A stretch of 64,000 nt of DNA from Fodinibius salipaludis. Its GTDB lineage: Bacteria; Bacteroidota; Rhodothermia; Balneolales; Balneolaceae. The notes under the pieces are model-generated. The model saw nothing but the letters and a program-made list of their open reading frames with translations, had not been told where the DNA came from and did no database searches. Made by a program: the position numbers and the translations under genes. Below, one piece after another: positions 1-64,000 of the stretch. The first letter of the stretch is position 1. The number at the start of each line of letters is the position of its first letter. The stretch covers positions 62,001 to 126,000 of the forward strand of contig NZ_NSKE01000004.1 of the NCBI RefSeq assembly GCF_002287075.1, given 5' to 3'.

Positions 1-549
1 TGCGGGTTCAGTTACTCCATAACGGTCAACACGCGATCGAATAATTTCCATCGCCCTGTCTACCGCTGATTCCCGCTGTTGAACTAAATACTGCCGTATT
101 TCCTCATTTGTTGATCTCCGCGTGATATTTTCGGTATCAGAGCGATAGTAACGACTTAATCGACCATCCGGATTACGCTCTTCAAACAGCTGAACCATCT
201 CCTCAATAAAATCGGTATCATTTTCGAGCGCACGCTGCTTAGCATCATCAATTACATTAATGAGTGTTGTATCAGCATTTTCGCCCGCTAACTCTTTTAG
301 AAATTGTGCCGTACCAACTTCCAGTGTAACGTGCATACCGCCCTGCAGATCAAGCCCCAGCGACAATGAGTTCTGACGCAACTCTTGCAAACGTTGTGCA
401 TTTTCTTCTACATATTCAGCGCGCTCGGCTTCCGGCAAATCTTCAATATAATTTTGCTCCAACGTATTAACCACTGTCGGCCACAAATAATAGATAGTAA
501 GCGCCAGAAAGGCGACAATAAATCCTATTTTAGTTCCATTACCTTTCAT
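1..549 (-). CDS. secD: Protein translocase subunit SecD, N-terminal part (gene runs off the left edge)
   Basis: SecD is an inner-membrane partner of SecYEG that uses proton motive force to help pull exported proteins across the membrane. The visible 183 residues start at the ATG at 549 and hold a first transmembrane segment at about residues 7-27 and the family hallmark LGLDLQGG (DLQGG at 67-71), followed by MHVTLEVG. After it the sequence reads into the start of the first periplasmic domain (EIIRSRVDRYGVTEP). Whether it is a separate SecD or a SecD-SecF fusion cannot be told because the gene continues beyond base 1. Two small membrane-protein genes lie upstream on the same strand and could share its transcript. 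Family assignment is firm. Confidence 0.95.
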   Translation of the reverse strand, partial: MKGNGTKIGFIVAFLALTIYYLWPTVVNTLEQNYIEDLPEAERAEYVEENAQRLQELRQNSLSLGLDLQGGMHVTLEVGTAQFLKELAGENADTTLINVIDDAKQRALENDTDFIEEMVQLFEERNPDGRLSRYYRSDTENITRRSTNEEIRQYLVQQRESAVDRAMEIIRSRVDRYGVTEPA

Positions 550-646
550 AATAAATCATTTTAAAAAATTAAGAATAGAATTTCGTTAAACTGTGAGATA
601 CTCGCTCATGCGAGAGATCACTAAAGAACAGAATATCCATGCTCAA

Positions 647-1195
647 TTATGGAGCACCGATAGCAATCCCCTCGGTCATCTGTTGCATTGCCATCGTAAA
701 AAACGCTCCAACATCGGCTGTCAAAACACCGATATCCCACAAGTATTCAGGGGTAAGTGATACGGTAGCCGCTGACCCTATCGCTCCCTTTTGATCAAGA
801 ACAACAGAAATTAAAGCTTTCGTAACTGACGGAATAGGAATCCCAGCCATAGCGTTACCGGTTTGAAATTGACTCCACTCAATTAGCAACAGCTGATAGA
901 AGTGCATAGAAGCTGTTGATTCCGCAAAAGAAAAATCAAAGTTCTCATTGTTACTTTTTACAAACTGAGAAGCTTCTTTTATAAACTCATTCAAATCACC
1001 GGCTGACTTCCGAAGATCATCCAGTTCTTTTTGCAACCCAATACCATCAGAAGCTTTTACTTTGGTATCCAACCAACTCGCAAAGGCCTGCGACGAACGA
1101 TTTACCTGAACCTGTTGCACCATATACAAGCCAATGCCTGTACATATCACAGCAATTACAGAAATACGAATGATATATGTGCGGAGTCGATTCAT
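647..1195 (-). CDS. Hypothetical membrane-anchored protein, 182 aa
   Basis: I do not recognise the family. The protein begins with a short basic stretch (MNRLRTYIIR) and one strong membrane segment at about residues 8-27, then a charged, probably helical region (residues 40-90), and ends in a Gly/Ala/Thr-rich, mildly hydrophobic tail. It is predicted to be anchored with most of its mass outside the cytoplasm. It lies 97 bases upstream of secD on the same strand and about 100 bases downstream of a small membrane protein, so the three may form a transcription unit. The uninterrupted reading frame and sensible signal-anchor support a real gene. No function is assigned. Confidence 0.6.
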   Translation of the reverse strand: MNRLRTYIIRISVIAVICTGIGLYMVQQVQVNRSSQAFASWLDTKVKASDGIGLQKELDDLRKSAGDLNEFIKEASQFVKSNNENFDFSFAESTASMHFYQLLLIEWSQFQTGNAMAGIPIPSVTKALISVVLDQKGAIGSAATVSLTPEYLWDIGVLTADVGAFFTMAMQQMTEGIAIGAP

Positions 1196-1296
1196 CAGTG
1201 GCAGAAAATAGGGAGAATGTAAGAACGGGACAAACCTTTTTCTGCTTTCCTAAAATCTCTTCAAAAAAAGCTCTATCGAGTAAAGAACCTACTAAA

Positions 1297-1500
1297 TTAT
1301 TGCTCCAGCCCCGGCTGATGCTTCCGAAAAAACATATCGTCAAGCCAGCCATAAAATATGGTAAGTATTATCGCGGCAAAGGTAGCAAACAAAATATTGC
1401 TCGAAAGAGGCATCTGCGAATAAAGCACACTTTCAAACAGCACTGTTATCAATATGCTCAGAACAACACAAATTGACAGACACTTTGCGAAAAAACTCAT
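1297..1500 (-). CDS. Small two-helix membrane protein, 67 aa
   Basis: This is a short hydrophobic protein with two predicted membrane segments (about residues 7-27 and 33-53) and a short basic cytoplasmic tail. No family is recognised. Reality of the gene is supported by a strong Shine-Dalgarno match, GGAGG, a few bases upstream of the ATG at 1500. This is notable because most genes in the window lack such a site. It is first in a possible unit with the 182-aa anchored protein and secD. A role in the membrane or in export is only a guess from position. Confidence 0.55.
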   Translation of the reverse strand: MSFFAKCLSICVVLSILITVLFESVLYSQMPLSSNILFATFAAIILTIFYGWLDDMFFRKHQPGLEQ

Positions 1501-1598
1501 ATAAACCTCCGATTTTTGTTAGAAGGATGTACGATATTATGTCGAAAGTAATTCAAGCTGCCAAATTTTTCGCGGATAACCTTATCTTCGATATACTT

Positions 1599-4457
1599 TT
1601 ACGTTGCCGTCACTCTCTCTTGCTCCTCACGATCAAACTCTTCTTTTAGATACTGGCCCGTAAAACTGTCTTCCATCCGGGCAACCTCTTCAGGCGTTCC
1701 CTCGGCAATAATTTCTCCGCCACCGACACCGCCTTCAGGTCCCAGATCGATAATCCAGTCTGCCGCTTTGATGAGATCGAGATTATGCTCGATAACAATT
1801 ACAGTATTTCCTTTGTCCACCAACTGCTGTACCACATCCACAAGCATACGCACATCCTGGAAATGTAATCCAGTTGTGGGCTCATCCAAAATATAAAGTG
1901 TATCGCCCGTGCCCACTTTGGCAAGTTCCCGAGCAAGTTTAATACGTTGCGCTTCACCGCCACTAAGCGTAGTACTGGGCTGACCCAATCGCAGATAGCC
2001 GAGCCCGACATCAACGAGCGTACCTAATATTCGATTAATAGCAGGTACCGAATCAAAGAACTCGTGCGCTTCACTGACCGACATATTTAGTACATCGGAT
2101 ATATTCTTGCCCTTGTAATAAATCTCGAGCGTTTCCCGGTTATAGCGTTTACCGTTACATGTTTCGCAGTCCACATACACATCCGGCAGAAAATTCATTT
2201 CAATCTTGCGAACACCATCACCATTACAAGATTCACATCGACCGCCCTTCACATTGAATGAAAATCGCCCCTGATCATATCCCCGAATTTTGGATTCCGG
2301 CAGCTCGGCAAAAAGCTTTCGGATATGATCAAAAACCTTGGTATAAGTGCCTGGATTTGAGCGCGGCGTGCGTCCGATCGGACTTTGATCCACAGAAATA
2401 ATCTTATCCAGATTATCGATTCCATGCACTTCATCAAACGGAAGCGGAACCGATTTCGAGTTATAAAACTCCGTCGAAAGGATCGGCTCCAGCGTCTGGT
2501 TGATCAGTGAACTCTTTCCGCTACCACTTACGCCCGTAACGCAAATAAACTTACCGAGCGGTATATCCACATCCACTTCTTTTAGATTGTGTCCTCGCGC
2601 TCCTTCGAGTTCAACTGATTTTCCATTCCCTTCGCGACGGTCATCCGGATAAGGAACACTTTCCTCATCTTTCAAAAACTTGGCCGTCATCGAATCAGGA
2701 TCGAGATCTTCAGGCTTGCCCTCGGTAACAATTTCTCCGCCGTATTCACCGGCACCGGGTCCCATATCGATCACGTAGTCAGCCGATTCAATGGTTTCGC
2801 GGTCGTGCTCTACCACAATCACACTGTTCCCCAGATCGCGAAGTGTTTCAAGCGAATTAATCAGTTTAATATTATCGCGCTGATGGAGACCAATACTGGG
2901 CTCATCCAAAATATAGAGCACGCCAACCAGCTGGGTGCCAATCTGGGTAGCCAGACGAATGCGCTGTGCTTCGCCGCCGCTAAGCGATTGTGCTTCGCGA
3001 TCCAGCGTCAGGTAATTCAGCCCGACGTTAAGCAGGAAATCTACCCGATCGCGCACTTCTTTTAGTACCTGGCTGCCTATTTTTTGCTGACGCTCGGTAA
3101 GATCCAGATTGTTAATAGTATTCCGCAGCGTCGTAATATCCATCTTTACCAAATCATCAATGGTATAGCCATCAATACGATACGAAAGGGCCTCCTTATT
3201 TAGCCGACCGCCGTCGCATTCGGGGCAGTCAATTTTACTCATAAATGCCTTGGCCTTGTCGCGCTGCTTATTGGAGCTGCTCTCTTCATACTTTTCATAG
3301 ATCATATCCCGCAATCCCTTGAAGGAGTGCTTGTATGTGACGTTATCATCGCGAAAATCGTAACTGACATCGTACTTAGTATCACCGCCCCCCTCAAAAA
3401 GCAGATCCATTTGCTCGTCGGTAAATTCCTTGATCGGCGTTTCAAAATCGAGTCCCGCCGAATCGAGTACCGCCTTTATCTGCTTGAAAGCAAAAATATC
3501 ACGGGGCTCTCCAAAATACCGAATAGCTCCCTCCTCGATCGTTTGTTCTTTATTGGGGATCACCAAGTCGCGATTTACATCATAGGTATAGCCCAATCCA
3601 TCACAATGTTGACAGGCACCGTAGGGAGAGTTAAAAGAAAACATATTGGGAGCGGGATCTTCGTACGCCAACCCGCTTTCGGGGTCAAAGAGATTCTGTG
3701 AATAGAGATGATCTTTAAATTCGACCTCCCCGTCTTCTTCTTTGGGAACGGCTAAAATTACATTACCCTCGGCCATCTCAAGTGCCAGTCGTACGCTCTC
3801 AGCAATACGTTTCTCACTCTTTTCATTAATCACAAAACGATCCACTACCACTTCAATATCGTGCTTCTTGTAGCGATCCACCTTCATATCCTCTTCGAGA
3901 TCCAGGAATTCACCATCCACGCGGACTTGTACAAATCCCTGCTTCATCGTCTGCTCAAAAAGCTCTCTATAATGCCCTTTTCGTCCCCGTACCACAGGTG
4001 CCAGACAATAAGCCTTGGTACCCTCGGGCATACCCATAATGGTAGACACAACCTGATCGGCCGTCTGCTTTTCCATCTTATTCCCTGACTTCCACGAATA
4101 AGGTACGCCAACACGGGCATAGAGTAGCCGCAGGAAATCATAAATTTCGGTAACAGTACCCACCGTTGATCGCGGATTCCGGTTCGTTGTTTTCTGATCG
4201 ATAGAGATCACCGGAGAAAGTCCGTCAATAAAATCAACTTCGGGCCGCTCCATCATCCCCAAAAACTGTCGGGCATAAGCAGAAAGGGATTCCAAAAATC
4301 GACGTTGGCCTTCGGCATAAATAGTATCAAAGGCCAACGATGATTTTCCCGAACCGGAAATACCGGTAATCACGACAAGTTCCTCGCGGGGTATATTAAC
4401 ATCTATATTTTGCAGATTGTGTTCGCGCGCACCGCGAATAACTATATTTTCTCGCAA
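1599..4457 (-). CDS. uvrA: Excinuclease ABC subunit A
   Basis: UvrA is the damage-recognition ATPase of nucleotide excision repair; it loads UvrB onto damaged DNA in the cytoplasm. The 952 residues match the normal family length and show two ABC modules: Walker [10 protein letters not shown] near residue 31 and GVSGSGKSS near 640, two LSGGEAQRI signatures, and the zinc modules, including CESCNGDG...CETCNG in the C-terminal half. The family start ([17 protein letters not shown]) corresponds to a TTG codon at 4457. There is no in-frame ATG upstream before a TGA stop, so a TTG start is the best reading and may hold expression low. It is divergent from the membrane protein at 4600, with an inverted repeat between them. 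Confidence 0.97.
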
Positions 4458-4491
4458 AGGTAATCCAAATTTTTGGGTTCAATAAAACTTT

Positions 4492-4518
4492 AAAAGATAA
4501 GGATAAATCGTATCTTTT
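4492..4518. promoter_or_regulatory. Inverted repeat between uvrA and the divergent membrane-protein gene
   Basis: AAAAGATA (4492-4499) and TATCTTTT (4511-4518) form a perfect 8-base inverted repeat with an 11-base spacer, 35 bases upstream of the uvrA start and about 80 upstream of the gene at 4600. Its place in a divergent promoter region suits a protein-binding operator; it lacks a T-run, so a terminator is less likely. It does not resemble the classical LexA box. Function is inferred only. Confidence 0.3.
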
Positions 4519-4599
4519 GAAGCCTACATTTGAAACTTATTTTTACTTTCGAAAACCAGAGTAGATAACGGAAAATACTGGCATTTCATTCATTAACTT

Positions 4600-5253
4600 A
4601 TGCAGCAGCTTTCTATCGATTTAGCAGCTCTTTTCAAGTTTAGTTTTCAGCAGTACAAATCGTATGCGTCTTTTATTATTGGGGCTGTTCTCACCTTTAT
4701 TGTTTTGGCCGTAGTTCCGCAGATTTACTTTATGATGCGAGCGCCCGAGAATCCCACTATGCAAACACAGTTTTTTTCGTTTTTATTAACGGCCGTTCAG
4801 CTGTTCTTAAGCCTTGGTTTTACTAAATTGATGCTAATGCTTGTACAAGATGCGTATGTTACCGTGGCGGATATGTTCAATAACTTTCGCATCTTTCTCA
4901 GTTATTTTGTTGCCAGCTTTATATACGGGCTGGCCGTTTCCATGGGATTGTTCTTACTTATTGCCCCGGGTATCTGGATCGCTATCCGATTTCAGTTCTT
5001 TCCCTATTTTATCATTGAAAACGGCGACTCTTCATTTACGGCTCTCCAGAAGAGTTATAATTTGTCACAAGACCTCCTCTTGGAACTCTTTGTGTTCGGA
5101 GTTGCAGTGGTATTTCTGAATCTTATAGGGGCCCTGCTGCTTGGAGTAGGTGTGATTTTTACCTATCCCTTAACAACAATGGCTACCGCTATCATCTACA
5201 GAAGCTTAATTGAGGAATCAGATACCATCCCTGCCAGCTCCTACCAAACCTGA
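4600..5253 (+). CDS. Polytopic membrane protein, 217 aa, GPDase_memb/DUF975-like
   Basis: This is an integral membrane protein with about five predicted helices (roughly residues 20-45, 60-82, 97-127, 160-190 and a short C-terminal one). The segment around residues 120-155, with PGIWIAIRFQFFPYFIIEN followed by ALQKSYNLS, resembles the membrane domain found in DUF975 proteins and in front of some glycerophosphodiesterases; another such domain is fused to a GDPD enzyme at 56794 in this window. The start ATG at 4600 gives a cytoplasmic N-terminus. Substrate and role are unknown. It is divergent from uvrA and 95 bases upstream of the WG-repeat lipoprotein on the same strand. Confidence 0.7.
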   Translation: MQQLSIDLAALFKFSFQQYKSYASFIIGAVLTFIVLAVVPQIYFMMRAPENPTMQTQFFSFLLTAVQLFLSLGFTKLMLMLVQDAYVTVADMFNNFRIFLSYFVASFIYGLAVSMGLFLLIAPGIWIAIRFQFFPYFIIENGDSSFTALQKSYNLSQDLLLELFVFGVAVVFLNLIGALLLGVGVIFTYPLTTMATAIIYRSLIEESDTIPASSYQT

Positions 5254-5348
5254 TAGGCTGGACTGTCCTTATAAAAAAGGAACATAGCTTCGCCATCAGA
5301 GTTATACAATAACAGACCATTTAACTAAAAAATTAGCAAAATATTACT

Positions 5349-6398
5349 ATGCCAAGGATGATTTGGAAGGGCATTATTGTAGCCGGAATTGCCATATTTT
5401 TGACATCATGCAAAGCATCAGAACCTGCAGAGTCTGCCGAAGATTATTTATACCCCTATTTGGAAAATCAGGAGGTGGGCTTTTTAGATAGTACCCTTGA
5501 GAAGGAAATTGATCCCCAATTTAAGTTTGTTAACAACAGAATATGGCCTCACACCTTTTCCGAAGGATTAGCAGCCGTTAATTTTTTAGGGACAATTGGT
5601 TACATCGATCGGAGTGGAGATATCACCATCGAACCGCAGTTTGATTATGCCCAAGAGTTCAAAAATGGTGCAGCTTTAGTCCAAGATCACGGACAATACG
5701 GGTTTATCAACCGGGATGGTGATTACATTATTGAACCTCAATACCAAAACGCCGGTAATTTTAGCAATGGTCTGGCCCCGGTTCAACAGCACAAGAAAAG
5801 CAACTGGGGATATATTAATCAAAAGGGAGAGTTCGAAATCCAGCCTCAGTTCGAAATGGCGACTCCTTTCAGTGAAAGTCTGGCCCTTATACAAACGTCA
5901 GAACACAAGGAATGGGGATATATAAATCCCTCAGGTGAAATAGTGATCCCCGCAAAATATGAGCGGGCCAAATCATTTTCCGAGGGATTCGCACCGGTAC
6001 AGTTGGGATATAAACAATGGGGCTACATAAACAAAAACGGTGCTGTCATCATAGATTCAAAATTTTTAGAAGCCCAACCGTTTTCTGAGAATAAAGCAGT
6101 TATTGCCATGCCGGTTGATAATAAAAACCTGCAGCAAAAAAAATACGGGTATATCAACAGGCAAGGCGATATTATCATTGAACCTATCTATGAAAAGGCC
6201 TTTTCATTTCATGAAGGACGAGCAAAAATTAAAGCTAACGGCAAATATGGATTCATTAATAAACGTGGGCAACTAATTGCAGATCCCATATATGATAACG
6301 CCTGGAATTTTAAAGGTGGGTTTGCCATGGTTAAGCTGGGCGAAAAGTACGGCTATATTAACAGGGACGGTGTTTTTGTACTGGAACCAATCAGCTAA
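5349..6398 (+). CDS. WG-repeat lipoprotein, 349 aa
   Basis: The N-terminus is a lipoprotein signal (hydrophobic stretch then LTSC, with Cys at about residue 21), so the mature protein is expected to be lipid-anchored in the cell envelope. Most of the rest is a tandem array of eight WG-type repeats of about 37-45 residues, each centred on G(Y/F)I(N/D)xxG followed by (I/V)xPx(Y/F) and ending Fs.GxAxV (GYIDRSG, GFINRDG, GYINQKG, GYINPSG, GYINKNG, GYINRQG, GFINKRG, GYINRDG). WG repeats are usually extracellular or envelope interaction modules of unknown ligand. No enzyme motif is visible. It follows a membrane-protein gene at 95 bases, and may or may not share its transcript. Confidence 0.85.
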   Translation: MPRMIWKGIIVAGIAIFLTSCKASEPAESAEDYLYPYLENQEVGFLDSTLEKEIDPQFKFVNNRIWPHTFSEGLAAVNFLGTIGYIDRSGDITIEPQFDYAQEFKNGAALVQDHGQYGFINRDGDYIIEPQYQNAGNFSNGLAPVQQHKKSNWGYINQKGEFEIQPQFEMATPFSESLALIQTSEHKEWGYINPSGEIVIPAKYERAKSFSEGFAPVQLGYKQWGYINKNGAVIIDSKFLEAQPFSENKAVIAMPVDNKNLQQKKYGYINRQGDIIIEPIYEKAFSFHEGRAKIKANGKYGFINKRGQLIADPIYDNAWNFKGGFAMVKLGEKYGYINRDGVFVLEPIS

Positions 6399-6522
6399 AA
6401 GATTGGTTATTAGTCCTATCACAAGATTTAACACTCTATAACTTCTGACGATTGCTCCTATCCGTAATTTTCGGTAACCTTAGAGGTTTTATTAGAAGGA
6501 CAAATAATCGCTCAAGAATTAA

Positions 6523-7905
6523 ATGTACTCCAAAAAATCAGTGACCCCAGAAGCAGTAAATCCCAAAGACTGGTCTCCCCAATCCTGGAAAAAATTTCCG
6601 GTTAAACAACTTCCGAAATACCCGGACCAGGCAGCACTGGAGCAGGCTTATAATGAGTTACAAAACAACCCTCCCTTAATTACTTCTTGGGAAGTCGAAG
6701 CCCTGAAGAAAAAGCTGGCTGATGTCAGTGCAGGAAACGGTTTCTTGTTACAGGGTGGCGATTGCGCTGAAAGTTTTGCGGATTGTAAATCCCCCAAAAT
6801 TGTGAACCTGCTCAAGGTTTTACTTCAGATGAGTTTCATTCTCATCCATGAGATGGAGACCTCTGTTGTACGGGTAGGACGTATTGCAGGCCAATATGCA
6901 AAACCGAGGTCACGTGATTATGAAATTGTTGACGGAGAAAAAATACACAACTATCGCGGTGATCTGATCAACAGTATTACTCCCACCGAAGAAGCGCGTA
7001 AGCCAGACCCCAAACGATTAATTGAGGGATATAACAAGGCTGCGCTTACACTCAACTTCTTGCGAGCACTCTCGGATGAAGGCTTTGCCGATCTGCATCA
7101 CCCGGAGTACTGGGAACTCGATTTCATGAAAGAAAACGAGTACTACAAAGAGTATGAGGCCATGGTAAACTCCATACAGAAGGCAGTTAACTTTATGGAG
7201 ACTATTACGCCTAATGAATTTAGCACGACCCAAAAAATTAATATTTATACCTCGCACGAAGGATTGAATTTATATTACGATTCGGCCCAAACTCAGCAAG
7301 TTCCTCGTCGTGAAGGCTGGTATAACCTAAGTGCCCACATGGTGTGGCTTGGAAACAGAACACGTGATCTGGGCGGCGCTCATGTAGAATACCTGCGGGG
7401 CATTCGCAATCCGATTGGAATTAAAATTGGCCCAAATTATGATCTGGATCATACCCTGAAATTGATTGAGCGACTGAACCCCACACACGAACAAGGGAAA
7501 ATTGTGCTGATTACCCGCTTTGGAAAAGATGAGGTAGAAAACAGACTTCCCGATCTCATCAAAAATATTAAACATGAGGGCATGCCGGTAGTTTGGAGCT
7601 GCGATCCTATGCACGGCAATACGTTTAAGACAGATGAAAACGTCAAAACTCGTAATTTTGATGCCATTGTATCTGAAATCCGAAAGACCTTTGCTATTCA
7701 CCGCGACCTGGGCAGCTATCTGGGCGGGGTGCACTTAGAACTTACCGGTGATAATGTTACCGAATGTGTAGGCGGTGCCAATGGTCTGCACGAGGGACAG
7801 CTTCACAAAAATTACGAAACCTATTGTGATCCACGTCTTAATTATCAGCAGAGTTTAGAAATAGCTTTCCTTATTGCTAAGGAATGGAATCAAAGCTACG
7901 GATAA
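6523..7905 (+). CDS. Class II 3-deoxy-7-phosphoheptulonate (DAHP) synthase
   Basis: This enzyme condenses phosphoenolpyruvate with erythrose 4-phosphate to DAHP, the first step of the shikimate pathway to aromatic amino acids. The 460 residues fit the class II (plant/actinobacterial type) family. Visible marks are WSPQSWKKFPVKQLPKYPD at the N-terminus, the metal-binding cysteine in LLQGGDCAESF (about residue 84), VVRVGRIAGQYAKPRS, the phosphate-binding WSCDPMHGN, and GGVHLELTGDNVTECVGG near the C-terminus. No separate regulatory domain is seen beyond the short N-terminal extension. It stands alone between a WG-repeat lipoprotein and hsp20, with 285 bases before the latter. No trp/phe leader peptide was noticed upstream. 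Confidence 0.95.
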   Translation: MYSKKSVTPEAVNPKDWSPQSWKKFPVKQLPKYPDQAALEQAYNELQNNPPLITSWEVEALKKKLADVSAGNGFLLQGGDCAESFADCKSPKIVNLLKVLLQMSFILIHEMETSVVRVGRIAGQYAKPRSRDYEIVDGEKIHNYRGDLINSITPTEEARKPDPKRLIEGYNKAALTLNFLRALSDEGFADLHHPEYWELDFMKENEYYKEYEAMVNSIQKAVNFMETITPNEFSTTQKINIYTSHEGLNLYYDSAQTQQVPRREGWYNLSAHMVWLGNRTRDLGGAHVEYLRGIRNPIGIKIGPNYDLDHTLKLIERLNPTHEQGKIVLITRFGKDEVENRLPDLIKNIKHEGMPVVWSCDPMHGNTFKTDENVKTRNFDAIVSEIRKTFAIHRDLGSYLGGVHLELTGDNVTECVGGANGLHEGQLHKNYETYCDPRLNYQQSLEIAFLIAKEWNQSYG

Positions 7906-8111
7906 ATCTTGGCTATTTGTGAATAGTTATTCGGATTACTCCAAATAACGAATCTCCGAGGAACCATTCACAGAAATATTCTGCCACAAATACAGCGGGG
8001 CTGACGGTTTGACTAAGCTGTCTGTGACATTTTTTTCTTACCTGCTGACATCTCTGAAATTTTCGCGCCCCACTATGGCTGAATGACAGGCTTTTTTTAC
8101 TTATAAGCCCT

Positions 8112-8127
8112 TGGTACAGCTCTTGCA
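8112..8127 (+). promoter_or_regulatory. Sigma-54 (-24/-12) promoter of hsp20
   Basis: TGGTAC (8112-8117), five bases, then TTGCA (8123-8127) matches the RpoN consensus TGGYAC-N5-TTGCW, with GG and GC at the required spacing. The predicted transcription start is near 8138, giving a leader of about 53 bases to the Hsp20 ATG at 8191. Three TGACA pentamers lie upstream (8025, 8046, 8084) and could be activator half-sites, which is speculative. The same promoter type occurs before cbpA and the alcohol dehydrogenase. Confidence 0.7.
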
Positions 8128-8136
8128 GCTATAAAA

Positions 8137-8174
8137 GTGAGTTTGACTCAACAAATATTTTCAACAAAACTCAC
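8137..8174 (+). promoter_or_regulatory. 5' leader hairpin of hsp20 mRNA
   Basis: GTGAGTTT (8137-8144) pairs perfectly with AAACTCAC (8167-8174) around a 22-base AU-rich loop. It begins at the predicted sigma-54 transcription start and ends two bases before the Shine-Dalgarno-like ACGAGGTG (8177-8184). A 5'-end hairpin of this kind can stabilise mRNA or alter ribosome access with temperature; which applies here is not shown by the sequence. Confidence 0.4.
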
Positions 8175-8190
8175 TTACGAGGTGTCTATT

Positions 8191-8619
8191 ATGACTTTAA
8201 TGAGATATTCCAAACCCAATAGAAACGCACTGGACAAAAACTTTTCAGACATCATGGATGAATTTTTCAATGATGTTGTAAACGATCAGCGCGGTAATTT
8301 TGTGCCCAGTATCGATATATCCGAAACAGAAAATCAGTTTTTAATTACCGCTGAACTTCCAGGTATGAATAAAGATGATATTACCATCAGCCTGGAAAAC
8401 AGCCGATTGGCAATAAGCGGTGAACGTAGTTTCGAGAATGAAGAAAAAGGCAAAACATTCCATCGCGTTGAGACGAAGTACGGTTCTTTCGAACGCTCTT
8501 TCCAACTCCCGGACAATGTTGATGAGGAAAGTATTTCAGCAACCTACGAGAACGGATTGCTAAATATCAGCATTGACAAGAGTGAAGACAAAGTGAAGAA
8601 ACAAATTCAAATTAGCTAA
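8191..8619 (+). CDS. Hsp20/alpha-crystallin small heat-shock protein, 142 aa
   Basis: Small heat-shock proteins are ATP-independent cytoplasmic holdases that bind unfolding proteins and pass them to DnaK and ClpB. The alpha-crystallin domain spans about residues 35-142 (VPSIDISETENQFLITAELPG, then NGLLNISIDK near the end). I place the start at the ATG at 8191, behind a good ribosome site (GAGGTG at 8179-8184). An earlier in-frame GTG at 8137 would sit at or before the predicted transcription start and inside a leader hairpin. The gene has its own sigma-54 promoter and a strong terminator, so it is monocistronic, next to degP and cbpA. Confidence 0.93.
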   Translation: MTLMRYSKPNRNALDKNFSDIMDEFFNDVVNDQRGNFVPSIDISETENQFLITAELPGMNKDDITISLENSRLAISGERSFENEEKGKTFHRVETKYGSFERSFQLPDNVDEESISATYENGLLNISIDKSEDKVKKQIQIS

Positions 8620-8647
8620 CCGCAGCTAATAAATGATTCCCAATCCC

Positions 8648-8685
8648 GCGGAAGCTGTGATGAAACACAGCTTCCGCTTCTTTTT
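8648..8685 (+). terminator. Rho-independent terminator after hsp20
   Basis: A perfect 12-base stem, GCGGAAGCTGTG (8648-8659) with CACAGCTTCCGC (8666-8677), six-base loop, followed by TTCTTTTT. It ends the hsp20 transcript 28 bases after the stop codon. Confidence 0.9.
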
Positions 8686-8778
8686 CCGATCAGTAACACA
8701 ATAATTTACTACTCTCATATGTTTATTGAACTGTCATAAATTCAAACATTATTAATCTTGATCTAAACTGAGTTCATT

Positions 8779-10275
8779 ATGGAAAAAATTCGTTCCTCTA
8801 ATTTGCTATGGGCTTTTTTAGCTGTACTGATTGTTGGTTTTTATACTGTTGATTTACCGACAAACAATGCATCGGTACTTTCATTGCCTGGTTTTTCCTC
8901 CGATAAAAAAGTGAAGCAATCGGAAACGCCTCCCTCCAAAACCATTGGCAAACTGAATGATGCCATTGTTGATATCGCTGATAAATCAAAACAAGCGGTC
9001 GTAACCGTTAAAGTAACGCAAAAGGTAGAAGCGCGACCAAATCCTTTAAGCCAATTTTTTGGGAATCCGCGTCAACAACCTCAGGAATATCAACGGCGTG
9101 GACAAGGTTCCGGTGTTATTGTCTCTAACAAAGGACATATCTTGACAAACAACCACGTTGTAGAAAATGCCAGTGAGGTGGAAGTACAACTCTTCAATGA
9201 TAAACGATATGATGCTGAAGTCATTGGTTCCGATCCTCTTACTGATATAGCGGTATTAAAAATTGATGCTGAAGAACTGAGTGTCGTAAAACTTGGAAAC
9301 AGTGAACAATTACGAGTGGGTGAAATGGTATTAGCTATCGGTAGTCCACTTCAAGCAAGTCTGGCACACTCAGTATCTATGGGTATTGTATCAGCCAAAG
9401 GACGTTCAGTCGGCATTATCGAACAAGGAGCTGGATATGAAAATTTTATTCAAACTGATGCCGCCATTAATCCTGGAAATTCTGGTGGTGCTCTTGTGAA
9501 TATGGATGGCGAATTAATTGGCATTAATACAGCTATTGCTTCACGCTCCGGCGGCAGTGACGGTATTGGCTTTGCTGTTCCAATCGATATTGCTAAAAAC
9601 GTAATGAAGTCAATCATCGAAAATGGACGCGTTGTCCGGGGCTATCTTGGTATTCAAATGGGCGGTGAAGTGGATGCTACTATGGCAAAAGCACTCGGCC
9701 TTGACGAGGCTTACGGAATTATAGTTGGCAGCGTACCCGAAGACGGACCTGCAGCAAAAGCTGGTCTTCAGGAAGATGATATCATTCAAACGATCAATGG
9801 TGAACCAGTTCGGAGCTGGAGCTCACTGCGTACATCTATCGGTACCTCTCCTCCCGGCACTGATGTAAAACTTGAGATAATTAGGGACGAAGAAAAACAA
9901 ACTATTACAGTTACATTGGGAGAACAACCCGAAGAAATGATGTCTGCTATGCAGCCGGGTCAGTCTTCAGAGCCTAATATGGAAAAGAAACTCGGCTTTA
10001 AAGTTGAAGAACTTACGCCACGTATTGCTCAGGAGCTCGAGCTCAGTCAAAATCAAGATGGCGTTGTGGTTGCTCAAATTTCCCGGCAAAGCGAAGCATA
10101 CCGACAAGGGTTGCGTCGTGGCCATGTAATTACAGAAGTTAATCGTAGTTCAATCAGCAATAAACGAGATTTTATTGGTGCCATGAATAATATTGTTGAA
10201 AAAGAGAAAGAGGTGGCTTTGCTTCGCGTACTTTCGCCCAACGGCAATAGCCAACTTATCGCTTTTGAACTCTAA
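8779..10275 (+). CDS. Do/DegP-family periplasmic serine protease (HtrA)
   Basis: HtrA/DegP proteins are envelope chaperone-proteases that degrade or refold misfolded exported proteins. Residues 9-25 form a signal anchor. The trypsin-like domain shows the full triad: His126 in TNNHVV, Asp156 in PLTDIAVLK, and Ser235 in NPGNSGGAL. Two PDZ domains follow at about residues 285-375 and 400-498 (GYLGIQMGG; GDGPAAKAG-type segment EDGPAAKAGLQEDD; LGFKVEELTP). At 498 residues it has normal DegP length and nothing is missing. The gene is flanked by terminators and follows hsp20. A sigma-70-like TTGAAC / TATTAA pair 18 bases apart lies upstream; no sigma-54 site is seen. Confidence 0.96.
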   Translation: MEKIRSSNLLWAFLAVLIVGFYTVDLPTNNASVLSLPGFSSDKKVKQSETPPSKTIGKLNDAIVDIADKSKQAVVTVKVTQKVEARPNPLSQFFGNPRQQPQEYQRRGQGSGVIVSNKGHILTNNHVVENASEVEVQLFNDKRYDAEVIGSDPLTDIAVLKIDAEELSVVKLGNSEQLRVGEMVLAIGSPLQASLAHSVSMGIVSAKGRSVGIIEQGAGYENFIQTDAAINPGNSGGALVNMDGELIGINTAIASRSGGSDGIGFAVPIDIAKNVMKSIIENGRVVRGYLGIQMGGEVDATMAKALGLDEAYGIIVGSVPEDGPAAKAGLQEDDIIQTINGEPVRSWSSLRTSIGTSPPGTDVKLEIIRDEEKQTITVTLGEQPEEMMSAMQPGQSSEPNMEKKLGFKVEELTPRIAQELELSQNQDGVVVAQISRQSEAYRQGLRRGHVITEVNRSSISNKRDFIGAMNNIVEKEKEVALLRVLSPNGNSQLIAFEL

Positions 10276-10300
10276 CAGTTTAGCACAATCCCTGATAAAA

Positions 10301-10330
10301 AGCCCTCCGGTTCGCCGGAGGGCTTTTTTT
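10301..10330 (+). terminator. Rho-independent terminator after degP
   Basis: Perfect 10-base GC-rich stem AGCCCTCCGG (10301-10310) and CCGGAGGGCT (10315-10324) with a UUCG tetraloop and a following T-run. This is a textbook strong terminator. Confidence 0.97.
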
Positions 10331-10386
10331 ATGACAAGCTGACGAGGTTCATCCTAATTTTTGACAAAACGTTAGCTTTTGGATTG

Positions 10387-10402
10387 TGGCACCTTATTTG
10401 CT
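10387..10402 (+). promoter_or_regulatory. Sigma-54 (-24/-12) promoter of cbpA
   Basis: TGGCAC (10387-10392), five bases, TTGCT (10398-10402) is an exact match to the RpoN consensus TGGCAC-N5-TTGCW. The predicted start is near 10413, about 40 bases before the cbpA ATG. TGACA pentamers at 10332 and 10362 lie upstream, as they do before hsp20. An eight-codon open frame (ATG at 10437, stop at 10463) would overlap the cbpA start within this leader. Confidence 0.75.
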
Positions 10403-10452
10403 CTATTATTAATGAAATTGAAGAAAAAGATCTATAATGGCACAATTTCATT

Positions 10453-11478
10453 ATGGAATATAAAAACTACTACGACATACTCGGTGTTAGCAAAAATGCC
10501 TCTCAGGATGAAATAAAAAAGGCATACCGTAAGAAGGCGGCAAAATATCACCCTGATAAAAACCCGGACGACCCCTCGGCAGAAGAAAAGTTTAAGGAAG
10601 TCGGGGAAGCTTATGAGGTACTTAAAGACCCCGAAAAGCGTAAGCTGTATGACAAAGTTGGTAAAGACTGGAAAAAGTATCAGCGTGCGGGCGGATCTGC
10701 CGATGGGTTCAACTGGCAAGATTATGCCCGTCAACAAAGCCAAGGACGAGGTGGTTTTAGCGGCCAGCAAAGCTACCAAACAAACTTTGATTTGAATGAC
10801 CTGTTTGGAGGGGGCGCTCAAAATCGAGGACGAAGCGGTGGCAGGGGCGGTGGATTTTCAAGCTTCTTTGAAACTATCTTCGGAGGCGGTGGAAATCCCT
10901 TTGAACAAGCCCAACAACAACGGTCACAAGGGCGACGATATCAGAGTAATACCCGACGAAAAACAAATAACGGGAAGCAAAATATTAAGGCCAATGTAAC
11001 AATTTCACTCCAAGAGGCCTACGAAGGAACATCACGAACCCTGCGTGTTGGCGGAGAAAAAATGAAAGTAAAAATACCTGCCGGCATTGAAGACGGTCAA
11101 CGCCTGAAATTAAAAGGCAAAGGCAATAGTGCACTTTCCAAAGGGTCTCGAGGAGATCTCTATTTAACCATAAACATTGATATACCTGAAGGATACGAAC
11201 GCAAGGGCAGTAACATTTACTATGATCACCCCATTGATCTTTACACTGCCGTGCTGGGTGGAGAAACCGTGGTAAATACGCTGGCTGGGAAAGCCAAGCT
11301 AAATATCCCTGCCGGAACATCGAGTGGCAAACTACTCCGATTGAATGGTATGGGCATGTCTAAATTTAAAAACCCATCCAACAAAGGCGATTTATTTGTT
11401 CGTATCCAGATACAAGTGCCTGAAAAGCTCTCCAAGAAAGAAAAAGAATTATTCAAGAAACTGGCGGACAGTAAATAA
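10453..11478 (+). CDS. cbpA: CbpA-type DnaJ co-chaperone, 341 aa
   Basis: This J-domain protein stimulates DnaK ATPase and delivers client proteins to it. The J domain occupies residues 1-70 with the catalytic HPD at 33-35 (YHPDKNPDD). A Gly/Phe/Gln-rich linker runs to about residue 175. The C-terminal substrate-binding domain (about 180-335) contains the [17 protein letters not shown] and [13 protein letters not shown] repeats. There is no cysteine-rich zinc module, which separates it from true DnaJ and places it with CbpA. The sigma-54 promoter directly upstream suggests inducible expression. Its stop lies only three bases from the stop of the convergent gene at 11482, with no obvious terminator between them. 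Confidence 0.92.
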
Positions 11479-11481
11479 ATA

Positions 11482-12903
11482 TTAATACAGATTTCGATTA
11501 AAGTAATAACGTACTCCCACGCTGGCACTCCAGCTCAACCTGCGCCGATTTAATTGATTACCGGTTTGATCGTCTCCCTGGTGTGATAGTTGTGAATTCA
11601 CGTTAACATTCAATGCAAGGCTATTCTCCAAGAAGTAGCTAAGGCTAGAATTCATCAAAACTCGATTATACCATTCCGATATTTCTAACGGTTCTTGCAC
11701 TACACTCGTTGTTTCTTCAATCTTAGCTCGGCCATAGACATTACGTATCGCCGATCGAAATAAGAAGCGGTCTGTCACATTCCAGAGCCAATTCGCTTCA
11801 ATTCCAGCGGAAAAATATCTTTGTGTTGCCACAACAGTATTTCGATCTCCTAATGGGTAACTTAGTGTAACATCACCAACCAAGCCCCATTGCTGATTCA
11901 GGGATGAGTTATGATACCAGCGCCCATTTATAAATCCGGCAATTTCTTTACTAATGTAAACATCGCGGTTAACCGGATCAATTGGGCTCATCGACTCCTC
12001 GGTGCGTTCCAAATCATTCGAATAGTTAAATTCGGCACCTCCCATCAGCTCCCATCCCTCCAATCGGGTTCCAAGAGCTTCATTAAGCACGTCTGTTAAA
12101 TAAAGCATATCAAAAGTATCTAATGTGCTTAAATCCACATTGGTTTGCTGATCCATATCGCCCCAAAAATGTTTGGAAGGTCGATCATACCGCTGCTGAT
12201 ACCCTTGGTAACGAGTCATATGGTCTGCAGCAGATAAAATATCTTGTTCACTAAAAAATAAGCTACTATTTAAGGCCCCTGCCCTTTCCTTTAATCGTAT
12301 CGCCCTAATAACTGGATTTACATTACGGACTCTTCCTATTCCTACCCCAAACTTCGGAGTAACCCGAAAGTTACGATCATAGATAAGTCGCTTGTCAGTT
12401 AATATCTCATTGTCTTTAGTCTCATCTTTCGTACTGCTGTAATCAAATCGAAACGCTCCTTCACCAAAAATAAAGACCTCGCTATTTATATATTCCCGAA
12501 TATTGCCAACGATATTAGCCTCCGTCCCAAAACGGTTCAAGGTCTCTTTATTTTCTGTATCAGAAAAATCATTTCTGGACTTAAACAACTGATCTCTATA
12601 AGAGAGGTCCAGTGATGTATTGAGGTGTAAAATTCGGGCTTCTGACTCTCTGAATAAGTCATACCTTGGATTAAAAGCGGTGTTAACTTGGTTATTAAAC
12701 GATTCGTTCCCAAAGTTTTTTGAATCACTTCCTGAATTAGCAGCATCTATATCAAAATAAAAGTTTGAATACCCCCAATCGGGAAGTCGGTAATCCAATA
12801 GTGGTTCAATATTTTCGGAGTCTGAAAAACCGACCGTCTGCTGGGCAGAAACAATTCCGACCGGGAACATTAAAAGGATAATACCTGTAATAAATTTCTT
12901 CAT
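11482..12903 (-). CDS. Probable outer-membrane beta-barrel protein, 473 aa
   Basis: I do not recognise the family. The start at 12903 gives a clean cleavable signal peptide (MKKFITGIILLMFPVGIVSAQ); an ATG nine codons upstream would add a polar leader and is less likely. The mature protein is rich in Tyr, Asn, Ser and Arg, with alternating polar/hydrophobic stretches typical of outer-membrane strands, and ends in a barrel-like C-terminus (SASVGVRYYFNRNLY). The central part lacks enzyme motifs. It could be a porin-like or surface protein. It is convergent with cbpA, and the DUF2784 gene lies upstream on the same strand, 125 bases away. Confidence 0.65.
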   Translation of the reverse strand: MKKFITGIILLMFPVGIVSAQQTVGFSDSENIEPLLDYRLPDWGYSNFYFDIDAANSGSDSKNFGNESFNNQVNTAFNPRYDLFRESEARILHLNTSLDLSYRDQLFKSRNDFSDTENKETLNRFGTEANIVGNIREYINSEVFIFGEGAFRFDYSSTKDETKDNEILTDKRLIYDRNFRVTPKFGVGIGRVRNVNPVIRAIRLKERAGALNSSLFFSEQDILSAADHMTRYQGYQQRYDRPSKHFWGDMDQQTNVDLSTLDTFDMLYLTDVLNEALGTRLEGWELMGGAEFNYSNDLERTEESMSPIDPVNRDVYISKEIAGFINGRWYHNSSLNQQWGLVGDVTLSYPLGDRNTVVATQRYFSAGIEANWLWNVTDRFLFRSAIRNVYGRAKIEETTSVVQEPLEISEWYNRVLMNSSLSYFLENSLALNVNVNSQLSHQGDDQTGNQLNRRRLSWSASVGVRYYFNRNLY

Positions 12904-13028
12904 ATTGAAAATATTTTGGTTGGTGTACAATCAACAAATAACAAAACCAATTGCCACTTTCGATAACATATTCATGCTATTAGAATCTTCTTAAACCTAT
13001 AAGAGGAAATGGGTTATTGCTATTTTTC

Positions 13029-13409
13029 TTACTCAGCAATAGGCTTTTTTTCGAAATCCCGAAAATTAACATAGATCGATATAAGCAGCGCCATAAAAAA
13101 GAGAATCGCTGTTGCGGTATCCACTAACGCTGTACTGAAATCCAATCCCGTCAACAGCTCCACCAAAAACTCAATATAGGAAGTTGGCATCTCGGTGTAT
13201 CCCAGCTCGCGACGCACCTGCCAGTGCCAATCGGTGCACGGACAGTATCCGAATCCGTACCAAATTCCCAGAATAAACCACGAAAATGCCGTAAACAGTA
13301 ATGTGGCAAGGTTCCATCGACGGGTCGCCTTCCAGATCCATCCAAAAAGATTAAACAGGATAAGTACGGTGTGGAAGATGATAAAACCAATATCGAGCAA
13401 AATATACAT
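13029..13409 (-). CDS. DUF2784 family membrane protein, 126 aa
   Basis: This is a small inner-membrane protein with four predicted helices (residues 4-25, 33-50, 84-103 and 102-118 region). The pattern HTVLILFNLFGWIWK followed by CPCTDWHWQVRRELG is characteristic of the DUF2784 family, which has no established function. The two cysteines and following Trp/His residues in CPCTDWHW are the most conserved part. It lies between the outer-membrane-like gene and the divergent S1/P1 nuclease gene, 101 bases from the latter. Confidence 0.8.
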   Translation of the reverse strand: MYILLDIGFIIFHTVLILFNLFGWIWKATRRWNLATLLFTAFSWFILGIWYGFGYCPCTDWHWQVRRELGYTEMPTSYIEFLVELLTGLDFSTALVDTATAILFFMALLISIYVNFRDFEKKPIAE

Positions 13410-13510
13410 CTCAAGAAAATGATGTTAAAAGTCCCAAAAGCATTTACCTTTCTTCTAAAAAGTAGTGATATTCATCTGCCTACAAAACTTTAATACAACT
13501 GTTTTAAATT

Positions 13511-14293
13511 ATGGTTTTTATTTTCCTGATTGCTGCCCTCCTGTTCGTTCCCGCAGATGATCTCACAAATAATAATTTATGGGGTCAAAACGGCCATCGC
13601 ATCGTGGGCGATGTTGCAGCCGATTATCTGACGCCCGAAGCCCGCGAAGAGATTGATCGGGTACTCGGACATGAATCGATGGCTATTGCCAGCACATGGA
13701 TGGATAAAATAAAATCAGATCCAGCCTATGATCACACGCATGACTGGCACTGGGTCACCATTCCCAATGGGATGAAATATGAAGAAACAGAAAAAAATCC
13801 CAATGGCGATCTAATTAATTCCATTCGAACGTTTATTGAGGAGCTTAAAAGCGACAGCCTCTCCGCCAAAGAAGAAAAGAAAAAACTGCGAATGCTTATT
13901 CACCTTGTTGGGGATATCCATCAACCCCTGCATGTAGGCAATGGTAAAGATCGCGGTGGAAATGAAACTAAGGTCGAATGGTTTTATGAGGACTCGAATA
14001 TTCATCGCGTGTGGGACAGTGAGATGATCGACGACACGCAATTAAGCTATACTGAATTTTCTGCAGCGATAAACCATCCTTCCGATCAACAGATTGAAAA
14101 CTGGCAAGACAAGAGTGTCCTGGACTGGGCATACGAAGCCATGGAACTACGCGCTCAGGTCTATGATCTCCCTGAGGACCGAGAAATCGGCTATGAGTAC
14201 CAGTACGAAAACCGCGATCTGCTGGATCGCCAATTACTCAAAGGCGGCGTTCGACTGGCAGGCATACTCAACGAGATTTATAGCAGTGATTAG
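13511..14293 (+). CDS. S1/P1-family zinc nuclease, 260 aa
   Basis: S1/P1 nucleases are secreted trinuclear-zinc phosphodiesterases acting on single-stranded nucleic acids and 3'-nucleotides. A signal peptide (residues 1 to about 23) precedes WGQNGHRIVGD; the tryptophan and histidines here are the usual N-terminal zinc ligands of the mature enzyme. Other ligand motifs are visible: DHTHDWHWV, LVGDIHQPLHVGN, GGNETKV and NIHRVWDSEM. Length fits the family. It probably salvages phosphate or nucleosides outside the cytoplasm, a role that would pair with the alkaline phosphatase at 32798. It is followed by a hairpin and converges on the macro-domain gene. Confidence 0.92.
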   Translation: MVFIFLIAALLFVPADDLTNNNLWGQNGHRIVGDVAADYLTPEAREEIDRVLGHESMAIASTWMDKIKSDPAYDHTHDWHWVTIPNGMKYEETEKNPNGDLINSIRTFIEELKSDSLSAKEEKKKLRMLIHLVGDIHQPLHVGNGKDRGGNETKVEWFYEDSNIHRVWDSEMIDDTQLSYTEFSAAINHPSDQQIENWQDKSVLDWAYEAMELRAQVYDLPEDREIGYEYQYENRDLLDRQLLKGGVRLAGILNEIYSSD

Positions 14294-14310
14294 TATTCAA
14301 CTGGGTTGCA

Positions 14311-14332
14311 AGGATACGCCACGCCGTATCCT
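14311..14332. terminator. Hairpin after the nuclease gene
   Basis: AGGATACG (14311-14318) pairs with CGTATCCT (14325-14332) around a six-base loop, 17 bases after the nuclease stop. No strong T-run follows, so it is a likely mRNA 3'-end hairpin rather than a proven intrinsic terminator. Confidence 0.4.
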
Positions 14333-14360
14333 TACAGCTTCCCATTTTACTTTCACCCTT

Positions 14361-14383
14361 GTTCCGTACCTCCGGTGCGGAAC
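14361..14383 (-). repeat. REP-like hairpin, solitary copy
   Basis: GTTCCGTACC (14361-14370), loop TCC, GGTGCGGAAC (14374-14383). Read on the minus strand it holds the core GCACCGGAGGTACG shared with the repeats around the RAYT gene 3.5 kb away, but with different outer arms that are still complementary. It lies between two convergent genes. Confidence 0.75.
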
Positions 14384-14409
14384 GATATAAAAAGTGTGAC
14401 TCATAAAAT

Positions 14410-14946
14410 CTACCCAAACACCTCTTCAATCACATCTTCGTGGACCGCAATATCTCCCTCGCTCCAAAGTACAAAGCGAATGAGTGAGACGTATTCCAAG
14501 TCACCAACTTGTTCCAGAACTGTTTGAAAAGCAACGCGAGCGGCATCTTTCATCGGATATCCAAATGCACCGGTTGAAATTGCCGGAAATGCAATGCTCT
14601 CGATTTGATGATCTTCGGCAAGATCAAGCGCATTTGAATAACAGTTTGCAAGTAATTTCTCCTCCGGTTTGTCCCTTCCATAGACCGGACCCAAACAGTG
14701 AATAATGTAGTTGTTCGGCAAATTATGTCCGCCAGAAATAACCGCTTCACCCGGCTCTATTGGTGCCATCGAACGTGTTTGCTCGGTAAGTTCAGGTCCG
14801 GCGGCTCGATGGATAGCCCCCGCTACTCCACCGCCAATTCGCAATTCGGCATTTGCTGCATTTACTACTGCATCTACATCCGGCTGATTAGCAATATCTC
14901 CTCGCTTTAGCTCAATTGTTGTTCCTGATTGCTTTGCTTCTCTCAT
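14410..14946 (-). CDS. Macro-domain ADP-ribose hydrolase, 178 aa
   Basis: Macro domains bind ADP-ribose; the YmdB/MacroD-like group deacetylates O-acetyl-ADP-ribose or removes mono-ADP-ribose from proteins. The whole protein is one macro domain: IELKRGDIANQPDVDAVVNAAN, the ribose loop GGGVAGAIHRAAG, GEAVISGGHNLPNNYIIHCLGP, and the phosphate loop FPAISTGAFGYPMKDAA. Asn and Asp positions expected for catalysis (VNAAN and RGDI) are kept. It is cytoplasmic, with no signal peptide. No ADP-ribosyltransferase partner gene is adjacent, so the target is unknown. It converges with the S1/P1 nuclease. Confidence 0.93.
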   Translation of the reverse strand: MREAKQSGTTIELKRGDIANQPDVDAVVNAANAELRIGGGVAGAIHRAAGPELTEQTRSMAPIEPGEAVISGGHNLPNNYIIHCLGPVYGRDKPEEKLLANCYSNALDLAEDHQIESIAFPAISTGAFGYPMKDAARVAFQTVLEQVGDLEYVSLIRFVLWSEGDIAVHEDVIEEVFG

Positions 14947-15253
14947 AGTCTTTTCAATCTATTCATATTAGCTTTTCAAAACACGAAATGCATGATTCAA
15001 ATTCAATCAATACATGGGCATATTTATATAAATATAACTTCGCAAAACAATATCCTGACAACCAACTGCCAAACAGACTCCATCCTAATTCTAAATGACA
15101 GTTTCACTACCATAATTACAGTAACCGGCAAAAAGCGTCATATTAAAGAGCAAGAACACTGAAATTTAGGCATATTTTGGGGTTCGGTACGGTATTGGCT
15201 TTTATAATAGTGAAATAAATAAACAAAGAATTTTCACTAAGTAACTATCTATT
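14947..15253. other. Intergenic region between the macro-domain gene and clpB
   Basis: This 307-base AT-rich gap holds no convincing gene; a 77-codon frame overlapping it has no domain and starts inside the macro gene. It must contain divergent promoters. The stretch CGGTAC-GGTAT-TGGCT at 15185-15200 keeps the GG and GC spacing of a sigma-54 promoter but has two mismatches; predicted start would be near 15211. Confidence 0.5.
15185..15200 (+). promoter_or_regulatory. Weak sigma-54-like promoter candidate of clpB
   Basis: CGGTAC (15185-15190), N5, TGGCT (15196-15200). The invariant GG and GC are at the right distance, but the -24 T and one -12 T are replaced. It is listed because clpB belongs functionally with hsp20 and cbpA, which have good matches; on sequence alone it is marginal. 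Confidence 0.25.
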
Positions 15254-17887
15254 ATGAACTTAGATAAACTTACACTCAAAGCGCAGGAGGCCATGCAGGC
15301 AGCGGTAGAATTGGCTTCTGGAAATAATCATCAGGCCATAAGTCCCACGCACTTGCTCATGGCCTTTCTGTCGGATTCCGACAACGTCATCAACACGATT
15401 TTAAATAAACTTGGCGTGCGGATTCCACAATTAAAAACAGAACTCGAACAACGTATAGACAAGCTGCCGGTTGTAAAAGGAGCTTCGGTTTCGGGCCAGT
15501 ATCTGTCAAATGATTCGAAAGAAGTTTTTGATAACGCCCAGAAATCGGCCGACAATTTAGGCGACGAATATATAAGCTCTGAGCACGTGCTTATTGGAAT
15601 ACTGGAATCAAAAGGCGAAGCCGGCAACCTGCTAAAACAAAATGGCGTAGCCAAAGATGATATCCTTAAAGTGCTTGAAGACGTCCGCGGATCACAGAAA
15701 GTAGACGATCCCAATGCCGAAAGTCGCTACAATGCCCTTAAAAAATATGGACGTGATCTGAATGAGCAGGCCGAAAAGAATAAGCTTGATCCGGTAATTG
15801 GTCGCGACCAGGAAATCCGGCGTATCATGCAGATTCTATCGCGTCGTACCAAAAACAATCCCGTTCTGATTGGAGAGGCCGGAGTTGGTAAAACGGCTAT
15901 TGCCGAGGGACTCGCCTTGCGTATCAACAAGGGAGATGTGCCCGAAAGCCTTAAAACCAAGCGTATTGTAGCTCTCGATATGGGCGCCTTGATGGCCGGA
16001 ACCAAATTCCGTGGTGAGTTTGAAGAACGACTCAAAGCCATTGTTAACGAAGTTCAGGAATCTGAAGGAGAAATCATTCTCTTTATTGATGAGATTCACA
16101 CCCTCGTCGGAGCCGGTGCTACCGAAGGTGCCATGGACGCGGCTAACATTCTGAAACCATCACTGGCTCGCGGTGAGCTTCATGCCATCGGTGCTACCAC
16201 GCTGGATGAATATCGCAAGCATATCGAGAAAGACCGTGCTTTGGAGCGACGAATGCAGAAAGTCTTGATTAATGAACCTTCTGTTGAAGATACGGTTTCG
16301 ATCCTCCGTGGCCTACAAGAACGATATGAGCTCCATCATGGCGTTAAAATTCGGGATGAAGCACTGGTTGCCGCAGCTGAACTCTCACACCGTTACATCA
16401 GTGAGCGGTTCCTTCCAGATAAAGCTATTGACTTAATTGACGAAGCGGCTTCTCGCTTGCGATTGGAAATTGACTCGATGCCTGAAGAGCTTGATCAGAT
16501 TGAACGACAAATTCGTCAGCTTGAAATTGAACGTGAGGGTCTTAAACGAGATCAGAACGATGAAAAAATTGAAAATATTGAGAAAGAGCTCGCTGATCTG
16601 GAAGAAACACGCAGCACCATGCGTAACCAGTGGGATACCGAACGCGACCTTATCAAGAAAACGCGTGATCTGAAGAAAGCTATTGAAACGGCTCGCAATG
16701 AGGCTGAAAAAGCCGAACGGGAAGGCAAGTACGACAAGGTTGCCGAGTTACGCTATGGTACCATCAATCAGCTTGAAAACGATCTGGAAGAAACCCAGAA
16801 AAAGCTCGAAGAGGTACAGGAAGGCCGCGCCATGCTGAAAGAGGAAGTCGAATACGAAGATATTGCTGATATCGTCTCGCGATGGACTGGTATCCCTGTG
16901 CGCAAAATGCTGCAAAGTGAACGTGAAAAGCTGGTGCATCTTGAAGAAGAACTGCATAAACGTGTAGTGGGACAAGATCCCGCTGTAGAAACGGTATCAA
17001 ACGCGGTACGTCGTTCACGCGCGGGACTCCAGGATGCCCAACGTCCTATCGGCTCGTTTTTCTTCCTCGGATCCACGGGGGTCGGTAAGACTGAGCTTGC
17101 ACGATCACTGGCTGATTTCCTCTTTAATGATGAGGACGCCATGGTCCGCATCGACATGAGCGAGTACATGGAGCGTCACAGCGTCAGTCGACTGGTCGGT
17201 GCCCCTCCCGGATATGTGGGATATGACGAAGGGGGTCAACTTACCGAGGCCGTACGACGTAAACCATACTCGGTAATCTTGCTGGATGAGATCGAAAAAG
17301 CACATGCCGATGTATTTAACATGTTGCTGCAAGTGCTCGATGAAGGTCGCCTCACCGACAACAAAGGCGTGACTGTTGACTTCACGAACACGATTATTAT
17401 CATGACCAGCAATATTGGTTCGCACCTTATTTCAGATAAAATTGAAGAAACGGGCGGTGAATTTACGGATAAAGTCTACAGCAAGTTACAAGATCAGCTG
17501 ATGGAACAACTGAAGAAACAGATTCGTCCGGAGTTCCTGAACCGAGTGGATGATGTAATCGTTTTTCACCCGCTGGCGAAAGAACACATCCGCGAAATTG
17601 TGGATATCCAACTTCGACGCGTACACAAGATGCTGGACCAAAAAGACATCAAGCTGTCGGTAGCTGATAACGTTAAAGACTGGCTGGCCGAACGCGGTTA
17701 CGATCCCGTTTATGGCGCACGTCCACTCAAGCGCCTAATCCAAACAGAAATTATCGACGAGTTGGCTACCGAGCTGCTGAAGCGCGAAGAAGAAGGTAAA
17801 ACACACTTCGAAGCAACCATCAGCAAAGACGGTGAAAACATCGAATTTGCTGAAGTTTATGAAGATGCCGAAGCCTGGGCAGGATAA
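15254..17887 (+). CDS. clpB: ATP-dependent disaggregase ClpB
   Basis: ClpB is a hexameric AAA+ machine that, with DnaK/DnaJ, threads aggregated proteins apart. All parts are present in 877 residues: N-domain (1-145), AAA1 with Walker A GEAGVGKT at 207-214 and Walker B ILFIDEIH, the coiled-coil middle domain (about 405-530, rich in Glu/Lys/Arg), and AAA2 with Walker A GSTGVGKT at 606-613 and [19 protein letters not shown]. There is no IGF/L ClpP-docking loop pattern, which fits ClpB rather than ClpA/C. It is a single gene with its own upstream region and is followed by REP-like hairpins that may end its mRNA. Confidence 0.97.
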
Positions 17888-17909
17888 TTTAGATGACCGT
17901 TAACAATCT

Positions 17910-17934
17910 GGCTGCGTACCTCTGGTGCGCAGCC
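17910..17934 (-). repeat. REP-like hairpin downstream of clpB
   Basis: GGCTGCGTACC (17910-17920), loop TCT, GGTGCGCAGCC (17924-17934). The minus strand carries the core GCACCAGAGGTACG. It is the first of three repeats left of the RAYT gene and lies 22 bases after the clpB stop, so it could also act as its 3' hairpin. Confidence 0.8.
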
Positions 17935-17972
17935 TTTTAAATTTACTGATTGTTGCTATGGTATAAACCTAC

Positions 17973-18001
17973 CGTCCAGCACCAGAAGTACGGGACGAGA
18001 T
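17973..18001 (+). repeat. REP-like hairpin, tail-bearing copy
   Basis: CGTCCAGCACCAGAAGTACG followed by GGACGAGAT. The plus strand carries the core (with one G-to-A change) and ends in the tail ACGAGAT that is shared with copies at 18672, 18732 and 39691. It is in opposite orientation to its neighbours at 17910 and 18033. Confidence 0.8.
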
Positions 18002-18032
18002 AGAAAATTATACAGATTAACTGCCTCTCTCT

Positions 18033-18057
18033 GGTAGCGTACCTCTGGTGCGCTACC
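18033..18057 (-). repeat. REP-like hairpin adjacent to RAYT 3' end
   Basis: GGTAGCGTACC (18033-18043), loop TCT, GGTGCGCTACC (18047-18057). It has the same core as the 17910 copy but different outer arms (GGTAGC/GCTACC instead of GGCTGC/GCAGCC), still fully paired. It ends four bases before the RAYT stop. Confidence 0.8.
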
Positions 18058-18061
18058 CTCC

Positions 18062-18595
18062 TCAACGACGAAAACAAGTAATTTCTAAGCAAGTTTCTTG
18101 ATCAAGATAATTGCAAATCGATGAGTATTCCCATTTCAACATATCATCAACGTAACCTGCTATAACCGGATTTTTATGAATGTACTCAATTTTTTGAAGC
18201 ATCATTTTGTCGCCAACTATCTGCTTCGGATGGAATCCGTTTTGCCAAAATTGGTATTCAGACCTATTAGAGATAGAATCCTTTACAACAAAACTTTGTA
18301 ACAGGTCTTGTTTTGCAGTTTTCTTAAGATAGTCTATGATTTCTCTCGCTGTATAGGATTTAAACAGTCTGACTTTTTTAGATAAATTTTCTCCTGAAGC
18401 GATAAAATGAATATGATCCTTCATAATGACATATGCATAAATAGCAACTTGACGCTCTTTTTGTAGAAACATAAATCCATCAAGGATCATCCGGGCAACT
18501 TCATGTATATCAAATACTGGTACCCAACCTACGACTGAAGAAGTCATAAAGTAGGGGTACCGCTTTTCATATATTTTATAGCGACTTCTTCCCAT
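18062..18595 (-). CDS. REP-associated tyrosine transposase (RAYT, IS200-like Y1 family)
   Basis: RAYTs are single-copy, domesticated relatives of IS200/IS605 transposases that process REP hairpins. The 177-residue protein has the HUH metal motif HIHF at 61-64 within YVIMKDHIHFIASG, the FKSYTAREI helix near 78-86, and the YIHKNPVIAGYV segment near 145 typical of REP-associated members. The nuclease Tyr is expected in the helix region around 110-120, but I cannot assign it surely. No terminal inverted repeats, target duplication or partner tnpB is seen. Six hairpin repeats flank it at both sides, which is the usual RAYT setting. The frame is intact. Confidence 0.92.
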   Translation of the reverse strand: MGRSRYKIYEKRYPYFMTSSVVGWVPVFDIHEVARMILDGFMFLQKERQVAIYAYVIMKDHIHFIASGENLSKKVRLFKSYTAREIIDYLKKTAKQDLLQSFVVKDSISNRSEYQFWQNGFHPKQIVGDKMMLQKIEYIHKNPVIAGYVDDMLKWEYSSICNYLDQETCLEITCFRR

Positions 18596-18671
18596 TCGGT
18601 CTTATCTAATTATATATTTATAAGTAAGACCCGAATAATAGAATTATCTTACAAAATTATTTCATGAAATA

Positions 18672-18700
18672 CGTCCCGAACCAGAGGTACGGGACGAGAT
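18672..18700 (+). repeat. REP-like hairpin upstream of RAYT, perfect copy
   Basis: CGTCCCG-AACC-AGA-GGTA-CGGGACG (18672-18696) plus tail AGAT. The outer seven bases pair perfectly, and the loop holds ACCAGAGGTACG. It lies 77 bases upstream of the RAYT start, and is the best-formed tail-bearing copy. Confidence 0.85.
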
Positions 18701-18731
18701 CAAAGATTACATATTCATTTGCGCCAATTCG

Positions 18732-18759
18732 GTTCCGCCCCGGAGGTACGGCACGAGAT
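18732..18759 (+). repeat. REP-like hairpin, variant copy
   Basis: GTTCCGCCCCGGAGGTACGG followed by CACGAGAT. It keeps CCGGAGGTACGG and the ACGAGAT tail with slightly eroded arms. It is in the same orientation as the copy at 18672. Confidence 0.7.
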
Positions 18760-18812
18760 TTAGAGACAAGGTAGAATACGGAACAGAACGAGAGAAATTA
18801 ATAATTCAAGCT

Positions 18813-18837
18813 GGCTGCGTACCTCAGATTTGTAGCC
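18813..18837 (-). repeat. REP-like hairpin, degenerate copy
   Basis: GGCTGCGTACCTC then AGATTTGTAGCC. The left arm equals that of the 17910 copy, but the right half has drifted, so pairing is partial. It lies just after the stop of the amidase gene (minus strand, ending at 18860). Confidence 0.6.
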
Positions 18838-18859
18838 TTTTATATCTCAGCATAGAAAC

Positions 18860-20341
18860 CTATTTCAATAATACCATCTTCTGAATAATCGCCTGATCTT
18901 CAAATTCAAGTCGGCAAAAATAGACTCCCGACGCATAACCGGAGGCATTCCAGCTTTCGGAATGGCTATCAGCCTCATAAAATTGATCAGTCACCTCATT
19001 GACTTTCCGTCCAGCAATATCCCAGATTGTTATTTGAACATTACCAGCTTTTTCAAGGCTAAAATTAATAGTCGTTGATTCTGAAAATGGATTGGGATAA
19101 TTGCTCTCCAAGACAAGTTCCCCTTCTGTGTCTGCCGCCTCACCAACTTTGGCATCCACATTTTCGCGGACTTCTGGCAGACGCACGTAAAGATTTTCTC
19201 CCGGACATAAGGTACTGCATCCATCTCGGTGCCCACTGATTGTATGTAAGTTTAGTCCACTCGACGAATGATATTCCCGAGCAGAGGGATCGATATTTTT
19301 CTCATCGGACTTCCATGCCAACAGCTCCTCAAGGTTTCCCAGAGCTTCCAAAGAAGGACTGGTTTCCTCAAAATTCCCCAGCAGGGCAACGCCCATCGTA
19401 TTTGAATTAGTGCCACAAAAATGAGCTCCTTGCACCTCATCATCGCCATTGATCCATCCGCGCCCCTGATAAATAACCCCAATCGGATCGATCAGCCAAT
19501 TATAACCGATATCGCTCCAGCCATTGGTATTAACATGATAATCCCAGATGCTTCGCACCACTGCCGGCCAATCAGACGAGCTGTTAGTACCTGCCGTGTG
19601 ATGGACAATCTGATGGGTGACATCCGTTCGCGAAACCGATCCGCTTGGATCCTGACCATCCGGACAATCCCAATCTGAGCGAGTTGCATAATCGGGCATG
19701 GGATAATCTTCGATTTCTGACTTATTGTGCCGTGGCTGCTGAGATGCTGTTTCTTCCAACGCTTGGAGCGTTTCTGCTGAAGTAGCACCCGGACTGGTAA
19801 ATGAGAGACGCATTGAACGAAGCAATGAAGAACTCCCTGCGTCATCTATCACAACCCTAAATTGTATGCTTCTTGTATTTTTAGGTAAATACTGTAACCT
19901 CCCTACTACAGTATCTTGATGGATCGTAAGATGCTCATCCCTGTGAACTGTCATCCATTCCGACCACTGTTGATAATCTGTGGAGGAGCGTATTTGTAAT
20001 TGAATATCATCGGACTCCTTTTCGGCCAGCTCCTGTATCAACCGACTACCAACCGCCAAAAATGGGGTGATCCCCTCCACAGGAACTACAATTTCATCAG
20101 AAACAAGTATTGCTTGTTGATCAACATCAGCTGCCTGAATCCCTTGGACCGTTTGATTAGCATTATCAACAGATTTTAACTTTTGGGTAGTTCCAAAATC
20201 AAAATTGATATACTCAGTTTTAATTTTTGAGGAATCTTCAGCCAAACCGGATTGGTTAGAATTTGCCTGTAGAGCGTCTGCCCCCATAGGCAAAAAAAAT
20301 ATTACTATAAAGCAGAAAAATACTTGGCGTACTAAATCCAT
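18860..20341 (-). CDS. N-acetylmuramoyl-L-alanine amidase (PGRP type) with T9SS sorting domain, 493 aa
   Basis: This secreted enzyme should cleave the amide bond between MurNAc and the stem peptide of peptidoglycan. A signal peptide covers residues 1 to about 25. After a beta-rich N-terminal region (30-200), the PGRP/amidase_2 domain (about 215-390) shows ATRSDWDCPD, the zinc histidine in HQIVHHTAGTN, GVALLGNF, and ISGHRDGCSTLCPG with the distal His and Cys ligands. The last about 80 residues form a type A sorting domain of the type IX secretion system (NYPNPFSESTTINFSL, IWDIAGRKV, GVYFCRLEF, KMVLLK), so it is probably displayed on the cell surface or released. Attack on other bacteria or food peptidoglycan is plausible, but not shown. 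Confidence 0.92.
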   Translation of the reverse strand: MDLVRQVFFCFIVIFFLPMGADALQANSNQSGLAEDSSKIKTEYINFDFGTTQKLKSVDNANQTVQGIQAADVDQQAILVSDEIVVPVEGITPFLAVGSRLIQELAEKESDDIQLQIRSSTDYQQWSEWMTVHRDEHLTIHQDTVVGRLQYLPKNTRSIQFRVVIDDAGSSSLLRSMRLSFTSPGATSAETLQALEETASQQPRHNKSEIEDYPMPDYATRSDWDCPDGQDPSGSVSRTDVTHQIVHHTAGTNSSSDWPAVVRSIWDYHVNTNGWSDIGYNWLIDPIGVIYQGRGWINGDDEVQGAHFCGTNSNTMGVALLGNFEETSPSLEALGNLEELLAWKSDEKNIDPSAREYHSSSGLNLHTISGHRDGCSTLCPGENLYVRLPEVRENVDAKVGEAADTEGELVLESNYPNPFSESTTINFSLEKAGNVQITIWDIAGRKVNEVTDQFYEADSHSESWNASGYASGVYFCRLEFEDQAIIQKMVLLK

Positions 20342-20476
20342 ATATAAACGGGCCTTTTAAGGATCGTTAAAACGATCATACCTTTTAATGATGCATCCGC
20401 TTAGATATTCCGATTGTTCTTCCTCTGGCTGGAACGACAAAAAAATCAAAGCGTTTCTTGGAATACCTATTTATCA

Positions 20477-21583
20477 TCAGCCGCTCAACAAGTTCTCCGG
20501 ATTCAAACTCTTCAAATCATCCACGATAAACTCGCGTCCCTCACGAATTTTTTCACCATCAAGATACACATCCGCACCTATACACACTAAGTCCCAGTGG
20601 ATATTGCTCTCATTACCGTTGGGGGCAATCTCATAATCATTACCGAGCGTCAGGTGATTTGACCCGTAAATCTTCTCATCAAACAGGATATCATACATCG
20701 GCTCTTCAATGACGGGATTCAAACCAAAGCTGAACTCCCCGAACTGACGTGCCCCTGCATCGGTATCCAAAATATCTTCGAGCGCCTCGTTATTTGAAGA
20801 ATCGGAATCAATCACCACACCGTCGCGAACTTCCAGCTTTACGTACTCAAACGGCTTGCCCTGGTATACGCTGGGAGCATAGGTAATATGTCCGTTTACG
20901 GATGACAGAATCGGTGACGAAAATAGCTCCCCGTCAGGAATATTACGCTTGCCAAAGCAGGGGATCCAGGTTTGATCCTTGACCGAAAATTCGATGTCGG
21001 TCCCTTCTCCTTCAAGACGAATCATATCCGTTTCTTCGAGTCTGGCTTGGAGAGGCTCCATGGCTTCTGCCAATTCCGTGTAATCTAACAGACAGGCTTT
21101 GTAGTAAAACTCTCGAAATCGCTGGGTTGGCATCTTGGCGTTCATAGCAAAAGCCTCCGACGGATAACGCAGCACTACCCAGTTGGTATTATTGACGCGC
21201 TCTTTATAATGTACGGGATCTACAAAATGATCGGCATACGCCTTGTTGGCTTTTTTGCTGACATCAGCCTGCTCGTAAATATTGAGCGCCGCGCGAACCC
21301 CCACAAAAGCATCCATCTTTTTCATGAGTGGAAGCTGATCGTTTTCAGCCTGTCCCTTCCAAAACTTCTTGTCTCCGGTTTCTACCAGCATGCGACGAAT
21401 TTCAGTGTCCTCTATCTGCACATAGGGATTCACCTCCATCTCCCGGGCATGCTCTACCAGCGCTCTGAGCAAACCAATACCATTTAACCCCACCAACTGC
21501 AGCATCACATTTTGTCCTTTTTCTAACTCACAGCTAAATTCTAAAATCTTCTTCGCTAATTGACGATCTTCGTTTGAATACAT
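20477..21583 (-). CDS. M29 family metallo-aminopeptidase, 368 aa
   Basis: M29 enzymes (AmpS/PepS, aminopeptidase T) remove N-terminal residues from peptides in the cytoplasm using a two-metal centre. There is no signal peptide. Metal-site segments typical of the family are visible in the C-terminal half: KLEVRDGVVID, GARQFGEFSFGLNP, YGSNHLTLGND, and NIHWDLVC (His-x-Asp). The length is a little under the usual 400-410, with the loss spread through the sequence rather than at an end. It probably takes part in general peptide turnover. It lies between the amidase and tamB, with a dispersed repeat fragment upstream at 21641. Confidence 0.9.
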   Translation of the reverse strand: MYSNEDRQLAKKILEFSCELEKGQNVMLQLVGLNGIGLLRALVEHAREMEVNPYVQIEDTEIRRMLVETGDKKFWKGQAENDQLPLMKKMDAFVGVRAALNIYEQADVSKKANKAYADHFVDPVHYKERVNNTNWVVLRYPSEAFAMNAKMPTQRFREFYYKACLLDYTELAEAMEPLQARLEETDMIRLEGEGTDIEFSVKDQTWIPCFGKRNIPDGELFSSPILSSVNGHITYAPSVYQGKPFEYVKLEVRDGVVIDSDSSNNEALEDILDTDAGARQFGEFSFGLNPVIEEPMYDILFDEKIYGSNHLTLGNDYEIAPNGNESNIHWDLVCIGADVYLDGEKIREGREFIVDDLKSLNPENLLSG

Positions 21584-21640
21584 ATCTCTATTATTATATT
21601 TACTTTCTTTTTTTAATCTGTTCTATCAAAATGTACTGTA

Positions 21641-21666
21641 GTCCTAAAACAAGTTCAGGATGACAC
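21641..21666. repeat. Dispersed palindromic element, half copy
   Basis: The stretch reads GTCCTAAAACAAGTTCAGGA then TGACAC. It matches the right arm of longer imperfect palindromes at 29598-29674 and 32062-32120 (AAACNAGTTCAGG-GTGACAC type). Only one arm is present here, between the aminopeptidase and tamB genes. Confidence 0.65.
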
Positions 21667-21698
21667 TTTTTCAAAAACGGCATCCCTCACTACTAAAA

Positions 21699-24600
21699 CT
21701 AATAATCGTAATTCCATCGCAGATCCACTCCCTGCCGAATATTATTTCCCTGACGCAGAATCAACTTCAGATCTTCTCGAAGCATATACTCCAGCAAGAA
21801 TCCCGTATCCGGTGTTGAACCCGTTATAACGTTTTGGATTGCAAAGAATACTTTGGGATTCAAATACCAACCGGTCGTTATCGAAGTACCGGTTTCTCCA
21901 CCAGCACGGGTATTGTCAATCTTTACCACATCGATACCCAATCGCTGAGTCGCAAGAGCTTCCACCCGATCCAAAAGGACATCCAGAGCAACGTCAGCGG
22001 CCGTTGTATTACTCCCTGAGCTGGCCACCACCTGTTTCCAGGAATCCAGTGCATAAAAAGGCTGTCCAAATAACGTATAGCTTATAATATTTTCAAGCTC
22101 CATCGGGGGTTGACTCTCATACCTGAACTTGGGGTCCTCAACCGTACCTTCAATGATATACCAAATGACAATATCTTCCTGTGTTTGTGGGGGTTCATAT
22201 TTAGTCCGAATCTGGAGTCCGGGATTCTCTGGGTTCCCGCTAAACGTTACAACGCCCTCTTCAAGATTAAATCGTTTTCCAAAAGGACGCGCATATCCAT
22301 TGGGGGCACTCATATCCCCAAAAAGCTCCAGATCACTTCCGCTTTTTTTAACTAAATCCAACACCCCGTCTAACTCAAGTTCCATTTCGAGGTAGCGTTT
22401 ATTCTGGATAAAAAACCGCCGATTAAACCCAACATCCATATCCAAGGCCAGAGAATCATAAATACTAAACGATGACGTTCCCTGATCTTCAGAATCCAAC
22501 TGCACGCTTTCAACTGATTTTTCCCCAAAATTATCCAACTTAATAAAACCAGTCAGAAAATCTAGACTCCCGGATACTCTTGGACTTGTAACTGTTCCCT
22601 GTGTCCGGGCATTAAGATCTATTACGGCATTATACTCAGAGGTATTAGCCACCCGAAAATTCTGAGCATTTACCTTAATATCCATCTCCCCCGGAATCAG
22701 TTCTTCCAGGGCAATCGTGCCATCCGCCCGAATATTACCGCCTCCACTCTGTGCTGAGAGCTTTGAAATCCTGATTTCGTTCGGAGCAAAATTAACCGTC
22801 GTGGCAACATTATCCACCGTAATTCCAGCCGGCACCAAACGGAACCTTCCCCCTTTTAGTTCCAGATTCCCATCTGTTTTTAAATCTTCCATCGCCCCTT
22901 TTACTTGTACAGTCCCATCAAGCCTGCCCCTCACTTCTCTTAACAGCAACGGATCTATAAAATCATTCAGCGCCCTCAAGTTGAACTCATTCGTCTCTAT
23001 ATCGACAGCAATATGATCCTTCTGCTGCGGCAAGTCTACCTGTAAGGTTTTCATATCGATGAACAACGGGAAACGGGCACTAATTTGTGCTACGCGCTGC
23101 TTCAGCGACATCACCGAAGCATCCAGTGAAAGTTCCTCATCAATGTGTTGGTAATTTGCACCGGCCGTTATAGAATCGATGGCCACTCCTGATAATACCG
23201 CATCTTTCAGGGTCACATCGGCATCAAACTCAGGATCACCGGCCGTACCACCGAGCGTTCCCCAAAATGAAAGAAGACCATTCGTTTCTGTATCTTTCAT
23301 TCCGCCCAAAAGTGATTGAAAACGCTCAATTGAAATATCGCGCATTCTCAAATCGCCTGATACCGATTCTTCAAAAAAGGTGTCATCAAACGTTTCGGGA
23401 TCACCTAATTTAAAGGGTAAATCAGCATATCCATTGATAAGTTCATCATCTTCATCATTGAGCGTTAATGTGCCTTTCATCCGCTCTTCGGCAATATCAG
23501 CAGTGAGTGATAACGAATCAAAATCCGCCCCCTCAAAATAAATCTCTGATAAGAGCACATCACCTGTTGCCTGCAAGTCGGTTCCCTGTCGATCGATATT
23601 AAATTTCCCGGACAACATACCCTCAAAAAAGGCCTCTCCCCACAAGCTGTTCTGAATTGCAGCTGTATTCAGATCATTGACCTCAACAAAGCCACGTTGT
23701 TCATCCATGCTAATTAATGGCAAACCAACTTCCATAAATGCTCCATCCCCGGAAGAAATGCGCAACGTATCTACGTGCAAACTGTCATTCTGATACCACA
23801 CCTCAAAAGACTCTTCGAGAGTTAGCGTACGATAACTGCTGATCAAATTTAATTCACTGGTATTTATTCTGATGGAATCTGTTGCCACCTTATAGGTTCC
23901 CGACTGCTCGATACGACCCTCCAAGGGACTTGAAAGCTGTAAGTCGTACTGGCCCTTAGCAATCCCTTCCCCATAATCGCCCTGTGTTTTAAGACTCAAA
24001 TCCTGGAGCTGAATGCCTGAAAACATCGGTTCCTGTAGGTTTAGATCGGTTAGGTAAAGCAACGTTTCCCCTACATTGATATCTACCGAACCTTGAACGC
24101 GTTCAGCTATAAAAAGCGAATCGTATGCAACCTCATTCACATCCAATTTACCCAAAAACCGTAATCCTTCCTTCTCAAAGGGGCTTAAAGTCCCCGTAAT
24201 ATCGCCTGCTGCCTGCACCTCTTCAGCATTTGCCAAAGGGGCCATAGACGATAAATCCTTAAGCTGCAGATCTAAAAATAATTGGTTGTTCACATTATAC
24301 AGGTCCAGCATATTCAACTGGAGACTAAATGCTCCATCCGCAATACCACTTTGCATCCGCGCACTGTCAACAGTTACAACGCTGTCTCGTACCGAAAAAT
24401 CAGCAAATACCGAATCGACTCTCTCCCCATTTATAATCGAAGAATCGACCTCCACTGTTGATTGGAGCTGCATATTTGCGGGATCGAACCCAGTTCCCTT
24501 TCCGGTGACGGATCCATTTATCGACGTGCTGAAATTCTGTTCCCCTAAAAATGGGCGCAAATCTAATTGTTCCGTCTTCAACTGGTATTCATACGACGGT

Positions 24601-26159
24601 GTTGTTGTCATCTCCCGAAGCGAAGCAACCAATTCAATGTGTCCGTCATAAAAGTTCATGGCCCCATCTGCTGTGAAATGATTGCTGCTAATCCGGCCAC
24701 TCACTTCCGAATTTGTGATATCATGGCCCAACATCATTCCCTGCTGCATGGAGAAAGTATACTCCCATGGTTCCTTCTGGGGATACCAATCCCGCCCCTC
24801 AAACGTCAAACTAAAACTTAAATTTCCGGCATAGGTCGTATCTTGCACCCAGTGACCCGGATTTATCTTTTTACCCAGAATATTGCCTTGTACCGAAGGC
24901 TGTTCCGACCAAATATCCCGGGCCGATAGATCGGCCTCCACCCGTTGCTGTTCTTCAACAGCTTCCACTCTCAAGGCAAGGGATTGGTTTTCGATTGTCG
25001 CATTACCCGAAAGCTTTTGCAGCCTATAAGGATTGCCTGCAATCTCAGATGCCGCAAACGACAATTCCCCGGATGTCTTTGTCAAATCAGCAATATTTAC
25101 CTGACCGTTAAAAGAACCATCTAACTTTTGTAAATGCGGATAAGTCGTATCTGCTAATAGTGTTGCCAGATCTATTGATTCGGCGGTGGCAGTAACCTGC
25201 TCTACAATGAACTCAGACTGCCATGCAACACGGCTGTTCATTTCGAACGATCGTATTCCTTCTCCCTCTATAGAAAGTCCAAGGTCAAACTGCTCTGGAT
25301 TTCCTCGTGCCGAAAACGTTACGTCCAAGTCTTCCCGAACGGGATAGTTTTCCACAATATCTACCATGTCCGACCAATATATTGGAGTAGACGCAATACC
25401 AAATTGAAGACTGGTATCAGCTAAATTAGCATAACCATTGGCTTCAATAACCGACTGCCCTGTTGCCAACACCAGCTTTTCGAGTGTCAGGTTTTGCTCG
25501 TTAGCCGAAGCTGATGCTTGTACATCCAGAGAGTGTCCCAAGTCAACTTCAGTGAGATTTAAATTAAAGTCACGCAGATCTACCTCATAGGCACTCCCAT
25601 CATATCCAATACTACTGACAATATTCATTTGGCTAATCTCATAACTTGATCCCAATGGCAGGCTGTCAGATTTAATTGAAACAGTCCCGTTATCCAAAAC
25701 AAAATTTGAAACGTGAAAGGGTATCATTGCTGACTCTGTTGTATCGGATGATTCGTCAATCATCTGCTCAATATTCCAACCTTCGGCATCCTGTTGCACA
25801 TTTAATACAGGTCGATAAATCCCCAGATCAGTAACCTCAATTTTTCCGCCCAATAAAGCCCAAATATTGTACGTAGCATGTACAGAATCGATTTGTGCGA
25901 TAGTATCTTCTTGAGTTACCGTAATTTGAGATAGCGTAATATCCGTCCATAAATCTCCCGACAGTTTTTCTATGGACAGTTCTGCATTGAGCTGTTCGTT
26001 TGCTGTTGAAATGAGTGTACTGCGAACCCAATCCTGAATAAAAGCTGTTTTTAAGGATAGGCGCAGAACCAATCCAAGTACAACAATAGATAAACAAAGC
26101 CAAAGCAAACGTTTGCCCCAGCGTTTAAAAATGCTATTTCTGTCAGTCTGCTGATCCAT
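21699..26159 (-). CDS. tamB: TamB-type translocation/assembly module, 1486 aa
   Basis: TamB is a giant AsmA-like bridge protein from inner to outer membrane; with TamA it helps outer-membrane protein insertion and/or phospholipid transport. Residues 15-38 form the inner-membrane anchor (RLLWLCLSIVVLGLVLRLSL). The following about 1,200 residues are repetitive beta-strand units of AsmA type (VDLRDFNLNL, VNIADLTKTSGEL and similar). The C-terminal 350 residues are the DUF490 domain (GGNIRADGTIALEEL, GSDLELFGDMSAPNGY, ISYTLFGQPFYALD), ending in an aromatic residue. The start ATG directly abuts the stop codon of tamA (TAA then ATG), so translation is probably coupled. Confidence 0.93.
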   Translation of the reverse strand: MDQQTDRNSIFKRWGKRLLWLCLSIVVLGLVLRLSLKTAFIQDWVRSTLISTANEQLNAELSIEKLSGDLWTDITLSQITVTQEDTIAQIDSVHATYNIWALLGGKIEVTDLGIYRPVLNVQQDAEGWNIEQMIDESSDTTESAMIPFHVSNFVLDNGTVSIKSDSLPLGSSYEISQMNIVSSIGYDGSAYEVDLRDFNLNLTEVDLGHSLDVQASASANEQNLTLEKLVLATGQSVIEANGYANLADTSLQFGIASTPIYWSDMVDIVENYPVREDLDVTFSARGNPEQFDLGLSIEGEGIRSFEMNSRVAWQSEFIVEQVTATAESIDLATLLADTTYPHLQKLDGSFNGQVNIADLTKTSGELSFAASEIAGNPYRLQKLSGNATIENQSLALRVEAVEEQQRVEADLSARDIWSEQPSVQGNILGKKINPGHWVQDTTYAGNLSFSLTFEGRDWYPQKEPWEYTFSMQQGMMLGHDITNSEVSGRISSNHFTADGAMNFYDGHIELVASLREMTTTPSYEYQLKTEQLDLRPFLGEQNFSTSINGSVTGKGTGFDPANMQLQSTVEVDSSIINGERVDSVFADFSVRDSVVTVDSARMQSGIADGAFSLQLNMLDLYNVNNQLFLDLQLKDLSSMAPLANAEEVQAAGDITGTLSPFEKEGLRFLGKLDVNEVAYDSLFIAERVQGSVDINVGETLLYLTDLNLQEPMFSGIQLQDLSLKTQGDYGEGIAKGQYDLQLSSPLEGRIEQSGTYKVATDSIRINTSELNLISSYRTLTLEESFEVWYQNDSLHVDTLRISSGDGAFMEVGLPLISMDEQRGFVEVNDLNTAAIQNSLWGEAFFEGMLSGKFNIDRQGTDLQATGDVLLSEIYFEGADFDSLSLTADIAEERMKGTLTLNDEDDELINGYADLPFKLGDPETFDDTFFEESVSGDLRMRDISIERFQSLLGGMKDTETNGLLSFWGTLGGTAGDPEFDADVTLKDAVLSGVAIDSITAGANYQHIDEELSLDASVMSLKQRVAQISARFPLFIDMKTLQVDLPQQKDHIAVDIETNEFNLRALNDFIDPLLLREVRGRLDGTVQVKGAMEDLKTDGNLELKGGRFRLVPAGITVDNVATTVNFAPNEIRISKLSAQSGGGNIRADGTIALEELIPGEMDIKVNAQNFRVANTSEYNAVIDLNARTQGTVTSPRVSGSLDFLTGFIKLDNFGEKSVESVQLDSEDQGTSSFSIYDSLALDMDVGFNRRFFIQNKRYLEMELELDGVLDLVKKSGSDLELFGDMSAPNGYARPFGKRFNLEEGVVTFSGNPENPGLQIRTKYEPPQTQEDIVIWYIIEGTVEDPKFRYESQPPMELENIISYTLFGQPFYALDSWKQVVASSGSNTTAADVALDVLLDRVEALATQRLGIDVVKIDNTRAGGETGTSITTGWYLNPKVFFAIQNVITGSTPDTGFLLEYMLREDLKLILRQGNNIRQGVDLRWNYDY

Positions 26160-28085
26160 TTAAAATGCCTGTCCTATGCTAAAATGAATACCTATACGAT
26201 TCCATACACTGCCATGGTTCGTTCCCTGGTAAATATCTAAATCCTGATCGGTAGGATTAAGTTTATATCCGATATCAACTCTTACAGGTCCCAACGGGGA
26301 TTGATAACGAAGTCCGCCACCTACTCCAAATTGCAGGGGACGTTGACGAATACGGGCAAACGTTTCCCAGATTTGCCCTCCATCCAAAAAGGCAGCCATC
26401 CCAAGCCCATTAATTAAAAATCCTAACTCCTGGCGAAGTTCCATATTGAATCCAAGCATGGCCCTGCCCCCCAAGGGAACGTACTCATCGAACCCGCTAC
26501 TGTCGACCCGCACCCTTTTGGGTCCCAATTCATGACGATACCACCCCCGTACCGAATTCGTTCCTCCCAGATAAAAACGAATATTACTGGGTAAAGAATC
26601 CGAAGAAGTGTGGTGGAGCCCCCCTCCTTGTACTCGCGTAGCTAATATCGTTGAACTCGAGAGCCTGGTAAAGCGACGGATATCTGCAGACGCTTTTTGA
26701 AAGTTAAATGTGGCGAATCCAAAAAATCCCGAGGATTCAAGATAGGGCTGTATCACCCATCCTTCCTGCTGGCGGCCATAACCCTGGCTGTAATAACCGG
26801 TTAATTGTAATGATGACAGATCGTACTCCAGTGTTGTATCGGGCAAACTAATATCCCTTTTCCTTGACAACTCCTGGTTTTTAGTGAACTCATACGAGGC
26901 CGAGGCCGTCAAATTCTGACTGTATTGATAAATAAAACTATTGGTGACACCCGCACGCAACAGCTCATAATTACTCTCTAACAAATGCTGGCCAAAAGGA
27001 GATATAATGAAACTACTTTTGGTATTGAATACATAAGGAAATTGGTACCCAATATTTGCGTACTGCTCAATAAATGAACCCCTTGCCGTCATACTAAAGC
27101 GATGTCCGCGATGAGCTACATTCCGATGGGTCCAGCTGGCTTGTCCTCGAAATTTGTCTTCAAGTCCAAATCCCCCCAATAGCTCAACTGAACGCTGCTC
27201 ATTTTCACGAATACGCATCAGTAAATTCAGCGTAGAATCTTGCGGCTGATCGGGAATGCTAATCGTAGCAAACCGAAATAAATGATGATTAAAGAGCTCT
27301 TGTTGCGCCTCCTGTAGCTTCTTAAGACTATATAATTCGCCCCTTTGCAATGCTGCTTCACGCAATACATAATCCTTATCAACTGTTTCAATGCCCTCAA
27401 CTTCTATCGAGTCTATATATGTTCGTGGCCCTAAATCTACCTGTATCGACACATCTGTAGAAAGGGCTGAAGTATCAATAGCTGCCTCAATATTCACATC
27501 CACATATGCGTACCCCAAATTCTTTATTACATCCGAAAATTGTCCCACCACCTCAGGTTCTTTTATCATCTCAAACCGGTTGCCTTGTTGATAAGGATGC
27601 TTATTTTGCACTCGGGTAAAAGAAGAGTTATCCCGAACCTGCCTTACATTTTCATCGCCCCCTTCAATCAGGTACTCAACATTCCGTATTCGGATGGGAT
27701 TATTTTCCTCTATCGTAAAAACTACTTCTTTTTTCCACTCTTTACCCTTTGACTCAATACGATATCCGACCTCAATATTTATAAATCCCCGTCGCTGATA
27801 ATAATTACGAAGTCGAATTACATCTCGTTTAACATCATTTTCATTTAACTCAAACCCGGTTTTATCCCAAAACTTCAGTTTTTCTCCAATTCCCGGAGAC
27901 TCTGTAGCAATCTGGTTCTTCAGCACCATCGCGGTATATGTGGTATTACCCTCAAAAGAAATACTCCATACCTGGGGGGTTCTCCCAGAATCATCCGACA
28001 CATCCTGGGCAACGGCTAATGTGATACCTCCCAAAACCATTAGCATGATAGTACATATATATTTCAACAGGCCAAGTAGCCGCAC
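26160..28085 (-). CDS. tamA: TamA/BamA-like Omp85 outer-membrane protein, 641 aa
   Basis: This Omp85-family protein inserts proteins in the outer membrane as partner of TamB. A signal peptide (residues 1-27, ending LAVAQ) is followed by POTRA-like repeats between about 35 and 310 (LRNYYQRRGFINIEVGYRI; IEVEGIETVDKDYVLREAAL) and a 16-strand barrel (about 315-641) containing the conserved loop segment GGTNSVRGWYRHELG and the barrel-end pattern PVRVDIGYKL ... IHFSIGQAF with terminal Phe. The start at 28085 is GTG; a later ATG at codon 14 would cut the basic part of the signal, so GTG is preferred. It is first gene of a two-gene tamA-tamB operon with zero intergenic bases. Confidence 0.92.
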   Translation of the reverse strand: MRLLGLLKYICTIMLMVLGGITLAVAQDVSDDSGRTPQVWSISFEGNTTYTAMVLKNQIATESPGIGEKLKFWDKTGFELNENDVKRDVIRLRNYYQRRGFINIEVGYRIESKGKEWKKEVVFTIEENNPIRIRNVEYLIEGGDENVRQVRDNSSFTRVQNKHPYQQGNRFEMIKEPEVVGQFSDVIKNLGYAYVDVNIEAAIDTSALSTDVSIQVDLGPRTYIDSIEVEGIETVDKDYVLREAALQRGELYSLKKLQEAQQELFNHHLFRFATISIPDQPQDSTLNLLMRIRENEQRSVELLGGFGLEDKFRGQASWTHRNVAHRGHRFSMTARGSFIEQYANIGYQFPYVFNTKSSFIISPFGQHLLESNYELLRAGVTNSFIYQYSQNLTASASYEFTKNQELSRKRDISLPDTTLEYDLSSLQLTGYYSQGYGRQQEGWVIQPYLESSGFFGFATFNFQKASADIRRFTRLSSSTILATRVQGGGLHHTSSDSLPSNIRFYLGGTNSVRGWYRHELGPKRVRVDSSGFDEYVPLGGRAMLGFNMELRQELGFLINGLGMAAFLDGGQIWETFARIRQRPLQFGVGGGLRYQSPLGPVRVDIGYKLNPTDQDLDIYQGTNHGSVWNRIGIHFSIGQAF

Positions 28086-28270
28086 GCAAATCTTGTTTAA
28101 AGGATTGAAAGAGTGAGTCTTAAGATATGATCAAAAAAAGCTAAACAATAATAAAATTCATCTAACCATTAATAAAGAAGTTTAAAAAGATTGCTAAATA
28201 TCCAATAGTGATTTTAAGTATTTTGAATCGTACTTTCGATCTCTGAGCAAAAGACAACAATTTATTTTCT

Positions 28271-29539
28271 ATGGCAAATCGCATACACACATTTTATTCG
28301 GTTCTTGTTTTCCTGCTAATATTACTCCTTTGGGGATGCTCAACCTCCGAGGAGTTTTCGGGCTATTCCTACGATCCGGAAGGCGTTACCGAAACTACGG
28401 ATAAAGAAACAAACCCCCATTATACACGCGTTATTGGCGTTAATGACGGAAAAATTTGGGTGAGCAATGATTTTTCGGGCGCACGCATGAACGACTTTTA
28501 TCAGGTTAACGACTCGCTATATCGTGTCACCATCAAACCCGAGCACAACGAAATCAATAACAGTCCCTGGTACGCGTTTCAAATCTGGAGCACTGAACCG
28601 GATACCATCAAATTACAGCTGGATTACGAACATGGCAATCATCGATACCTTCCAAAACTCAGCAAAGATGGTGACAACTGGCAATCCATCGACAGTACCA
28701 GCTTTTCAACTGATACAACGGAAGGAACCGCTACGTTGACACTCAACCTCAAAGAGGAACCGCTCTGGGTATCAGCACAAGAATTATTTACTTGGGATAA
28801 ATATAAACCGTGGCTCGACTCGCTGGCTCAAAAATCATTTATAACGCCAGACACCGTCGGCCGTTCGCACAACAACCTTCCAATTATCAAACTAAACATC
28901 AGCGAAACAAATACCGATGATCCGCGCGGGGTGATGATCATTACCGGACGCCTGCATCCCCCTGAAGTGACCGGGGCACTTGGGACAGAAGCATTTATTA
29001 ATGAACTTGCTTCCGATACTGAACTGGCTAAAAAATTCAGGGATAATTTTGAAATATGGGCCTACCCGTTTGCAAATCCTGACGGTGTACAGCAAGGCCA
29101 CTGGCGCTATAATGCTCGCGGTGTAGATCTCAATCGCGACTGGGAGCACTTCAATCAGCCGGAAACACGTGCTATTCGTAATGATCTGCTTACCCTTAAA
29201 AATGATAGTCTTCGCAAAGTGTATTACGGCATAGACTTTCACTCTACGGATGAAAATATTTTCTATCCTATTAATCGCGAAGAAGAAACCTTTCCCGACG
29301 ATTTCACTTACCAGTGGATCGACTCTCTAAAACAGGAATTTCCCGAATATCCTATTGAAGTAGAACCTTTTCCGCCTAATTCACCCATCACCAAAAACTG
29401 GATTTTTCACACTTTCGGGGCCGATGCGGTGACCTATGAAATAAGCGATAACGCACCCCGCGACAGCATGCATACGGTTACCCGTGAAAGCGCTCGGATA
29501 ATCATGAAGCAATTACTTGAAGAGAAGAAAGAGCATTAA
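28271..29539 (+). CDS. M14 family zinc carboxypeptidase lipoprotein, 422 aa
   Basis: This is an envelope zinc peptidase that trims C-terminal residues from peptides. A lipoprotein signal ends at LLLWGC (Cys about 23). Residues 40-165 form a beta-rich N-terminal domain. The M14 domain (about 175-415) shows the zinc pair His and Glu in TGRLHPPEVTG, the substrate-binding NR in GVDLNRDWEH, the third zinc ligand in YYGIDFHSTDEN, and a likely catalytic Glu in AVTYEISDNAP. The N-domain plus M14 arrangement resembles cytosolic-carboxypeptidase-like members. It is alone on its strand between tamA and the CDF gene, 185 bases after the tamA start region. Confidence 0.88.
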   Translation: MANRIHTFYSVLVFLLILLLWGCSTSEEFSGYSYDPEGVTETTDKETNPHYTRVIGVNDGKIWVSNDFSGARMNDFYQVNDSLYRVTIKPEHNEINNSPWYAFQIWSTEPDTIKLQLDYEHGNHRYLPKLSKDGDNWQSIDSTSFSTDTTEGTATLTLNLKEEPLWVSAQELFTWDKYKPWLDSLAQKSFITPDTVGRSHNNLPIIKLNISETNTDDPRGVMIITGRLHPPEVTGALGTEAFINELASDTELAKKFRDNFEIWAYPFANPDGVQQGHWRYNARGVDLNRDWEHFNQPETRAIRNDLLTLKNDSLRKVYYGIDFHSTDENIFYPINREEETFPDDFTYQWIDSLKQEFPEYPIEVEPFPPNSPITKNWIFHTFGADAVTYEISDNAPRDSMHTVTRESARIIMKQLLEEKKEH

Positions 29540-29896
29540 CTCCCGAAAATGTTAAAGCTTTTGAAGCGCGGGAAGCTTATTCAAATACAACAACATCTCA
29601 TGCTGAACTTGTCGTGTCTCGACCATTCGGGATTTCAGTATCTGTCAGACCCTGAAACGAGTTCAGGGTGACACGTGATGTGCATTATCACTTCTTTACA
29701 TTTACTTAGTATACAGTAATGAGACGGGCACACCGAGTCATTACAAGTTTTCTAAACTCTCCTATGTACGTAATGATAAAAGACATCACCATATAATATT
29801 GTTCATGATTTCTTTATCTTCGTTTGCTATAATCTGCATTGCTAAATAATGGGAGTTTAAGTCTCCTCTAACAAATCGAACTTTTTACAGAAATCG
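29540..29896. other. Intergenic region between the carboxypeptidase and CDF genes
   Basis: This 357-base gap holds the dispersed palindromic element at 29598-29674 and otherwise AT-rich sequence with no convincing gene. A TATAAT-like stretch (GCTATAAT near 29828) could be the CDF promoter. No metal-responsive operator could be assigned. Confidence 0.5.
29598..29674. repeat. Dispersed palindromic element, full-length copy
   Basis: A 77-base imperfect inverted repeat whose arms are CATGCTGAACTTG at the left and GAAACGAGTTCAGGGTGACAC on the right. It is related to 32062-32120 and to the half copy at 21641. Only non-coding positions are occupied. It carries no gene and looks like a MITE- or REP-like dispersed element. 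Confidence 0.7.
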
Positions 29897-30811
29897 ATGG
29901 CACATTCGCACGACCACGGACATCACCACCACGGCAAAGACCAAACCGAAGGACGTCTGTGGATTTCTATCATCCTCAATTTTATTATTACCGTTGCTGA
30001 ATTTATCGGTGGAATTATATCCGGCAGTCTGGCGCTTCTTTCCGATGCACTCCACAATCTGAATGATACCACCTCGCTCGGCATAAGCCTCGTCGCCCGG
30101 AAAATTTCTAAAAAAGAAGCCAATCGCGAAAAAACGTTTGGCTATAAGCGCGCAGAAATTATTGGGGCTTTTGTCAACCTCGTTACCCTCGTCATTATCG
30201 CCCTCTACTTGGTCAAAGAAGGTATAGAGCGATTCTACAACCCACAGCCCATCGACGGCATGGTGATGTTTATCGTTGCCATTATTGGCCTGATCGGCAA
30301 TGTTATCACCGCTATTCTGCTGTACCGCGATTCCACCGAAAACCTAAATCTCCGCAGTGCCTATATCCATATCCTGTCGGATGCCTTTTCATCGGTAGGC
30401 GTTATTATTGCCGGTGTACTAATCCTTTGGTATCAACTATATATTATCGATACCATCCTTACGCTCATCATTGCCGGCTACATTCTCTGGCACAGCTACT
30501 ATATGCTGCGACAAACCATCAACATTTTAATGGAAAGCACTCCCGCCAATATCGAAATCCCCAATGTGCAACAGGCTATGACCAGTATCAGTGGCGTGCT
30601 CGACATTCATCACCTGCACGTTTGGCGACTCGACGAACAAAACATCCTCTTAGAAAGCCACGTCGTGATTGACGAAGAAAATATGGGCCAGATGGAAGCC
30701 ATTAAATCAGCGCTGAAAGATCTACTAAGTACCGATTTTGATATCCACCACTCCACCCTCGAATTCGAATTTGAACCCTGCGAAGAACACCACGAAAGTC
30801 CCTGCAACTAA
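29897..30811 (+). CDS. Cation diffusion facilitator, probable zinc exporter, 304 aa
   Basis: CDF proteins export Zn2+, Cd2+ or similar ions by proton antiport across the inner membrane. The His-rich N-terminus (HSHDHGHHHH) is a metal-sensing or buffering tail. Six membrane helices span residues about 20-215, with the metal site in helix 2 (LLSDALHNLND) and the matching HILSDAFSS in helix 5. This His/Asp arrangement is typical of Zn/Cd-specific CzcD-like members. The cytoplasmic C-terminal domain (about 215-300) contains DIHHLHVWRLDEQ. It precedes the SCO1 and PCu(A)C genes by 19 bases, so a metal-handling operon is likely. Confidence 0.94.
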   Translation: MAHSHDHGHHHHGKDQTEGRLWISIILNFIITVAEFIGGIISGSLALLSDALHNLNDTTSLGISLVARKISKKEANREKTFGYKRAEIIGAFVNLVTLVIIALYLVKEGIERFYNPQPIDGMVMFIVAIIGLIGNVITAILLYRDSTENLNLRSAYIHILSDAFSSVGVIIAGVLILWYQLYIIDTILTLIIAGYILWHSYYMLRQTINILMESTPANIEIPNVQQAMTSISGVLDIHHLHVWRLDEQNILLESHVVIDEENMGQMEAIKSALKDLLSTDFDIHHSTLEFEFEPCEEHHESPCN

Positions 30812-30830
30812 ACATCCGGTCAATCTAACT

Positions 30831-31418
30831 ATGAGTCCTACTCTCAAATCGCTACTTGTTTCGCTTCTCATCATCGCAACCTTCACCGCATGCGGCCCCG
30901 ATACGCTGTACGACCTCAGTGGCGACACCTTTCAACTCCGTAACTCCGACAGCACCCAAGTCAATTTTCCCGGTGACTTTAAAGGAGACATCTCACTCGT
31001 CACCTTCATCTACACCAACTGTCCTGACGTGTGCCCCGTTATCACTGCTAACATGACCAATATCCAGCGTGCGCTCGACGATACCTCCGGAGTCAACTTC
31101 ATCGAAATCTCCTTCGACCCCAAACGCGATAGCCCGTCCACCCTCAAAGAATACCGAGATTTATACGAACTCAATGAACAGTTTACCATGCTCACCAGTC
31201 ACCCGAACGACAGCGACGTGCTGCTCGATAAGCTCGATATCGTCGCCGAAAAAGCCATTATCGATTCACTCGGCCACGACAGCACAAACTACGCCATGCG
31301 CCACTCCAACACCCTTTACCTGATGGACCGTGACGGCTACATCCGCACCGAATACCCCGCGCACCGCGTCACCCCCGAACATGTTAAAGATGACATCAAT
31401 TACCTCCGATCAGAATGA
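30831..31418 (+). CDS. SCO1/SenC-type copper chaperone lipoprotein, 195 aa
   Basis: SCO proteins deliver copper to the CuA site of cytochrome oxidase or act as thiol reductants outside the cytoplasmic membrane. I start at the ATG at 30831, which gives a lipoprotein signal (hydrophobic run then FTACG, Cys about 20); an upstream in-frame extension into the CDF gene has no signal. The thioredoxin-like domain bears the copper-binding TNCPDVCPV (CxxxC) and the distal His in YAMRHSNTLYLMD. The stop overlaps the next start (ATGA), showing translational coupling with the PCu(A)C gene. Both fit assembly of a copper oxidase encoded elsewhere. Confidence 0.93.
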   Translation: MSPTLKSLLVSLLIIATFTACGPDTLYDLSGDTFQLRNSDSTQVNFPGDFKGDISLVTFIYTNCPDVCPVITANMTNIQRALDDTSGVNFIEISFDPKRDSPSTLKEYRDLYELNEQFTMLTSHPNDSDVLLDKLDIVAEKAIIDSLGHDSTNYAMRHSNTLYLMDRDGYIRTEYPAHRVTPEHVKDDINYLRSE

Positions 31419-31897
31419 AATCAATAACTCACTTTCTGCTAATTTTACTATCCGGCTGCTTACTGTTTTTTGGATGTAGTTCTGAGTCGAATTCTTCGAA
31501 CGAATCCGACTCCAAAAAAGAAGTCGTTCTCGGAAAAATAGCCCTCGACAACGCCTGGGCACGTCCCGGTTCACAACAAGGCAAAAGCGCTGCATACCTG
31601 CGCATCTCCAACGGCACCGCCTCCACAGATACGCTACTTTCATTTAGCAGTAATGCCGCCGAAAGCGTCGAACTTCACAAATCCATTGAAAATGATGACG
31701 GCACTACCAGCATGCAACCCGCTGATGAGCAAGTTATTCCATCCGGAGAAAAGCTTCATATTGAACCCGGCGGGCTCCACCTTATGCTTACCAACTTAAA
31801 AAGAGATATGGCCGTAGGCGACTCCCTCCAAATTACCTTAGAATTTGCCCGTGCCGGTACCGTGACCACCACCGCCCCGGTACAGATACAGAATTAA
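31415..31897 (+). CDS. PCu(A)C-type periplasmic copper chaperone lipoprotein, 160 aa
   Basis: These DUF461 proteins carry Cu(I) for CuA assembly together with SCO1. A lipoprotein signal ends LLFGC (Cys about 20). The copper motif H(M)-X10-M-X21-HxM can be traced exactly: His in VELHK, Met after ten residues in TTSMQP, then 21 residues to HLM. The Met that normally follows the first His is a Lys (HK), so one of the four ligands is missing. The start overlaps the SCO1 stop by four bases. A fluoride riboswitch begins about 90 bases after its stop. Confidence 0.9.
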   Translation: MKSITHFLLILLSGCLLFFGCSSESNSSNESDSKKEVVLGKIALDNAWARPGSQQGKSAAYLRISNGTASTDTLLSFSSNAAESVELHKSIENDDGTTSMQPADEQVIPSGEKLHIEPGGLHLMLTNLKRDMAVGDSLQITLEFARAGTVTTTAPVQIQN

Positions 31898-31988
31898 AAT
31901 ACCTACCCAAACCAGCAGCTGAACTTGCCCTCTGATGCGTAGAAATCCCAAGGGATGGCATCACTGTAATACATTACATAAATTTGCC

Positions 31989-32046
31989 TTGGCGATGGAG
32001 TTCGCCTTCAACCGCTCCGGCCACCATCGTAGCTGATGACTCCTGT
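31989..32046 (+). ncRNA. Fluoride riboswitch (crcB motif)
   Basis: The sequence from about 31989 shows the crcB-motif order: GGCGATG, then GGAGT, then TCGCC (stem P1 GGCGA/TCGCC), CAACCGCT, a variable hairpin closed by GCT/AGC, and CTGATGACTCCT. GGAGT (31997-32001) can pair with ACTCC (32039-32043), the second helix of this class. It binds fluoride with Mg2+ and controls fluoride defence genes; the next gene, 112 bases on, is the CrcB/Fluc channel. The family match is by eye, but several separate conserved blocks agree. Confidence 0.88.
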
Positions 32047-32061
32047 TAACATAGAAGTTCC

Positions 32062-32120
32062 GTGTCACCCTGAACTTGTTTCAAGGTCTGGCAGATGCTG
32101 AAACAAGCTCAGCATGACAC
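32062..32120. repeat. Dispersed palindromic element between the riboswitch and crcB
   Basis: A 59-base imperfect palindrome beginning GTGTCACCCTGAACTTGTTT and ending AACAAGCTCAGCATGACAC. It belongs to the same family as 29598-29674. It sits inside the leader of the crcB transcript, exactly where the riboswitch expression platform should be, so it may have replaced or extended that platform. Confidence 0.75.
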
Positions 32121-32157
32121 CTTACTTAATAAGAATTAATCTTACAGGAGTTATCAC

Positions 32158-32529
32158 ATGCTACAATCCATATTAGCAGTCGGCGCCGGCGGATTCTTTG
32201 GAAGCATTTTCCGCTACCTTATTAGTCATTATATAACCATCAGCGCCCAATCCACTTTTCCCTTCGGTACGCTCACCGTTAATCTTGCGGGTTCCTTTTT
32301 GATCGGAATCATTATTGCGTCTGCGCTCGAAGGAAATCTAAACAAATCCATGCGCCTTCTTTTAGCCACCGGTTTCTGCGGTGGATTTACAACCTTCTCT
32401 TCCTTTTCTTACGAATTCTTTTCTCTCCTGCAGCACGAACAAACCGGCTATGCCTTTTTGTACGCCGTGGCCAGCTTTGTATTGGGATTAGCTTTTGTTT
32501 GGCTGGGCTTTTCGCTGGTAAAAGTCTAA
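32158..32529 (+). CDS. crcB: Fluoride exporter CrcB/Fluc, 123 aa
   Basis: Fluc channels are small dimeric membrane channels that let fluoride out of the cell. The 123-residue protein has four helices and the family marks TVNLAGSFLIGI (GxxNxxGSF type) and GFCGGFTTFSSFSYE, which holds the pore Phe and Thr/Ser residues. The ATG at 32158 has a good ribosome site (CAGGAG, 12 bases upstream), unlike most genes here. The fluoride riboswitch upstream shows how it is regulated. It is single-copy here rather than the paired heterodimer form. Confidence 0.96.
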   Translation: MLQSILAVGAGGFFGSIFRYLISHYITISAQSTFPFGTLTVNLAGSFLIGIIIASALEGNLNKSMRLLLATGFCGGFTTFSSFSYEFFSLLQHEQTGYAFLYAVASFVLGLAFVWLGFSLVKV

Positions 32530-32797
32530 TAAAAAGAACAAAGGCACGATCGGACGTTTGTTCTATACATTGCTAACAGTAATGATATGAGAAAATTGAA
32601 ACGAGACTCAACCTCCATCCATCGACTAAAAAAACACTTACCCCTGTAAATAGCGCCAATGTCCAATCTTGCTGTTATCAACCGCCTCAAAACCAAATAA
32701 AGTCAACCCGAAAAAAATAACATTGTTTTAAAACAACTTTGGTTTTCATTTTTTACTTTAAACGCGCAGCAAAAATACACAGTCAAAAGAATAAATT

Positions 32798-34255
32798 ATG
32801 TCAAACTCTGATAACAGCAGTTCTCGAAACGGCATCTCTCGGCGCCAGTTTTTAAAATCCAGTGCTCTTTCAAGTTTGGGACTTGGCACCTTTATGCTGG
32901 GTGGGTGCGACACGAACAGTCAAAGCTTCCAGGATAGAGGAGAAGCTAAAAATGTAATTTTCATGGTCAGCGACGGCATGAGCGCAGGCACATTCAATAT
33001 GGGCGATCTGATCAAAAGGAGGCAGTTCGGAAATCTCAGTCACTGGGTTGATCTCTACAACTCTGACCGGAAGTTCCATCGCGGAATAATGGATATGGCC
33101 TCCCTCAATTCTCCGGTAACGGGTTCTGCTGCAGCTGCTTCCTCGTGGGGATGCGGTCATCGTATCAATAACCAAGCTGTAAATACAGGACCGAATGGCG
33201 AGGAATATAAACCCATTAACCAAATTTTTAAGGATGCCGGCAAGAAAACAGGACTGGTAACAACTACACGCATCACCCATGCTACACCTGCTGGATTTTC
33301 AGTCAGTATCGATTCCCGCGGTAAAGAAGATCAGATTGCCAAAAAATACCTGCAGCGGGAATATGACTTAATGCTGGGCGGCGGTGCACGACATTTCAAG
33401 GCCGATAGCCGTGATGACGGACAAGATTTGATTTCAAAATTTTCTGACAAGAACTACACCATTGCCCGTACCAAGCAAGAACTTAGCGAAGCTTCTGTAG
33501 ATAGTCGGTTATTAGGGCTCTTTTATGATAGCCACCTCCCTTATACCATTGATCATCAAACAATTGATGAACATCAGAAAAATATCCCTAACTTAGCCGA
33601 AATGACGGATAAAGCTCTGCAGCACCTCGAGAATCAAAACGGTTTTATTTTACAGGTCGAAGGCGGACGTGTCGATCACGGAGCTCACACCAATGATGCT
33701 GCAGGGATGCTCTACGACCAGGTTGCATTTGACGACGCCGTTAAAGTTGCGCTCGATTTTGTGGATCAACGAGATGATACGCTGCTTATCATCACTACTG
33801 ATCACGGAAATGCTAATCCAGCTCTTAACGCCGCCGGTGATGGCTATAATGATTCCGGCCCATTTTTTGATCGCCTTCAGGATTTTCGACACTCAAACAA
33901 CTGGATCTTATCCGAATTGGATGAAAATAGCTCCGTTGCAGACATTCGTGAGCGTGTCGAATACGCTACGCAATTGGGCATCGAAAAAGAAGAAGCCCAG
34001 ACACTGCGAAAGGCCCTCAACGGAAACCTGGAAACTATTTACGATATCAAAAACTATCCGTCCAGCGTTCTCGGATCTATTTTAGCTAATTATACCAGCG
34101 TTAGTTTTACCAGTGGAGGTCACACAAGCGATTATGTAGAACTTGCTGCATTGGGCCCGGGTATAGAAAACCTGGATCATTTTACGCGCAATACCGAACT
34201 TTTTGATCTTATGGTAAATGCTGCCGGAGTGAATGCAAATATGGCGATAGCATAA
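32798..34255 (+). CDS. Alkaline phosphatase, Tat-type lipoprotein, 485 aa
   Basis: PhoA-type enzymes release inorganic phosphate from organic esters outside the cytoplasm. The N-terminus has a twin-arginine signal (SRRQFLK at about 15-21) and a lipobox ending LGGC (Cys37), so it should be exported folded and lipid-anchored. Metal and active-site segments are IFMVSDGMSAG (Asp59), SPVTGSAAAASSW with likely nucleophile Ser110, QVEGGRVDHGAHTND, ITTDHGNANP, and SGGHTSDYVELAA. The residue before the nucleophile is Gly where E. coli PhoA has Asp101. No Pho box was assigned. It may complement the secreted S1/P1 nuclease in phosphate scavenging. Confidence 0.93.
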   Translation: MSNSDNSSSRNGISRRQFLKSSALSSLGLGTFMLGGCDTNSQSFQDRGEAKNVIFMVSDGMSAGTFNMGDLIKRRQFGNLSHWVDLYNSDRKFHRGIMDMASLNSPVTGSAAAASSWGCGHRINNQAVNTGPNGEEYKPINQIFKDAGKKTGLVTTTRITHATPAGFSVSIDSRGKEDQIAKKYLQREYDLMLGGGARHFKADSRDDGQDLISKFSDKNYTIARTKQELSEASVDSRLLGLFYDSHLPYTIDHQTIDEHQKNIPNLAEMTDKALQHLENQNGFILQVEGGRVDHGAHTNDAAGMLYDQVAFDDAVKVALDFVDQRDDTLLIITTDHGNANPALNAAGDGYNDSGPFFDRLQDFRHSNNWILSELDENSSVADIRERVEYATQLGIEKEEAQTLRKALNGNLETIYDIKNYPSSVLGSILANYTSVSFTSGGHTSDYVELAALGPGIENLDHFTRNTELFDLMVNAAGVNANMAIA

Positions 34256-34585
34256 GAAAAAGGTTAGCTATAACTAATAGTTTCACATTAAATATCTTCA
34301 AAAGATCCTTCGCATCTTTTATCCGAGGTTGCTACACCTCTCATATTAAAAATGATGCTATAATGAATAGAATCAAATGCGTAGGTCGCCATTTTAGGAA
34401 TTATATTATATCTGATAACCTAAAAGTAACTTTTCCGGTAATTGTGGAATTAGAATTTTGTAAAATAATTTAAATCTATCTGTGTTATAATAAGCTATGG
34501 TGACATCAATTATCAATAGGTAAAGAGCAGCATCTTTAATACCTTTATAATTAATTTTATCGGTATCTAAACAACAAACTGCCAA
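34256..34585. other. Intergenic region after the phosphatase
   Basis: This 330-base AT-rich gap has a 7-base hairpin (AAAAGAT with ATCTTTT near 34299-34320) that may end the phosphatase mRNA. It also must hold the promoter of the redox operon starting at 34586. No further gene, repeat or RNA was recognised; an 87-codon frame on the minus strand here is not credible. Confidence 0.45.
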
Positions 34586-34972
34586 ATGATTAACGCCATA
34601 AAGCATATTTTCTTTTTTGTGCTTATTTTTGCTGTTGGCAGTGCTATATCCCAGCAAAATATTGCCCAATTGGGTAATATTGGCAGTTCTGAATCAGGTT
34701 CAAAAACGCTTTGTCAACAACTTACCAACGGAAGCATTGCAAATCCTTCCGGAGACATTGACTCACTTTTTAAAAACGTGTCTAAATCGAATGCCGATGA
34801 CGCACAGCCCAAAACTATTACGAGCTGTAATTCTCTGCTGAATATTCTTCCCACAAAAAACAATTTTTCTTTCAGCCCCGGAGAACAACCAATAAATATT
34901 GGCTTTTATAATGCCGTACGCTCCTCTCTAATATTTGTATTTCAAGAGCCCGACCCTCCTCGGCTCGGTTGA
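34586..34972 (+). CDS. Small secreted protein of unknown function, 128 aa, in the redox operon
   Basis: A clear signal peptide (MINAIKHIFFFVLIFAVGSAIS) is followed by a Ser/Asn/Gly-rich mature part of about 105 residues with two cysteines (KTLCQQL and ITSCNS) and an odd C-terminus, FVFQEPDPPRLG. I do not recognise the family. It is first in a set of five same-strand genes that continues with a small anchored protein, a TlpA lipoprotein, a DsbD-like reductase and a second TlpA. The two Cys and this position make it a possible partner or substrate of those thioredoxin-like proteins; this is inference only. Confidence 0.6.
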   Translation: MINAIKHIFFFVLIFAVGSAISQQNIAQLGNIGSSESGSKTLCQQLTNGSIANPSGDIDSLFKNVSKSNADDAQPKTITSCNSLLNILPTKNNFSFSPGEQPINIGFYNAVRSSLIFVFQEPDPPRLG

Positions 34973-35070
34973 TCCTTTCTGGCTTTCCAGCCCCTTTTCG
35001 ATAAATTTTTCAAAAGAACACATCCAGCTGGATAGATATTATCCCTGTATCTTTAAGATCAACCTTAACT

Positions 35071-35313
35071 ATGACGTATTTAAAACAACATAAAAAGCTA
35101 ATCCCATTACTTGCAGTAGCTATACTGCTCGGTATTGCCGGCTATGATTTACTCAGCGAACAACAGGAAAATGCTGCAATCGTTAATTCCCGAAAAATGA
35201 TTGATCCCTCAACCATAAGCGGCCGAGCAGCCTGTGAGGTTCCCATTCCGGATATTTCAAAACGAGCACAGTCTGAACAACCTGCCTTCGAGGCAAAAGG
35301 AATTTCCAACTAA
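35071..35313 (+). CDS. Small membrane-anchored protein, 80 aa, in the redox operon
   Basis: One membrane segment (about residues 10-27, LIPLLAVAILLGIAGYDLL) with a basic N-terminus leaves about 50 residues outside the membrane, containing a single Cys in RAACEVPIP. No family is recognised. It ends 17 bases before the TlpA lipoprotein start and follows the small secreted protein by 98 bases. The tight spacing supports a real gene, co-transcribed with the thiol-redox genes. Confidence 0.6.
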   Translation: MTYLKQHKKLIPLLAVAILLGIAGYDLLSEQQENAAIVNSRKMIDPSTISGRAACEVPIPDISKRAQSEQPAFEAKGISN

Positions 35314-35330
35314 CTATTGTATTACTGATT

Positions 35331-35903
35331 ATGAATTTCTCTCGATTTTCAACACATATATTTTTCATTATTCCATTAGCTTTTTCACTAATTGCATGCG
35401 GCACCCCAGACGAACAGGCCTCTGCTGATAACGCACAATCATCCGCAGAACAAACAGCCAGCCCCCAGAACTCATCCCAACAGGAATTTAAAGAGGCTCC
35501 CGATTTCACCCTTGAAACAATGGAGGGTACCTCCTTTACTTTATCCGATCAACGAGGAAAAGTTATCGTTCTCAACTTTTGGGCAACGTGGTGTGCACCT
35601 TGCCGCAAAGAAATCCCCGACTTTATTGAGCTCCACAAAAAAATGAAAGATGACGGAGTACTTTTTGCCGGTATTTCTGTTGATGAAGAAGGCTGGGATG
35701 CCGTTCGTCCCTTTGCCAATGATCTGGATATCAATTATCCTATCATGGTCGATAACGGTAGCATATCAAACGAGTATGGACCTATTCGGGCAATCCCAAC
35801 AACGTTTATAATCAACAAAAAGGGACAAGTAGAATATGTAGCGCCCGGAATGGTTACGAAAGAAAAACTACAGCCTATACTTGAAAAGTTGGCTAATAGA
35901 TAA
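35331..35903 (+). CDS. TlpA/ResA-like thiol-disulfide lipoprotein, 190 aa
   Basis: This is an extracytoplasmic thioredoxin-fold protein that reduces disulfides, for example in apocytochrome c or copper-site proteins. The lipoprotein signal ends at SLIACG (Cys about 23), followed by a Gln/Ser-rich linker and a TlpA domain (about 55-190) with active site FWATWCAPCRKE and the cis-proline segment RAIPTTFIIN. Active-site CxxC spacing is intact. It lies between a small anchored protein (17 bases) and the DsbD-like gene (35 bases), so electrons probably flow from the DsbD-like protein to it. Confidence 0.93.
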   Translation: MNFSRFSTHIFFIIPLAFSLIACGTPDEQASADNAQSSAEQTASPQNSSQQEFKEAPDFTLETMEGTSFTLSDQRGKVIVLNFWATWCAPCRKEIPDFIELHKKMKDDGVLFAGISVDEEGWDAVRPFANDLDINYPIMVDNGSISNEYGPIRAIPTTFIINKKGQVEYVAPGMVTKEKLQPILEKLANR

Positions 35904-35938
35904 TTCTATTTAAATACCGGTTAAAACCTATTTACCCT

Positions 35939-37753
35939 ATGAAGTTTAAAACAATCAGACAACTACTTACTACTTTTCTTCTCGTTGCCCTTACCTTTTT
36001 TCCTGCTCTTTTACAGGCTCAATCATTTGGAAATCCGGGCGGTTCGGGCGGCACAATTGATAAAGTTTCAGTTGAGGTGATTCCCGGCCAAGAAACCGTC
36101 ACGGCGGGATCAGAAGTAGCGTTTGCCATCGCCATGGATATCGACGACGGATGGCACTTGAATGCACACAATCCCCCGCTCGATTACCTGATAGGCGTAG
36201 AGCTGAAGATGGAAAGCAGTGACCGGGCTATTGTTTCAGAGATTCAGTACCCCAAACCACTGCAGAAGAAATTCAACTTTGCAGAAGAAATTCTGGATGT
36301 CTATGAAGGAACATCGCATGTACTTTTAAAAGCAAAAAGCAGTAGTAATCTGGAGAAGGGTACTTATTCGCTTAAAGGTGAATTTACGATCCAGGCCTGC
36401 AGCGACGAGGTTTGTCTGCCTCCAAACGATGTTGAACTCGAATTTCCGTTTACCGTAGGTGAAGAGAACATTCCGGCCAACACCGATCTTTTTAGTGATC
36501 TCGAGTCTAACCAAGGGGCGGTTTCGCAAGGTAGTGCTAATGAAATTGCTTCGATGTTTAGTGAGCAAGGAGCCATTTGGGCTTTTTTAAGTATTTTCTT
36601 GATCGGACTTGCACTTAATTTAACTCCTTGTGTGTACCCCATGATGTCGGTAACTATTTCCCTTTTTGGCGGTACATCAGATAAGAAAACTACCTCAACA
36701 GCCCGTACATTTTCTCGCGCATTGGTCTATGTACTTGGTATCGTTTCGATGTATAGCGTGCTGGGAGTGATAGCTGCCTATACCGGCGATCTTTTCGGTA
36801 GTTGGATGCAGAGTCCCTGGGTTCTCGGAGGTATCGGCGTTCTCATCCTGCTGCTTTCGCTCAGCATGTTTGGTCTTTATGAGCTGCAACCTCCGGCCTG
36901 GATGATGCAAAAGCTCGGTAAAACGCAGCAAACTACCGGCTATATCGGTCACTTTTTATCTGGTTTACTGGTAGGTGTTTTTGCCGCGCCGTGTATTGGC
37001 CCGCCCGTTATTGCGCTGCTTGCTTTTGTCGGCGCTCAGGGCAGTCCTGTATTTGGATTTTTTGTTTTCTTCGTGATGGCGCTCGGACTCGGAATTCCAT
37101 ACCTCTTCCTCGGTACTTTCAGCGGATATCTCAACAAAATGCCTAAATCCGGGGTATGGATGGTCTGGGTCAAAAAGCTGTTTGGCGTTGTGTTGGTGGG
37201 TGTAGCCCTCTTTTACTTAGCCCTGGCATTTTTCCCACAGTATACCATGTACTCGGTATTGGCAACGCTATTTGCCGGTGGTATTTACCTTGGATTCCTG
37301 GAACGCTCTGCCAACGACAAGAAATTTTTCCGGTGGTTCAAATATGCTACCGGTATTGCTGCACTCATCGGCGCCTTCCTTCTATTCCAAAACCTGCAAA
37401 AGGAAGGTATTAAGTGGCAAGAATATGATGCAGATTTAATTGAGGAAACAGACAAACCGGTCATCCTCGACTTTTATGCCGACTGGTGCATCCCCTGCAT
37501 TGAGCTGGAGCGACAGACTTATGTAGATGAGGAAGTCATTGCAAGCACTGAGGACTTCCTTCGGATGAAGGTTGATCTTACACGCTACGATTCTGAACGG
37601 GCGGAAAAACTTAGAAAACAGTATGATATCGCCGGAGTACCGACTGTGATGTTTTTAGATTCGGAAGGAAATGAAATCCGCGAGGCGCGCGTAGTCGGCT
37701 TTCTTGGACCGGAGGACTTCCTCAAAAAAGTTGAAACGGCCAAACAACAGTAG
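35939..37753 (+). CDS. DsbD-like protein-disulfide reductase, 604 aa
   Basis: DsbD-type proteins carry electrons from cytoplasmic thioredoxin through the membrane to outside thiol proteins. After a signal peptide (1-28) comes an N-terminal DsbD-alpha-like domain (about 35-185) with the cysteine pair QACSDEVCLPP. The CcdA-like membrane core (about 210-475) has the paired cysteines in LTPCVYPM and APCIGPPV. The C-terminal thioredoxin domain (about 490-604) has the active site FYADWCIPCIE and the cis-proline GVPTVMF. All three redox pairs are present, giving a full relay. It is flanked by TlpA-family genes on the same strand that are its likely clients. Confidence 0.94.
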   Translation: MKFKTIRQLLTTFLLVALTFFPALLQAQSFGNPGGSGGTIDKVSVEVIPGQETVTAGSEVAFAIAMDIDDGWHLNAHNPPLDYLIGVELKMESSDRAIVSEIQYPKPLQKKFNFAEEILDVYEGTSHVLLKAKSSSNLEKGTYSLKGEFTIQACSDEVCLPPNDVELEFPFTVGEENIPANTDLFSDLESNQGAVSQGSANEIASMFSEQGAIWAFLSIFLIGLALNLTPCVYPMMSVTISLFGGTSDKKTTSTARTFSRALVYVLGIVSMYSVLGVIAAYTGDLFGSWMQSPWVLGGIGVLILLLSLSMFGLYELQPPAWMMQKLGKTQQTTGYIGHFLSGLLVGVFAAPCIGPPVIALLAFVGAQGSPVFGFFVFFVMALGLGIPYLFLGTFSGYLNKMPKSGVWMVWVKKLFGVVLVGVALFYLALAFFPQYTMYSVLATLFAGGIYLGFLERSANDKKFFRWFKYATGIAALIGAFLLFQNLQKEGIKWQEYDADLIEETDKPVILDFYADWCIPCIELERQTYVDEEVIASTEDFLRMKVDLTRYDSERAEKLRKQYDIAGVPTVMFLDSEGNEIREARVVGFLGPEDFLKKVETAKQQ

Positions 37754-37801
37754 ACTACGTTAACTTAGCCTCATTCCGAAACAATATTAACATAATCAGT
37801 T

Positions 37802-38416
37802 ATGAGTAATAAAAAGAAACAAAACAGCTGGAAACGAAGCCTCATCGAGTGGGGGGTTATAGTCGCAGTTGGAGCTACTTTATATGCAACCGGCCTGCAT
37901 ACCGAGGTGCTTGGCACTATGCAACGGGCCATGCTCTGGACCGGCTTTTTTGATGCCGATACATCCGAAATTGCTACCACTGACGGCCCCATGCTATCGG
38001 ATTCAGACTACCAATTTGCCATGCAAACCACCGATGGAGAAACTATTTCGCTGAGTGAGTTTCGTGGGGATGTGGTATTCGTAAATGTATGGGCTTCGTG
38101 GTGCCCACCGTGTGTGGCCGAAATGCCGACAATTGAAACCCTTTACGAGAATGTAAACAGCCACGAAAACATAAATTTTATTTTACTTTCCATGGATGAA
38201 AACTCTCAAAAAGCAGTCGATTTCATGGAGGGAAAAGACTTTCCAATGCCTTATTATTTTCCGGCTTCGGGGCTACCCGCTGAGTTTCGAAGTGAGTATT
38301 TGCCGACCACGTACATACTCTCAAAGGAAGGGAAAGTCACCTATAAAAAAGAAGGTATTGCCGATTACAGCTCGGCAAATTTTGCGCGATGGATGATAGA
38401 ATTAGCTGATAAATAA
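37802..38416 (+). CDS. Membrane-anchored TlpA family thiol-disulfide protein, 204 aa
   Basis: The N-terminus is a basic stretch and one signal anchor (about residues 17-35), leaving a TlpA-like thioredoxin domain (about 65-200) outside the cytoplasmic membrane. The active site is VWASWCPPCVAE and the cis-proline segment LPTTYILS. It is last of the redox operon, 48 bases after the DsbD-like gene. Having two TlpA proteins, one lipid-anchored and one membrane-anchored, suggests separate clients, such as cytochrome c and the copper chaperones. Confidence 0.92.
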   Translation: MSNKKKQNSWKRSLIEWGVIVAVGATLYATGLHTEVLGTMQRAMLWTGFFDADTSEIATTDGPMLSDSDYQFAMQTTDGETISLSEFRGDVVFVNVWASWCPPCVAEMPTIETLYENVNSHENINFILLSMDENSQKAVDFMEGKDFPMPYYFPASGLPAEFRSEYLPTTYILSKEGKVTYKKEGIADYSSANFARWMIELADK

Positions 38417-38459
38417 ATCATCAGATGGAGAAAATTTCTTGGAAAGCACCCCATCCTGA

Positions 38460-38918
38460 TTAGAACCAGCGACGAACCTCTGATTTATACCTGTGAAACT
38501 CGTCATCAAACTTTTCTTCCATCACCCTTTCCTCGGGAATAATCTGGAAGCGATTCATATATCCCACAAACAGTGGAATCATAATGAACACCAATATATT
38601 ACCAAGATAAAATCCATATCCGATCAAAATCATCAATAGCCCCAAATACATGGGATTTCGCGAGATACTATAAATACCATTTGTAACAAGATTACTTGCT
38701 TTCTTTGGTTTATGGGGATCAATGGAGGTTGACGCTTTGTAAAATGCAACCAGCCCCAACAGACCAATCCCACCTCCAATCCCTAAAAAGATAAAACTAA
38801 CCCATAGCAGGGGATCAAAAATCACCCGGCTAAAATCAAGGTTATTGCCAATCCACCACATGACCGCGGCAATAATCAGGGTCACAACAGCCGGTGGTAT
38901 TTTGAGCGCTAATTTCAT
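38460..38918 (-). CDS. ICMT/PEMT-like membrane methyltransferase, 152 aa
   Basis: This is an integral membrane protein with four helices and the C-terminal pattern of the isoprenylcysteine carboxyl methyltransferase/phospholipid methyltransferase superfamily: GIYSISRNPMYLG, then IIPEERVMEEKFDDEFHRYKSEVRRWF. These enzymes methylate small lipid or protein substrates using SAM at the membrane; the bacterial substrates are mostly unknown. Length is normal for the family. It converges on the redox operon and diverges from the methyltransferase at 39048. Confidence 0.9.
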   Translation of the reverse strand: MKLALKIPPAVVTLIIAAVMWWIGNNLDFSRVIFDPLLWVSFIFLGIGGGIGLLGLVAFYKASTSIDPHKPKKASNLVTNGIYSISRNPMYLGLLMILIGYGFYLGNILVFIMIPLFVGYMNRFQIIPEERVMEEKFDDEFHRYKSEVRRWF

Positions 38919-39047
38919 AAGCTTATCTATACTTTAAGTGAGCCGTTAGTAATGCAAAATAGAATAATATTTAGACCTATGCTGTTCAATTATTAAGATA
39001 AGAGTAAATACTAAACACGTATTTTCAACCTCACAATACCAGTAACC

Positions 39048-39668
39048 ATGCGGACTGCACAAGAGGCCAAACAATTCTGGGACGATCGTTATTCAAGCGG
39101 CAATTATATTTACGGCACGCAACCAAATCGCTTTTTTAAGGACAAAATTGACGAGCTTGAACCCGGTTGGCTTCTATTACCGGCCGAGGGAGAAGGCCGA
39201 AATGCTATTTATGCAGTGCGAGAAGGATGGAAAGTTGACGCCTTTGATATCAGTGAAAAGGGTCGTAAGAAAGCGTTGGAATTGGCAAAACGTAATCATG
39301 TTACAGTTAATTACTATCTAAGTAATTTTGAAGATTTTGACATTACCAATAAGCAATATGATGCCGTAGCCCTGATCTATACCCACTTGCACAAATCTAA
39401 ACGGCGTGAAACTCATCGTAAACTCATTACAGGATTAAAACCGGGCGGGCATCTAATACTGGAAGCTTTTTCAAAAGAGCAACTCGGCAACGATTCTGGC
39501 GGACCGCAAGATATAGATATGCTTTATAACTTAGACGAGTTGCTTGAAGATTTTGATAATCTTCAAATAAAACATGCCGGCTCCATAGAAATTGAACTTA
39601 AAGAGGGCAACCATCACGAAGGGACAGCCAACGTTATTCGAATTTTGGCTATGAAGTCCAAAGGATAA
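39048..39668 (+). CDS. Class I SAM-dependent methyltransferase (TehB-like), 206 aa
   Basis: This cytoplasmic methyltransferase has the opening WDDRYSSGNYIYGTQPN and SAM-binding motif I LLPAEGEGRNAIYA, followed by VDAFDISEKG and the later motif GGHLILEAFS. The pattern fits TehB/thiopurine-methyltransferase-like proteins that may methylate tellurite, selenium or other small molecules; the substrate here is unknown. The start at 39048 gives the expected N-terminus. A hairpin follows between it and the convergent rhodanese gene. Confidence 0.88.
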   Translation: MRTAQEAKQFWDDRYSSGNYIYGTQPNRFFKDKIDELEPGWLLLPAEGEGRNAIYAVREGWKVDAFDISEKGRKKALELAKRNHVTVNYYLSNFEDFDITNKQYDAVALIYTHLHKSKRRETHRKLITGLKPGGHLILEAFSKEQLGNDSGGPQDIDMLYNLDELLEDFDNLQIKHAGSIEIELKEGNHHEGTANVIRILAMKSKG

Positions 39669-39690
39669 TTAGAACAGTAGCAACGAAATA

Positions 39691-39719
39691 TCGTGACTGC
39701 GCAAAGCATAGTCACGAGA
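39691..39719. repeat. Hairpin with REP-like ACGAGAT tail between convergent genes
   Basis: TCGTGACT (39691-39698) and AGTCACGA (39710-39717) pair perfectly around an 11-base loop, and the right side ends ACGAGAT, the same tail as the RAYT repeats, though the central core differs. It can end both convergent transcripts. It is either a second subfamily of the REP elements or a chance similarity. Confidence 0.5.
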
Positions 39720-39752
39720 TAAATTCAGGTACAAGTTCCCGGACTTAACATT

Positions 39753-40148
39753 CTATTTACTGCTCTCTATCCCCGCATTTACCAAATCCTGAAACCCACC
39801 GATATTATAGACATTCTTGAAGCCGTTTTCCTTCATCAACTCAACAGCCTGACCACTGCGATTACCCGTTCGGCAGTACAGGTAGTAAGTTTTTTCTTTA
39901 TTTAGTGAATCCAGGGAAGCCTCAAAATCTCCATTCAATAAATCCAAATGGTCATCAACCATTGCTAAATGTCCCTGATTATATTCCTCCTGAGTACGTA
40001 CATCAATAACTACACCCGGAGTCTCATCAACTTTTTCCTGAAATTGCTCCGCACTTATTCGCGTATTGTCAGCTTCGGTTTGTGCGCAAGCCTGTCCTAC
40101 AAAAAGCGTCATTACTGCTACCAATCCAAGGATAAATAAACGTTTCAT
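39753..40148 (-). CDS. Secreted rhodanese-like sulfurtransferase, 131 aa
   Basis: Rhodaneses move sulfane sulfur through a cysteine persulfide. A signal peptide (MKRLFILGLVAVMTLFVG, cleavage near QACAQ) directs this single-domain protein out of the cytoplasm; the C in this segment makes a lipoprotein possible. The active loop is YLYCRTGNRSG (catalytic Cys about 95), with an intact CxxGxR pattern. It is last gene of the RND/sulfur operon and is a paralogue of the neighbour at 40176, both ending NVYN(I/V)GG...L(V/I)NAG. Confidence 0.93.
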   Translation of the reverse strand: MKRLFILGLVAVMTLFVGQACAQTEADNTRISAEQFQEKVDETPGVVIDVRTQEEYNQGHLAMVDDHLDLLNGDFEASLDSLNKEKTYYLYCRTGNRSGQAVELMKENGFKNVYNIGGFQDLVNAGIESSK

Positions 40149-40175
40149 TATAATATTCCTTTATTTTAAAATTTG

Positions 40176-40568
40176 TTATTCCTTTTCAAATCCGGCATTT
40201 ATAAGACTCTCTAACCCACCTACATTATACACATTTTCAAAGCCTTTTCGTTTCATAACCTGTGATGCACGTCCGCTGCGCGCTCCCGTCCTACAATACA
40301 AAAAATAGTTTTTATCTTTATCTAACTTTTTGATCTTCTGTTCAAAATCAGAGGAAGATATATCGAAGTTATAGTCCGTTTGCTCTAGATGAGCGCTATT
40401 AAATTCATTCTTTGTTCGCACGTCAATAATAACGCCCGGCCCTTCTTGCAACAGTTCTTTGAATTTCTGTGGGGGGATCATGTTTTTAACGTTTCTAAGT
40501 TTATTGAGATAAAAAAGAGCTACTGCAACAGCAATTAGTATTATTATTGTTAATGTATCCATCGTCAC
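40176..40568 (-). CDS. Membrane-anchored rhodanese-like sulfurtransferase, 130 aa
   Basis: The N-terminus is one membrane segment (residues 4-21, DTLTIIILIAVAVALFYL), then a single rhodanese domain with active loop FLYCRTGARSG (catalytic Cys about 93). The topology of the domain relative to the membrane is not certain. It follows the TauE/SafE gene by 16 bases and precedes the secreted rhodanese by 27 bases. A DUF2892 (YgaP-like membrane) gene is nearby; in E. coli YgaP the rhodanese and this membrane domain are fused, so these parts may interact. Confidence 0.93.
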   Translation of the reverse strand: MTMDTLTIIILIAVAVALFYLNKLRNVKNMIPPQKFKELLQEGPGVIIDVRTKNEFNSAHLEQTDYNFDISSSDFEQKIKKLDKDKNYFLYCRTGARSGRASQVMKRKGFENVYNVGGLESLINAGFEKE

Positions 40569-40584
40569 GATTTTCAGTTCGATA

Positions 40585-41343
40585 TTAAATATTCATATAA
40601 ATGATATAGACACCCATCACAATAAGAAATATTGCAAACCCCTTTTTGAGCTTTGCGTTCGAAATCTTATCACTCACTTTATTTCCGATTAAACTGCCGG
40701 CAGCCCCGATTAAACTAAAGATAATAACAAGCTCCCAGTTTACAGAGAGGCCCAACTCTTGCAATACCTCTAAGTATTTATAAAAACCACTAAAACTTTT
40801 AAGTGCGATAATAAATAAACTTGTTCCCACCGCTAACCCCATGGGCAGACCACTAAGGAGCACCAACGCCGGGACAATTAAAAATCCACCACCTACACCT
40901 ACCAGTCCTGTTAATATTCCAACGAACAGACCCTCAATCGCTATTTTCCACCAGGCGTGGTTAATTTCATGCTCCCCATCAAGCATCAAGTGCGTTTTAT
41001 CCCGAAACATCATGACAGCTGCCACCAACATTACTGCGGCAAAAAGTAGTAACTGAAAAGTAGCCGAAACATATCCCGCAGAAATGGCCCCTAAATAGGT
41101 TCCTGCCATACCGGGTAATCCAAACAATACTACACTACGCCAGTGGACCTGCTTCTTAAGGGCGCATGGAATAAAACCGGCTAAGCTAATAGCTCCGACT
41201 ATTCCCAGCGATTCAGCTATCGCTACCTTTTCCTGTTCACCGGCAAGGTAGATTAATACAGGTACGGTAAGTATAGATCCGCCGGATCCAAGCAAACCTA
41301 ATGATAATCCAACCAGTAAAGCCCCAATCCATGCTAAAATCAT
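40585..41343 (-). CDS. TauE/SafE-family sulfur-anion or sulfite exporter, 252 aa (longer form possible)
   Basis: TauE/SafE proteins are eight-helix membrane transporters for sulfite, sulfoacetate and similar sulfur compounds. Family repeats are visible: SLGLLGSGGSILTVPVLIYL near the N-terminus and GVGGGFLIVPALVLLSGLP in the second half. I prefer the ATG at 41343 because it gives the usual start (MILAWIGALLVG). An ATG at 41433 would add 30 residues, but that stretch is largely a perfect hairpin at 41367-41395. It lies between DUF2892 and rhodanese genes, so sulfite or thiosulfate traffic is the most probable role. Confidence 0.9.
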   Translation of the reverse strand: MILAWIGALLVGLSLGLLGSGGSILTVPVLIYLAGEQEKVAIAESLGIVGAISLAGFIPCALKKQVHWRSVVLFGLPGMAGTYLGAISAGYVSATFQLLLFAAVMLVAAVMMFRDKTHLMLDGEHEINHAWWKIAIEGLFVGILTGLVGVGGGFLIVPALVLLSGLPMGLAVGTSLFIIALKSFSGFYKYLEVLQELGLSVNWELVIIFSLIGAAGSLIGNKVSDKISNAKLKKGFAIFLIVMGVYIIYMNI

Positions 41344-41366
41344 AACGGGTAAATATACAATAAATT

Positions 41367-41395
41367 CGGATGGTCGGCTATCAACCGACCATCCG
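41367..41395 (-). promoter_or_regulatory. Perfect 11-base hairpin before the TauE/SafE gene
   Basis: CGGATGGTCGG (41367-41377) and CCGACCATCCG (41385-41395) pair perfectly around a seven-base loop, 24 bases upstream of the preferred TauE start. No T-run follows in the transcribed direction, so it may be an mRNA-processing or translation control hairpin, or an operator, inside the operon. Confidence 0.5.
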
Positions 41396-41527
41396 CAGGT
41401 TAGGGGATCTATCAAAAGCAGAAGTGCTAACATTATGGTTAATCTCCTGCTTGTTCATGGCAAATTCTTCTTCTTATAGCACTGAATCTGCTTCTGTTAC
41501 AGCCCCTTACCCAAATCGTTTTATGTG

Positions 41528-41785
41528 TTAGTTTTTGGCTTTAGCACCACTTTGAGAATTATCTTCCACACCGATACCCAGCTTGGCAAAAATCTGTTCT
41601 GCCAGGCACCACCTTGTAAAAGATGACTGAAATAAATTGAGTCCGACAAACAGCGTTAACAGAAACCAGTAGGGACTCACGAAATACCCCAACGCTAAAC
41701 TTACGGTTACAATGGTACCGGCCAGCATACGTATGGCACGCTCCATGGGCCGCATTGTTGAACAACTTGCGTTTTGATCACTCAT
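41528..41785 (-). CDS. DUF2892 (YgaP-like membrane domain) protein, 85 aa
   Basis: A small membrane protein with two helices (about residues 20-37 and 39-57) and the typical DUF2892 opening ERAIRMLAGTIV and FTRWCLAEQIFAKLG, including a conserved Cys. In YgaP this domain anchors a rhodanese. A second DUF2892 protein lies at 49506 beyond the regulator. It sits between the PII-like gene (36 bases) and the TauE gene. The likely role is support of membrane sulfur transfer. Confidence 0.88.
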   Translation of the reverse strand: MSDQNASCSTMRPMERAIRMLAGTIVTVSLALGYFVSPYWFLLTLFVGLNLFQSSFTRWCLAEQIFAKLGIGVEDNSQSGAKAKN

Positions 41786-41821
41786 AATATTGCTTTGTTG
41801 ATTATTGATATTAATTCTTTG

Positions 41822-42133
41822 TTATGCTGATTCTTCAACACTTAATGAATATGCATGCAGCGGATTCTGTTTCTCAGCTCCTGTTTCTTTATTATAGATT
41901 TTCACTTCCTCCATAACTCGCTTGACACATTCTTCGTCTTGTATTGAAAAGAACAATGTGGAATATACTCCGTGATCATCCTTTGCAAACCAGTTCGAGA
42001 TATCCGGCTGATACTCTTCGGTTCTAAAACCATGCACATTGGTTTCGCTGTAAATAGGAACTTTCTGCCGTGCTAAAATTTTGCGAACGTCATCGGTGTA
42101 CTCTTCGATACTTAGTATGATTAGTAACTTCAT
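41822..42133 (-). CDS. PII-like small protein next to the RND pump, 103 aa
   Basis: The sequence suggests a beta-alpha-beta-beta-alpha-beta ferredoxin-like fold: MKLLIILSIEEY, helix TDDVRKILARQKVP, strand YSETNVHGFR, strand YSTLFFSIQD, helix ECVKRVMEEVKIYN, strand HAYSLSVEE. That is the pattern of PII-like trimeric regulators, some of which are encoded next to RND or metal transporters. Family placement is tentative; no T-loop motif or ATP-binding site can be named. It lies 76 bases after the RND gene and 36 bases before DUF2892 in the same operon and may regulate the pump. Confidence 0.6.
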   Translation of the reverse strand: MKLLIILSIEEYTDDVRKILARQKVPIYSETNVHGFRTEEYQPDISNWFAKDDHGVYSTLFFSIQDEECVKRVMEEVKIYNKETGAEKQNPLHAYSLSVEESA

Positions 42134-42209
42134 AATATGATGTTTTTAATTATTGATAATCACGACCGGGCTCACTATTCCAAACCCCGGCCGTGATACC
42201 TGCTTAACC

Positions 42210-45200
42210 TTACGTTTGCTCTCCTTTGAGCTTCTTTACTTTATTTTCAACCATAAAGTAGATCAGCGGTATCATTACCAGCGTTAATGCTGTAGATGCT
42301 ACCGCACCGCCCATCAGCGAGATTGCCAGTCCCTGGAATATCGGATCAAACAGTATTACTACTGCACCAATAACCACGGTACCTGCCGTCAATAAAATAG
42401 GCATACTTCGCACGGCCCCGGCCTCAATGACCGCCTGCTTAAGCGGTTCCCCGTCGTCAAGCCGTATGTTGATAAAGTCGATAAGTAAAACGGAGTTTCG
42501 CACCATAATACCGGCCAGGGCAATCATTCCGATCATGGATGTGGCCGTAAAGAAGGCACCCAGCACCCAATGACCCACGAGAATACCAATCAACGAAAGC
42601 GGAATCGCAATCATCATAATGATGGGCACTTTGAAATCCTGGAACCACCCGATGATCAGCATATAGATAATCACCAGCACCACGGCAAAGGCAATTCCAA
42701 GATCTCGGAACACCTCGTAGGTAATTTGCCATTCACCATCCCATTTAAGGGTATAATCGTCTGTCATAAACGGCTGACCTGCAAATATCTGTGAGAGGTT
42801 ATAACCTTTGGACATTTCAATATTATCGATCTCATCACCCGTATCGAGCAAGGCATAGACCGGACTTTCAATTTCTCCGGCTACCTCAGCCAGTACATAG
42901 GTTACACGCCGCTGATTTTTGCGGTGAATACTCGATTCAAGGGTATCCTCAGTCACGGTTACCAAATCAGCAACAGGGATCATCGCTCCTGATGCCGATT
43001 TCATGTGCAATTGCTTGAGCTTTTCGATATCAGAACGATCAGCCTTTGGTAACTTCACCGTGATGGGTACATCGTTCAATTCTTTTTCACTGTAAAGGCG
43101 TGATACATCCTTACCACTCAGTGCCATAGTTACAGTTTGTACCACTTGCTTGGATGAAATACCCGACATCATCGCCTTTTCGGTATTCACATCCAGCTTG
43201 TACTTTGTCTGGGGAGCTTCAACCATCCAATCAACATCGACGATCCCTGCCGTTTTCTCGAAAATGTCCTTCACTTTATGACCGACCCGCTTACGCTCAT
43301 CGGTATCGGGACCGTAAACCTCAGCCACAATCGTAGACTGTACTGGAGGTCCGGGCGGTACCTCAACAACTTTGACGTTGGCGTCATATTTTTCGCCCAC
43401 CTTTTGAACCATGGGACGCAACCGTTTGGCAATAGCATGACTTTGATCGCTCCGCTCCCCTTTATCAATCAAGTTCAGCTGGATATCTGCCACGTTGGGA
43501 CCTTTTCGCAAGTCATAGTGCCTTACAAGACCGTTAAAGTTGATCGGGGCATTATCACCGGCATAGATTTGGTAGTCCTTAATCTCAGGCACATCTTTCA
43601 GGCTCAACCCCACTTCTCGTGCTACGGCATTAGTCCGCTCCAGCGTAGTGCCTTCCGGCATATCAATGATAAGCTGTACCTCATTCTTATTATCAAACGG
43701 TAACATTTTTACCTCTACCATTCGAAAGACGAACAACAACATAGAAGCAAGCAGCAGAACTGTTACTCCACCGATAAACAACCAGCGTTTTGAGATACTT
43801 TCAAGCAGCGGATTCATTGTACGCTCATACCATTTGTAAATGAACGTTTCTTTAAGGTCATACTCTTTGTCCTCTCCATTTTCATCCTTTTCTGTATTAC
43901 CGTGCGGCAGTAAAATGTAGGCCAACCACGGAGTAATAACGAGAGCAACAATCAGCGAGAAAATCATCGCCAACGAAGCGCCTATCGGCATAGGACTCAT
44001 GTAAGGTCCCATCAATCCCGATACAAAAGCCATCGGCAATACCGCTGAAATTACGGTAAACGTGGCCAGAATTGTCGGGTTTCCAACCTCACTAATCGAG
44101 GCGATGGCCGCCTGCTTAAGCGGGAGTTTCTTCATCTTAAAGTGCCTGTGCATGTTCTCGGCAATAATAATCGAGTCGTCAACCACAATACCCGTCACAA
44201 AAACCAGTGCAAAGAGCGTAATCCGGTTCAGGGTATATCCTAACATGTAGTACAGAAACAGAGTAAGCGCAAAAGTCACCGGTACCGAAAGAAATACAAC
44301 CAATCCGCCACGCCAACCGAGGGCCAAAGCCACAACAAACGTCACGGCCAAAATAGCAACCAGCAAGTGCTCAAGGAGTGAAATTACCTTGGCTGATGCG
44401 GTCTCTCCATAATTTCGAGTAGTCGTAACATTTATATCGGCCGGAATTAAACTGCCATCAAGCTTATCTACTTTTCGTTGGATCTGTTCGGCAATCGCCA
44501 TTGCATCGGCGCCCGAACGCTTGGCTACCGAAATAGTGACCGCGGGATACGATTCACCCGCATTTAGACCGGACTGTTGAGCTTTTTGATGGCCAACCCC
44601 GTACGATGCATATTCCGAGGGTTCCTCCGGCCCGTCACGGATCTCAGCAATGCTGTGTAAATAAATAGGATCTCCATTCTGCACATCTACAACAACGTTC
44701 CGTACATCTTCGGCGGATTTAAAAAAGTCTCCGGTATCCACCAAGTACTCAGTATCGTTACTGCTGAATGATCCGGACGAAAGTTCTTGATTGGCCGCCT
44801 GTATTTGCCCGACCACCTGCATTGGATCAATGCCGTAAGAGGACATTTTATTCTTGTCCAGATTTACTGAAACCTGTCGGGCACGCCCGCCGTGGATATC
44901 GGTCTGCGCCACATCCTCGACCTGCTTAATCTCCAAGGCCATCTCATCGGCCACGCGACGCAAATCAAAATCACTGTATTTATCACTCCATAACGTCAAC
45001 GTCATGATCGGGACGTCATCGATGGAGCGGGTTTTCACCATGGGTTGGGTCGCCCCCTCGGGAAACCGATCCATGTTCTTCATGATCTCATTATAGAGCC
45101 GAACCAAACTGCGCTCTACATCTTCGCCAACATAGAAGCGGGCAGAAACCATCGCCTGGTCGGGCATAGAAGTAGAATAGACATATTCGACCCCTTCAAT

Positions 45201-45434
45201 ATTGGAGAGTACTTTCTCGAGGGGGATCGCAATATTCTTTTCTACCTCCTCGGGCGTTGCCCCGGGATAACCGACAAAAATATCGGCCATCGGTACATCA
45301 ATTTGCGGCTCTTCTTCGCGCGGTGTCAGATAGGTTCCGTAAAATCCCAGCGCCAGAAACACAATCATCAGCAAAGGCGTCAACTTCGAGTCGATAAACC
45401 CTTGCGCTATTTTTCCTGCAATTCCAGTCTTCAT
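42210..45434 (-). CDS. RND-family efflux pump inner-membrane subunit, 1074 aa
   Basis: This is the proton-driven inner-membrane pump of a tripartite system. It has 12 predicted helices, two large periplasmic loops, and the RND marks near the N-terminus (YLTPREEEPQIDVPMADIFV, PGATPEEVEKNIAIPLE). The helix-4 proton-relay Asp pair is present (VTGIVVDDSIIIAENM), as in HAE1-like pumps; CzcA-type metal pumps usually differ here. Substrate is unknown. The adaptor, TolC channel, rhodanese and TauE neighbours suggest it may export a sulfur-linked or thiol-reactive compound. It follows the adaptor by 25 bases. Confidence 0.94.
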   Translation of the reverse strand: MKTGIAGKIAQGFIDSKLTPLLMIVFLALGFYGTYLTPREEEPQIDVPMADIFVGYPGATPEEVEKNIAIPLEKVLSNIEGVEYVYSTSMPDQAMVSARFYVGEDVERSLVRLYNEIMKNMDRFPEGATQPMVKTRSIDDVPIMTLTLWSDKYSDFDLRRVADEMALEIKQVEDVAQTDIHGGRARQVSVNLDKNKMSSYGIDPMQVVGQIQAANQELSSGSFSSNDTEYLVDTGDFFKSAEDVRNVVVDVQNGDPIYLHSIAEIRDGPEEPSEYASYGVGHQKAQQSGLNAGESYPAVTISVAKRSGADAMAIAEQIQRKVDKLDGSLIPADINVTTTRNYGETASAKVISLLEHLLVAILAVTFVVALALGWRGGLVVFLSVPVTFALTLFLYYMLGYTLNRITLFALVFVTGIVVDDSIIIAENMHRHFKMKKLPLKQAAIASISEVGNPTILATFTVISAVLPMAFVSGLMGPYMSPMPIGASLAMIFSLIVALVITPWLAYILLPHGNTEKDENGEDKEYDLKETFIYKWYERTMNPLLESISKRWLFIGGVTVLLLASMLLFVFRMVEVKMLPFDNKNEVQLIIDMPEGTTLERTNAVAREVGLSLKDVPEIKDYQIYAGDNAPINFNGLVRHYDLRKGPNVADIQLNLIDKGERSDQSHAIAKRLRPMVQKVGEKYDANVKVVEVPPGPPVQSTIVAEVYGPDTDERKRVGHKVKDIFEKTAGIVDVDWMVEAPQTKYKLDVNTEKAMMSGISSKQVVQTVTMALSGKDVSRLYSEKELNDVPITVKLPKADRSDIEKLKQLHMKSASGAMIPVADLVTVTEDTLESSIHRKNQRRVTYVLAEVAGEIESPVYALLDTGDEIDNIEMSKGYNLSQIFAGQPFMTDDYTLKWDGEWQITYEVFRDLGIAFAVVLVIIYMLIIGWFQDFKVPIIMMIAIPLSLIGILVGHWVLGAFFTATSMIGMIALAGIMVRNSVLLIDFINIRLDDGEPLKQAVIEAGAVRSMPILLTAGTVVIGAVVILFDPIFQGLAISLMGGAVASTALTLVMIPLIYFMVENKVKKLKGEQT

Positions 45435-45459
45435 AATGGTATATCTAAATAATTTCTAT

Positions 45460-46554
45460 TTACTGCGTATTTACTTTGCGACCTTCGCGTAGCGGCTGAT
45501 CAACCGAAGCCACATACGATTCCCCTTCCGACAAACCCGATAAGACCTCTATCCCACCGGCACTTTCATCGCCAAGGCGAACCCAGCGAAGCACAATTTC
45601 GGAATCATCATTCAGCGTGTATAAACCGGTCAACTGTCCGCGCTCAATGATGGCAGATTTGGGTACGACAATCGAACGATCACTCTCCGTTACCAATCCT
45701 ACCTGCGCAAACATGCCCGACTTTATACCTGCATTCTTTTCCAGCTCTGGCAGCATCACCTCAACAGCAAACTGTCGGCTACCTCGATTACCAGCCTGAT
45801 TAATATTTTGAACCACTCCAATACCATCGTTAAAACCAGCGGCTTTTATATCCACCGAAACAGTATCATCATAATTAAACAACGAAATATTGCTCTCCGG
45901 AACGGTGATCTTTACTTTCATGATACCCTCCTGCTCAAGCGCAATAATAGGCTGTCCCGGTGAGGCCATATCCCCTTCGGAAGCCATCTTTGAGACTACA
46001 TATCCATTGAAAGGTGCCGTTAATCTGGTGTACTCAAGCATATCTTCCACTTCCTGTAGCTTGCTCTCCAGCGTTTGTACTTTAGCCTTGGCCATCTCGT
46101 ACTGCGTGGAAATATCGTCCAGCTCCTTTTGCGTAGCACTTTCCTGCTCATGCAAATTCATAATACGGTTATAATTGGTCTTCGTATTATTCAGTGCGGC
46201 TTTGGCTTCAATCAGCCTTGATTCAACCTGGTTTTTCTGCGCCTGCAGATTATCATCTTTAATCTGAATTAACACGTCACCTTTGCTAACGTAATCTCCT
46301 TCTTCAAGATCCAGCTGGGCAATACGTCCCATTACTTTGGTACTCATGTTGATCGTACGATCACTGCTTACTGTCCCTGAAAAACGGTGTGATGCCGTTC
46401 CCTGCACGTATTCTGCAGTTTGCGTATCTACCGTTACGGGCTGATCATCTGTGGGCTGCTCACTTTCAGAAGAGCTGCACGAGATCCCCACCAACATTAG
46501 CACTGCAAGTGCAGATAATAATCTTCCTGATATGTTCATGATGCTATATTTCAT
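45460..46554 (-). CDS. RND periplasmic adaptor (membrane fusion protein) lipoprotein, 364 aa
   Basis: The adaptor links the RND pump to TolC. A lipoprotein signal ends LVGISCSSS (Cys about 26). The order is typical: lipoyl-like half-motifs with a coiled-coil hairpin (about residues 95-185, DNLQAQKNQVESRLIEAKAA ... QTLESKLQEVEDML), then beta-barrel (GDMASPGQPIIALE; VPKSAIIERGQLTG) and membrane-proximal domain. Length is normal. It is 38 bases downstream of the TolC-type gene and 25 upstream of the RND gene, so it belongs to one tripartite efflux system. Confidence 0.94.
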   Translation of the reverse strand: MKYSIMNISGRLLSALAVLMLVGISCSSSESEQPTDDQPVTVDTQTAEYVQGTASHRFSGTVSSDRTINMSTKVMGRIAQLDLEEGDYVSKGDVLIQIKDDNLQAQKNQVESRLIEAKAALNNTKTNYNRIMNLHEQESATQKELDDISTQYEMAKAKVQTLESKLQEVEDMLEYTRLTAPFNGYVVSKMASEGDMASPGQPIIALEQEGIMKVKITVPESNISLFNYDDTVSVDIKAAGFNDGIGVVQNINQAGNRGSRQFAVEVMLPELEKNAGIKSGMFAQVGLVTESDRSIVVPKSAIIERGQLTGLYTLNDDSEIVLRWVRLGDESAGGIEVLSGLSEGESYVASVDQPLREGRKVNTQ

Positions 46555-46592
46555 TGTTCTATTTGTTTTGTTGTTAAAATCTTATGAGAAAA

Positions 46593-47963
46593 TTAGTAGG
46601 GCATTTCGCGCTCAAGCAGCAACTCCAGTGTTGCTACACTTAAATTGTATTGATAGAGCGCATTGAGTCTCTGCAGTTTACTTTGGAGCAACTTGGTTTC
46701 GGCTTGCAGTAGATCAGTCATTTTTTCCATGCCCTGCTCATAGCGATTATTCCGGATGCGAAAATCTTCTTCGGCCTGCTCCACTGATGCTTTAGCAAAC
46801 TGAAGCTGTTCCTGAGCCTGGTCAAGTGAGCGCTGTGCCTGTTGTATTTCCATCTTGTTTTTGAACAGACTGCTTTCGTATGCCAGCTCTGCTTTTTTAT
46901 ACTGAGCTTTCGATTCCATTACCTTGCCCACATTTTCAAATCCTTTAAAAAGATCCCACTTGAGCGTTGCGCCTATCATATAACTGTCACCCTGCGTACC
47001 GAACGGCACCTCATCATTAAATTCGTAGCTGCCAAACAGATTTATACTGGGAATGAAGTTGAACTTTGAGGAACGCTGCATCTCTTTTGCGGCCGACAGC
47101 CGGTACTTCATAGCCTGCAATTTGGCATTGGTTGAGTTTTCAGCATCAATCATCTCATCCGAAATGCCGGGACGCATCTGCAGGCTGTCCGTAGCCTCAA
47201 TGGCAATATCCTCTTTGATATTCAGAAGGTAGCGGAAATTATCCTGCACGGTCTTTCGCTGGTCACGAACTTTTGACTGCCGACTTTTTAACTCCAGCAC
47301 ACGCACCTTCGCCGCCAGGTAATCGGCCTTGTTGATCATATTCTGCTCGTAATAGTTCTTGGCCTGACGCTCATTCTCCTGCGCCACCTCCAGTGATTGG
47401 GTGATCACTTCGTCCTGCTTCTCCATTAATTGAAGCTGATAATAGGTGTCTTTCACTTTGTAGCGGACATGCTTAATGGTTCCCTCCATCTTCTTTTTTG
47501 CCGCTTCCAACTGATTTTTTACCGCTCGGCGCTGAAAAATGGCATCCGCATTAAACAGAGGCTGCTGCGCCTTAAAGGTAGTCGTAAAATTATCGTAGGC
47601 ATCGGGATCATTTAACCGTGTTGGATTAAAATCGGCCTGCGTCACCGCTTCCTGCTTTAATTTAAAGCCAAAAACATTCAGCGGATCATTTGTTGAAACG
47701 CCCGTCTCCTCTATCGAAAGCTGCGGCAAAAACGCGGCATTGGTTTGCCGAAACTGTGAGCGAGTTTTCTCCATATCGGCCTCGGCCATCCGAATTTCGA
47801 AACTGGCCTCTTCCGTAATAGCAAGGGCCTCTTGCAGGCTCATCTCCCGAACATCCGTCGTATCAGTAGCATTAGACTGTGCCAGTATCGGCTGAAATGA
47901 AAACACCATTACCCCGGCCAACAGCACTAATATTTTGTTTGTCATCTTGTTAATAGTTCGCAT
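46593..47963 (-). CDS. TolC-family outer-membrane channel, 456 aa
   Basis: This is the outer-membrane exit duct of the efflux system. A signal peptide ends near QPILAQS. The mature part has two repeated helical hairpins of OEP type (AITEEASFEIRMAEADMEKT; then QAQRSLDQAQEQLQFAKASV) and a TolC-like conserved end. Length (456) is normal. It starts 67 bases after the DUF302 gene and ends 38 bases before the adaptor. The efflux genes are in the order TolC, adaptor, pump, which differs from the more common adaptor-pump-TolC. Confidence 0.93.
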   Translation of the reverse strand: MRTINKMTNKILVLLAGVMVFSFQPILAQSNATDTTDVREMSLQEALAITEEASFEIRMAEADMEKTRSQFRQTNAAFLPQLSIEETGVSTNDPLNVFGFKLKQEAVTQADFNPTRLNDPDAYDNFTTTFKAQQPLFNADAIFQRRAVKNQLEAAKKKMEGTIKHVRYKVKDTYYQLQLMEKQDEVITQSLEVAQENERQAKNYYEQNMINKADYLAAKVRVLELKSRQSKVRDQRKTVQDNFRYLLNIKEDIAIEATDSLQMRPGISDEMIDAENSTNAKLQAMKYRLSAAKEMQRSSKFNFIPSINLFGSYEFNDEVPFGTQGDSYMIGATLKWDLFKGFENVGKVMESKAQYKKAELAYESSLFKNKMEIQQAQRSLDQAQEQLQFAKASVEQAEEDFRIRNNRYEQGMEKMTDLLQAETKLLQSKLQRLNALYQYNLSVATLELLLEREMPY

Positions 47964-48030
47964 TGTATTCCATCTTATTTAATAGTTTCTATCCCTGAGC
48001 ACTTCAGAGAATATTTTTTAAAATCCGGGT

Positions 48031-48417
48031 TTACAGCTGATCAATTACTTTTTGCAATTTTGATCGAACCTCATCCGCAATGGGATGCAACTCGTCACTC
48101 TCAACCGCTTGCATCGAAGCCACTGGATCTACGGCTGAAACTTCAACCTGTCCGTCCTCGTGCTCTTCAACAATAACATTGCAAGGCAGCATTACTCCTA
48201 TTTTATCCTCTGCTATAAGTGCCTTGTGAGCAAACTCTGGATTACATGCGCCCAGTATTCGATACTTTTTAAAATCCACGTCCAGCTTCTTTTTCAGCGT
48301 ATCGGTAACATCAATTTCAGTCAGCACCCCAAACCCTTCATATTTGAGTAGGGCCGTTACCGTTTCAATAGCTTCGTCGAATGATTGATCGGTTGTTGCA
48401 GAGTAAAAGTATTTCAT
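48031..48417 (-). CDS. DUF302 family protein, 128 aa
   Basis: DUF302 proteins are small alpha/beta proteins found near rhodaneses, sulfur-oxidation and copper genes; their biochemical role is not established. I start at the ATG at 48417 (MKYFYSATTDQSFDEAIETV), the usual DUF302 opening; an upstream in-frame start adds 26 residues without family support. Segments GFGVLTEIDVTDTLKKKL and YRILGACNPEFAHKAL with a Cys are characteristic. It is the first gene of the nine-gene minus-strand operon and is divergent from the GntR gene by 217 bases. Confidence 0.9.
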   Translation of the reverse strand: MKYFYSATTDQSFDEAIETVTALLKYEGFGVLTEIDVTDTLKKKLDVDFKKYRILGACNPEFAHKALIAEDKIGVMLPCNVIVEEHEDGQVEVSAVDPVASMQAVESDELHPIADEVRSKLQKVIDQL

Positions 48418-48478
48418 AATACTGTTGGTTTGATTGTTTTTGTCATGCATGAATATAGGGACAGAAACTATAGTTGTC

Positions 48479-48600
48479 AATACAAGTAAATACATATATT
48501 CGATAATGTTGATATGCTTTCTCTATATCGGCCTATATAGCATTTATGATGTGCATTCGAAGCAATTATAAATAATACATGTTAATAAACTTGTATTAAC
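48479..48600. promoter_or_regulatory. Candidate GntR operators in the divergent promoter region
   Basis: GTTAATA (48581-48587), six bases, TATTAAC (48594-48600) is a perfect 20-base palindrome 35 bases before the GntR start. Overlapping it, ACTTGTATT (48589-48597) is the inverse of AATACAAGT at 48479-48487, on the operon side. A third near-palindrome, CTATATCGGCCTATATAG, is at 48523-48540. Pairs of sites at both ends suit autoregulation plus control of the sulfur/RND operon. Binding is inferred. Confidence 0.5.
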
Positions 48601-48634
48601 AGGTATTTGATTTAAGTATATTTTTATTTAGCTT

Positions 48635-49468
48635 ATGGTAAATATGACTAACAACGAAATGACTATGGATTTAAAGGAAGGCATACCACTGCACAAGCAG
48701 ATCAGCGACTGGCTGAAACAGGAAATTGAGAGCGGGGCGTTAACATCCGACGAAAAGTTGCCCTCGGAAAATGAGTTAAGCCAAAAATTTGGTGTGAGTC
48801 GTGTAACCGTTCGACGGGCCCTGCAAACCCTTGAAAATGAACAGCTTATCTATCGTTGTCAGGGGCTGGGCTCATTTGTTACCGATCAGCGTACACACCA
48901 GTCATTTTCTATTCTTAACGACTTTTCTGAAGAGCTCGAAGGGTCGGGCATGGAAGCGAGCTCAAAACTAATTTCATTTGACCAGGTTGACATCGCTGAT
49001 CGCAGAGATTTACTTTCGTACCTGGATATCGAAAACAAAACGATTGCCGTGCGACTGGAACGCGTGCGTTTGGGAGACGGCGAACCTATCGCCTACGATA
49101 TTACCTGGATGCCCATCTTTTACGGGCAGCTTATAGAGGGATATGACCTGGAACAAACAACCATTTTCCAGATTTTGGAAGACGAATTTGACATCCCCAT
49201 AGAGAAAGGGTGCTATCGTTTTGAAGCATCAGCTGCCGATGAAAAACTTTCTAAGCATTTACAGGTTGAACCACATACGCCGTTACTGTTGATGAACCGT
49301 ATTTCGTACACCATCGGTGAAAAGCCGGTGTACTATCAGCAGCGCTACTACCGCAATGATAAAATGGTTTTTGAGATCATGGCGGAACGACGATCATCTA
49401 AGAATACAAGTAGTAACGACAATCTACCCTTTAAAGAAATGGTTCCCGTTTTTAGAGAAAATAAATAG
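48635..49468 (+). CDS. GntR family (HutC-like) transcriptional regulator with UTRA domain, 277 aa
   Basis: GntR/HutC proteins repress or activate neighbouring genes in response to a small ligand. The winged-helix DNA-binding domain lies at about residues 15-80 (PLHKQISDWLKQEIESG, LPSENELSQKFGVSRVTVRRAL), and the UTRA ligand-binding domain at about 95-245 (RLERVRLGDGEPIAYDITWMP, ending LLMNRISYTIGEKPVYYQQRYY). Several ATG codons crowd the start (48635, 48644, 48659, 48665), so the exact start is uncertain. It is divergent from the RND/rhodanese operon and 37 bases upstream of a DUF2892 gene, so its likely targets are both. The ligand is unknown. Confidence 0.92.
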   Translation: MVNMTNNEMTMDLKEGIPLHKQISDWLKQEIESGALTSDEKLPSENELSQKFGVSRVTVRRALQTLENEQLIYRCQGLGSFVTDQRTHQSFSILNDFSEELEGSGMEASSKLISFDQVDIADRRDLLSYLDIENKTIAVRLERVRLGDGEPIAYDITWMPIFYGQLIEGYDLEQTTIFQILEDEFDIPIEKGCYRFEASAADEKLSKHLQVEPHTPLLLMNRISYTIGEKPVYYQQRYYRNDKMVFEIMAERRSSKNTSSNDNLPFKEMVPVFRENK

Positions 49469-49505
49469 AATCAGACTTCCCCTAACAACTCATGAGGTAT
49501 AAATT

Positions 49506-49709
49506 ATGAAAAAGAACATGGGCACTATCGACCGATTAACCAGAACACTTATCGCTATTATAGTCGGAATATTGTACTTCACTGATGTTATTTCGGGTAC
49601 TACGGCTATAATACTTGGTGTATTTGCAATTATCTTTTTAGGTACCAGCCTGATAAGTACCTGTCCCCTCTATATGCCGTTTGGACTTTCAACCCGAAAA
49701 CAGAAGTAA
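49506..49709 (+). CDS. DUF2892 (YgaP-like membrane domain) protein, 67 aa
   Basis: Small two-helix membrane protein: MGTIDRLTRTLIAIIVGILYF then TTAIILGVFAIIFLGTSLISTCPLYMPFGLST, the standard DUF2892 layout including the conserved Cys. A ribosome site (GAGG) lies about nine bases before the ATG. It is co-directional with and directly after the GntR gene, followed by a terminator. Together with the paralogue at 41528 it ties the regulator to membrane sulfur-transfer functions. Confidence 0.9.
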   Translation: MKKNMGTIDRLTRTLIAIIVGILYFTDVISGTTAIILGVFAIIFLGTSLISTCPLYMPFGLSTRKQK

Positions 49710-49738
49710 TTTTTACGGTACATCATATTTAAACCTAT

Positions 49739-49762
49739 AAGGCGACCTTTGATGGTCGCCTT
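49739..49762 (+). terminator. Rho-independent terminator after the GntR-DUF2892 unit
   Basis: AAGGCGACC (49739-49747) pairs with GGTCGCCTT (49754-49762) around a six-base loop, followed by ATTTATTTTAT. It ends the two-gene unit. Confidence 0.85.
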
Positions 49763-49855
49763 ATTTATTTTATATCCCTTTCTTCTTTTATTCATAATAA
49801 TGAAACGTTCCTGTCCTTACCTCAACAAATTAAGCTAAAATGTTATAAAAAAATC

Positions 49856-49900
49856 TCTTACACTGTTTATCTACAGCGTGAAGTAACCCATTGTGTAAGA
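49856..49900. promoter_or_regulatory. Inverted repeat before the PAS histidine kinase
   Basis: TCTTACAC (49856-49863) and GTGTAAGA (49893-49900) are perfect inverse copies separated by 29 bases, the right arm lying 11 bases before the kinase ATG. The left side is part of a 13-base string (AAAATCTCTTACA, 49850) that recurs at 58779 before the tricorn-like gene. It may be an operator or a leader hairpin blocking translation. Confidence 0.35.
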
Positions 49901-49911
49901 CCTTTGGAATT

Positions 49912-52900
49912 ATGGCAAGTAACGATCAGCACATATCACTTTCTCCACTCAGAATAACGGTCGTTTATCTTATCGTTGCTGCACTCTGGATTGCCTTTAC
50001 CGATCGACTGCTTGAATCATTGGTTACTGACGCTCAAGCCCTTTCCATACTACAAACCTACAAAGGCTGGTTTTACGTCTTACTTACGGGTGCCGGCTTA
50101 TATTGGCTGATACAAAAACACGACCAGCAGCTTCAAAGAAAAGAACGGAAGCTCGAAAACCTGCTAAAAGAAGTACAGTCCGAAAAAGAGCTTAAAGATG
50201 TTTTATTTGAACAGATACCAGTTCTGATCACCATCTATGATCCCGACTTGGAGGTATTTGAAGTCAACAAAGAATTCGAAAAGGTAACCGGGTGGTCAAG
50301 TAAAGAAATTGAGCAGGACCGCATCAACTTGCTGGAAGCCTGCTATCCTGACTTGGAGACACGCGAAAAAGTTGTTGACTTTATGAATAGTCCCGGTGTT
50401 GGGTGGAAGGAGATTGACACAACTACAAAATCGGGAGAAGAAATACCTATCTCATGGACCAACGTACGTCTTACTGATAACACTTCAGTCGGTATTGGCC
50501 TTGATATGACCGATATCAAGGCCTCGCAGACAAAAGTTCGGGAATCACGCAAATTACTTAAAAAGATTTTCGAGAGTCTGGAATCAAGCCTCATTGTTGT
50601 AGATCCTAAAAACCGTACCATCGTTGACTGCAACAGTGCCACAGAAAAAATATTCGGCTACAGCCAAGATGAGCTTATCGGCAGGCCAACAAGCTTACTC
50701 CATATCGATGATGAAAGGTATCAGAAATTTGATGAGATCGGTGCTGAAGTCCTCAACAAGAAAGGTGTTTTTCAAACTGAATACCAGATGCAAATGAAAG
50801 ACGGTACAGTCTTTCATTCCGATCATACGGTTACACTGGTATATGACGAAGATGGAAACGTCAGCAAAGCCATCAGCGTTATCCGAGATATCACGGAGCG
50901 GAAAAACAAAGAAAAAGAACTTAAAAAGCAACAAGAACGGTTACTGCGATCCCAGAAAATTGGGAATATTGGCGACTGGGAATTCAATACCAAAACCGAG
51001 AAGATAAGTTGGTCGCCAACGATGTTTGAAATCTTTGAACGCAACCCAGAATTGGGACCTCCTTCCTATGATGAAATCCAAACAAATTACTATGGAGCTG
51101 ACAGCAAAAAACACAATAAAGCCGTTGAAGGAGCTCTTAAGAAGAAAGAGTCCCATGATATTGACCTGCAAGTACAAACTGACAAAGGCAATAAGAAGTT
51201 TGTACGAGTAATAATAGTACCCAAAGAAAATGATAAGGGTGAAGTTGTAAAATTGTTGGGTATTGTTCAGGATATCACCCACCGTAAGTATTATGAACAA
51301 AAACTTAAGCAGCGAAATACCTTTATTGAAAATACGATTCAAAATTTACCTATTGGTGTAGCTGTCAATTCTATTGATGATGGGAAAGTCACCATCATGA
51401 ATAAACAATTTGAGGAAATCTATGGATGGCCCAGAGAGATACTTAAAGACGTAGATAGCTTTTTTGAACACGTCTATCCTCATGATGAATTCCGCCAAAA
51501 AATAAGGAATCAGGTCATGCAAGATTTGCAAAGTGGACAAACCGAACGCATGAGCTGGAAAGGAGTTCCGATTACTACACAAGATGGGAAAGATAAAATC
51601 GTCAATAATAAAGCCATTCCTCTTCATGAACAAAACTTAATGATTTCAACCGTCATTGATGTCACTAAACAAAAAAAGCTGGAAGAAGAACTAAAAAAAG
51701 AAAAACAACGTTTTCAACTGGTTGCACAAACAACCAGTGATGTTATCTGGGATCTTGACCTGACCGACAATACCATCTGGTGGAGTAAAGGTTTTGAAGA
51801 CCATTTTGGCTATGACAGAAGTAAACTGGCTGATGATCTTTCATCTTGGAGCGACCATATCCATCCAGAGGACAGGACCCGGGCTACTGAAAGTTTGAAA
51901 AAAGCCTTACAAGGAGAAGACAAATTTTGGCAAGAACAATATCGGTTTAAGCTGGCCAATGGGTCTATAGCCCACATTATTGATCAGGGAATAATTATTA
52001 GAGATGACAACGATAAGGCGATACGTATGGTGGGTACCTTAAATAATATTACCGAACGCATTGAAGCTGAACAGAAGCTCCGCGAATCAGAGAAAAAATA
52101 TCGGCATCTGTTTGAAAATAATCCCGAACCCATGTGGATTTATAATCCGGAGACGTTAGAATTTGTAGAAGTAAACCAAGCTGCTATCGACCACTACGGT
52201 TACACGGAAGAAGAATATTTGAACATGACATTATTAGATATTCGCCCTGAAAAAGATTCCAAAGCATTAAAACAGAATGTAAAAGAAAATGTGGGGAGTG
52301 CATCGTATTCAGAAGAATGGGTCCACTTAAAAAAGGACGGAACAGAAATCACTGTTGAACTTTCTGCTGCCGATGTTAAATATGACAAAGACAAAAATTA
52401 CCGGCTGGTGCTAATCAATGATATTACCAAGCAAAAACAAATGCAGGAAAAGATCATCCAATCTGTAATTGAAGGGGAAGACCGAGAACGAAAACGGATT
52501 GCTCACGAGCTACACGACGGACTTGGACAATACCTGGTAGCGGCCAGTATGAACCTGCAATCAGCCAAAATAGATATTGAAAAATTAAACAAAAAACGCC
52601 AGAATCAGTTTGAAACCGGGGTATCGCTGCTTAAAAATGCTCTTTCTGAGACTCGTAGTATTGCCCATAACTTAATGCCCAAAGCTATTGCGGATTACGG
52701 TCTTCTTGCAGCAATTGAAAACCTCATCAACGAATTTAAAAAAAGCACAGATATTTCGCTTCATTTCGACCATAATTGCCATGATCTGAAACTTAAGGAT
52801 CAGGCTGAGGTTAATATATACCGTATTTTTCAGGAGATAATTACCAACGCTATTCGCCACTCTGAATGCACCCAAATAGATATTACATTGCAACTGAAAG

Positions 52901-53118
52901 ATGATTCACTTAAACTAATGATCAAAGACAATGGGATTGGGGCACAGCTGGATGAAAAAGATGATGAAGCTGGCTTGGGATTGCAGAGTATAAAAACACG
53001 AGTTAACAGCCTGAAAGGATCCCTTGATATTAATTCAGAGCCCGGCAAAGGGATGGAAACGATCATCATCATCCCAGGAGTTAGTAACCTAAAATCTAAT
53101 AATACGGATCATGGCTGA
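49912..53118 (+). CDS. Membrane-bound multi-PAS sensor histidine kinase (HisKA_3, NarX/DegS-like), 1068 aa
   Basis: This kinase senses one or more signals and phosphorylates the response regulator encoded next. I start at the ATG at 49912; an upstream TTG lies inside the inverted repeat. Two membrane segments (about 15-33 and 55-72) precede six PAS-type domains: starts near residues 96, 216, 343, 466, 597 and 730 can be followed by motifs such as YGWPREIL and YGYTEEEYL. The HisKA_3 motif with the phospho-His is RKRIAHELHDGLGQYL. The ATPase domain has IFQEIITNAIRHS, KDNGIG and GLGLQSIKTR. Its stop overlaps the regulator start by eight bases, so the two are translationally coupled. Confidence 0.94.
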   Translation: MASNDQHISLSPLRITVVYLIVAALWIAFTDRLLESLVTDAQALSILQTYKGWFYVLLTGAGLYWLIQKHDQQLQRKERKLENLLKEVQSEKELKDVLFEQIPVLITIYDPDLEVFEVNKEFEKVTGWSSKEIEQDRINLLEACYPDLETREKVVDFMNSPGVGWKEIDTTTKSGEEIPISWTNVRLTDNTSVGIGLDMTDIKASQTKVRESRKLLKKIFESLESSLIVVDPKNRTIVDCNSATEKIFGYSQDELIGRPTSLLHIDDERYQKFDEIGAEVLNKKGVFQTEYQMQMKDGTVFHSDHTVTLVYDEDGNVSKAISVIRDITERKNKEKELKKQQERLLRSQKIGNIGDWEFNTKTEKISWSPTMFEIFERNPELGPPSYDEIQTNYYGADSKKHNKAVEGALKKKESHDIDLQVQTDKGNKKFVRVIIVPKENDKGEVVKLLGIVQDITHRKYYEQKLKQRNTFIENTIQNLPIGVAVNSIDDGKVTIMNKQFEEIYGWPREILKDVDSFFEHVYPHDEFRQKIRNQVMQDLQSGQTERMSWKGVPITTQDGKDKIVNNKAIPLHEQNLMISTVIDVTKQKKLEEELKKEKQRFQLVAQTTSDVIWDLDLTDNTIWWSKGFEDHFGYDRSKLADDLSSWSDHIHPEDRTRATESLKKALQGEDKFWQEQYRFKLANGSIAHIIDQGIIIRDDNDKAIRMVGTLNNITERIEAEQKLRESEKKYRHLFENNPEPMWIYNPETLEFVEVNQAAIDHYGYTEEEYLNMTLLDIRPEKDSKALKQNVKENVGSASYSEEWVHLKKDGTEITVELSAADVKYDKDKNYRLVLINDITKQKQMQEKIIQSVIEGEDRERKRIAHELHDGLGQYLVAASMNLQSAKIDIEKLNKKRQNQFETGVSLLKNALSETRSIAHNLMPKAIADYGLLAAIENLINEFKKSTDISLHFDHNCHDLKLKDQAEVNIYRIFQEIITNAIRHSECTQIDITLQLKDDSLKLMIKDNGIGAQLDEKDDEAGLGLQSIKTRVNSLKGSLDINSEPGKGMETIIIIPGVSNLKSNNTDHG

Positions 53119-53764
53119 TATCAAAATATTATTAGCGGATGACCACGATATTGTCCGCGACGGGATAAAGATGCTGCTGGAAGATGATGTAGGATTTACC
53201 ATCACAGCTGAAGCTGAAAATGGGAAAGAAGCAATCGAGGCATGCAAAAATCACGATATCGACCTGATTATCATGGATATCAACATGCCGGAGATGAATG
53301 GCATTGAGGCCACCGAAACAATTAAAGAATCATTTCCCGAAATAAAAATATTAGCGCTTACTATGATGGACGAGGATCAACATATTCGTGAAATGATTGA
53401 AGCCGGTGCCTCGGGCTATATCCTGAAGAGTTCCGATAAAATGGAACTTGTCGATGCGATTACTACTATCTTGGATGGCAAACACTATTTTAGTGATGAC
53501 GCGACCCAAAGTGTAATGATGGATATTGTAAAGGGCACCAATCAAAAAGATAACTCCGATCCCGGAAATATTACTAAACGAGAAAAAGAAGTGCTCGAAC
53601 TGATTGTAGAACAATATACTAATCAAGAAATTGCAGAAGAGCTATATATAAGTACCCGTACAGTAGATGCCCACCGCCGGAATTTGCTACAAAAAACGGG
53701 CGCCAAAAATACAGCCGGACTCGTTACTTATGCCATTAAATATGACTTGGTGGATATCGAATAA
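53111..53764 (+). CDS. NarL/FixJ family response regulator, 217 aa
   Basis: This is the cognate DNA-binding regulator of the upstream kinase. The receiver (1-122) has the acidic pair in LLADDHDIVRDG, the phospho-acceptor Asp in LIIMDINMPEMNG (about residue 56), Thr in LALTMMDE and Lys in YILKSSDK. The LuxR-type HTH (about 150-215) reads TKREKEVLELIVEQYTNQEI and STRTVDAHRRNLLQK. All catalytic residues are intact, so it is probably phospho-regulated. It overlaps the kinase by eight bases. Copies of ATAGGCTTTT between this gene and the next two are possible binding sites. Confidence 0.95.
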   Translation: MADIKILLADDHDIVRDGIKMLLEDDVGFTITAEAENGKEAIEACKNHDIDLIIMDINMPEMNGIEATETIKESFPEIKILALTMMDEDQHIREMIEAGASGYILKSSDKMELVDAITTILDGKHYFSDDATQSVMMDIVKGTNQKDNSDPGNITKREKEVLELIVEQYTNQEIAEELYISTRTVDAHRRNLLQKTGAKNTAGLVTYAIKYDLVDIE

Positions 53765-53828
53765 ATTCCGCCCTCTCGCACACTTTATTTATTCCATTTC
53801 CTTTCAAATAGATGTGACTCTTCTACTC

Positions 53829-53863
53829 ATAGGCTTTTTTACCTATCACCAAAATAGGCTTTT
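53829..53863. repeat. Two direct ATAGGCTTTT repeats before the pseudo-receiver gene
   Basis: ATAGGCTTTT occurs at 53829-53838 and at 53854-53863, exactly 25 bases apart, and again at 54350-54359 before the next kinase. Each is followed by CCTAT or ACCT at variable distance. They occupy promoter positions of the genes at 53929 and 54428 and could be sites of the NarL-type regulator. Confidence 0.4.
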
Positions 53864-53928
53864 CAAGTTATATCAAACCTATGTTAAAAATAGTAGGTTA
53901 AGATATATCATCTAACTAACACAACGGC

Positions 53929-54318
53929 ATGCAAATATTACTCGTTGGTGAAAAGTCTTCTATTACCACTACTATAAAAACGATGCTTCAATTAATAGAA
54001 GACTGGTCGATTCAGCTTTATTCTGATTTAGATAATCTGGGTAATTCAAAAGAGATAAAAGCTGAATTTGACCTCCTGGTTGCCAATATTGAGGATTTTA
54101 ACCAAGCTTCTACAGAAGTAGTTTCCAAAATATGTGACCAGTTTCCCGACACTCCACTCCTCGTTGTTCATTCATATCTTAACAAAGAACTAATAAAGCC
54201 GATGATTACTGCTGGGGCTATAGGATATATCCGAAACGATGTATCAGAAGACAAGCTCATTGAAGCTGTACAAAAAGTTGCCTCAGGGACGAAGTGCATT
54301 ATAACAGAATCTACCTAA
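53929..54318 (+). CDS. Stand-alone pseudo-receiver protein, 129 aa
   Basis: The protein has the length and secondary-structure rhythm of a CheY-like receiver, and aligns by eye with the receiver at 53111, but the key residues are lost. The acidic pair is GE in LLVGEKSS, the phospho-acceptor position in DLLVANIEDF is Asn or Ala rather than Asp, the switch Thr is Ser in LVVHSYL, and the conserved Lys is Arg in GYIRNDVSED. There is no output domain. It probably cannot be phosphorylated; it may bind a kinase or regulator as a decoy or adaptor. It lies between a NarL-type regulator and a second PAS kinase. Confidence 0.8.
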   Translation: MQILLVGEKSSITTTIKTMLQLIEDWSIQLYSDLDNLGNSKEIKAEFDLLVANIEDFNQASTEVVSKICDQFPDTPLLVVHSYLNKELIKPMITAGAIGYIRNDVSEDKLIEAVQKVASGTKCIITEST

Positions 54319-54427
54319 TAATTGCTACGCTTTTTGCGTTACTAAAAATATAGGCTTTTAACCTGTTTCCCGGTCTTATACAATTGATGATTTTATGCTC
54401 TCATAATCTCATTAACCCAAAAAGACT

Positions 54428-56614
54428 ATGACTAATTCAAGTTTTTCCGATATTAATTTAGATACCACCTTCCTCGATAGCCTGCTTGCCCATGTGGCAA
54501 TTGTTGATGACAGCGGCACCGTTGTAGATTACAACGAAGCGTGGAACCGGTTCAATGACGAATCTGCTCTCATTAAAAGGGCAGATAGTGGCGTGAATTA
54601 TTTTAATGTCTTACAACGAGCTATCGAGATGGGGGACGACTATGCTCTTAAATTTTTATTAGGATTAAAGAAAGTTCTAAATCAGGATAAAACCTCCTTC
54701 ACTCTTACCTATCCTTTAAAAACAGATACCAATTCTTTTTGGTTTAACTTAACCATTCGTCCGTGCAGCGATGATCATTCGTATTTTGTGATGATGCACG
54801 AGGATATCACCGCCTCGATGAAAGCAAAATATGAGAAACAGGAAAGTGAGGACCGATTTGAAGTAAAATTTGAACAGAGCATTGACGGTATTTTTATCAC
54901 TGATAGCGAGGGTAATATCTTAGAAGCAAACCAAACGGCCAGTAATATTTTGGGATGGGATCAGGATGAGCTTGTTGAACTTTCGCTGGATACGGTTATA
55001 GATGTTGAAGATCCAAGATATAAAGAGGCTGTTAAACAGCAAGAAAAATCGGGGACTTATTCACTGGAACTTGATTTTATTAATAAGCAGGGCAATACCA
55101 TCCCTACAGAAGCAACTTCACGAACCTATCGCAATCCGGATGGCAAATTACGATCTATTCTGTCCTTCCATGATATCAGCCGACGTAAGGAAGTTGAGCG
55201 CGACCTATTCCAAACCAAGCAATTTACCGAATCTGCCCTGAACAGTATTCCGGGTGTATTTTTTGTAATGGATAGGAATGGGAGCTTCATTCGCTGGAAT
55301 GAAAATATGGTAACGAAGCTGGGTTACAATGCCGAAGAGCTGGCCCAGAAAAAAGCAAGCGATTTTATTATTGACAAATATAAAGAAAAGGCTCAAAAAC
55401 AGATTGAACGCTGTATTGAAGAGGGAGAAATATCAGTTGAAACAAAATTAATTTCCAAAAAAGGGCAACTAAAAGAGTATTCTATTTTTGCCAAGCGATT
55501 TGTGGAAGATGGCAAAGTGTATATTGTAGCTACCGCCATTGATATTACCGAACGTAAAAAAATTGAGCGCGAAAATCGTAAAAACCAAATTATGCTCGAA
55601 CAGCTTTTTGATAATTCACCGGTGGGCATCACAATTGTTGATAACGACGATAACATCCAAAAAGTTAACAACAGTTTTGAAGAGATTTTTGGATATACCA
55701 AAGATGAAGCTAAAGGGCAAAACATTAATTCCCTCTTAGCTACCGAAGAAAAACAGAGCGAAGCAGAAGCCATTTCTCTGGCCACACAAAAAGGAGAAAG
55801 CCTGCAAACAGAAACAATTCGAGTCAATAAAGACGGAAAAGAAGTTCCGGTTTTAATCGGTAGCGTTCCCGTTACCTTAGAGGACGATATTATTGCCATC
55901 TATGGTATCTATGTAGATGTATCTACCCAACACAATTACCGCGAAAAAATAAAAGAAGCGTTGTGTGAAAAAGAAGCACTTCTCTCGGAACTGCATCACC
56001 GGGTAAAAAATAACCTGGCCCTTATTACCAGTCTTGTAGAACTGCAGCTTTTTGACGCTAACAATGACAAGTTGGAAGAGGAATTGAAGAATATTAAGAA
56101 TCGTATTATGACCATCGCCTCCATCCATGAGGTACTCTATCAAAATGGTAATCTTACGAATATTCCTTTTACAAACTTTATACAAGAGTTGGTAAATACC
56201 CGGATGATTCAAAACCAACGGGATACTAACAACATACTACAGATTAATATCCCTACACAAGAACTCTCCCTAAGCATTAATCAGTCTATTCCCAGCGGAC
56301 TATTATTAAATGAAATACTATCCCTCATATTCAGTTTCACTGATAAAGAAAAAAGTTCTTCTATAGATATTCAGCTACGCGAATTCGGCAATAAAGTGCA
56401 TCTTATTGTTGAGGGAGATCGAATTGTAAACTGTCCCGATGAGGTTAAAAACAATAGCTCACTGCACAATATCCTGATAGAAACATTGGCTAAACAGCTT
56501 GGAGGAACGCTTATTTGGCCAAATTCAGACAGCGATTATCAAAAGTTTGAGTTCTTTTTTACTAAAGAAAGCGGATCCAGCCCGGCAAGTGAGTATCTTG
56601 AAGTGGCCGAATAG
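54428..56614 (+). CDS. Cytoplasmic multi-PAS sensor kinase with HisKA_2 domain and degenerate ATPase, 728 aa
   Basis: No membrane segment is seen. Four PAS-type domains (from about residues 15, 140, 265 and 390) are marked by ILGWDQDELV, LGYNAEELA and FGYTKDEAK. The HisKA_2 dimerisation motif with the phospho-His is ELHHRVKNNLALITSLVELQ (about 520-540). The ATP-binding part is worn: an N-box-like LLLNEILSLIF is present, but the expected DxGxG and GxGL loops are replaced by VEGDRIVNCP and NSSLHNILIE. It may therefore be a poor or inactive kinase. It follows the pseudo-receiver by 109 bases and ends in a terminator. Confidence 0.88.
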   Translation: MTNSSFSDINLDTTFLDSLLAHVAIVDDSGTVVDYNEAWNRFNDESALIKRADSGVNYFNVLQRAIEMGDDYALKFLLGLKKVLNQDKTSFTLTYPLKTDTNSFWFNLTIRPCSDDHSYFVMMHEDITASMKAKYEKQESEDRFEVKFEQSIDGIFITDSEGNILEANQTASNILGWDQDELVELSLDTVIDVEDPRYKEAVKQQEKSGTYSLELDFINKQGNTIPTEATSRTYRNPDGKLRSILSFHDISRRKEVERDLFQTKQFTESALNSIPGVFFVMDRNGSFIRWNENMVTKLGYNAEELAQKKASDFIIDKYKEKAQKQIERCIEEGEISVETKLISKKGQLKEYSIFAKRFVEDGKVYIVATAIDITERKKIERENRKNQIMLEQLFDNSPVGITIVDNDDNIQKVNNSFEEIFGYTKDEAKGQNINSLLATEEKQSEAEAISLATQKGESLQTETIRVNKDGKEVPVLIGSVPVTLEDDIIAIYGIYVDVSTQHNYREKIKEALCEKEALLSELHHRVKNNLALITSLVELQLFDANNDKLEEELKNIKNRIMTIASIHEVLYQNGNLTNIPFTNFIQELVNTRMIQNQRDTNNILQINIPTQELSLSINQSIPSGLLLNEILSLIFSFTDKEKSSSIDIQLREFGNKVHLIVEGDRIVNCPDEVKNNSSLHNILIETLAKQLGGTLIWPNSDSDYQKFEFFFTKESGSSPASEYLEVAE

Positions 56615-56628
56615 CAAGTTTCCTATAG

Positions 56629-56656
56629 GACCGTGGATCTTTTCTGATCCACGGTC
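56629..56656 (+). terminator. Hairpin after the second PAS kinase
   Basis: GACCGTGGATC (56629-56639) pairs perfectly with GATCCACGGTC (56646-56656), loop of six. It is not followed by a T-run and is backed up by a second hairpin at 56691. Confidence 0.6.
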
Positions 56657-56690
56657 AATTTCAACGGCGAACACAATCCCCATTGTGTTT

Positions 56691-56727
56691 AAAGGCAGGC
56701 CTGACCAAAGGTCTGCCTTTTTTATTT
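56691..56727 (+). terminator. Rho-independent terminator of the signalling cluster
   Basis: AAAGGCAGGCC (56691-56701) pairs with GGTCTGCCTTT (one G-T pair), followed by TTTTTATTTT. It lies 67 bases before the glycerophosphodiesterase start. Confidence 0.8.
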
Positions 56728-56793
56728 TGATTATGATCCCCCTATATCTCATTTCTCAAGAAAATTTCCTCCAAAATTGGTTTTTATCAGCCA

Positions 56794-58692
56794 ATGTTTA
56801 TCATAACCCCCATGAATAAATTTATCCGGAAAATTTTAACCTCAAACCTCATTCGCTCTACCTGGCGACGAGTTATCCATCTCTGGAAGCCGATGGTAGC
56901 GTGGACCATACTCACATGGGGAATCATTGCTATAATTTTAGCTCCTATTTCGTCTGCCGTACTTGGCCTTGAATTTTTCCGCCGTGGACAACTTATAGTT
57001 GGAAATGAACAGCTCATTACCTGGCTGCTATCCCCTGTTGGCATAGGTTATATTTTACTCGGTACTGCCCTCATCCTTACCGGATGGATACTTCGGTTTG
57101 CCGGGATATTCCAGATTGTGGCTGATGACCTCTATAACCAAGTGGCAGATTTTCGAAGTATTATATTCCGTATCCTCAGTAAAACTCATCTATTATTTCG
57201 GCTGTGTTTGTTTATTGTGACAACAGGGCTACTCCTGTTATTACCGCTGGCTGCAGGCTTGGCTTTGATATATGAGCTATTACTGGATAGCTATGATATT
57301 AATTATTACCTCTCGGCAACTCCGATCGAATGGCATATTGCTATCATCATATCGGCAATTTGGTTTTTAACCTGGCTATCGGGAATTGCCTTTTTAGCCG
57401 GCCGACTTGTGCTTGCACTGCCAACTTATCTTCACAGTCAAAAATCCATCAGCGAATCGTTACAATATGCCTGGCAAATTAGCACTCAAAGATCAAAAAA
57501 GCTTCTAAAATCTATTTTTTCTGCTATCAGCTTTTGGGTAATTATCCGGTTTATAACAGACACTATTCTTTTTGGGGTATCCTTTTGGATTATCGGCTTG
57601 ATAAGTGATTTCACAAATAGCTTGCGAATCATCGCACTTGCAACAGGAATTTATTTAATGGGCTCTCTCTTTCTTGATGCTATCATATCCTTTTTGGGAT
57701 TTTCTTACGTATCAACACTTATTACCAAGCTTTACTTTCAGGATGTTCCAAAGATCAATGCTATTTCGGCCCCACCCTCCCGATATAAATTCAAAAAACT
57801 CGGATCTATTTTAAAAAAGGTTGTTCAACCAACGTTACTCTTTTCGGTAGTTGGTGGCATTATTTTCATTAGCTTTGTTTTTAGTGGCTATATAATAGAA
57901 CAGATCCCAGAGACCAAAAACAGCCAAGTTAAAATAGCAGCGCATCGAGCAGGCCCGGCTCCCGCCCCCGAAAACACACTGCAAGCTCTCGACCTTAGCA
58001 TGCAGACAAAAGTTGAGTGGGCCGAGATTGATGTCCAGCTAAGCCGTGATAGCGTGGTCGTAGTAGCACACGACTTTGATCTTATGCGTATAGCCAATAA
58101 TCCGGCTCCAATCTCTAAGACAGATTATGATCATCTACAAAAGCTTCTTCAGAAAGCATATTCTAATGGCAAAAGCTCTCAACAAAAAATACATACACTC
58201 GATGATTTCTTAGCTGCAAGCCGTGAAAATATCGGGCTGATGATTGAGCTAAAACAATCCACTGAGGCATTAGCTCGTAAAGTTATTGATGTTATTCAAG
58301 AAAGAGCCATGGAGAATGATGTTATAATCATGTCACTGGATATCGACACTATACGACTGATACAAAAAAAGGCTCCACAAATTACCGTAGGCTACGTGTC
58401 TGCTTTTTCGGTAGGTGATAAAAGTCAATTACCCGTTGATCTTCTGGCGATAAATCACAGAGCTGTTACTCCCTCACTAATCAACCAAACGCAACAACAA
58501 AATATTGAAGTCTACGCCTGGACCGTCAATCGTGCAAATATCATGGCAACCATGATTGAATATAATGTGGATGGTATTATCACAGACAAGCCAAAGCTCG
58601 CCATTGAGGTACGAGAAGAATTGCAAAATTTATCTGCGACCGAACGACTTTTACTGCAATTCAACCAGCTAATAACTATTGAAATAGATTAG
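56794..58692 (+). CDS. Membrane-fused glycerophosphodiester phosphodiesterase, 632 aa
   Basis: This enzyme hydrolyses glycerophosphodiesters to glycerol 3-phosphate and an alcohol, or acts on lipid-linked polymers. The N-terminal about 385 residues are a GPDase_memb-type region with seven or so helices. A last helix (about 345-367) leads to the GDPD domain (about 385-620) with AAHRAGPAPAPENTLQAL (catalytic His-Arg and Glu-Asn), AEIDVQLSRDSVVVVAHDFDLMR (metal Glu/Asp and catalytic His) and LMIELKQS. All key residues are kept. The start is either 56794 or the ATG at 56812. The membrane part resembles the protein at 4600. Confidence 0.92.
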   Translation: MFIITPMNKFIRKILTSNLIRSTWRRVIHLWKPMVAWTILTWGIIAIILAPISSAVLGLEFFRRGQLIVGNEQLITWLLSPVGIGYILLGTALILTGWILRFAGIFQIVADDLYNQVADFRSIIFRILSKTHLLFRLCLFIVTTGLLLLLPLAAGLALIYELLLDSYDINYYLSATPIEWHIAIIISAIWFLTWLSGIAFLAGRLVLALPTYLHSQKSISESLQYAWQISTQRSKKLLKSIFSAISFWVIIRFITDTILFGVSFWIIGLISDFTNSLRIIALATGIYLMGSLFLDAIISFLGFSYVSTLITKLYFQDVPKINAISAPPSRYKFKKLGSILKKVVQPTLLFSVVGGIIFISFVFSGYIIEQIPETKNSQVKIAAHRAGPAPAPENTLQALDLSMQTKVEWAEIDVQLSRDSVVVVAHDFDLMRIANNPAPISKTDYDHLQKLLQKAYSNGKSSQQKIHTLDDFLAASRENIGLMIELKQSTEALARKVIDVIQERAMENDVIIMSLDIDTIRLIQKKAPQITVGYVSAFSVGDKSQLPVDLLAINHRAVTPSLINQTQQQNIEVYAWTVNRANIMATMIEYNVDGIITDKPKLAIEVREELQNLSATERLLLQFNQLITIEID

Positions 58693-58878
58693 CAAATCAA
58701 AAAACTATTGGTTATCGTTTTCGCTCTTATTATAACTTATAATTTACTGATTTTTACGACGTAAATTTGCTTCTGCCTAAAATCTCTTACATAATAGGAT
58801 TTTAAAAGTACATGACTTTTCAAATAGATATTCATCAATAAGAACTACTCAGACTTATTTCCAATTAACTATCAGATT

Positions 58879-61800
58879 ATGAAAAAGCTATTTCTTACCG
58901 TTGTTATCGTATGTTCACTTTTTACTACTTCACTTGCTCAGTCAGATGAGCCTTTTGCCCGATTTCCTTCAATAAGCCCCGATGGCTCTACCATTGCATT
59001 TTCGTATCAGGGCGATATATGGACCGTACCAGCTGAAAGCGGGCGCGCCTGGCGGTTAACTCTTCACGAAGCGTATGAGGCCTACCCCCAATGGAGTCCC
59101 AGCGGCAACCAAATTGCCTTTACCAGCGACCGTCACGGGAATGATGATGTTTTTGTAGTGGATAAAAACGGCAGCCAAATCAAACGGCTCACCTATCATT
59201 CCACCAACGACGAACTAACCGGCTGGACTCCCGACAACAACGTAATATTTACCAGCAACAGGCTATTCAACCAAGTAGAATGGGAACCCGAGATTCATAC
59301 TGTTAGTGCCGAAGGCGGTACTCCCGACCGCTTTTTTGATTCTTTTGGGATGATGGCAGAAATGAGTCCCGATGGGCGATTTTTAGTATTTGTCAGAGGG
59401 TATAATAAAGAATTTCGAAAGCGATACCGTGGATCAGCCAATAAAGACATTTGGCTCTATGATCTGGAAAACGAAAGTTACCATCAGCTTACCGATTTTA
59501 AGGGTAATGACATGTATCCCACCTTTACAGACAACCGGACGCTTTACTTTTTAAGCGAAAGAAACGGGGCGCATAATATCCATAAAGTGGAATTAAATGA
59601 TGACGGTAACCTAAATTATTCTCCGACCGAAGTTACCAACTTCAAAGAAGATGGTATTCGCTATTTTGATATCGATGATGAAGGACAGCGTATCGTATAT
59701 GAACGCAAATCAGGGCTTTTTACACTTGATCTCCAAGAAGGTAACAGCAAGCCCTTGCATCTGGATGTTACCCAAGACCAGCGATTTTATAATATTGAGC
59801 AAAAAACGTTTACTGAAGATGCGCAGGAGTTTGATGTGTCCCCGAGTGGAGATTGGCTGGCATTTGTCATCGAAGGCGAAATTTTTGTTAAGCATAACGA
59901 TGCGTCCAAACAACGTTCAGTAAAAGTAACTGACCATCCCTACCGTGATCGTGATGTAGCGTTTTTAAATGATTCTACACTGATATTTGCCAGCGATCGC
60001 AACGGTCAATATGATCTTTTTTCGATTCGGCCATCACAAAAAGATACCAATGATCTTTTTGAAAGCCTCCAATTCCAGACAAAGCAGCTTACTAATACGG
60101 AACTCGGAGAACGCAATCCCGTAGTTTCACCTAACGGGGAGAAAGTAGCTTTCAATCGCGGCCGTGGCCAACTGGTGGTCTCAGAAATTACCGGGCGTGA
60201 TAGTATTGGAGATGAAACTATTTTAGTGGATAATGGATGGGCAGAAGCCAGTGATGTTGCCTGGAGTCCTGATAATGAATGGCTGGCGTACTCTATGCCG
60301 GATCTCGATTTCAACCATGAAATTTATATTCATCCCGCAGACGACTCCCGGGATCCGGTCAACATCAGCAAGCACCCTCGTCCGGATACCGAGCCGGTCT
60401 GGAGTCCTGATGGAAACAAATTAGCCTTTCTGTCAAATCGTAATAACGGTAATGATGATGTCTGGTTTGCCTGGCTCAATAAACGTGACTGGCAGCGCAC
60501 ACAACTCGACTGGGATAAAAGTGAAAAGCCTGAAGTGGTAACAGCCGAAGATACCGCTGGCGTAGATGTATCCATCGACTTCGACGGCCTTTACAAACGG
60601 TTACATCAAGTTACGTCGATGCCCGGAGACGAATCAAATATTGCTATCTCCAAAGACGGACAAACATTCTACTTTGTGGGTGATGATGCTGATGAGGACA
60701 TCTACAAAGCAAAATGGGACGGCAGTGAGATTTCCGCTCTTACCGATCAAGGAGTAAATCCCTACGATCTCAGCTTAAATATCGATTTAAATAGCCTCTA
60801 TTTTATGCAAGGCGGTGGAAAAATAGGACGCTATGATCTGGAGAAAAACAGTATTGAGCAACTGCCTTATCGTGCAAGCATGAAAATAAATCACAATAAA
60901 CAACGAGAACAGATTTTTGAGGAGGCATGGCGTAAACTGAACGTCAACTTCTATGACCCCAATTTTCATGGCCAGAATTGGACAGCTCTTAAAAACCACT
61001 ACAAACCATGGGCTATGCAAACATCAACAGATAAAGATTTTGAAGATGTAGTAAATATGATGCTTGGCGAACTTAATGCAAGCCACATGGGCTTTTACGG
61101 ATCGGATCGCGCTGAAACGCAAGAAACCCGAACCGGGCTTATCGGTGCTGAGGTTGAACCGACTTCAAATGGAGTTCGGGTTGTTCGCGTGGTTCCCAAC
61201 TCTCCGGCCGACCGAGAAATGAGCACCCTAAATGTAGGTGACGTTATTATCGCCGTTGGTGGACAACAAGTTACCGAAGTAGATAATTATTTCAGCTTAC
61301 TATCCGACAGAGTTGATACGCCGACCCTGTTACAGGTTCAAAGCTCTAAAGGTGAAACCCGAGACGTTGTTATTGAACCAACCGGTAGCCTTGGAGACCA
61401 ACTTTATAATGAATGGGTTGAAAAACGCAAAGAACTTACCGAAGAATACTCAAACGGGAGGTTGGGCTACATTCATGTTGAAGGAATGAACTGGCCCAGC
61501 TTTGAGCGTTTTGAACGCGAGCTTGTAGCCACTGGCGAAGGTAAGGAAGGGGTAGTTATCGACGTACGATATAACGGCGGTGGGTGGACGACTGATTACC
61601 TGTTAACGGTGCTCAAATATCGCCAACACGCCTATACGATCCCACGGGGAGCAACAACCAATATTTCGAAAAACAAAACTAATTTCCGCGAGCACTATCC
61701 CTTTGGTGAGCGACTGCCACTATCCAGCTGGACCAAACATTCCATTGCGCTGGCTAACCAGAATAGCTATTCAAATGCAGAGATCTTTTCTCATGCATAC

Positions 61801-62061
61801 AAACAGTTAGATCTTGGCACATTAGTAGGCGAACCAACGTTTGGCGCAGTAATTTCTACCGGGGGGGCCGGCCTAATGGGCGGTTCATATGTTCGACTAC
61901 CATTCCGGGGTTGGTTTGTTAAAAATACAGATAACAATATGGATCGCGTTCCGGCAGTCCCTGATGTTAAAGTAATCAATCCCCCGGATTACAGAACCGG
62001 TCAGGATGTCCAGCTAAAAGAAGCCGTAGACGAACTACTCAATCAAATAGATCAAGAGTAA
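58879..62061 (+). CDS. Tricorn-like S41 peptidase with beta-propellers and PDZ domain, 1060 aa
   Basis: This exported protease belongs to the tricorn family, whose propellers gate access to a carboxypeptidase-like S41 core. A signal peptide (1-20, ending TTSLAQ) is followed by WD40/TolB-like propeller blades to about residue 660 (repeats such as WSPSGNQIAFTSDRHGNDDV, WSPDGNKLAFLSNRNNGNDD). A core domain (about 670-740), PDZ (about 755-840, GAEVEPTSNGVRVVRVVPNSPADREM) and S41 domain (about 850-1060) follow. The nucleophile Ser is Ser965 in NSYSNAEIF. No membrane-spanning helix remains after cleavage, so it is periplasmic or released. It ends in a good terminator. Confidence 0.93.
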   Translation: MKKLFLTVVIVCSLFTTSLAQSDEPFARFPSISPDGSTIAFSYQGDIWTVPAESGRAWRLTLHEAYEAYPQWSPSGNQIAFTSDRHGNDDVFVVDKNGSQIKRLTYHSTNDELTGWTPDNNVIFTSNRLFNQVEWEPEIHTVSAEGGTPDRFFDSFGMMAEMSPDGRFLVFVRGYNKEFRKRYRGSANKDIWLYDLENESYHQLTDFKGNDMYPTFTDNRTLYFLSERNGAHNIHKVELNDDGNLNYSPTEVTNFKEDGIRYFDIDDEGQRIVYERKSGLFTLDLQEGNSKPLHLDVTQDQRFYNIEQKTFTEDAQEFDVSPSGDWLAFVIEGEIFVKHNDASKQRSVKVTDHPYRDRDVAFLNDSTLIFASDRNGQYDLFSIRPSQKDTNDLFESLQFQTKQLTNTELGERNPVVSPNGEKVAFNRGRGQLVVSEITGRDSIGDETILVDNGWAEASDVAWSPDNEWLAYSMPDLDFNHEIYIHPADDSRDPVNISKHPRPDTEPVWSPDGNKLAFLSNRNNGNDDVWFAWLNKRDWQRTQLDWDKSEKPEVVTAEDTAGVDVSIDFDGLYKRLHQVTSMPGDESNIAISKDGQTFYFVGDDADEDIYKAKWDGSEISALTDQGVNPYDLSLNIDLNSLYFMQGGGKIGRYDLEKNSIEQLPYRASMKINHNKQREQIFEEAWRKLNVNFYDPNFHGQNWTALKNHYKPWAMQTSTDKDFEDVVNMMLGELNASHMGFYGSDRAETQETRTGLIGAEVEPTSNGVRVVRVVPNSPADREMSTLNVGDVIIAVGGQQVTEVDNYFSLLSDRVDTPTLLQVQSSKGETRDVVIEPTGSLGDQLYNEWVEKRKELTEEYSNGRLGYIHVEGMNWPSFERFERELVATGEGKEGVVIDVRYNGGGWTTDYLLTVLKYRQHAYTIPRGATTNISKNKTNFREHYPFGERLPLSSWTKHSIALANQNSYSNAEIFSHAYKQLDLGTLVGEPTFGAVISTGGAGLMGGSYVRLPFRGWFVKNTDNNMDRVPAVPDVKVINPPDYRTGQDVQLKEAVDELLNQIDQE

Positions 62062-62125
62062 TAATAATCGATTGGGACTTCGGGAAACATCCTCAACCTT
62101 TCTCAAATTTTAGAATAACATTAAG

Positions 62126-62157
62126 AGCATCGATCAATTTTGGTCGGTGCTTTTTTT
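62126..62157 (+). terminator. Rho-independent terminator after the tricorn-like gene
   Basis: AGCATCGATCA (62126-62136), loop ATTT, TGGTCGGTGCT (62141-62151), with two G-T pairs, then a run of seven T including the last stem base. Confidence 0.85.
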
Positions 62158-62242
62158 GTGCATAAATGCGACTGCTGAATGTCAATCACATTGCATATAT
62201 GCAATACCGGCCAAATCTACTTTAATCGATTGATCCTTTCTC

Positions 62243-62269
62243 AGGATAAAAAACCCTCCTGTTTATCCT
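62243..62269. promoter_or_regulatory. Candidate activator site upstream of the sigma-54 promoter
   Basis: AGGATAAA (62243-62250) and TTTATCCT (62262-62269) form a perfect inverted repeat with an 11-base spacer, 42 bases before the -24 element. Sigma-54 promoters need an upstream enhancer-binding protein; this is the best site for one here. Which protein binds is unknown. Confidence 0.4.
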
Positions 62270-62310
62270 AAAACCTTTGCTGAAATAAATAATCATCAAA
62301 TGAATACCTA

Positions 62311-62326
62311 TGGCATATCTCTTGCA
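62311..62326 (+). promoter_or_regulatory. Sigma-54 (-24/-12) promoter of the alcohol dehydrogenase gene
   Basis: TGGCAT (62311-62316), five bases, TTGCA (62322-62326): GG and GC are at the RpoN spacing, with one mismatch at the last -24 base. The sequence after -12, CTCTTGCAGTTATATAAAA, is nearly the same as at hsp20. Predicted start is near 62337; the leader may fold a small hairpin (GCATCC at 62357 with GGATGC at 62378). Confidence 0.65.
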
Positions 62327-62411
62327 GTTATATAAAATATAAAAATAGCAATCAGTGCATCCCTAAGAAATTATAATGGATGCCCTCAAACAAAAATGAG
62401 AGGTACGTATT

Positions 62412-63452
62412 ATGAAAGCACTTGTTTATCACGGTCCCGGAAATCGCACTTACGAAGACAAACCCAAACCAGCCATTCAGGAAACAACTGATGCTGTCGT
62501 CAAGATTACCAAAACAACTATTTGCGGTACTGATCTTCACATTATGAAAGGAGATGTACCTGCTGTTGAAGATGGAACTACACTTGGTCACGAAGGCGTA
62601 GGAATTATCGAAGAAGTTGGTGAAGGAGTATCTAATTTTAAAGAAGGAGATCATGTTCTCATCAGCTGTATCACCGCCTGCGGAAAATGTGATAACTGTA
62701 AAAAACAGATGTATTCTCACTGCGAGGACGGTGGTTGGATTTTAGGACATAAAATCGATGGTACACAAGCCGAATATGTACGAATTCCACATGCCGACAC
62801 CAGCCTTTACCACATCCCAGAGGATGCTGATGAAGAAGCATTGGTCATGCTCAGCGATATTTTACCTACCGGTTTTGAAGTAGGGGTACTCAACGGCAAA
62901 GTAAAACCCGGTGATGTGATTGCCATTGTTGGAGCCGGCCCCATTGGTCTTGCAGCACTATTGACAGCCCAATTCTACTCCCCTGCTGAAATCATTATGG
63001 TTGACCTCGATGACAATCGCCTCGATGTATCAAAAGAATTCGGAGCTACCGACACTGTCAATAGTGGGGACGAAAATGCTATTGATAAAATAATGGAGCT
63101 CACCGATGGCAAAGGAGTAGATGTTTCTATTGAAGCAGTTGGTATTCCTGCAACTTTTGATATCTGCCAGGATATCGTTAAAGCCGGTGGACAGGTTGCT
63201 GTGGTCGGTGTTCACGGTACCAGCGTAGACTTTAAGCTGGAAGAACTGTGGATCAAAAATATCACCATGACTACAGGATTGGTTGATACCTATACCATTC
63301 CCATGCTGATGAAAACAGTAGGATCAGGCAAGCTGGAACCCGAGCAGCTAATTACTCATCATTTTAAATTAGATGAAATAATGGAGGCTTATGACACCTT
63401 TGGTAATGCTGCTGAGGAAAAGGCCCTAAAAATTATTCTCGAAAACAAATAA
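62412..63452 (+). CDS. Zinc-dependent alcohol dehydrogenase (MDR family), 346 aa
   Basis: Cytoplasmic NAD(P)-dependent oxidoreductase acting on alcohols/aldehydes or related substrates. The catalytic zinc ligands are Cys38 (TICGTDLH) and His60-Glu61 (GHEG), and the structural zinc site is Cys90, Cys93, Cys96 and Cys104 (CGKCDNC...C). The Rossmann motif is GAGPIGLAA with the acidic residue in VDLDDNRLD, which favours NAD. The start ATG at 62412 has a ribosome site (GAGAGG). The sigma-54 promoter and terminator make it a single-gene unit. Induction with stress or certain carbon sources is likely, but the substrate is not shown. Confidence 0.94.
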   Translation: MKALVYHGPGNRTYEDKPKPAIQETTDAVVKITKTTICGTDLHIMKGDVPAVEDGTTLGHEGVGIIEEVGEGVSNFKEGDHVLISCITACGKCDNCKKQMYSHCEDGGWILGHKIDGTQAEYVRIPHADTSLYHIPEDADEEALVMLSDILPTGFEVGVLNGKVKPGDVIAIVGAGPIGLAALLTAQFYSPAEIIMVDLDDNRLDVSKEFGATDTVNSGDENAIDKIMELTDGKGVDVSIEAVGIPATFDICQDIVKAGGQVAVVGVHGTSVDFKLEELWIKNITMTTGLVDTYTIPMLMKTVGSGKLEPEQLITHHFKLDEIMEAYDTFGNAAEEKALKIILENK

Positions 63453-63752
63453 CTAACTCTTCAATTTATCTTTATAAAAAGCCCGTACCTTTTGTACGGG
63501 CTTTTTTATTTGAAATATTCTCTCTGGGATATCCTTCAGATCTAACCAACAGACCTTTCTTAAGACGTAAATTTACCTCAGATTTTACTTGCTATATAGA
63601 TTTAATCTAAATAGTTTCGGGCGTGTTATTTAAAAGTGATCTACATAAGGATGGTTGCTATTCAAAAGCAACAAAACGTTCCTTTAGATTTCACTCTCAA
63701 TAGCAATTAAATCAGAATTGGAAATAATCTACCATTGTAGGATTTACGTCTT
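63453..63752. other. Intergenic region before the TonB-receptor gene
   Basis: This 300-base AT-rich gap contains the alcohol dehydrogenase terminator and a 12-base inverted repeat pair (TAAGACGTAAAT at 63561-63572 and its inverse at 63742-63753) that flanks the presumed promoter of the following receptor gene. No other gene was recognised. Confidence 0.5.
63481..63507 (+). terminator. Rho-independent terminator after the alcohol dehydrogenase gene
   Basis: GCCCGTAC (63481-63488), loop CTTTT, GTACGGGC (63494-63501), preceded by A-run and followed by six T. Strong terminator, 28 bases after the stop codon. Confidence 0.95.
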
Positions 63753-64000
63753 ATGAACTACCAAAATAATTTTATTCGCGCCACCTTAACTGCACTGCTA
63801 TTTTTTATTTTTAGCGCTTCTGTATTTGCCCAATCGGCAAAAATTGAAGGACAAGTTACCAATACCGAACAAAAGCCTGTCCCCAATATTAATATTGCAT
63901 TACAAGGTACTTCGTTTGGAGATGCCAGTGATTCGCAAGGCTATTATTCGATCACTGAAATTCCCGCAGGAGATTATACCTTGGTCGTTTCTGCTGTTGG
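63753..64000 (+). CDS. CarboxypepD-reg domain protein, N-terminus of a TonB-dependent receptor (runs off the right edge)
   Basis: The start ATG at 63753 gives a signal peptide (ALLFFIFSASVFAQS, cleavage after AQ near residue 27) and then a CarboxypepD-reg/carboxypeptidase-like beta domain: IEGQVTNTEQKPVPNINIAL, GTSFGDASDSQGYYSI, IPAGDYTLVVSAVG. In this group of bacteria that module nearly always opens a large TonB-dependent outer-membrane receptor, often with a SusC-like role, though a smaller protein cannot be excluded because the gene leaves the window after 82 residues. A 12-base inverted repeat overlaps its start codon. It is likely the first gene of a nutrient uptake locus. Confidence 0.8.
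   Translation, partial: MNYQNNFIRATLTALLFFIFSASVFAQSAKIEGQVTNTEQKPVPNINIALQGTSFGDASDSQGYYSITEIPAGDYTLVVSAV

Follow-up and report, generated by a model that had tools for sequence, protein, structure and literature searches.

A putative fluoride riboswitch precedes crcB in Fodinibius salipaludis, and a 59-nt palindrome lies between the two. An earlier note on this DNA suggested that the palindrome may have become the switch or may uncouple it from the gene. Does it do either and, if not, how could the aptamer act on crcB? We addressed the question computationally in a 64,000-nt stretch of contig NZ_NSKE01000004.1 (positions 62,001 to 126,000; hereafter the window) and in related genomes. The reading that we favour, with a probability of about 0.82, is that of a translational-ON fluoride riboswitch in which the palindrome, a REP dimer, would be a nearly neutral spacer within a loop.

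The crcB leader

The riboswitch is, by its covariance-model match, a genuine one, as the earlier note had recognized: cmscan placed RF01734 at 31982..32052 (+) with 52.4 bits against a gathering threshold of 34 (E 1.2e-11). The 5′ strand of the aptamer pseudoknot, GGAGU, lies at 31997..32001 (+) within this match; the pairing of the two pseudoknot strands is established for the fluoride aptamer. Directly downstream is a fluoride-resistance gene, crcB (32158..32529, +), encoding a 123-aa member of the fluoride exporter family (PF02537, 106.7 bits). The upstream neighbours are genes for the copper chaperones SCO1 and PCuAC. A second aptamer match in this genome, L002, scored 24 bits, less than the cut-off, and was set aside, no switch architecture having been found there.

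The TAnnTTTG sequence is the −7 promoter type of Bacteroidota. An exact instance, TAAATTTG (31979..31986, +), stands 12 nt before stem P1 of the aptamer. This is a motif match only; 20 of 51 leaders of the phylum had an exact TAnnTTTG in the 32 nt preceding P1, as compared to 1.1% of 1000 control windows. Based on the position of this promoter-like site, the aptamer probably opens the transcript. A separate promoter between 32120 and 32158, which the earlier note had considered, would drive crcB from beyond the repeat and leave the riboswitch as a relic. We regard this as highly improbable: consensus scans of the + strand between the repeat and crcB revealed neither a sigma-70-type nor a TAnnTTTG-type site, the best match to the latter in the 40 nt before crcB having 2 mismatches, the exact motif stands directly before the aptamer, and no evidence in favour of such a promoter was found.

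Two further features of the leader described earlier, the lack of a terminator after the aptamer and the dispersed, mobile-type palindrome, held up. Thus, the region 31700-32700 contained 0 terminator-like sites. The palindrome (GTGTCA...TGACAC; 32062..32120) consists of two inverted units with their heads outward, at 32062-32089 (+) and 32093-32120 (-), the arrangement that defines a REPIN. The region 32055-32125 folded as a single hairpin of -28.2 kcal/mol (z -4.65), with 0 of 200 shuffles as stable.

The predicted switch

The 3′ pseudoknot strand of the aptamer, GAUGACUCCUGU, is complementary to ACAGGAGUUAUC just upstream of the crcB AUG, a feature that the earlier note overlooked. In the predicted ligand-free fold, this complementarity is part of an 18-bp helix over the start site. 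Specifically, the minimum free energy (MFE) fold of 31975-32200 (-77.4 kcal/mol, z -6.28, 0/200 shuffles as stable) pairs 32029-32046 with 32144-32164. The 5′ strand of this switching helix (32029..32046, +) includes the 3′ pseudoknot strand ACUCC (32039-32043), here the anti-Shine-Dalgarno (anti-SD) sequence. The 3′ strand (32144..32164, +) covers the SD sequence AGGAG (32146-32150, within ACAGGAGUUAUCA), the nucleotides leading up to the AUG, and GCUAC in codons 1-3. In this fold, the palindrome pairs with itself and merely fills the loop of the helix.

The duplex of aptamer strand and start region was computed at -23.3 kcal/mol. For 39 other start regions in the window, taken from mechanical ORF calls, the mean was -8.3 and the strongest value -16.1 kcal/mol. 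An SD-like site was found in just 4 of these 39 genes; concealment of the start region may thus be more important than that of the SD sequence itself. The outer pairs of the helix, GUAGC/GCUAC (32029-32033 and 32160-32164), extend it into codons 1-3; at 32029-32033 this species has GUAGC and its sister species GGAGC, and the same base is a mismatch in aptamer stem P3.

Pseudoknots are beyond ViennaRNA, and we therefore mimicked the bound state by barring the pseudoknot strands from pairing. With the strands held in this way, the probability that the SD sequence is unpaired rose from 0.00 to 0.59. Eleven leaders were folded in all, and SD exposure rose clearly in 10 of them but not in a degraded leader, L042 (0.39 to 0.40). 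The energy gap between the two states was 15.6 kcal/mol in this species, and a gap of that size would need kinetic, co-transcriptional control.

These calculations suggest the following mechanism. Without fluoride, the 3′ pseudoknot strand would quit the aptamer and pair with the ribosome-binding site and start region of crcB. With fluoride, the pseudoknot would retain the strand, the start region would be released, and CrcB would be made. As in a translational riboswitch, an aptamer strand sequesters the start in the free state predicted here, and no intrinsic terminator was found. On this folding model the switch is very probably of the translational type, and we infer that it responds to fluoride by exchanging the two states in cells.

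Leaders in related genomes

At E≤0.001, the aptamer was matched in 13 of the 58 relatives, 17 of the 128 order genomes and 54 of the 394 phylum genomes, with 10, 11 and 45, respectively, scoring above the cut-off. The set of 51 leaders was assembled by dropping L063, L081, L082, L083, L084 and L096 (no clear or near start), L095 (duplicate), L064 (no start), and the below-cut-off matches L002, L043, L044, L047, L048 and L049; two matches in G192 and the weak matches of the phylum scan lay outside it, and L042 and L100 were retained despite sub-cut-off scores. Start codons were set mechanically as the first ATG of the longest frame, except in L038 and L036 (an ATC), where they were set by hand; for 13 leaders of the order, the start was that of crcB or another first long frame.

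Across the 51 leaders, duplexes between each aptamer strand and its own start region averaged -12.37 kcal/mol, as compared to -9.04 (sd 0.34) when the partners were permuted, and 0 of 20,000 permutations reached the matched value. When each of 17 families was represented by a single leader, the mean excess was -3.1 kcal/mol, with p<0.05 in 200 of 200 draws. Individually, just 30 of the 51 leaders beat shuffles of their own start regions at p≤0.05. Within the order, the advantage of matched over swapped pairs was modest (p 0.01), because the core is conserved in all. Nine of the 13 order leaders formed a stronger duplex than did all 39 control start regions; the remainder were L033 (1 control as strong), L042 (2), L040 (3) and L041 (10). 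Several leaders carry GCC-type pseudoknot strands and in these the start-side strand covaries (GCCUGAUUA with UAAUCAGG, GCCUACAAAU with AUUUGUAGGC), as expected for a real pairing. Convincing start-site pairing was absent in L051, L070, L072, L057, L060 and L093, and the leaders of some relatives (L071, L088, L090, L097) have hairpins with U-runs. Because matched pairs in the 51 leaders beat re-paired ones, start-site hiding is, as judged from these sequence comparisons, widespread in the phylum and independent of any repeat.

Some individual leaders had features of their own. In L050 and L092, the strand that complements the aptamer includes the start codon. In L036 (G054), the crcB-like gene seems to start with a non-ATG codon after a strong SD sequence, which may be a sequencing error. 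L045 is a second fluoride riboswitch in one genome (G013), with start-site pairing of -22.0 kcal/mol; it precedes a 412-aa ORF that by eye resembles a membrane antiporter.

The distance from GAUGACU to the start had a median of 49 nt (quartiles 46-57) and was 123 nt here and 132 nt in the sister species. The earlier note had asked whether relatives have this spacing without the repeat. For the most part they do not: three same-genus leaders lacking the repeat (L033, L037, L041) have their start 46-50 nt past GAUGACU. One leader, L042, comes near, with a distance of 110 nt without the crcB-type REP. Start-site pairing is retained in L033 and L037 and is weaker in L041 (-10.2 to -11.7). In L037 the SD core is gone (CAGCAG), yet the pairing runs over a longer stretch.

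History of the repeat and its predicted effect on the switch

Among six same-genus leaders, the repeat was present only in this genome (G000) and that of the sister species (G008), 16 nt after CTCCTG in both. The gene order CDF, SCO1, PCuAC, crcB is identical in the two, and their CrcB proteins are 88% identical, as compared to 63-76% for the remaining pairs of the genus; the branching at that point is left open by the tree. Most likely, a REP dimer was inserted once, in the common ancestor of the two species.

One alternative is that the inserted repeat is now part of the switch, either as a terminator or pausing hairpin or as a competitor of the start-site helix. Its stable hairpin is sited between aptamer and crcB, as this would require, and the sister species has retained it in a form more conserved (53 of 64 positions identical) than the linkers (26/47) or the fourfold sites of four genes (182/322). 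We initially took the last comparison (p 7e-5) to indicate selection on the crcB repeat and withdrew this after a comparison covering 30 of the 44 unit loci of G008. Five other REP sites proved common to the two genomes; in three of them, 23-26 of the 27 bases of the unit are identical, and the other two are composed differently. The conservation is thus not special to crcB. The exact fold is not kept either, being one long hairpin here and two hairpins in the sister species. No U-run follows the repeat and no terminator-like site was detected. Moreover, the start-hiding helix is complete without the repeat and is predicted in the repeat-less relatives L033, L037, L035, L038, L034 and L046. 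With the in silico deletion described next, which changed almost nothing here, these results make it unlikely that the repeat became the switch: the predicted switching helix joins the aptamer directly to the crcB start.

Deleting the repeat in silico gave an energy gap of 15.7 kcal/mol and a held-state SD exposure of 0.54, nearly the values obtained with the repeat. Replacing it with 150 dinucleotide-shuffled versions yielded a gap of 12.7 kcal/mol (sd 1.8) and an exposure of 0.30 (sd 0.14), with 0 of 150 equalling the real repeat on either measure, and an A59 tract gave 13.9 and 0.19. Since the shuffled repeats and the A59 tract all do worse, the self-contained hairpin appears to be a good spacer. 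In the sister species, the repeat was predicted to be less neutral, with a gap of 7.5 kcal/mol with it and 13.3 without, and an SD exposure of 0.10 with it and 0.21 without.

A second alternative is that the repeat breaks the link between aptamer and gene, leaving crcB constitutive or silent. The leader is indeed long for the phylum, SD exposure in the sister species is predicted to be low in both states (0.00, 0.10), and the long leader L042 has a degraded aptamer and a duplex of just -7.4, as would be expected after decay. Against this, the aptamer and start-site pairs are intact here (52.4 bits, 13 contiguous pairs) and in the sister species (50.5 bits, 11 pairs), although the linkers have diverged, and in this species the energy gap and the exposure of the start site hardly change when the repeat is removed. 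L042 is also not a repeat-driven case, because no copy of the crcB REP was seen in its leader. We therefore consider uncoupling improbable, to about the same degree as a role of the repeat in switching. L042 itself (in G003) resembles a fluoride riboswitch in decay: its aptamer scores 31.1 bits, its start-site pairing is weak and the ORF upstream is a different one.

The helix in relatives without the repeat and the near-unchanged balance upon deletion lead us to conclude that both proposals, the repeat as switch and the repeat as uncoupler, are probably wrong. In the translational-ON reading, the REP dimer would form a fold of its own within the loop closed by the switching helix, and would be a nearly neutral spacer that adds 59 nt between aptamer and start. 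As counted from 31986, the switching helix enters the MFE fold at a transcript length of 163 nt with the repeat and 104 nt without. It is speculation that this later formation is of benefit, perhaps by giving slightly more time for sensing.

REP class and dispersal

Allowing ≤3 mismatches, we found 44 REP units in this genome using a narrow pattern and 69 using a wider one; the reversed patterns gave 0. The 12 genomes of the genus contained from 0 to 57 units each (narrow pattern). Among 30 unit loci, 22 lay between codirectional genes, 4 between convergent and 3 between divergent genes, and 1 within an ORF, according to crude ORF calls. Rfam matches beside the units of this genome numbered 0 at the 26 loci scanned. 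The window holds a further copy at 29633-29675, with no counterpart in the matching G008 stretch.

The common form of the unit is TGTC followed by ATCCTGAA-CTTGT-TTCAGGAT; the left unit of the crcB dimer has one stem mismatch. Head (CGTC or TGTC), stem (8-9 bp) and loop (4-5 nt) agree with those of the CGTC superfamily and, on these sequence features, we class the palindrome as a CGTC-like REP dimer. In the accessible part of PMC3733652, TGTC is a listed variant of the CGTC head, and our units share the 8-bp stem, mostly with an A-T start, and the 5-nt loop. They differ in that some start with A-C and in their tail, which is CT rather than the usual CCA; most, not all, tails of the superfamily fit CCA. 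The same text includes Bacteroidetes in the superfamily and describes heterodimers as frequent in CGTC-2 and -3.

For GTAG REPs, RAYTs are the presumed mobilisers. We considered a RAYT as the mobiliser here and rejected it: the genome has five RAYT-type (Y1_Tnp) genes, of which 0 of 5 carry the REP unit of the crcB palindrome (≤6 mismatches, ~3.2 kb each), and their flanks hold palindromes of other kinds. One such gene lies in the window (18293-18499, -) and has its own, different palindromes (GTACCTCTGGTGCG type), with repeats at 17904-18845. As far as its accessible text goes, PMC3733652 likewise reports no association of CGTC repeats with transposase genes and describes them as apparently without a dedicated one. 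CGTC REPs are said to be most abundant in alphaproteobacteria.

GIY-YIG nuclease genes beside REP hairpins

Pairs of REP units of the crcB type, ~420-550 nt apart, were found to enclose a gene for a GIY-YIG nuclease of ~100 aa (PF01541, E 5e-16). Such REP-enclosed genes occur at G000 C37:58905-59356 (L111, L265), at G000 C12:322882-323334 (L101, L304; with internal stops) and at G008 C3:35372-35830 (L222, L267). One element, L222/L223 in G008 and L101/L103 in G000, has the same neighbours in both species and is turned round between them, its inside aligning in the direction opposite to that of the flanks, consistent with an inversion between REPs or a separate insertion.

GIY-YIG protein matches were found in 30 of 58 relatives (99 matches in total), from which 70 loci were taken and 68 scored by scanning within 250 nt for GTC followed by a hairpin of at least 8 bp. 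Of loci with ≥45% identity (n=37), 17 had hairpins on both sides, 7 on one side and 13 on neither; at <45% identity (n=31), the corresponding counts were 2 on both sides and 0 on one. Controls, taken from 43 other loci, comprised 430 random gene-sized spans (both sides 0, one side 11) and 74 ORFs of 90-200 aa (both 0, one 5); the random spans were unmatched for intergenic position, making the ORFs and the distant homologues the fairer controls. A further 38 GIY-YIG loci, drawn from a search in which 132 of 296 genomes matched and comprising 18 new ones and 20 stretches chosen from its list, had hairpins on both sides in 13 cases and on one side in 11; 27 of the 38 were from other families and 10 of these had hairpins on both sides. 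The hairpin variants differ between GIY-YIG genes, some having a CCA tail.

A GIY-YIG match of at least 100 bits was present in 10 of 15 relatives with ≥10 units and in 4 of 43 others (Fisher p 4e-5 over the 58 relatives, relatedness ignored). Against a link, G004, G007, G009, G010 and G013 have units and no match of at least 100 bits, and many homologues, including 13 of the 37 closest, lack hairpins. Orientation is inconsistent, too: in this genus the heads face the gene, in others they mostly point away from it.

The small GIY-YIG genes are thus associated with CGTC-type REP hairpins in many genomes of the phylum, and the flanking counts versus the controls suggest a mobiliser for a REP class reported without one. 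Tentatively, and at somewhat less than even odds, the small stand-alone nuclease would mobilise CGTC-like REPs much as RAYTs would GTAG REPs. As part of this reading, the autonomous element would be a GIY-YIG gene flanked on either side by hairpin REPs, and the dispersed dimers would be its gene-less offspring. No paper linking GIY-YIG with REPs was among the literature matches listed, and "GIY" has 0 occurrences in the accessible text of PMC3733652.

Discussion

The predicted mechanism is of a known kind. Translational fluoride riboswitches from Pseudomonas syringae and Burkholderia pseudomallei appear as controls in PMC13273304, in the available part of which an aptamer-plus-hairpin covariation motif is described. 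The present switch resembles these in having an aptamer, no terminator, and an aptamer strand common to a downstream hairpin. In contrast to that type as presented there, the loop here holds a REP dimer, and the hidden part is the start region, SD-like sites being rare in this genome. The pseudoknot sequence would swap between aptamer and expression platform as in the transcriptional fluoride riboswitch of Bacillus cereus (PMC11077080, in the portion available); there the exchange builds a terminator, whereas here it would hide the start site.

The dimer resembles REPINs as the available parts of PMC3116915 and PMC8049555 describe them, being two short inverted hairpins, dispersed and mostly intergenic. 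It differs from the RAYT-linked REPINs of those papers in that none of the five RAYT-type genes carries the REP. No report of a REP inside a riboswitch was among the literature matches listed. We consider the insert and the phylum-wide start-site pairing to be a variant of the known mechanism, and the connection between REPs and GIY-YIG genes to be the more novel lead.

At this locus, a mobile element occurs naturally within the expression platform of a riboswitch, where it is predicted to be tolerated because it folds on itself within the loop of the switching helix. Start-site hiding would be a common form of fluoride switch in the phylum, seen here in a genome with few SD-like sites. Finally, the GIY-YIG genes are a testable candidate for the spread of CGTC REPs: if that reading is true, the question of their mobiliser, left open in the accessible text of PMC3733652, would become directly testable.
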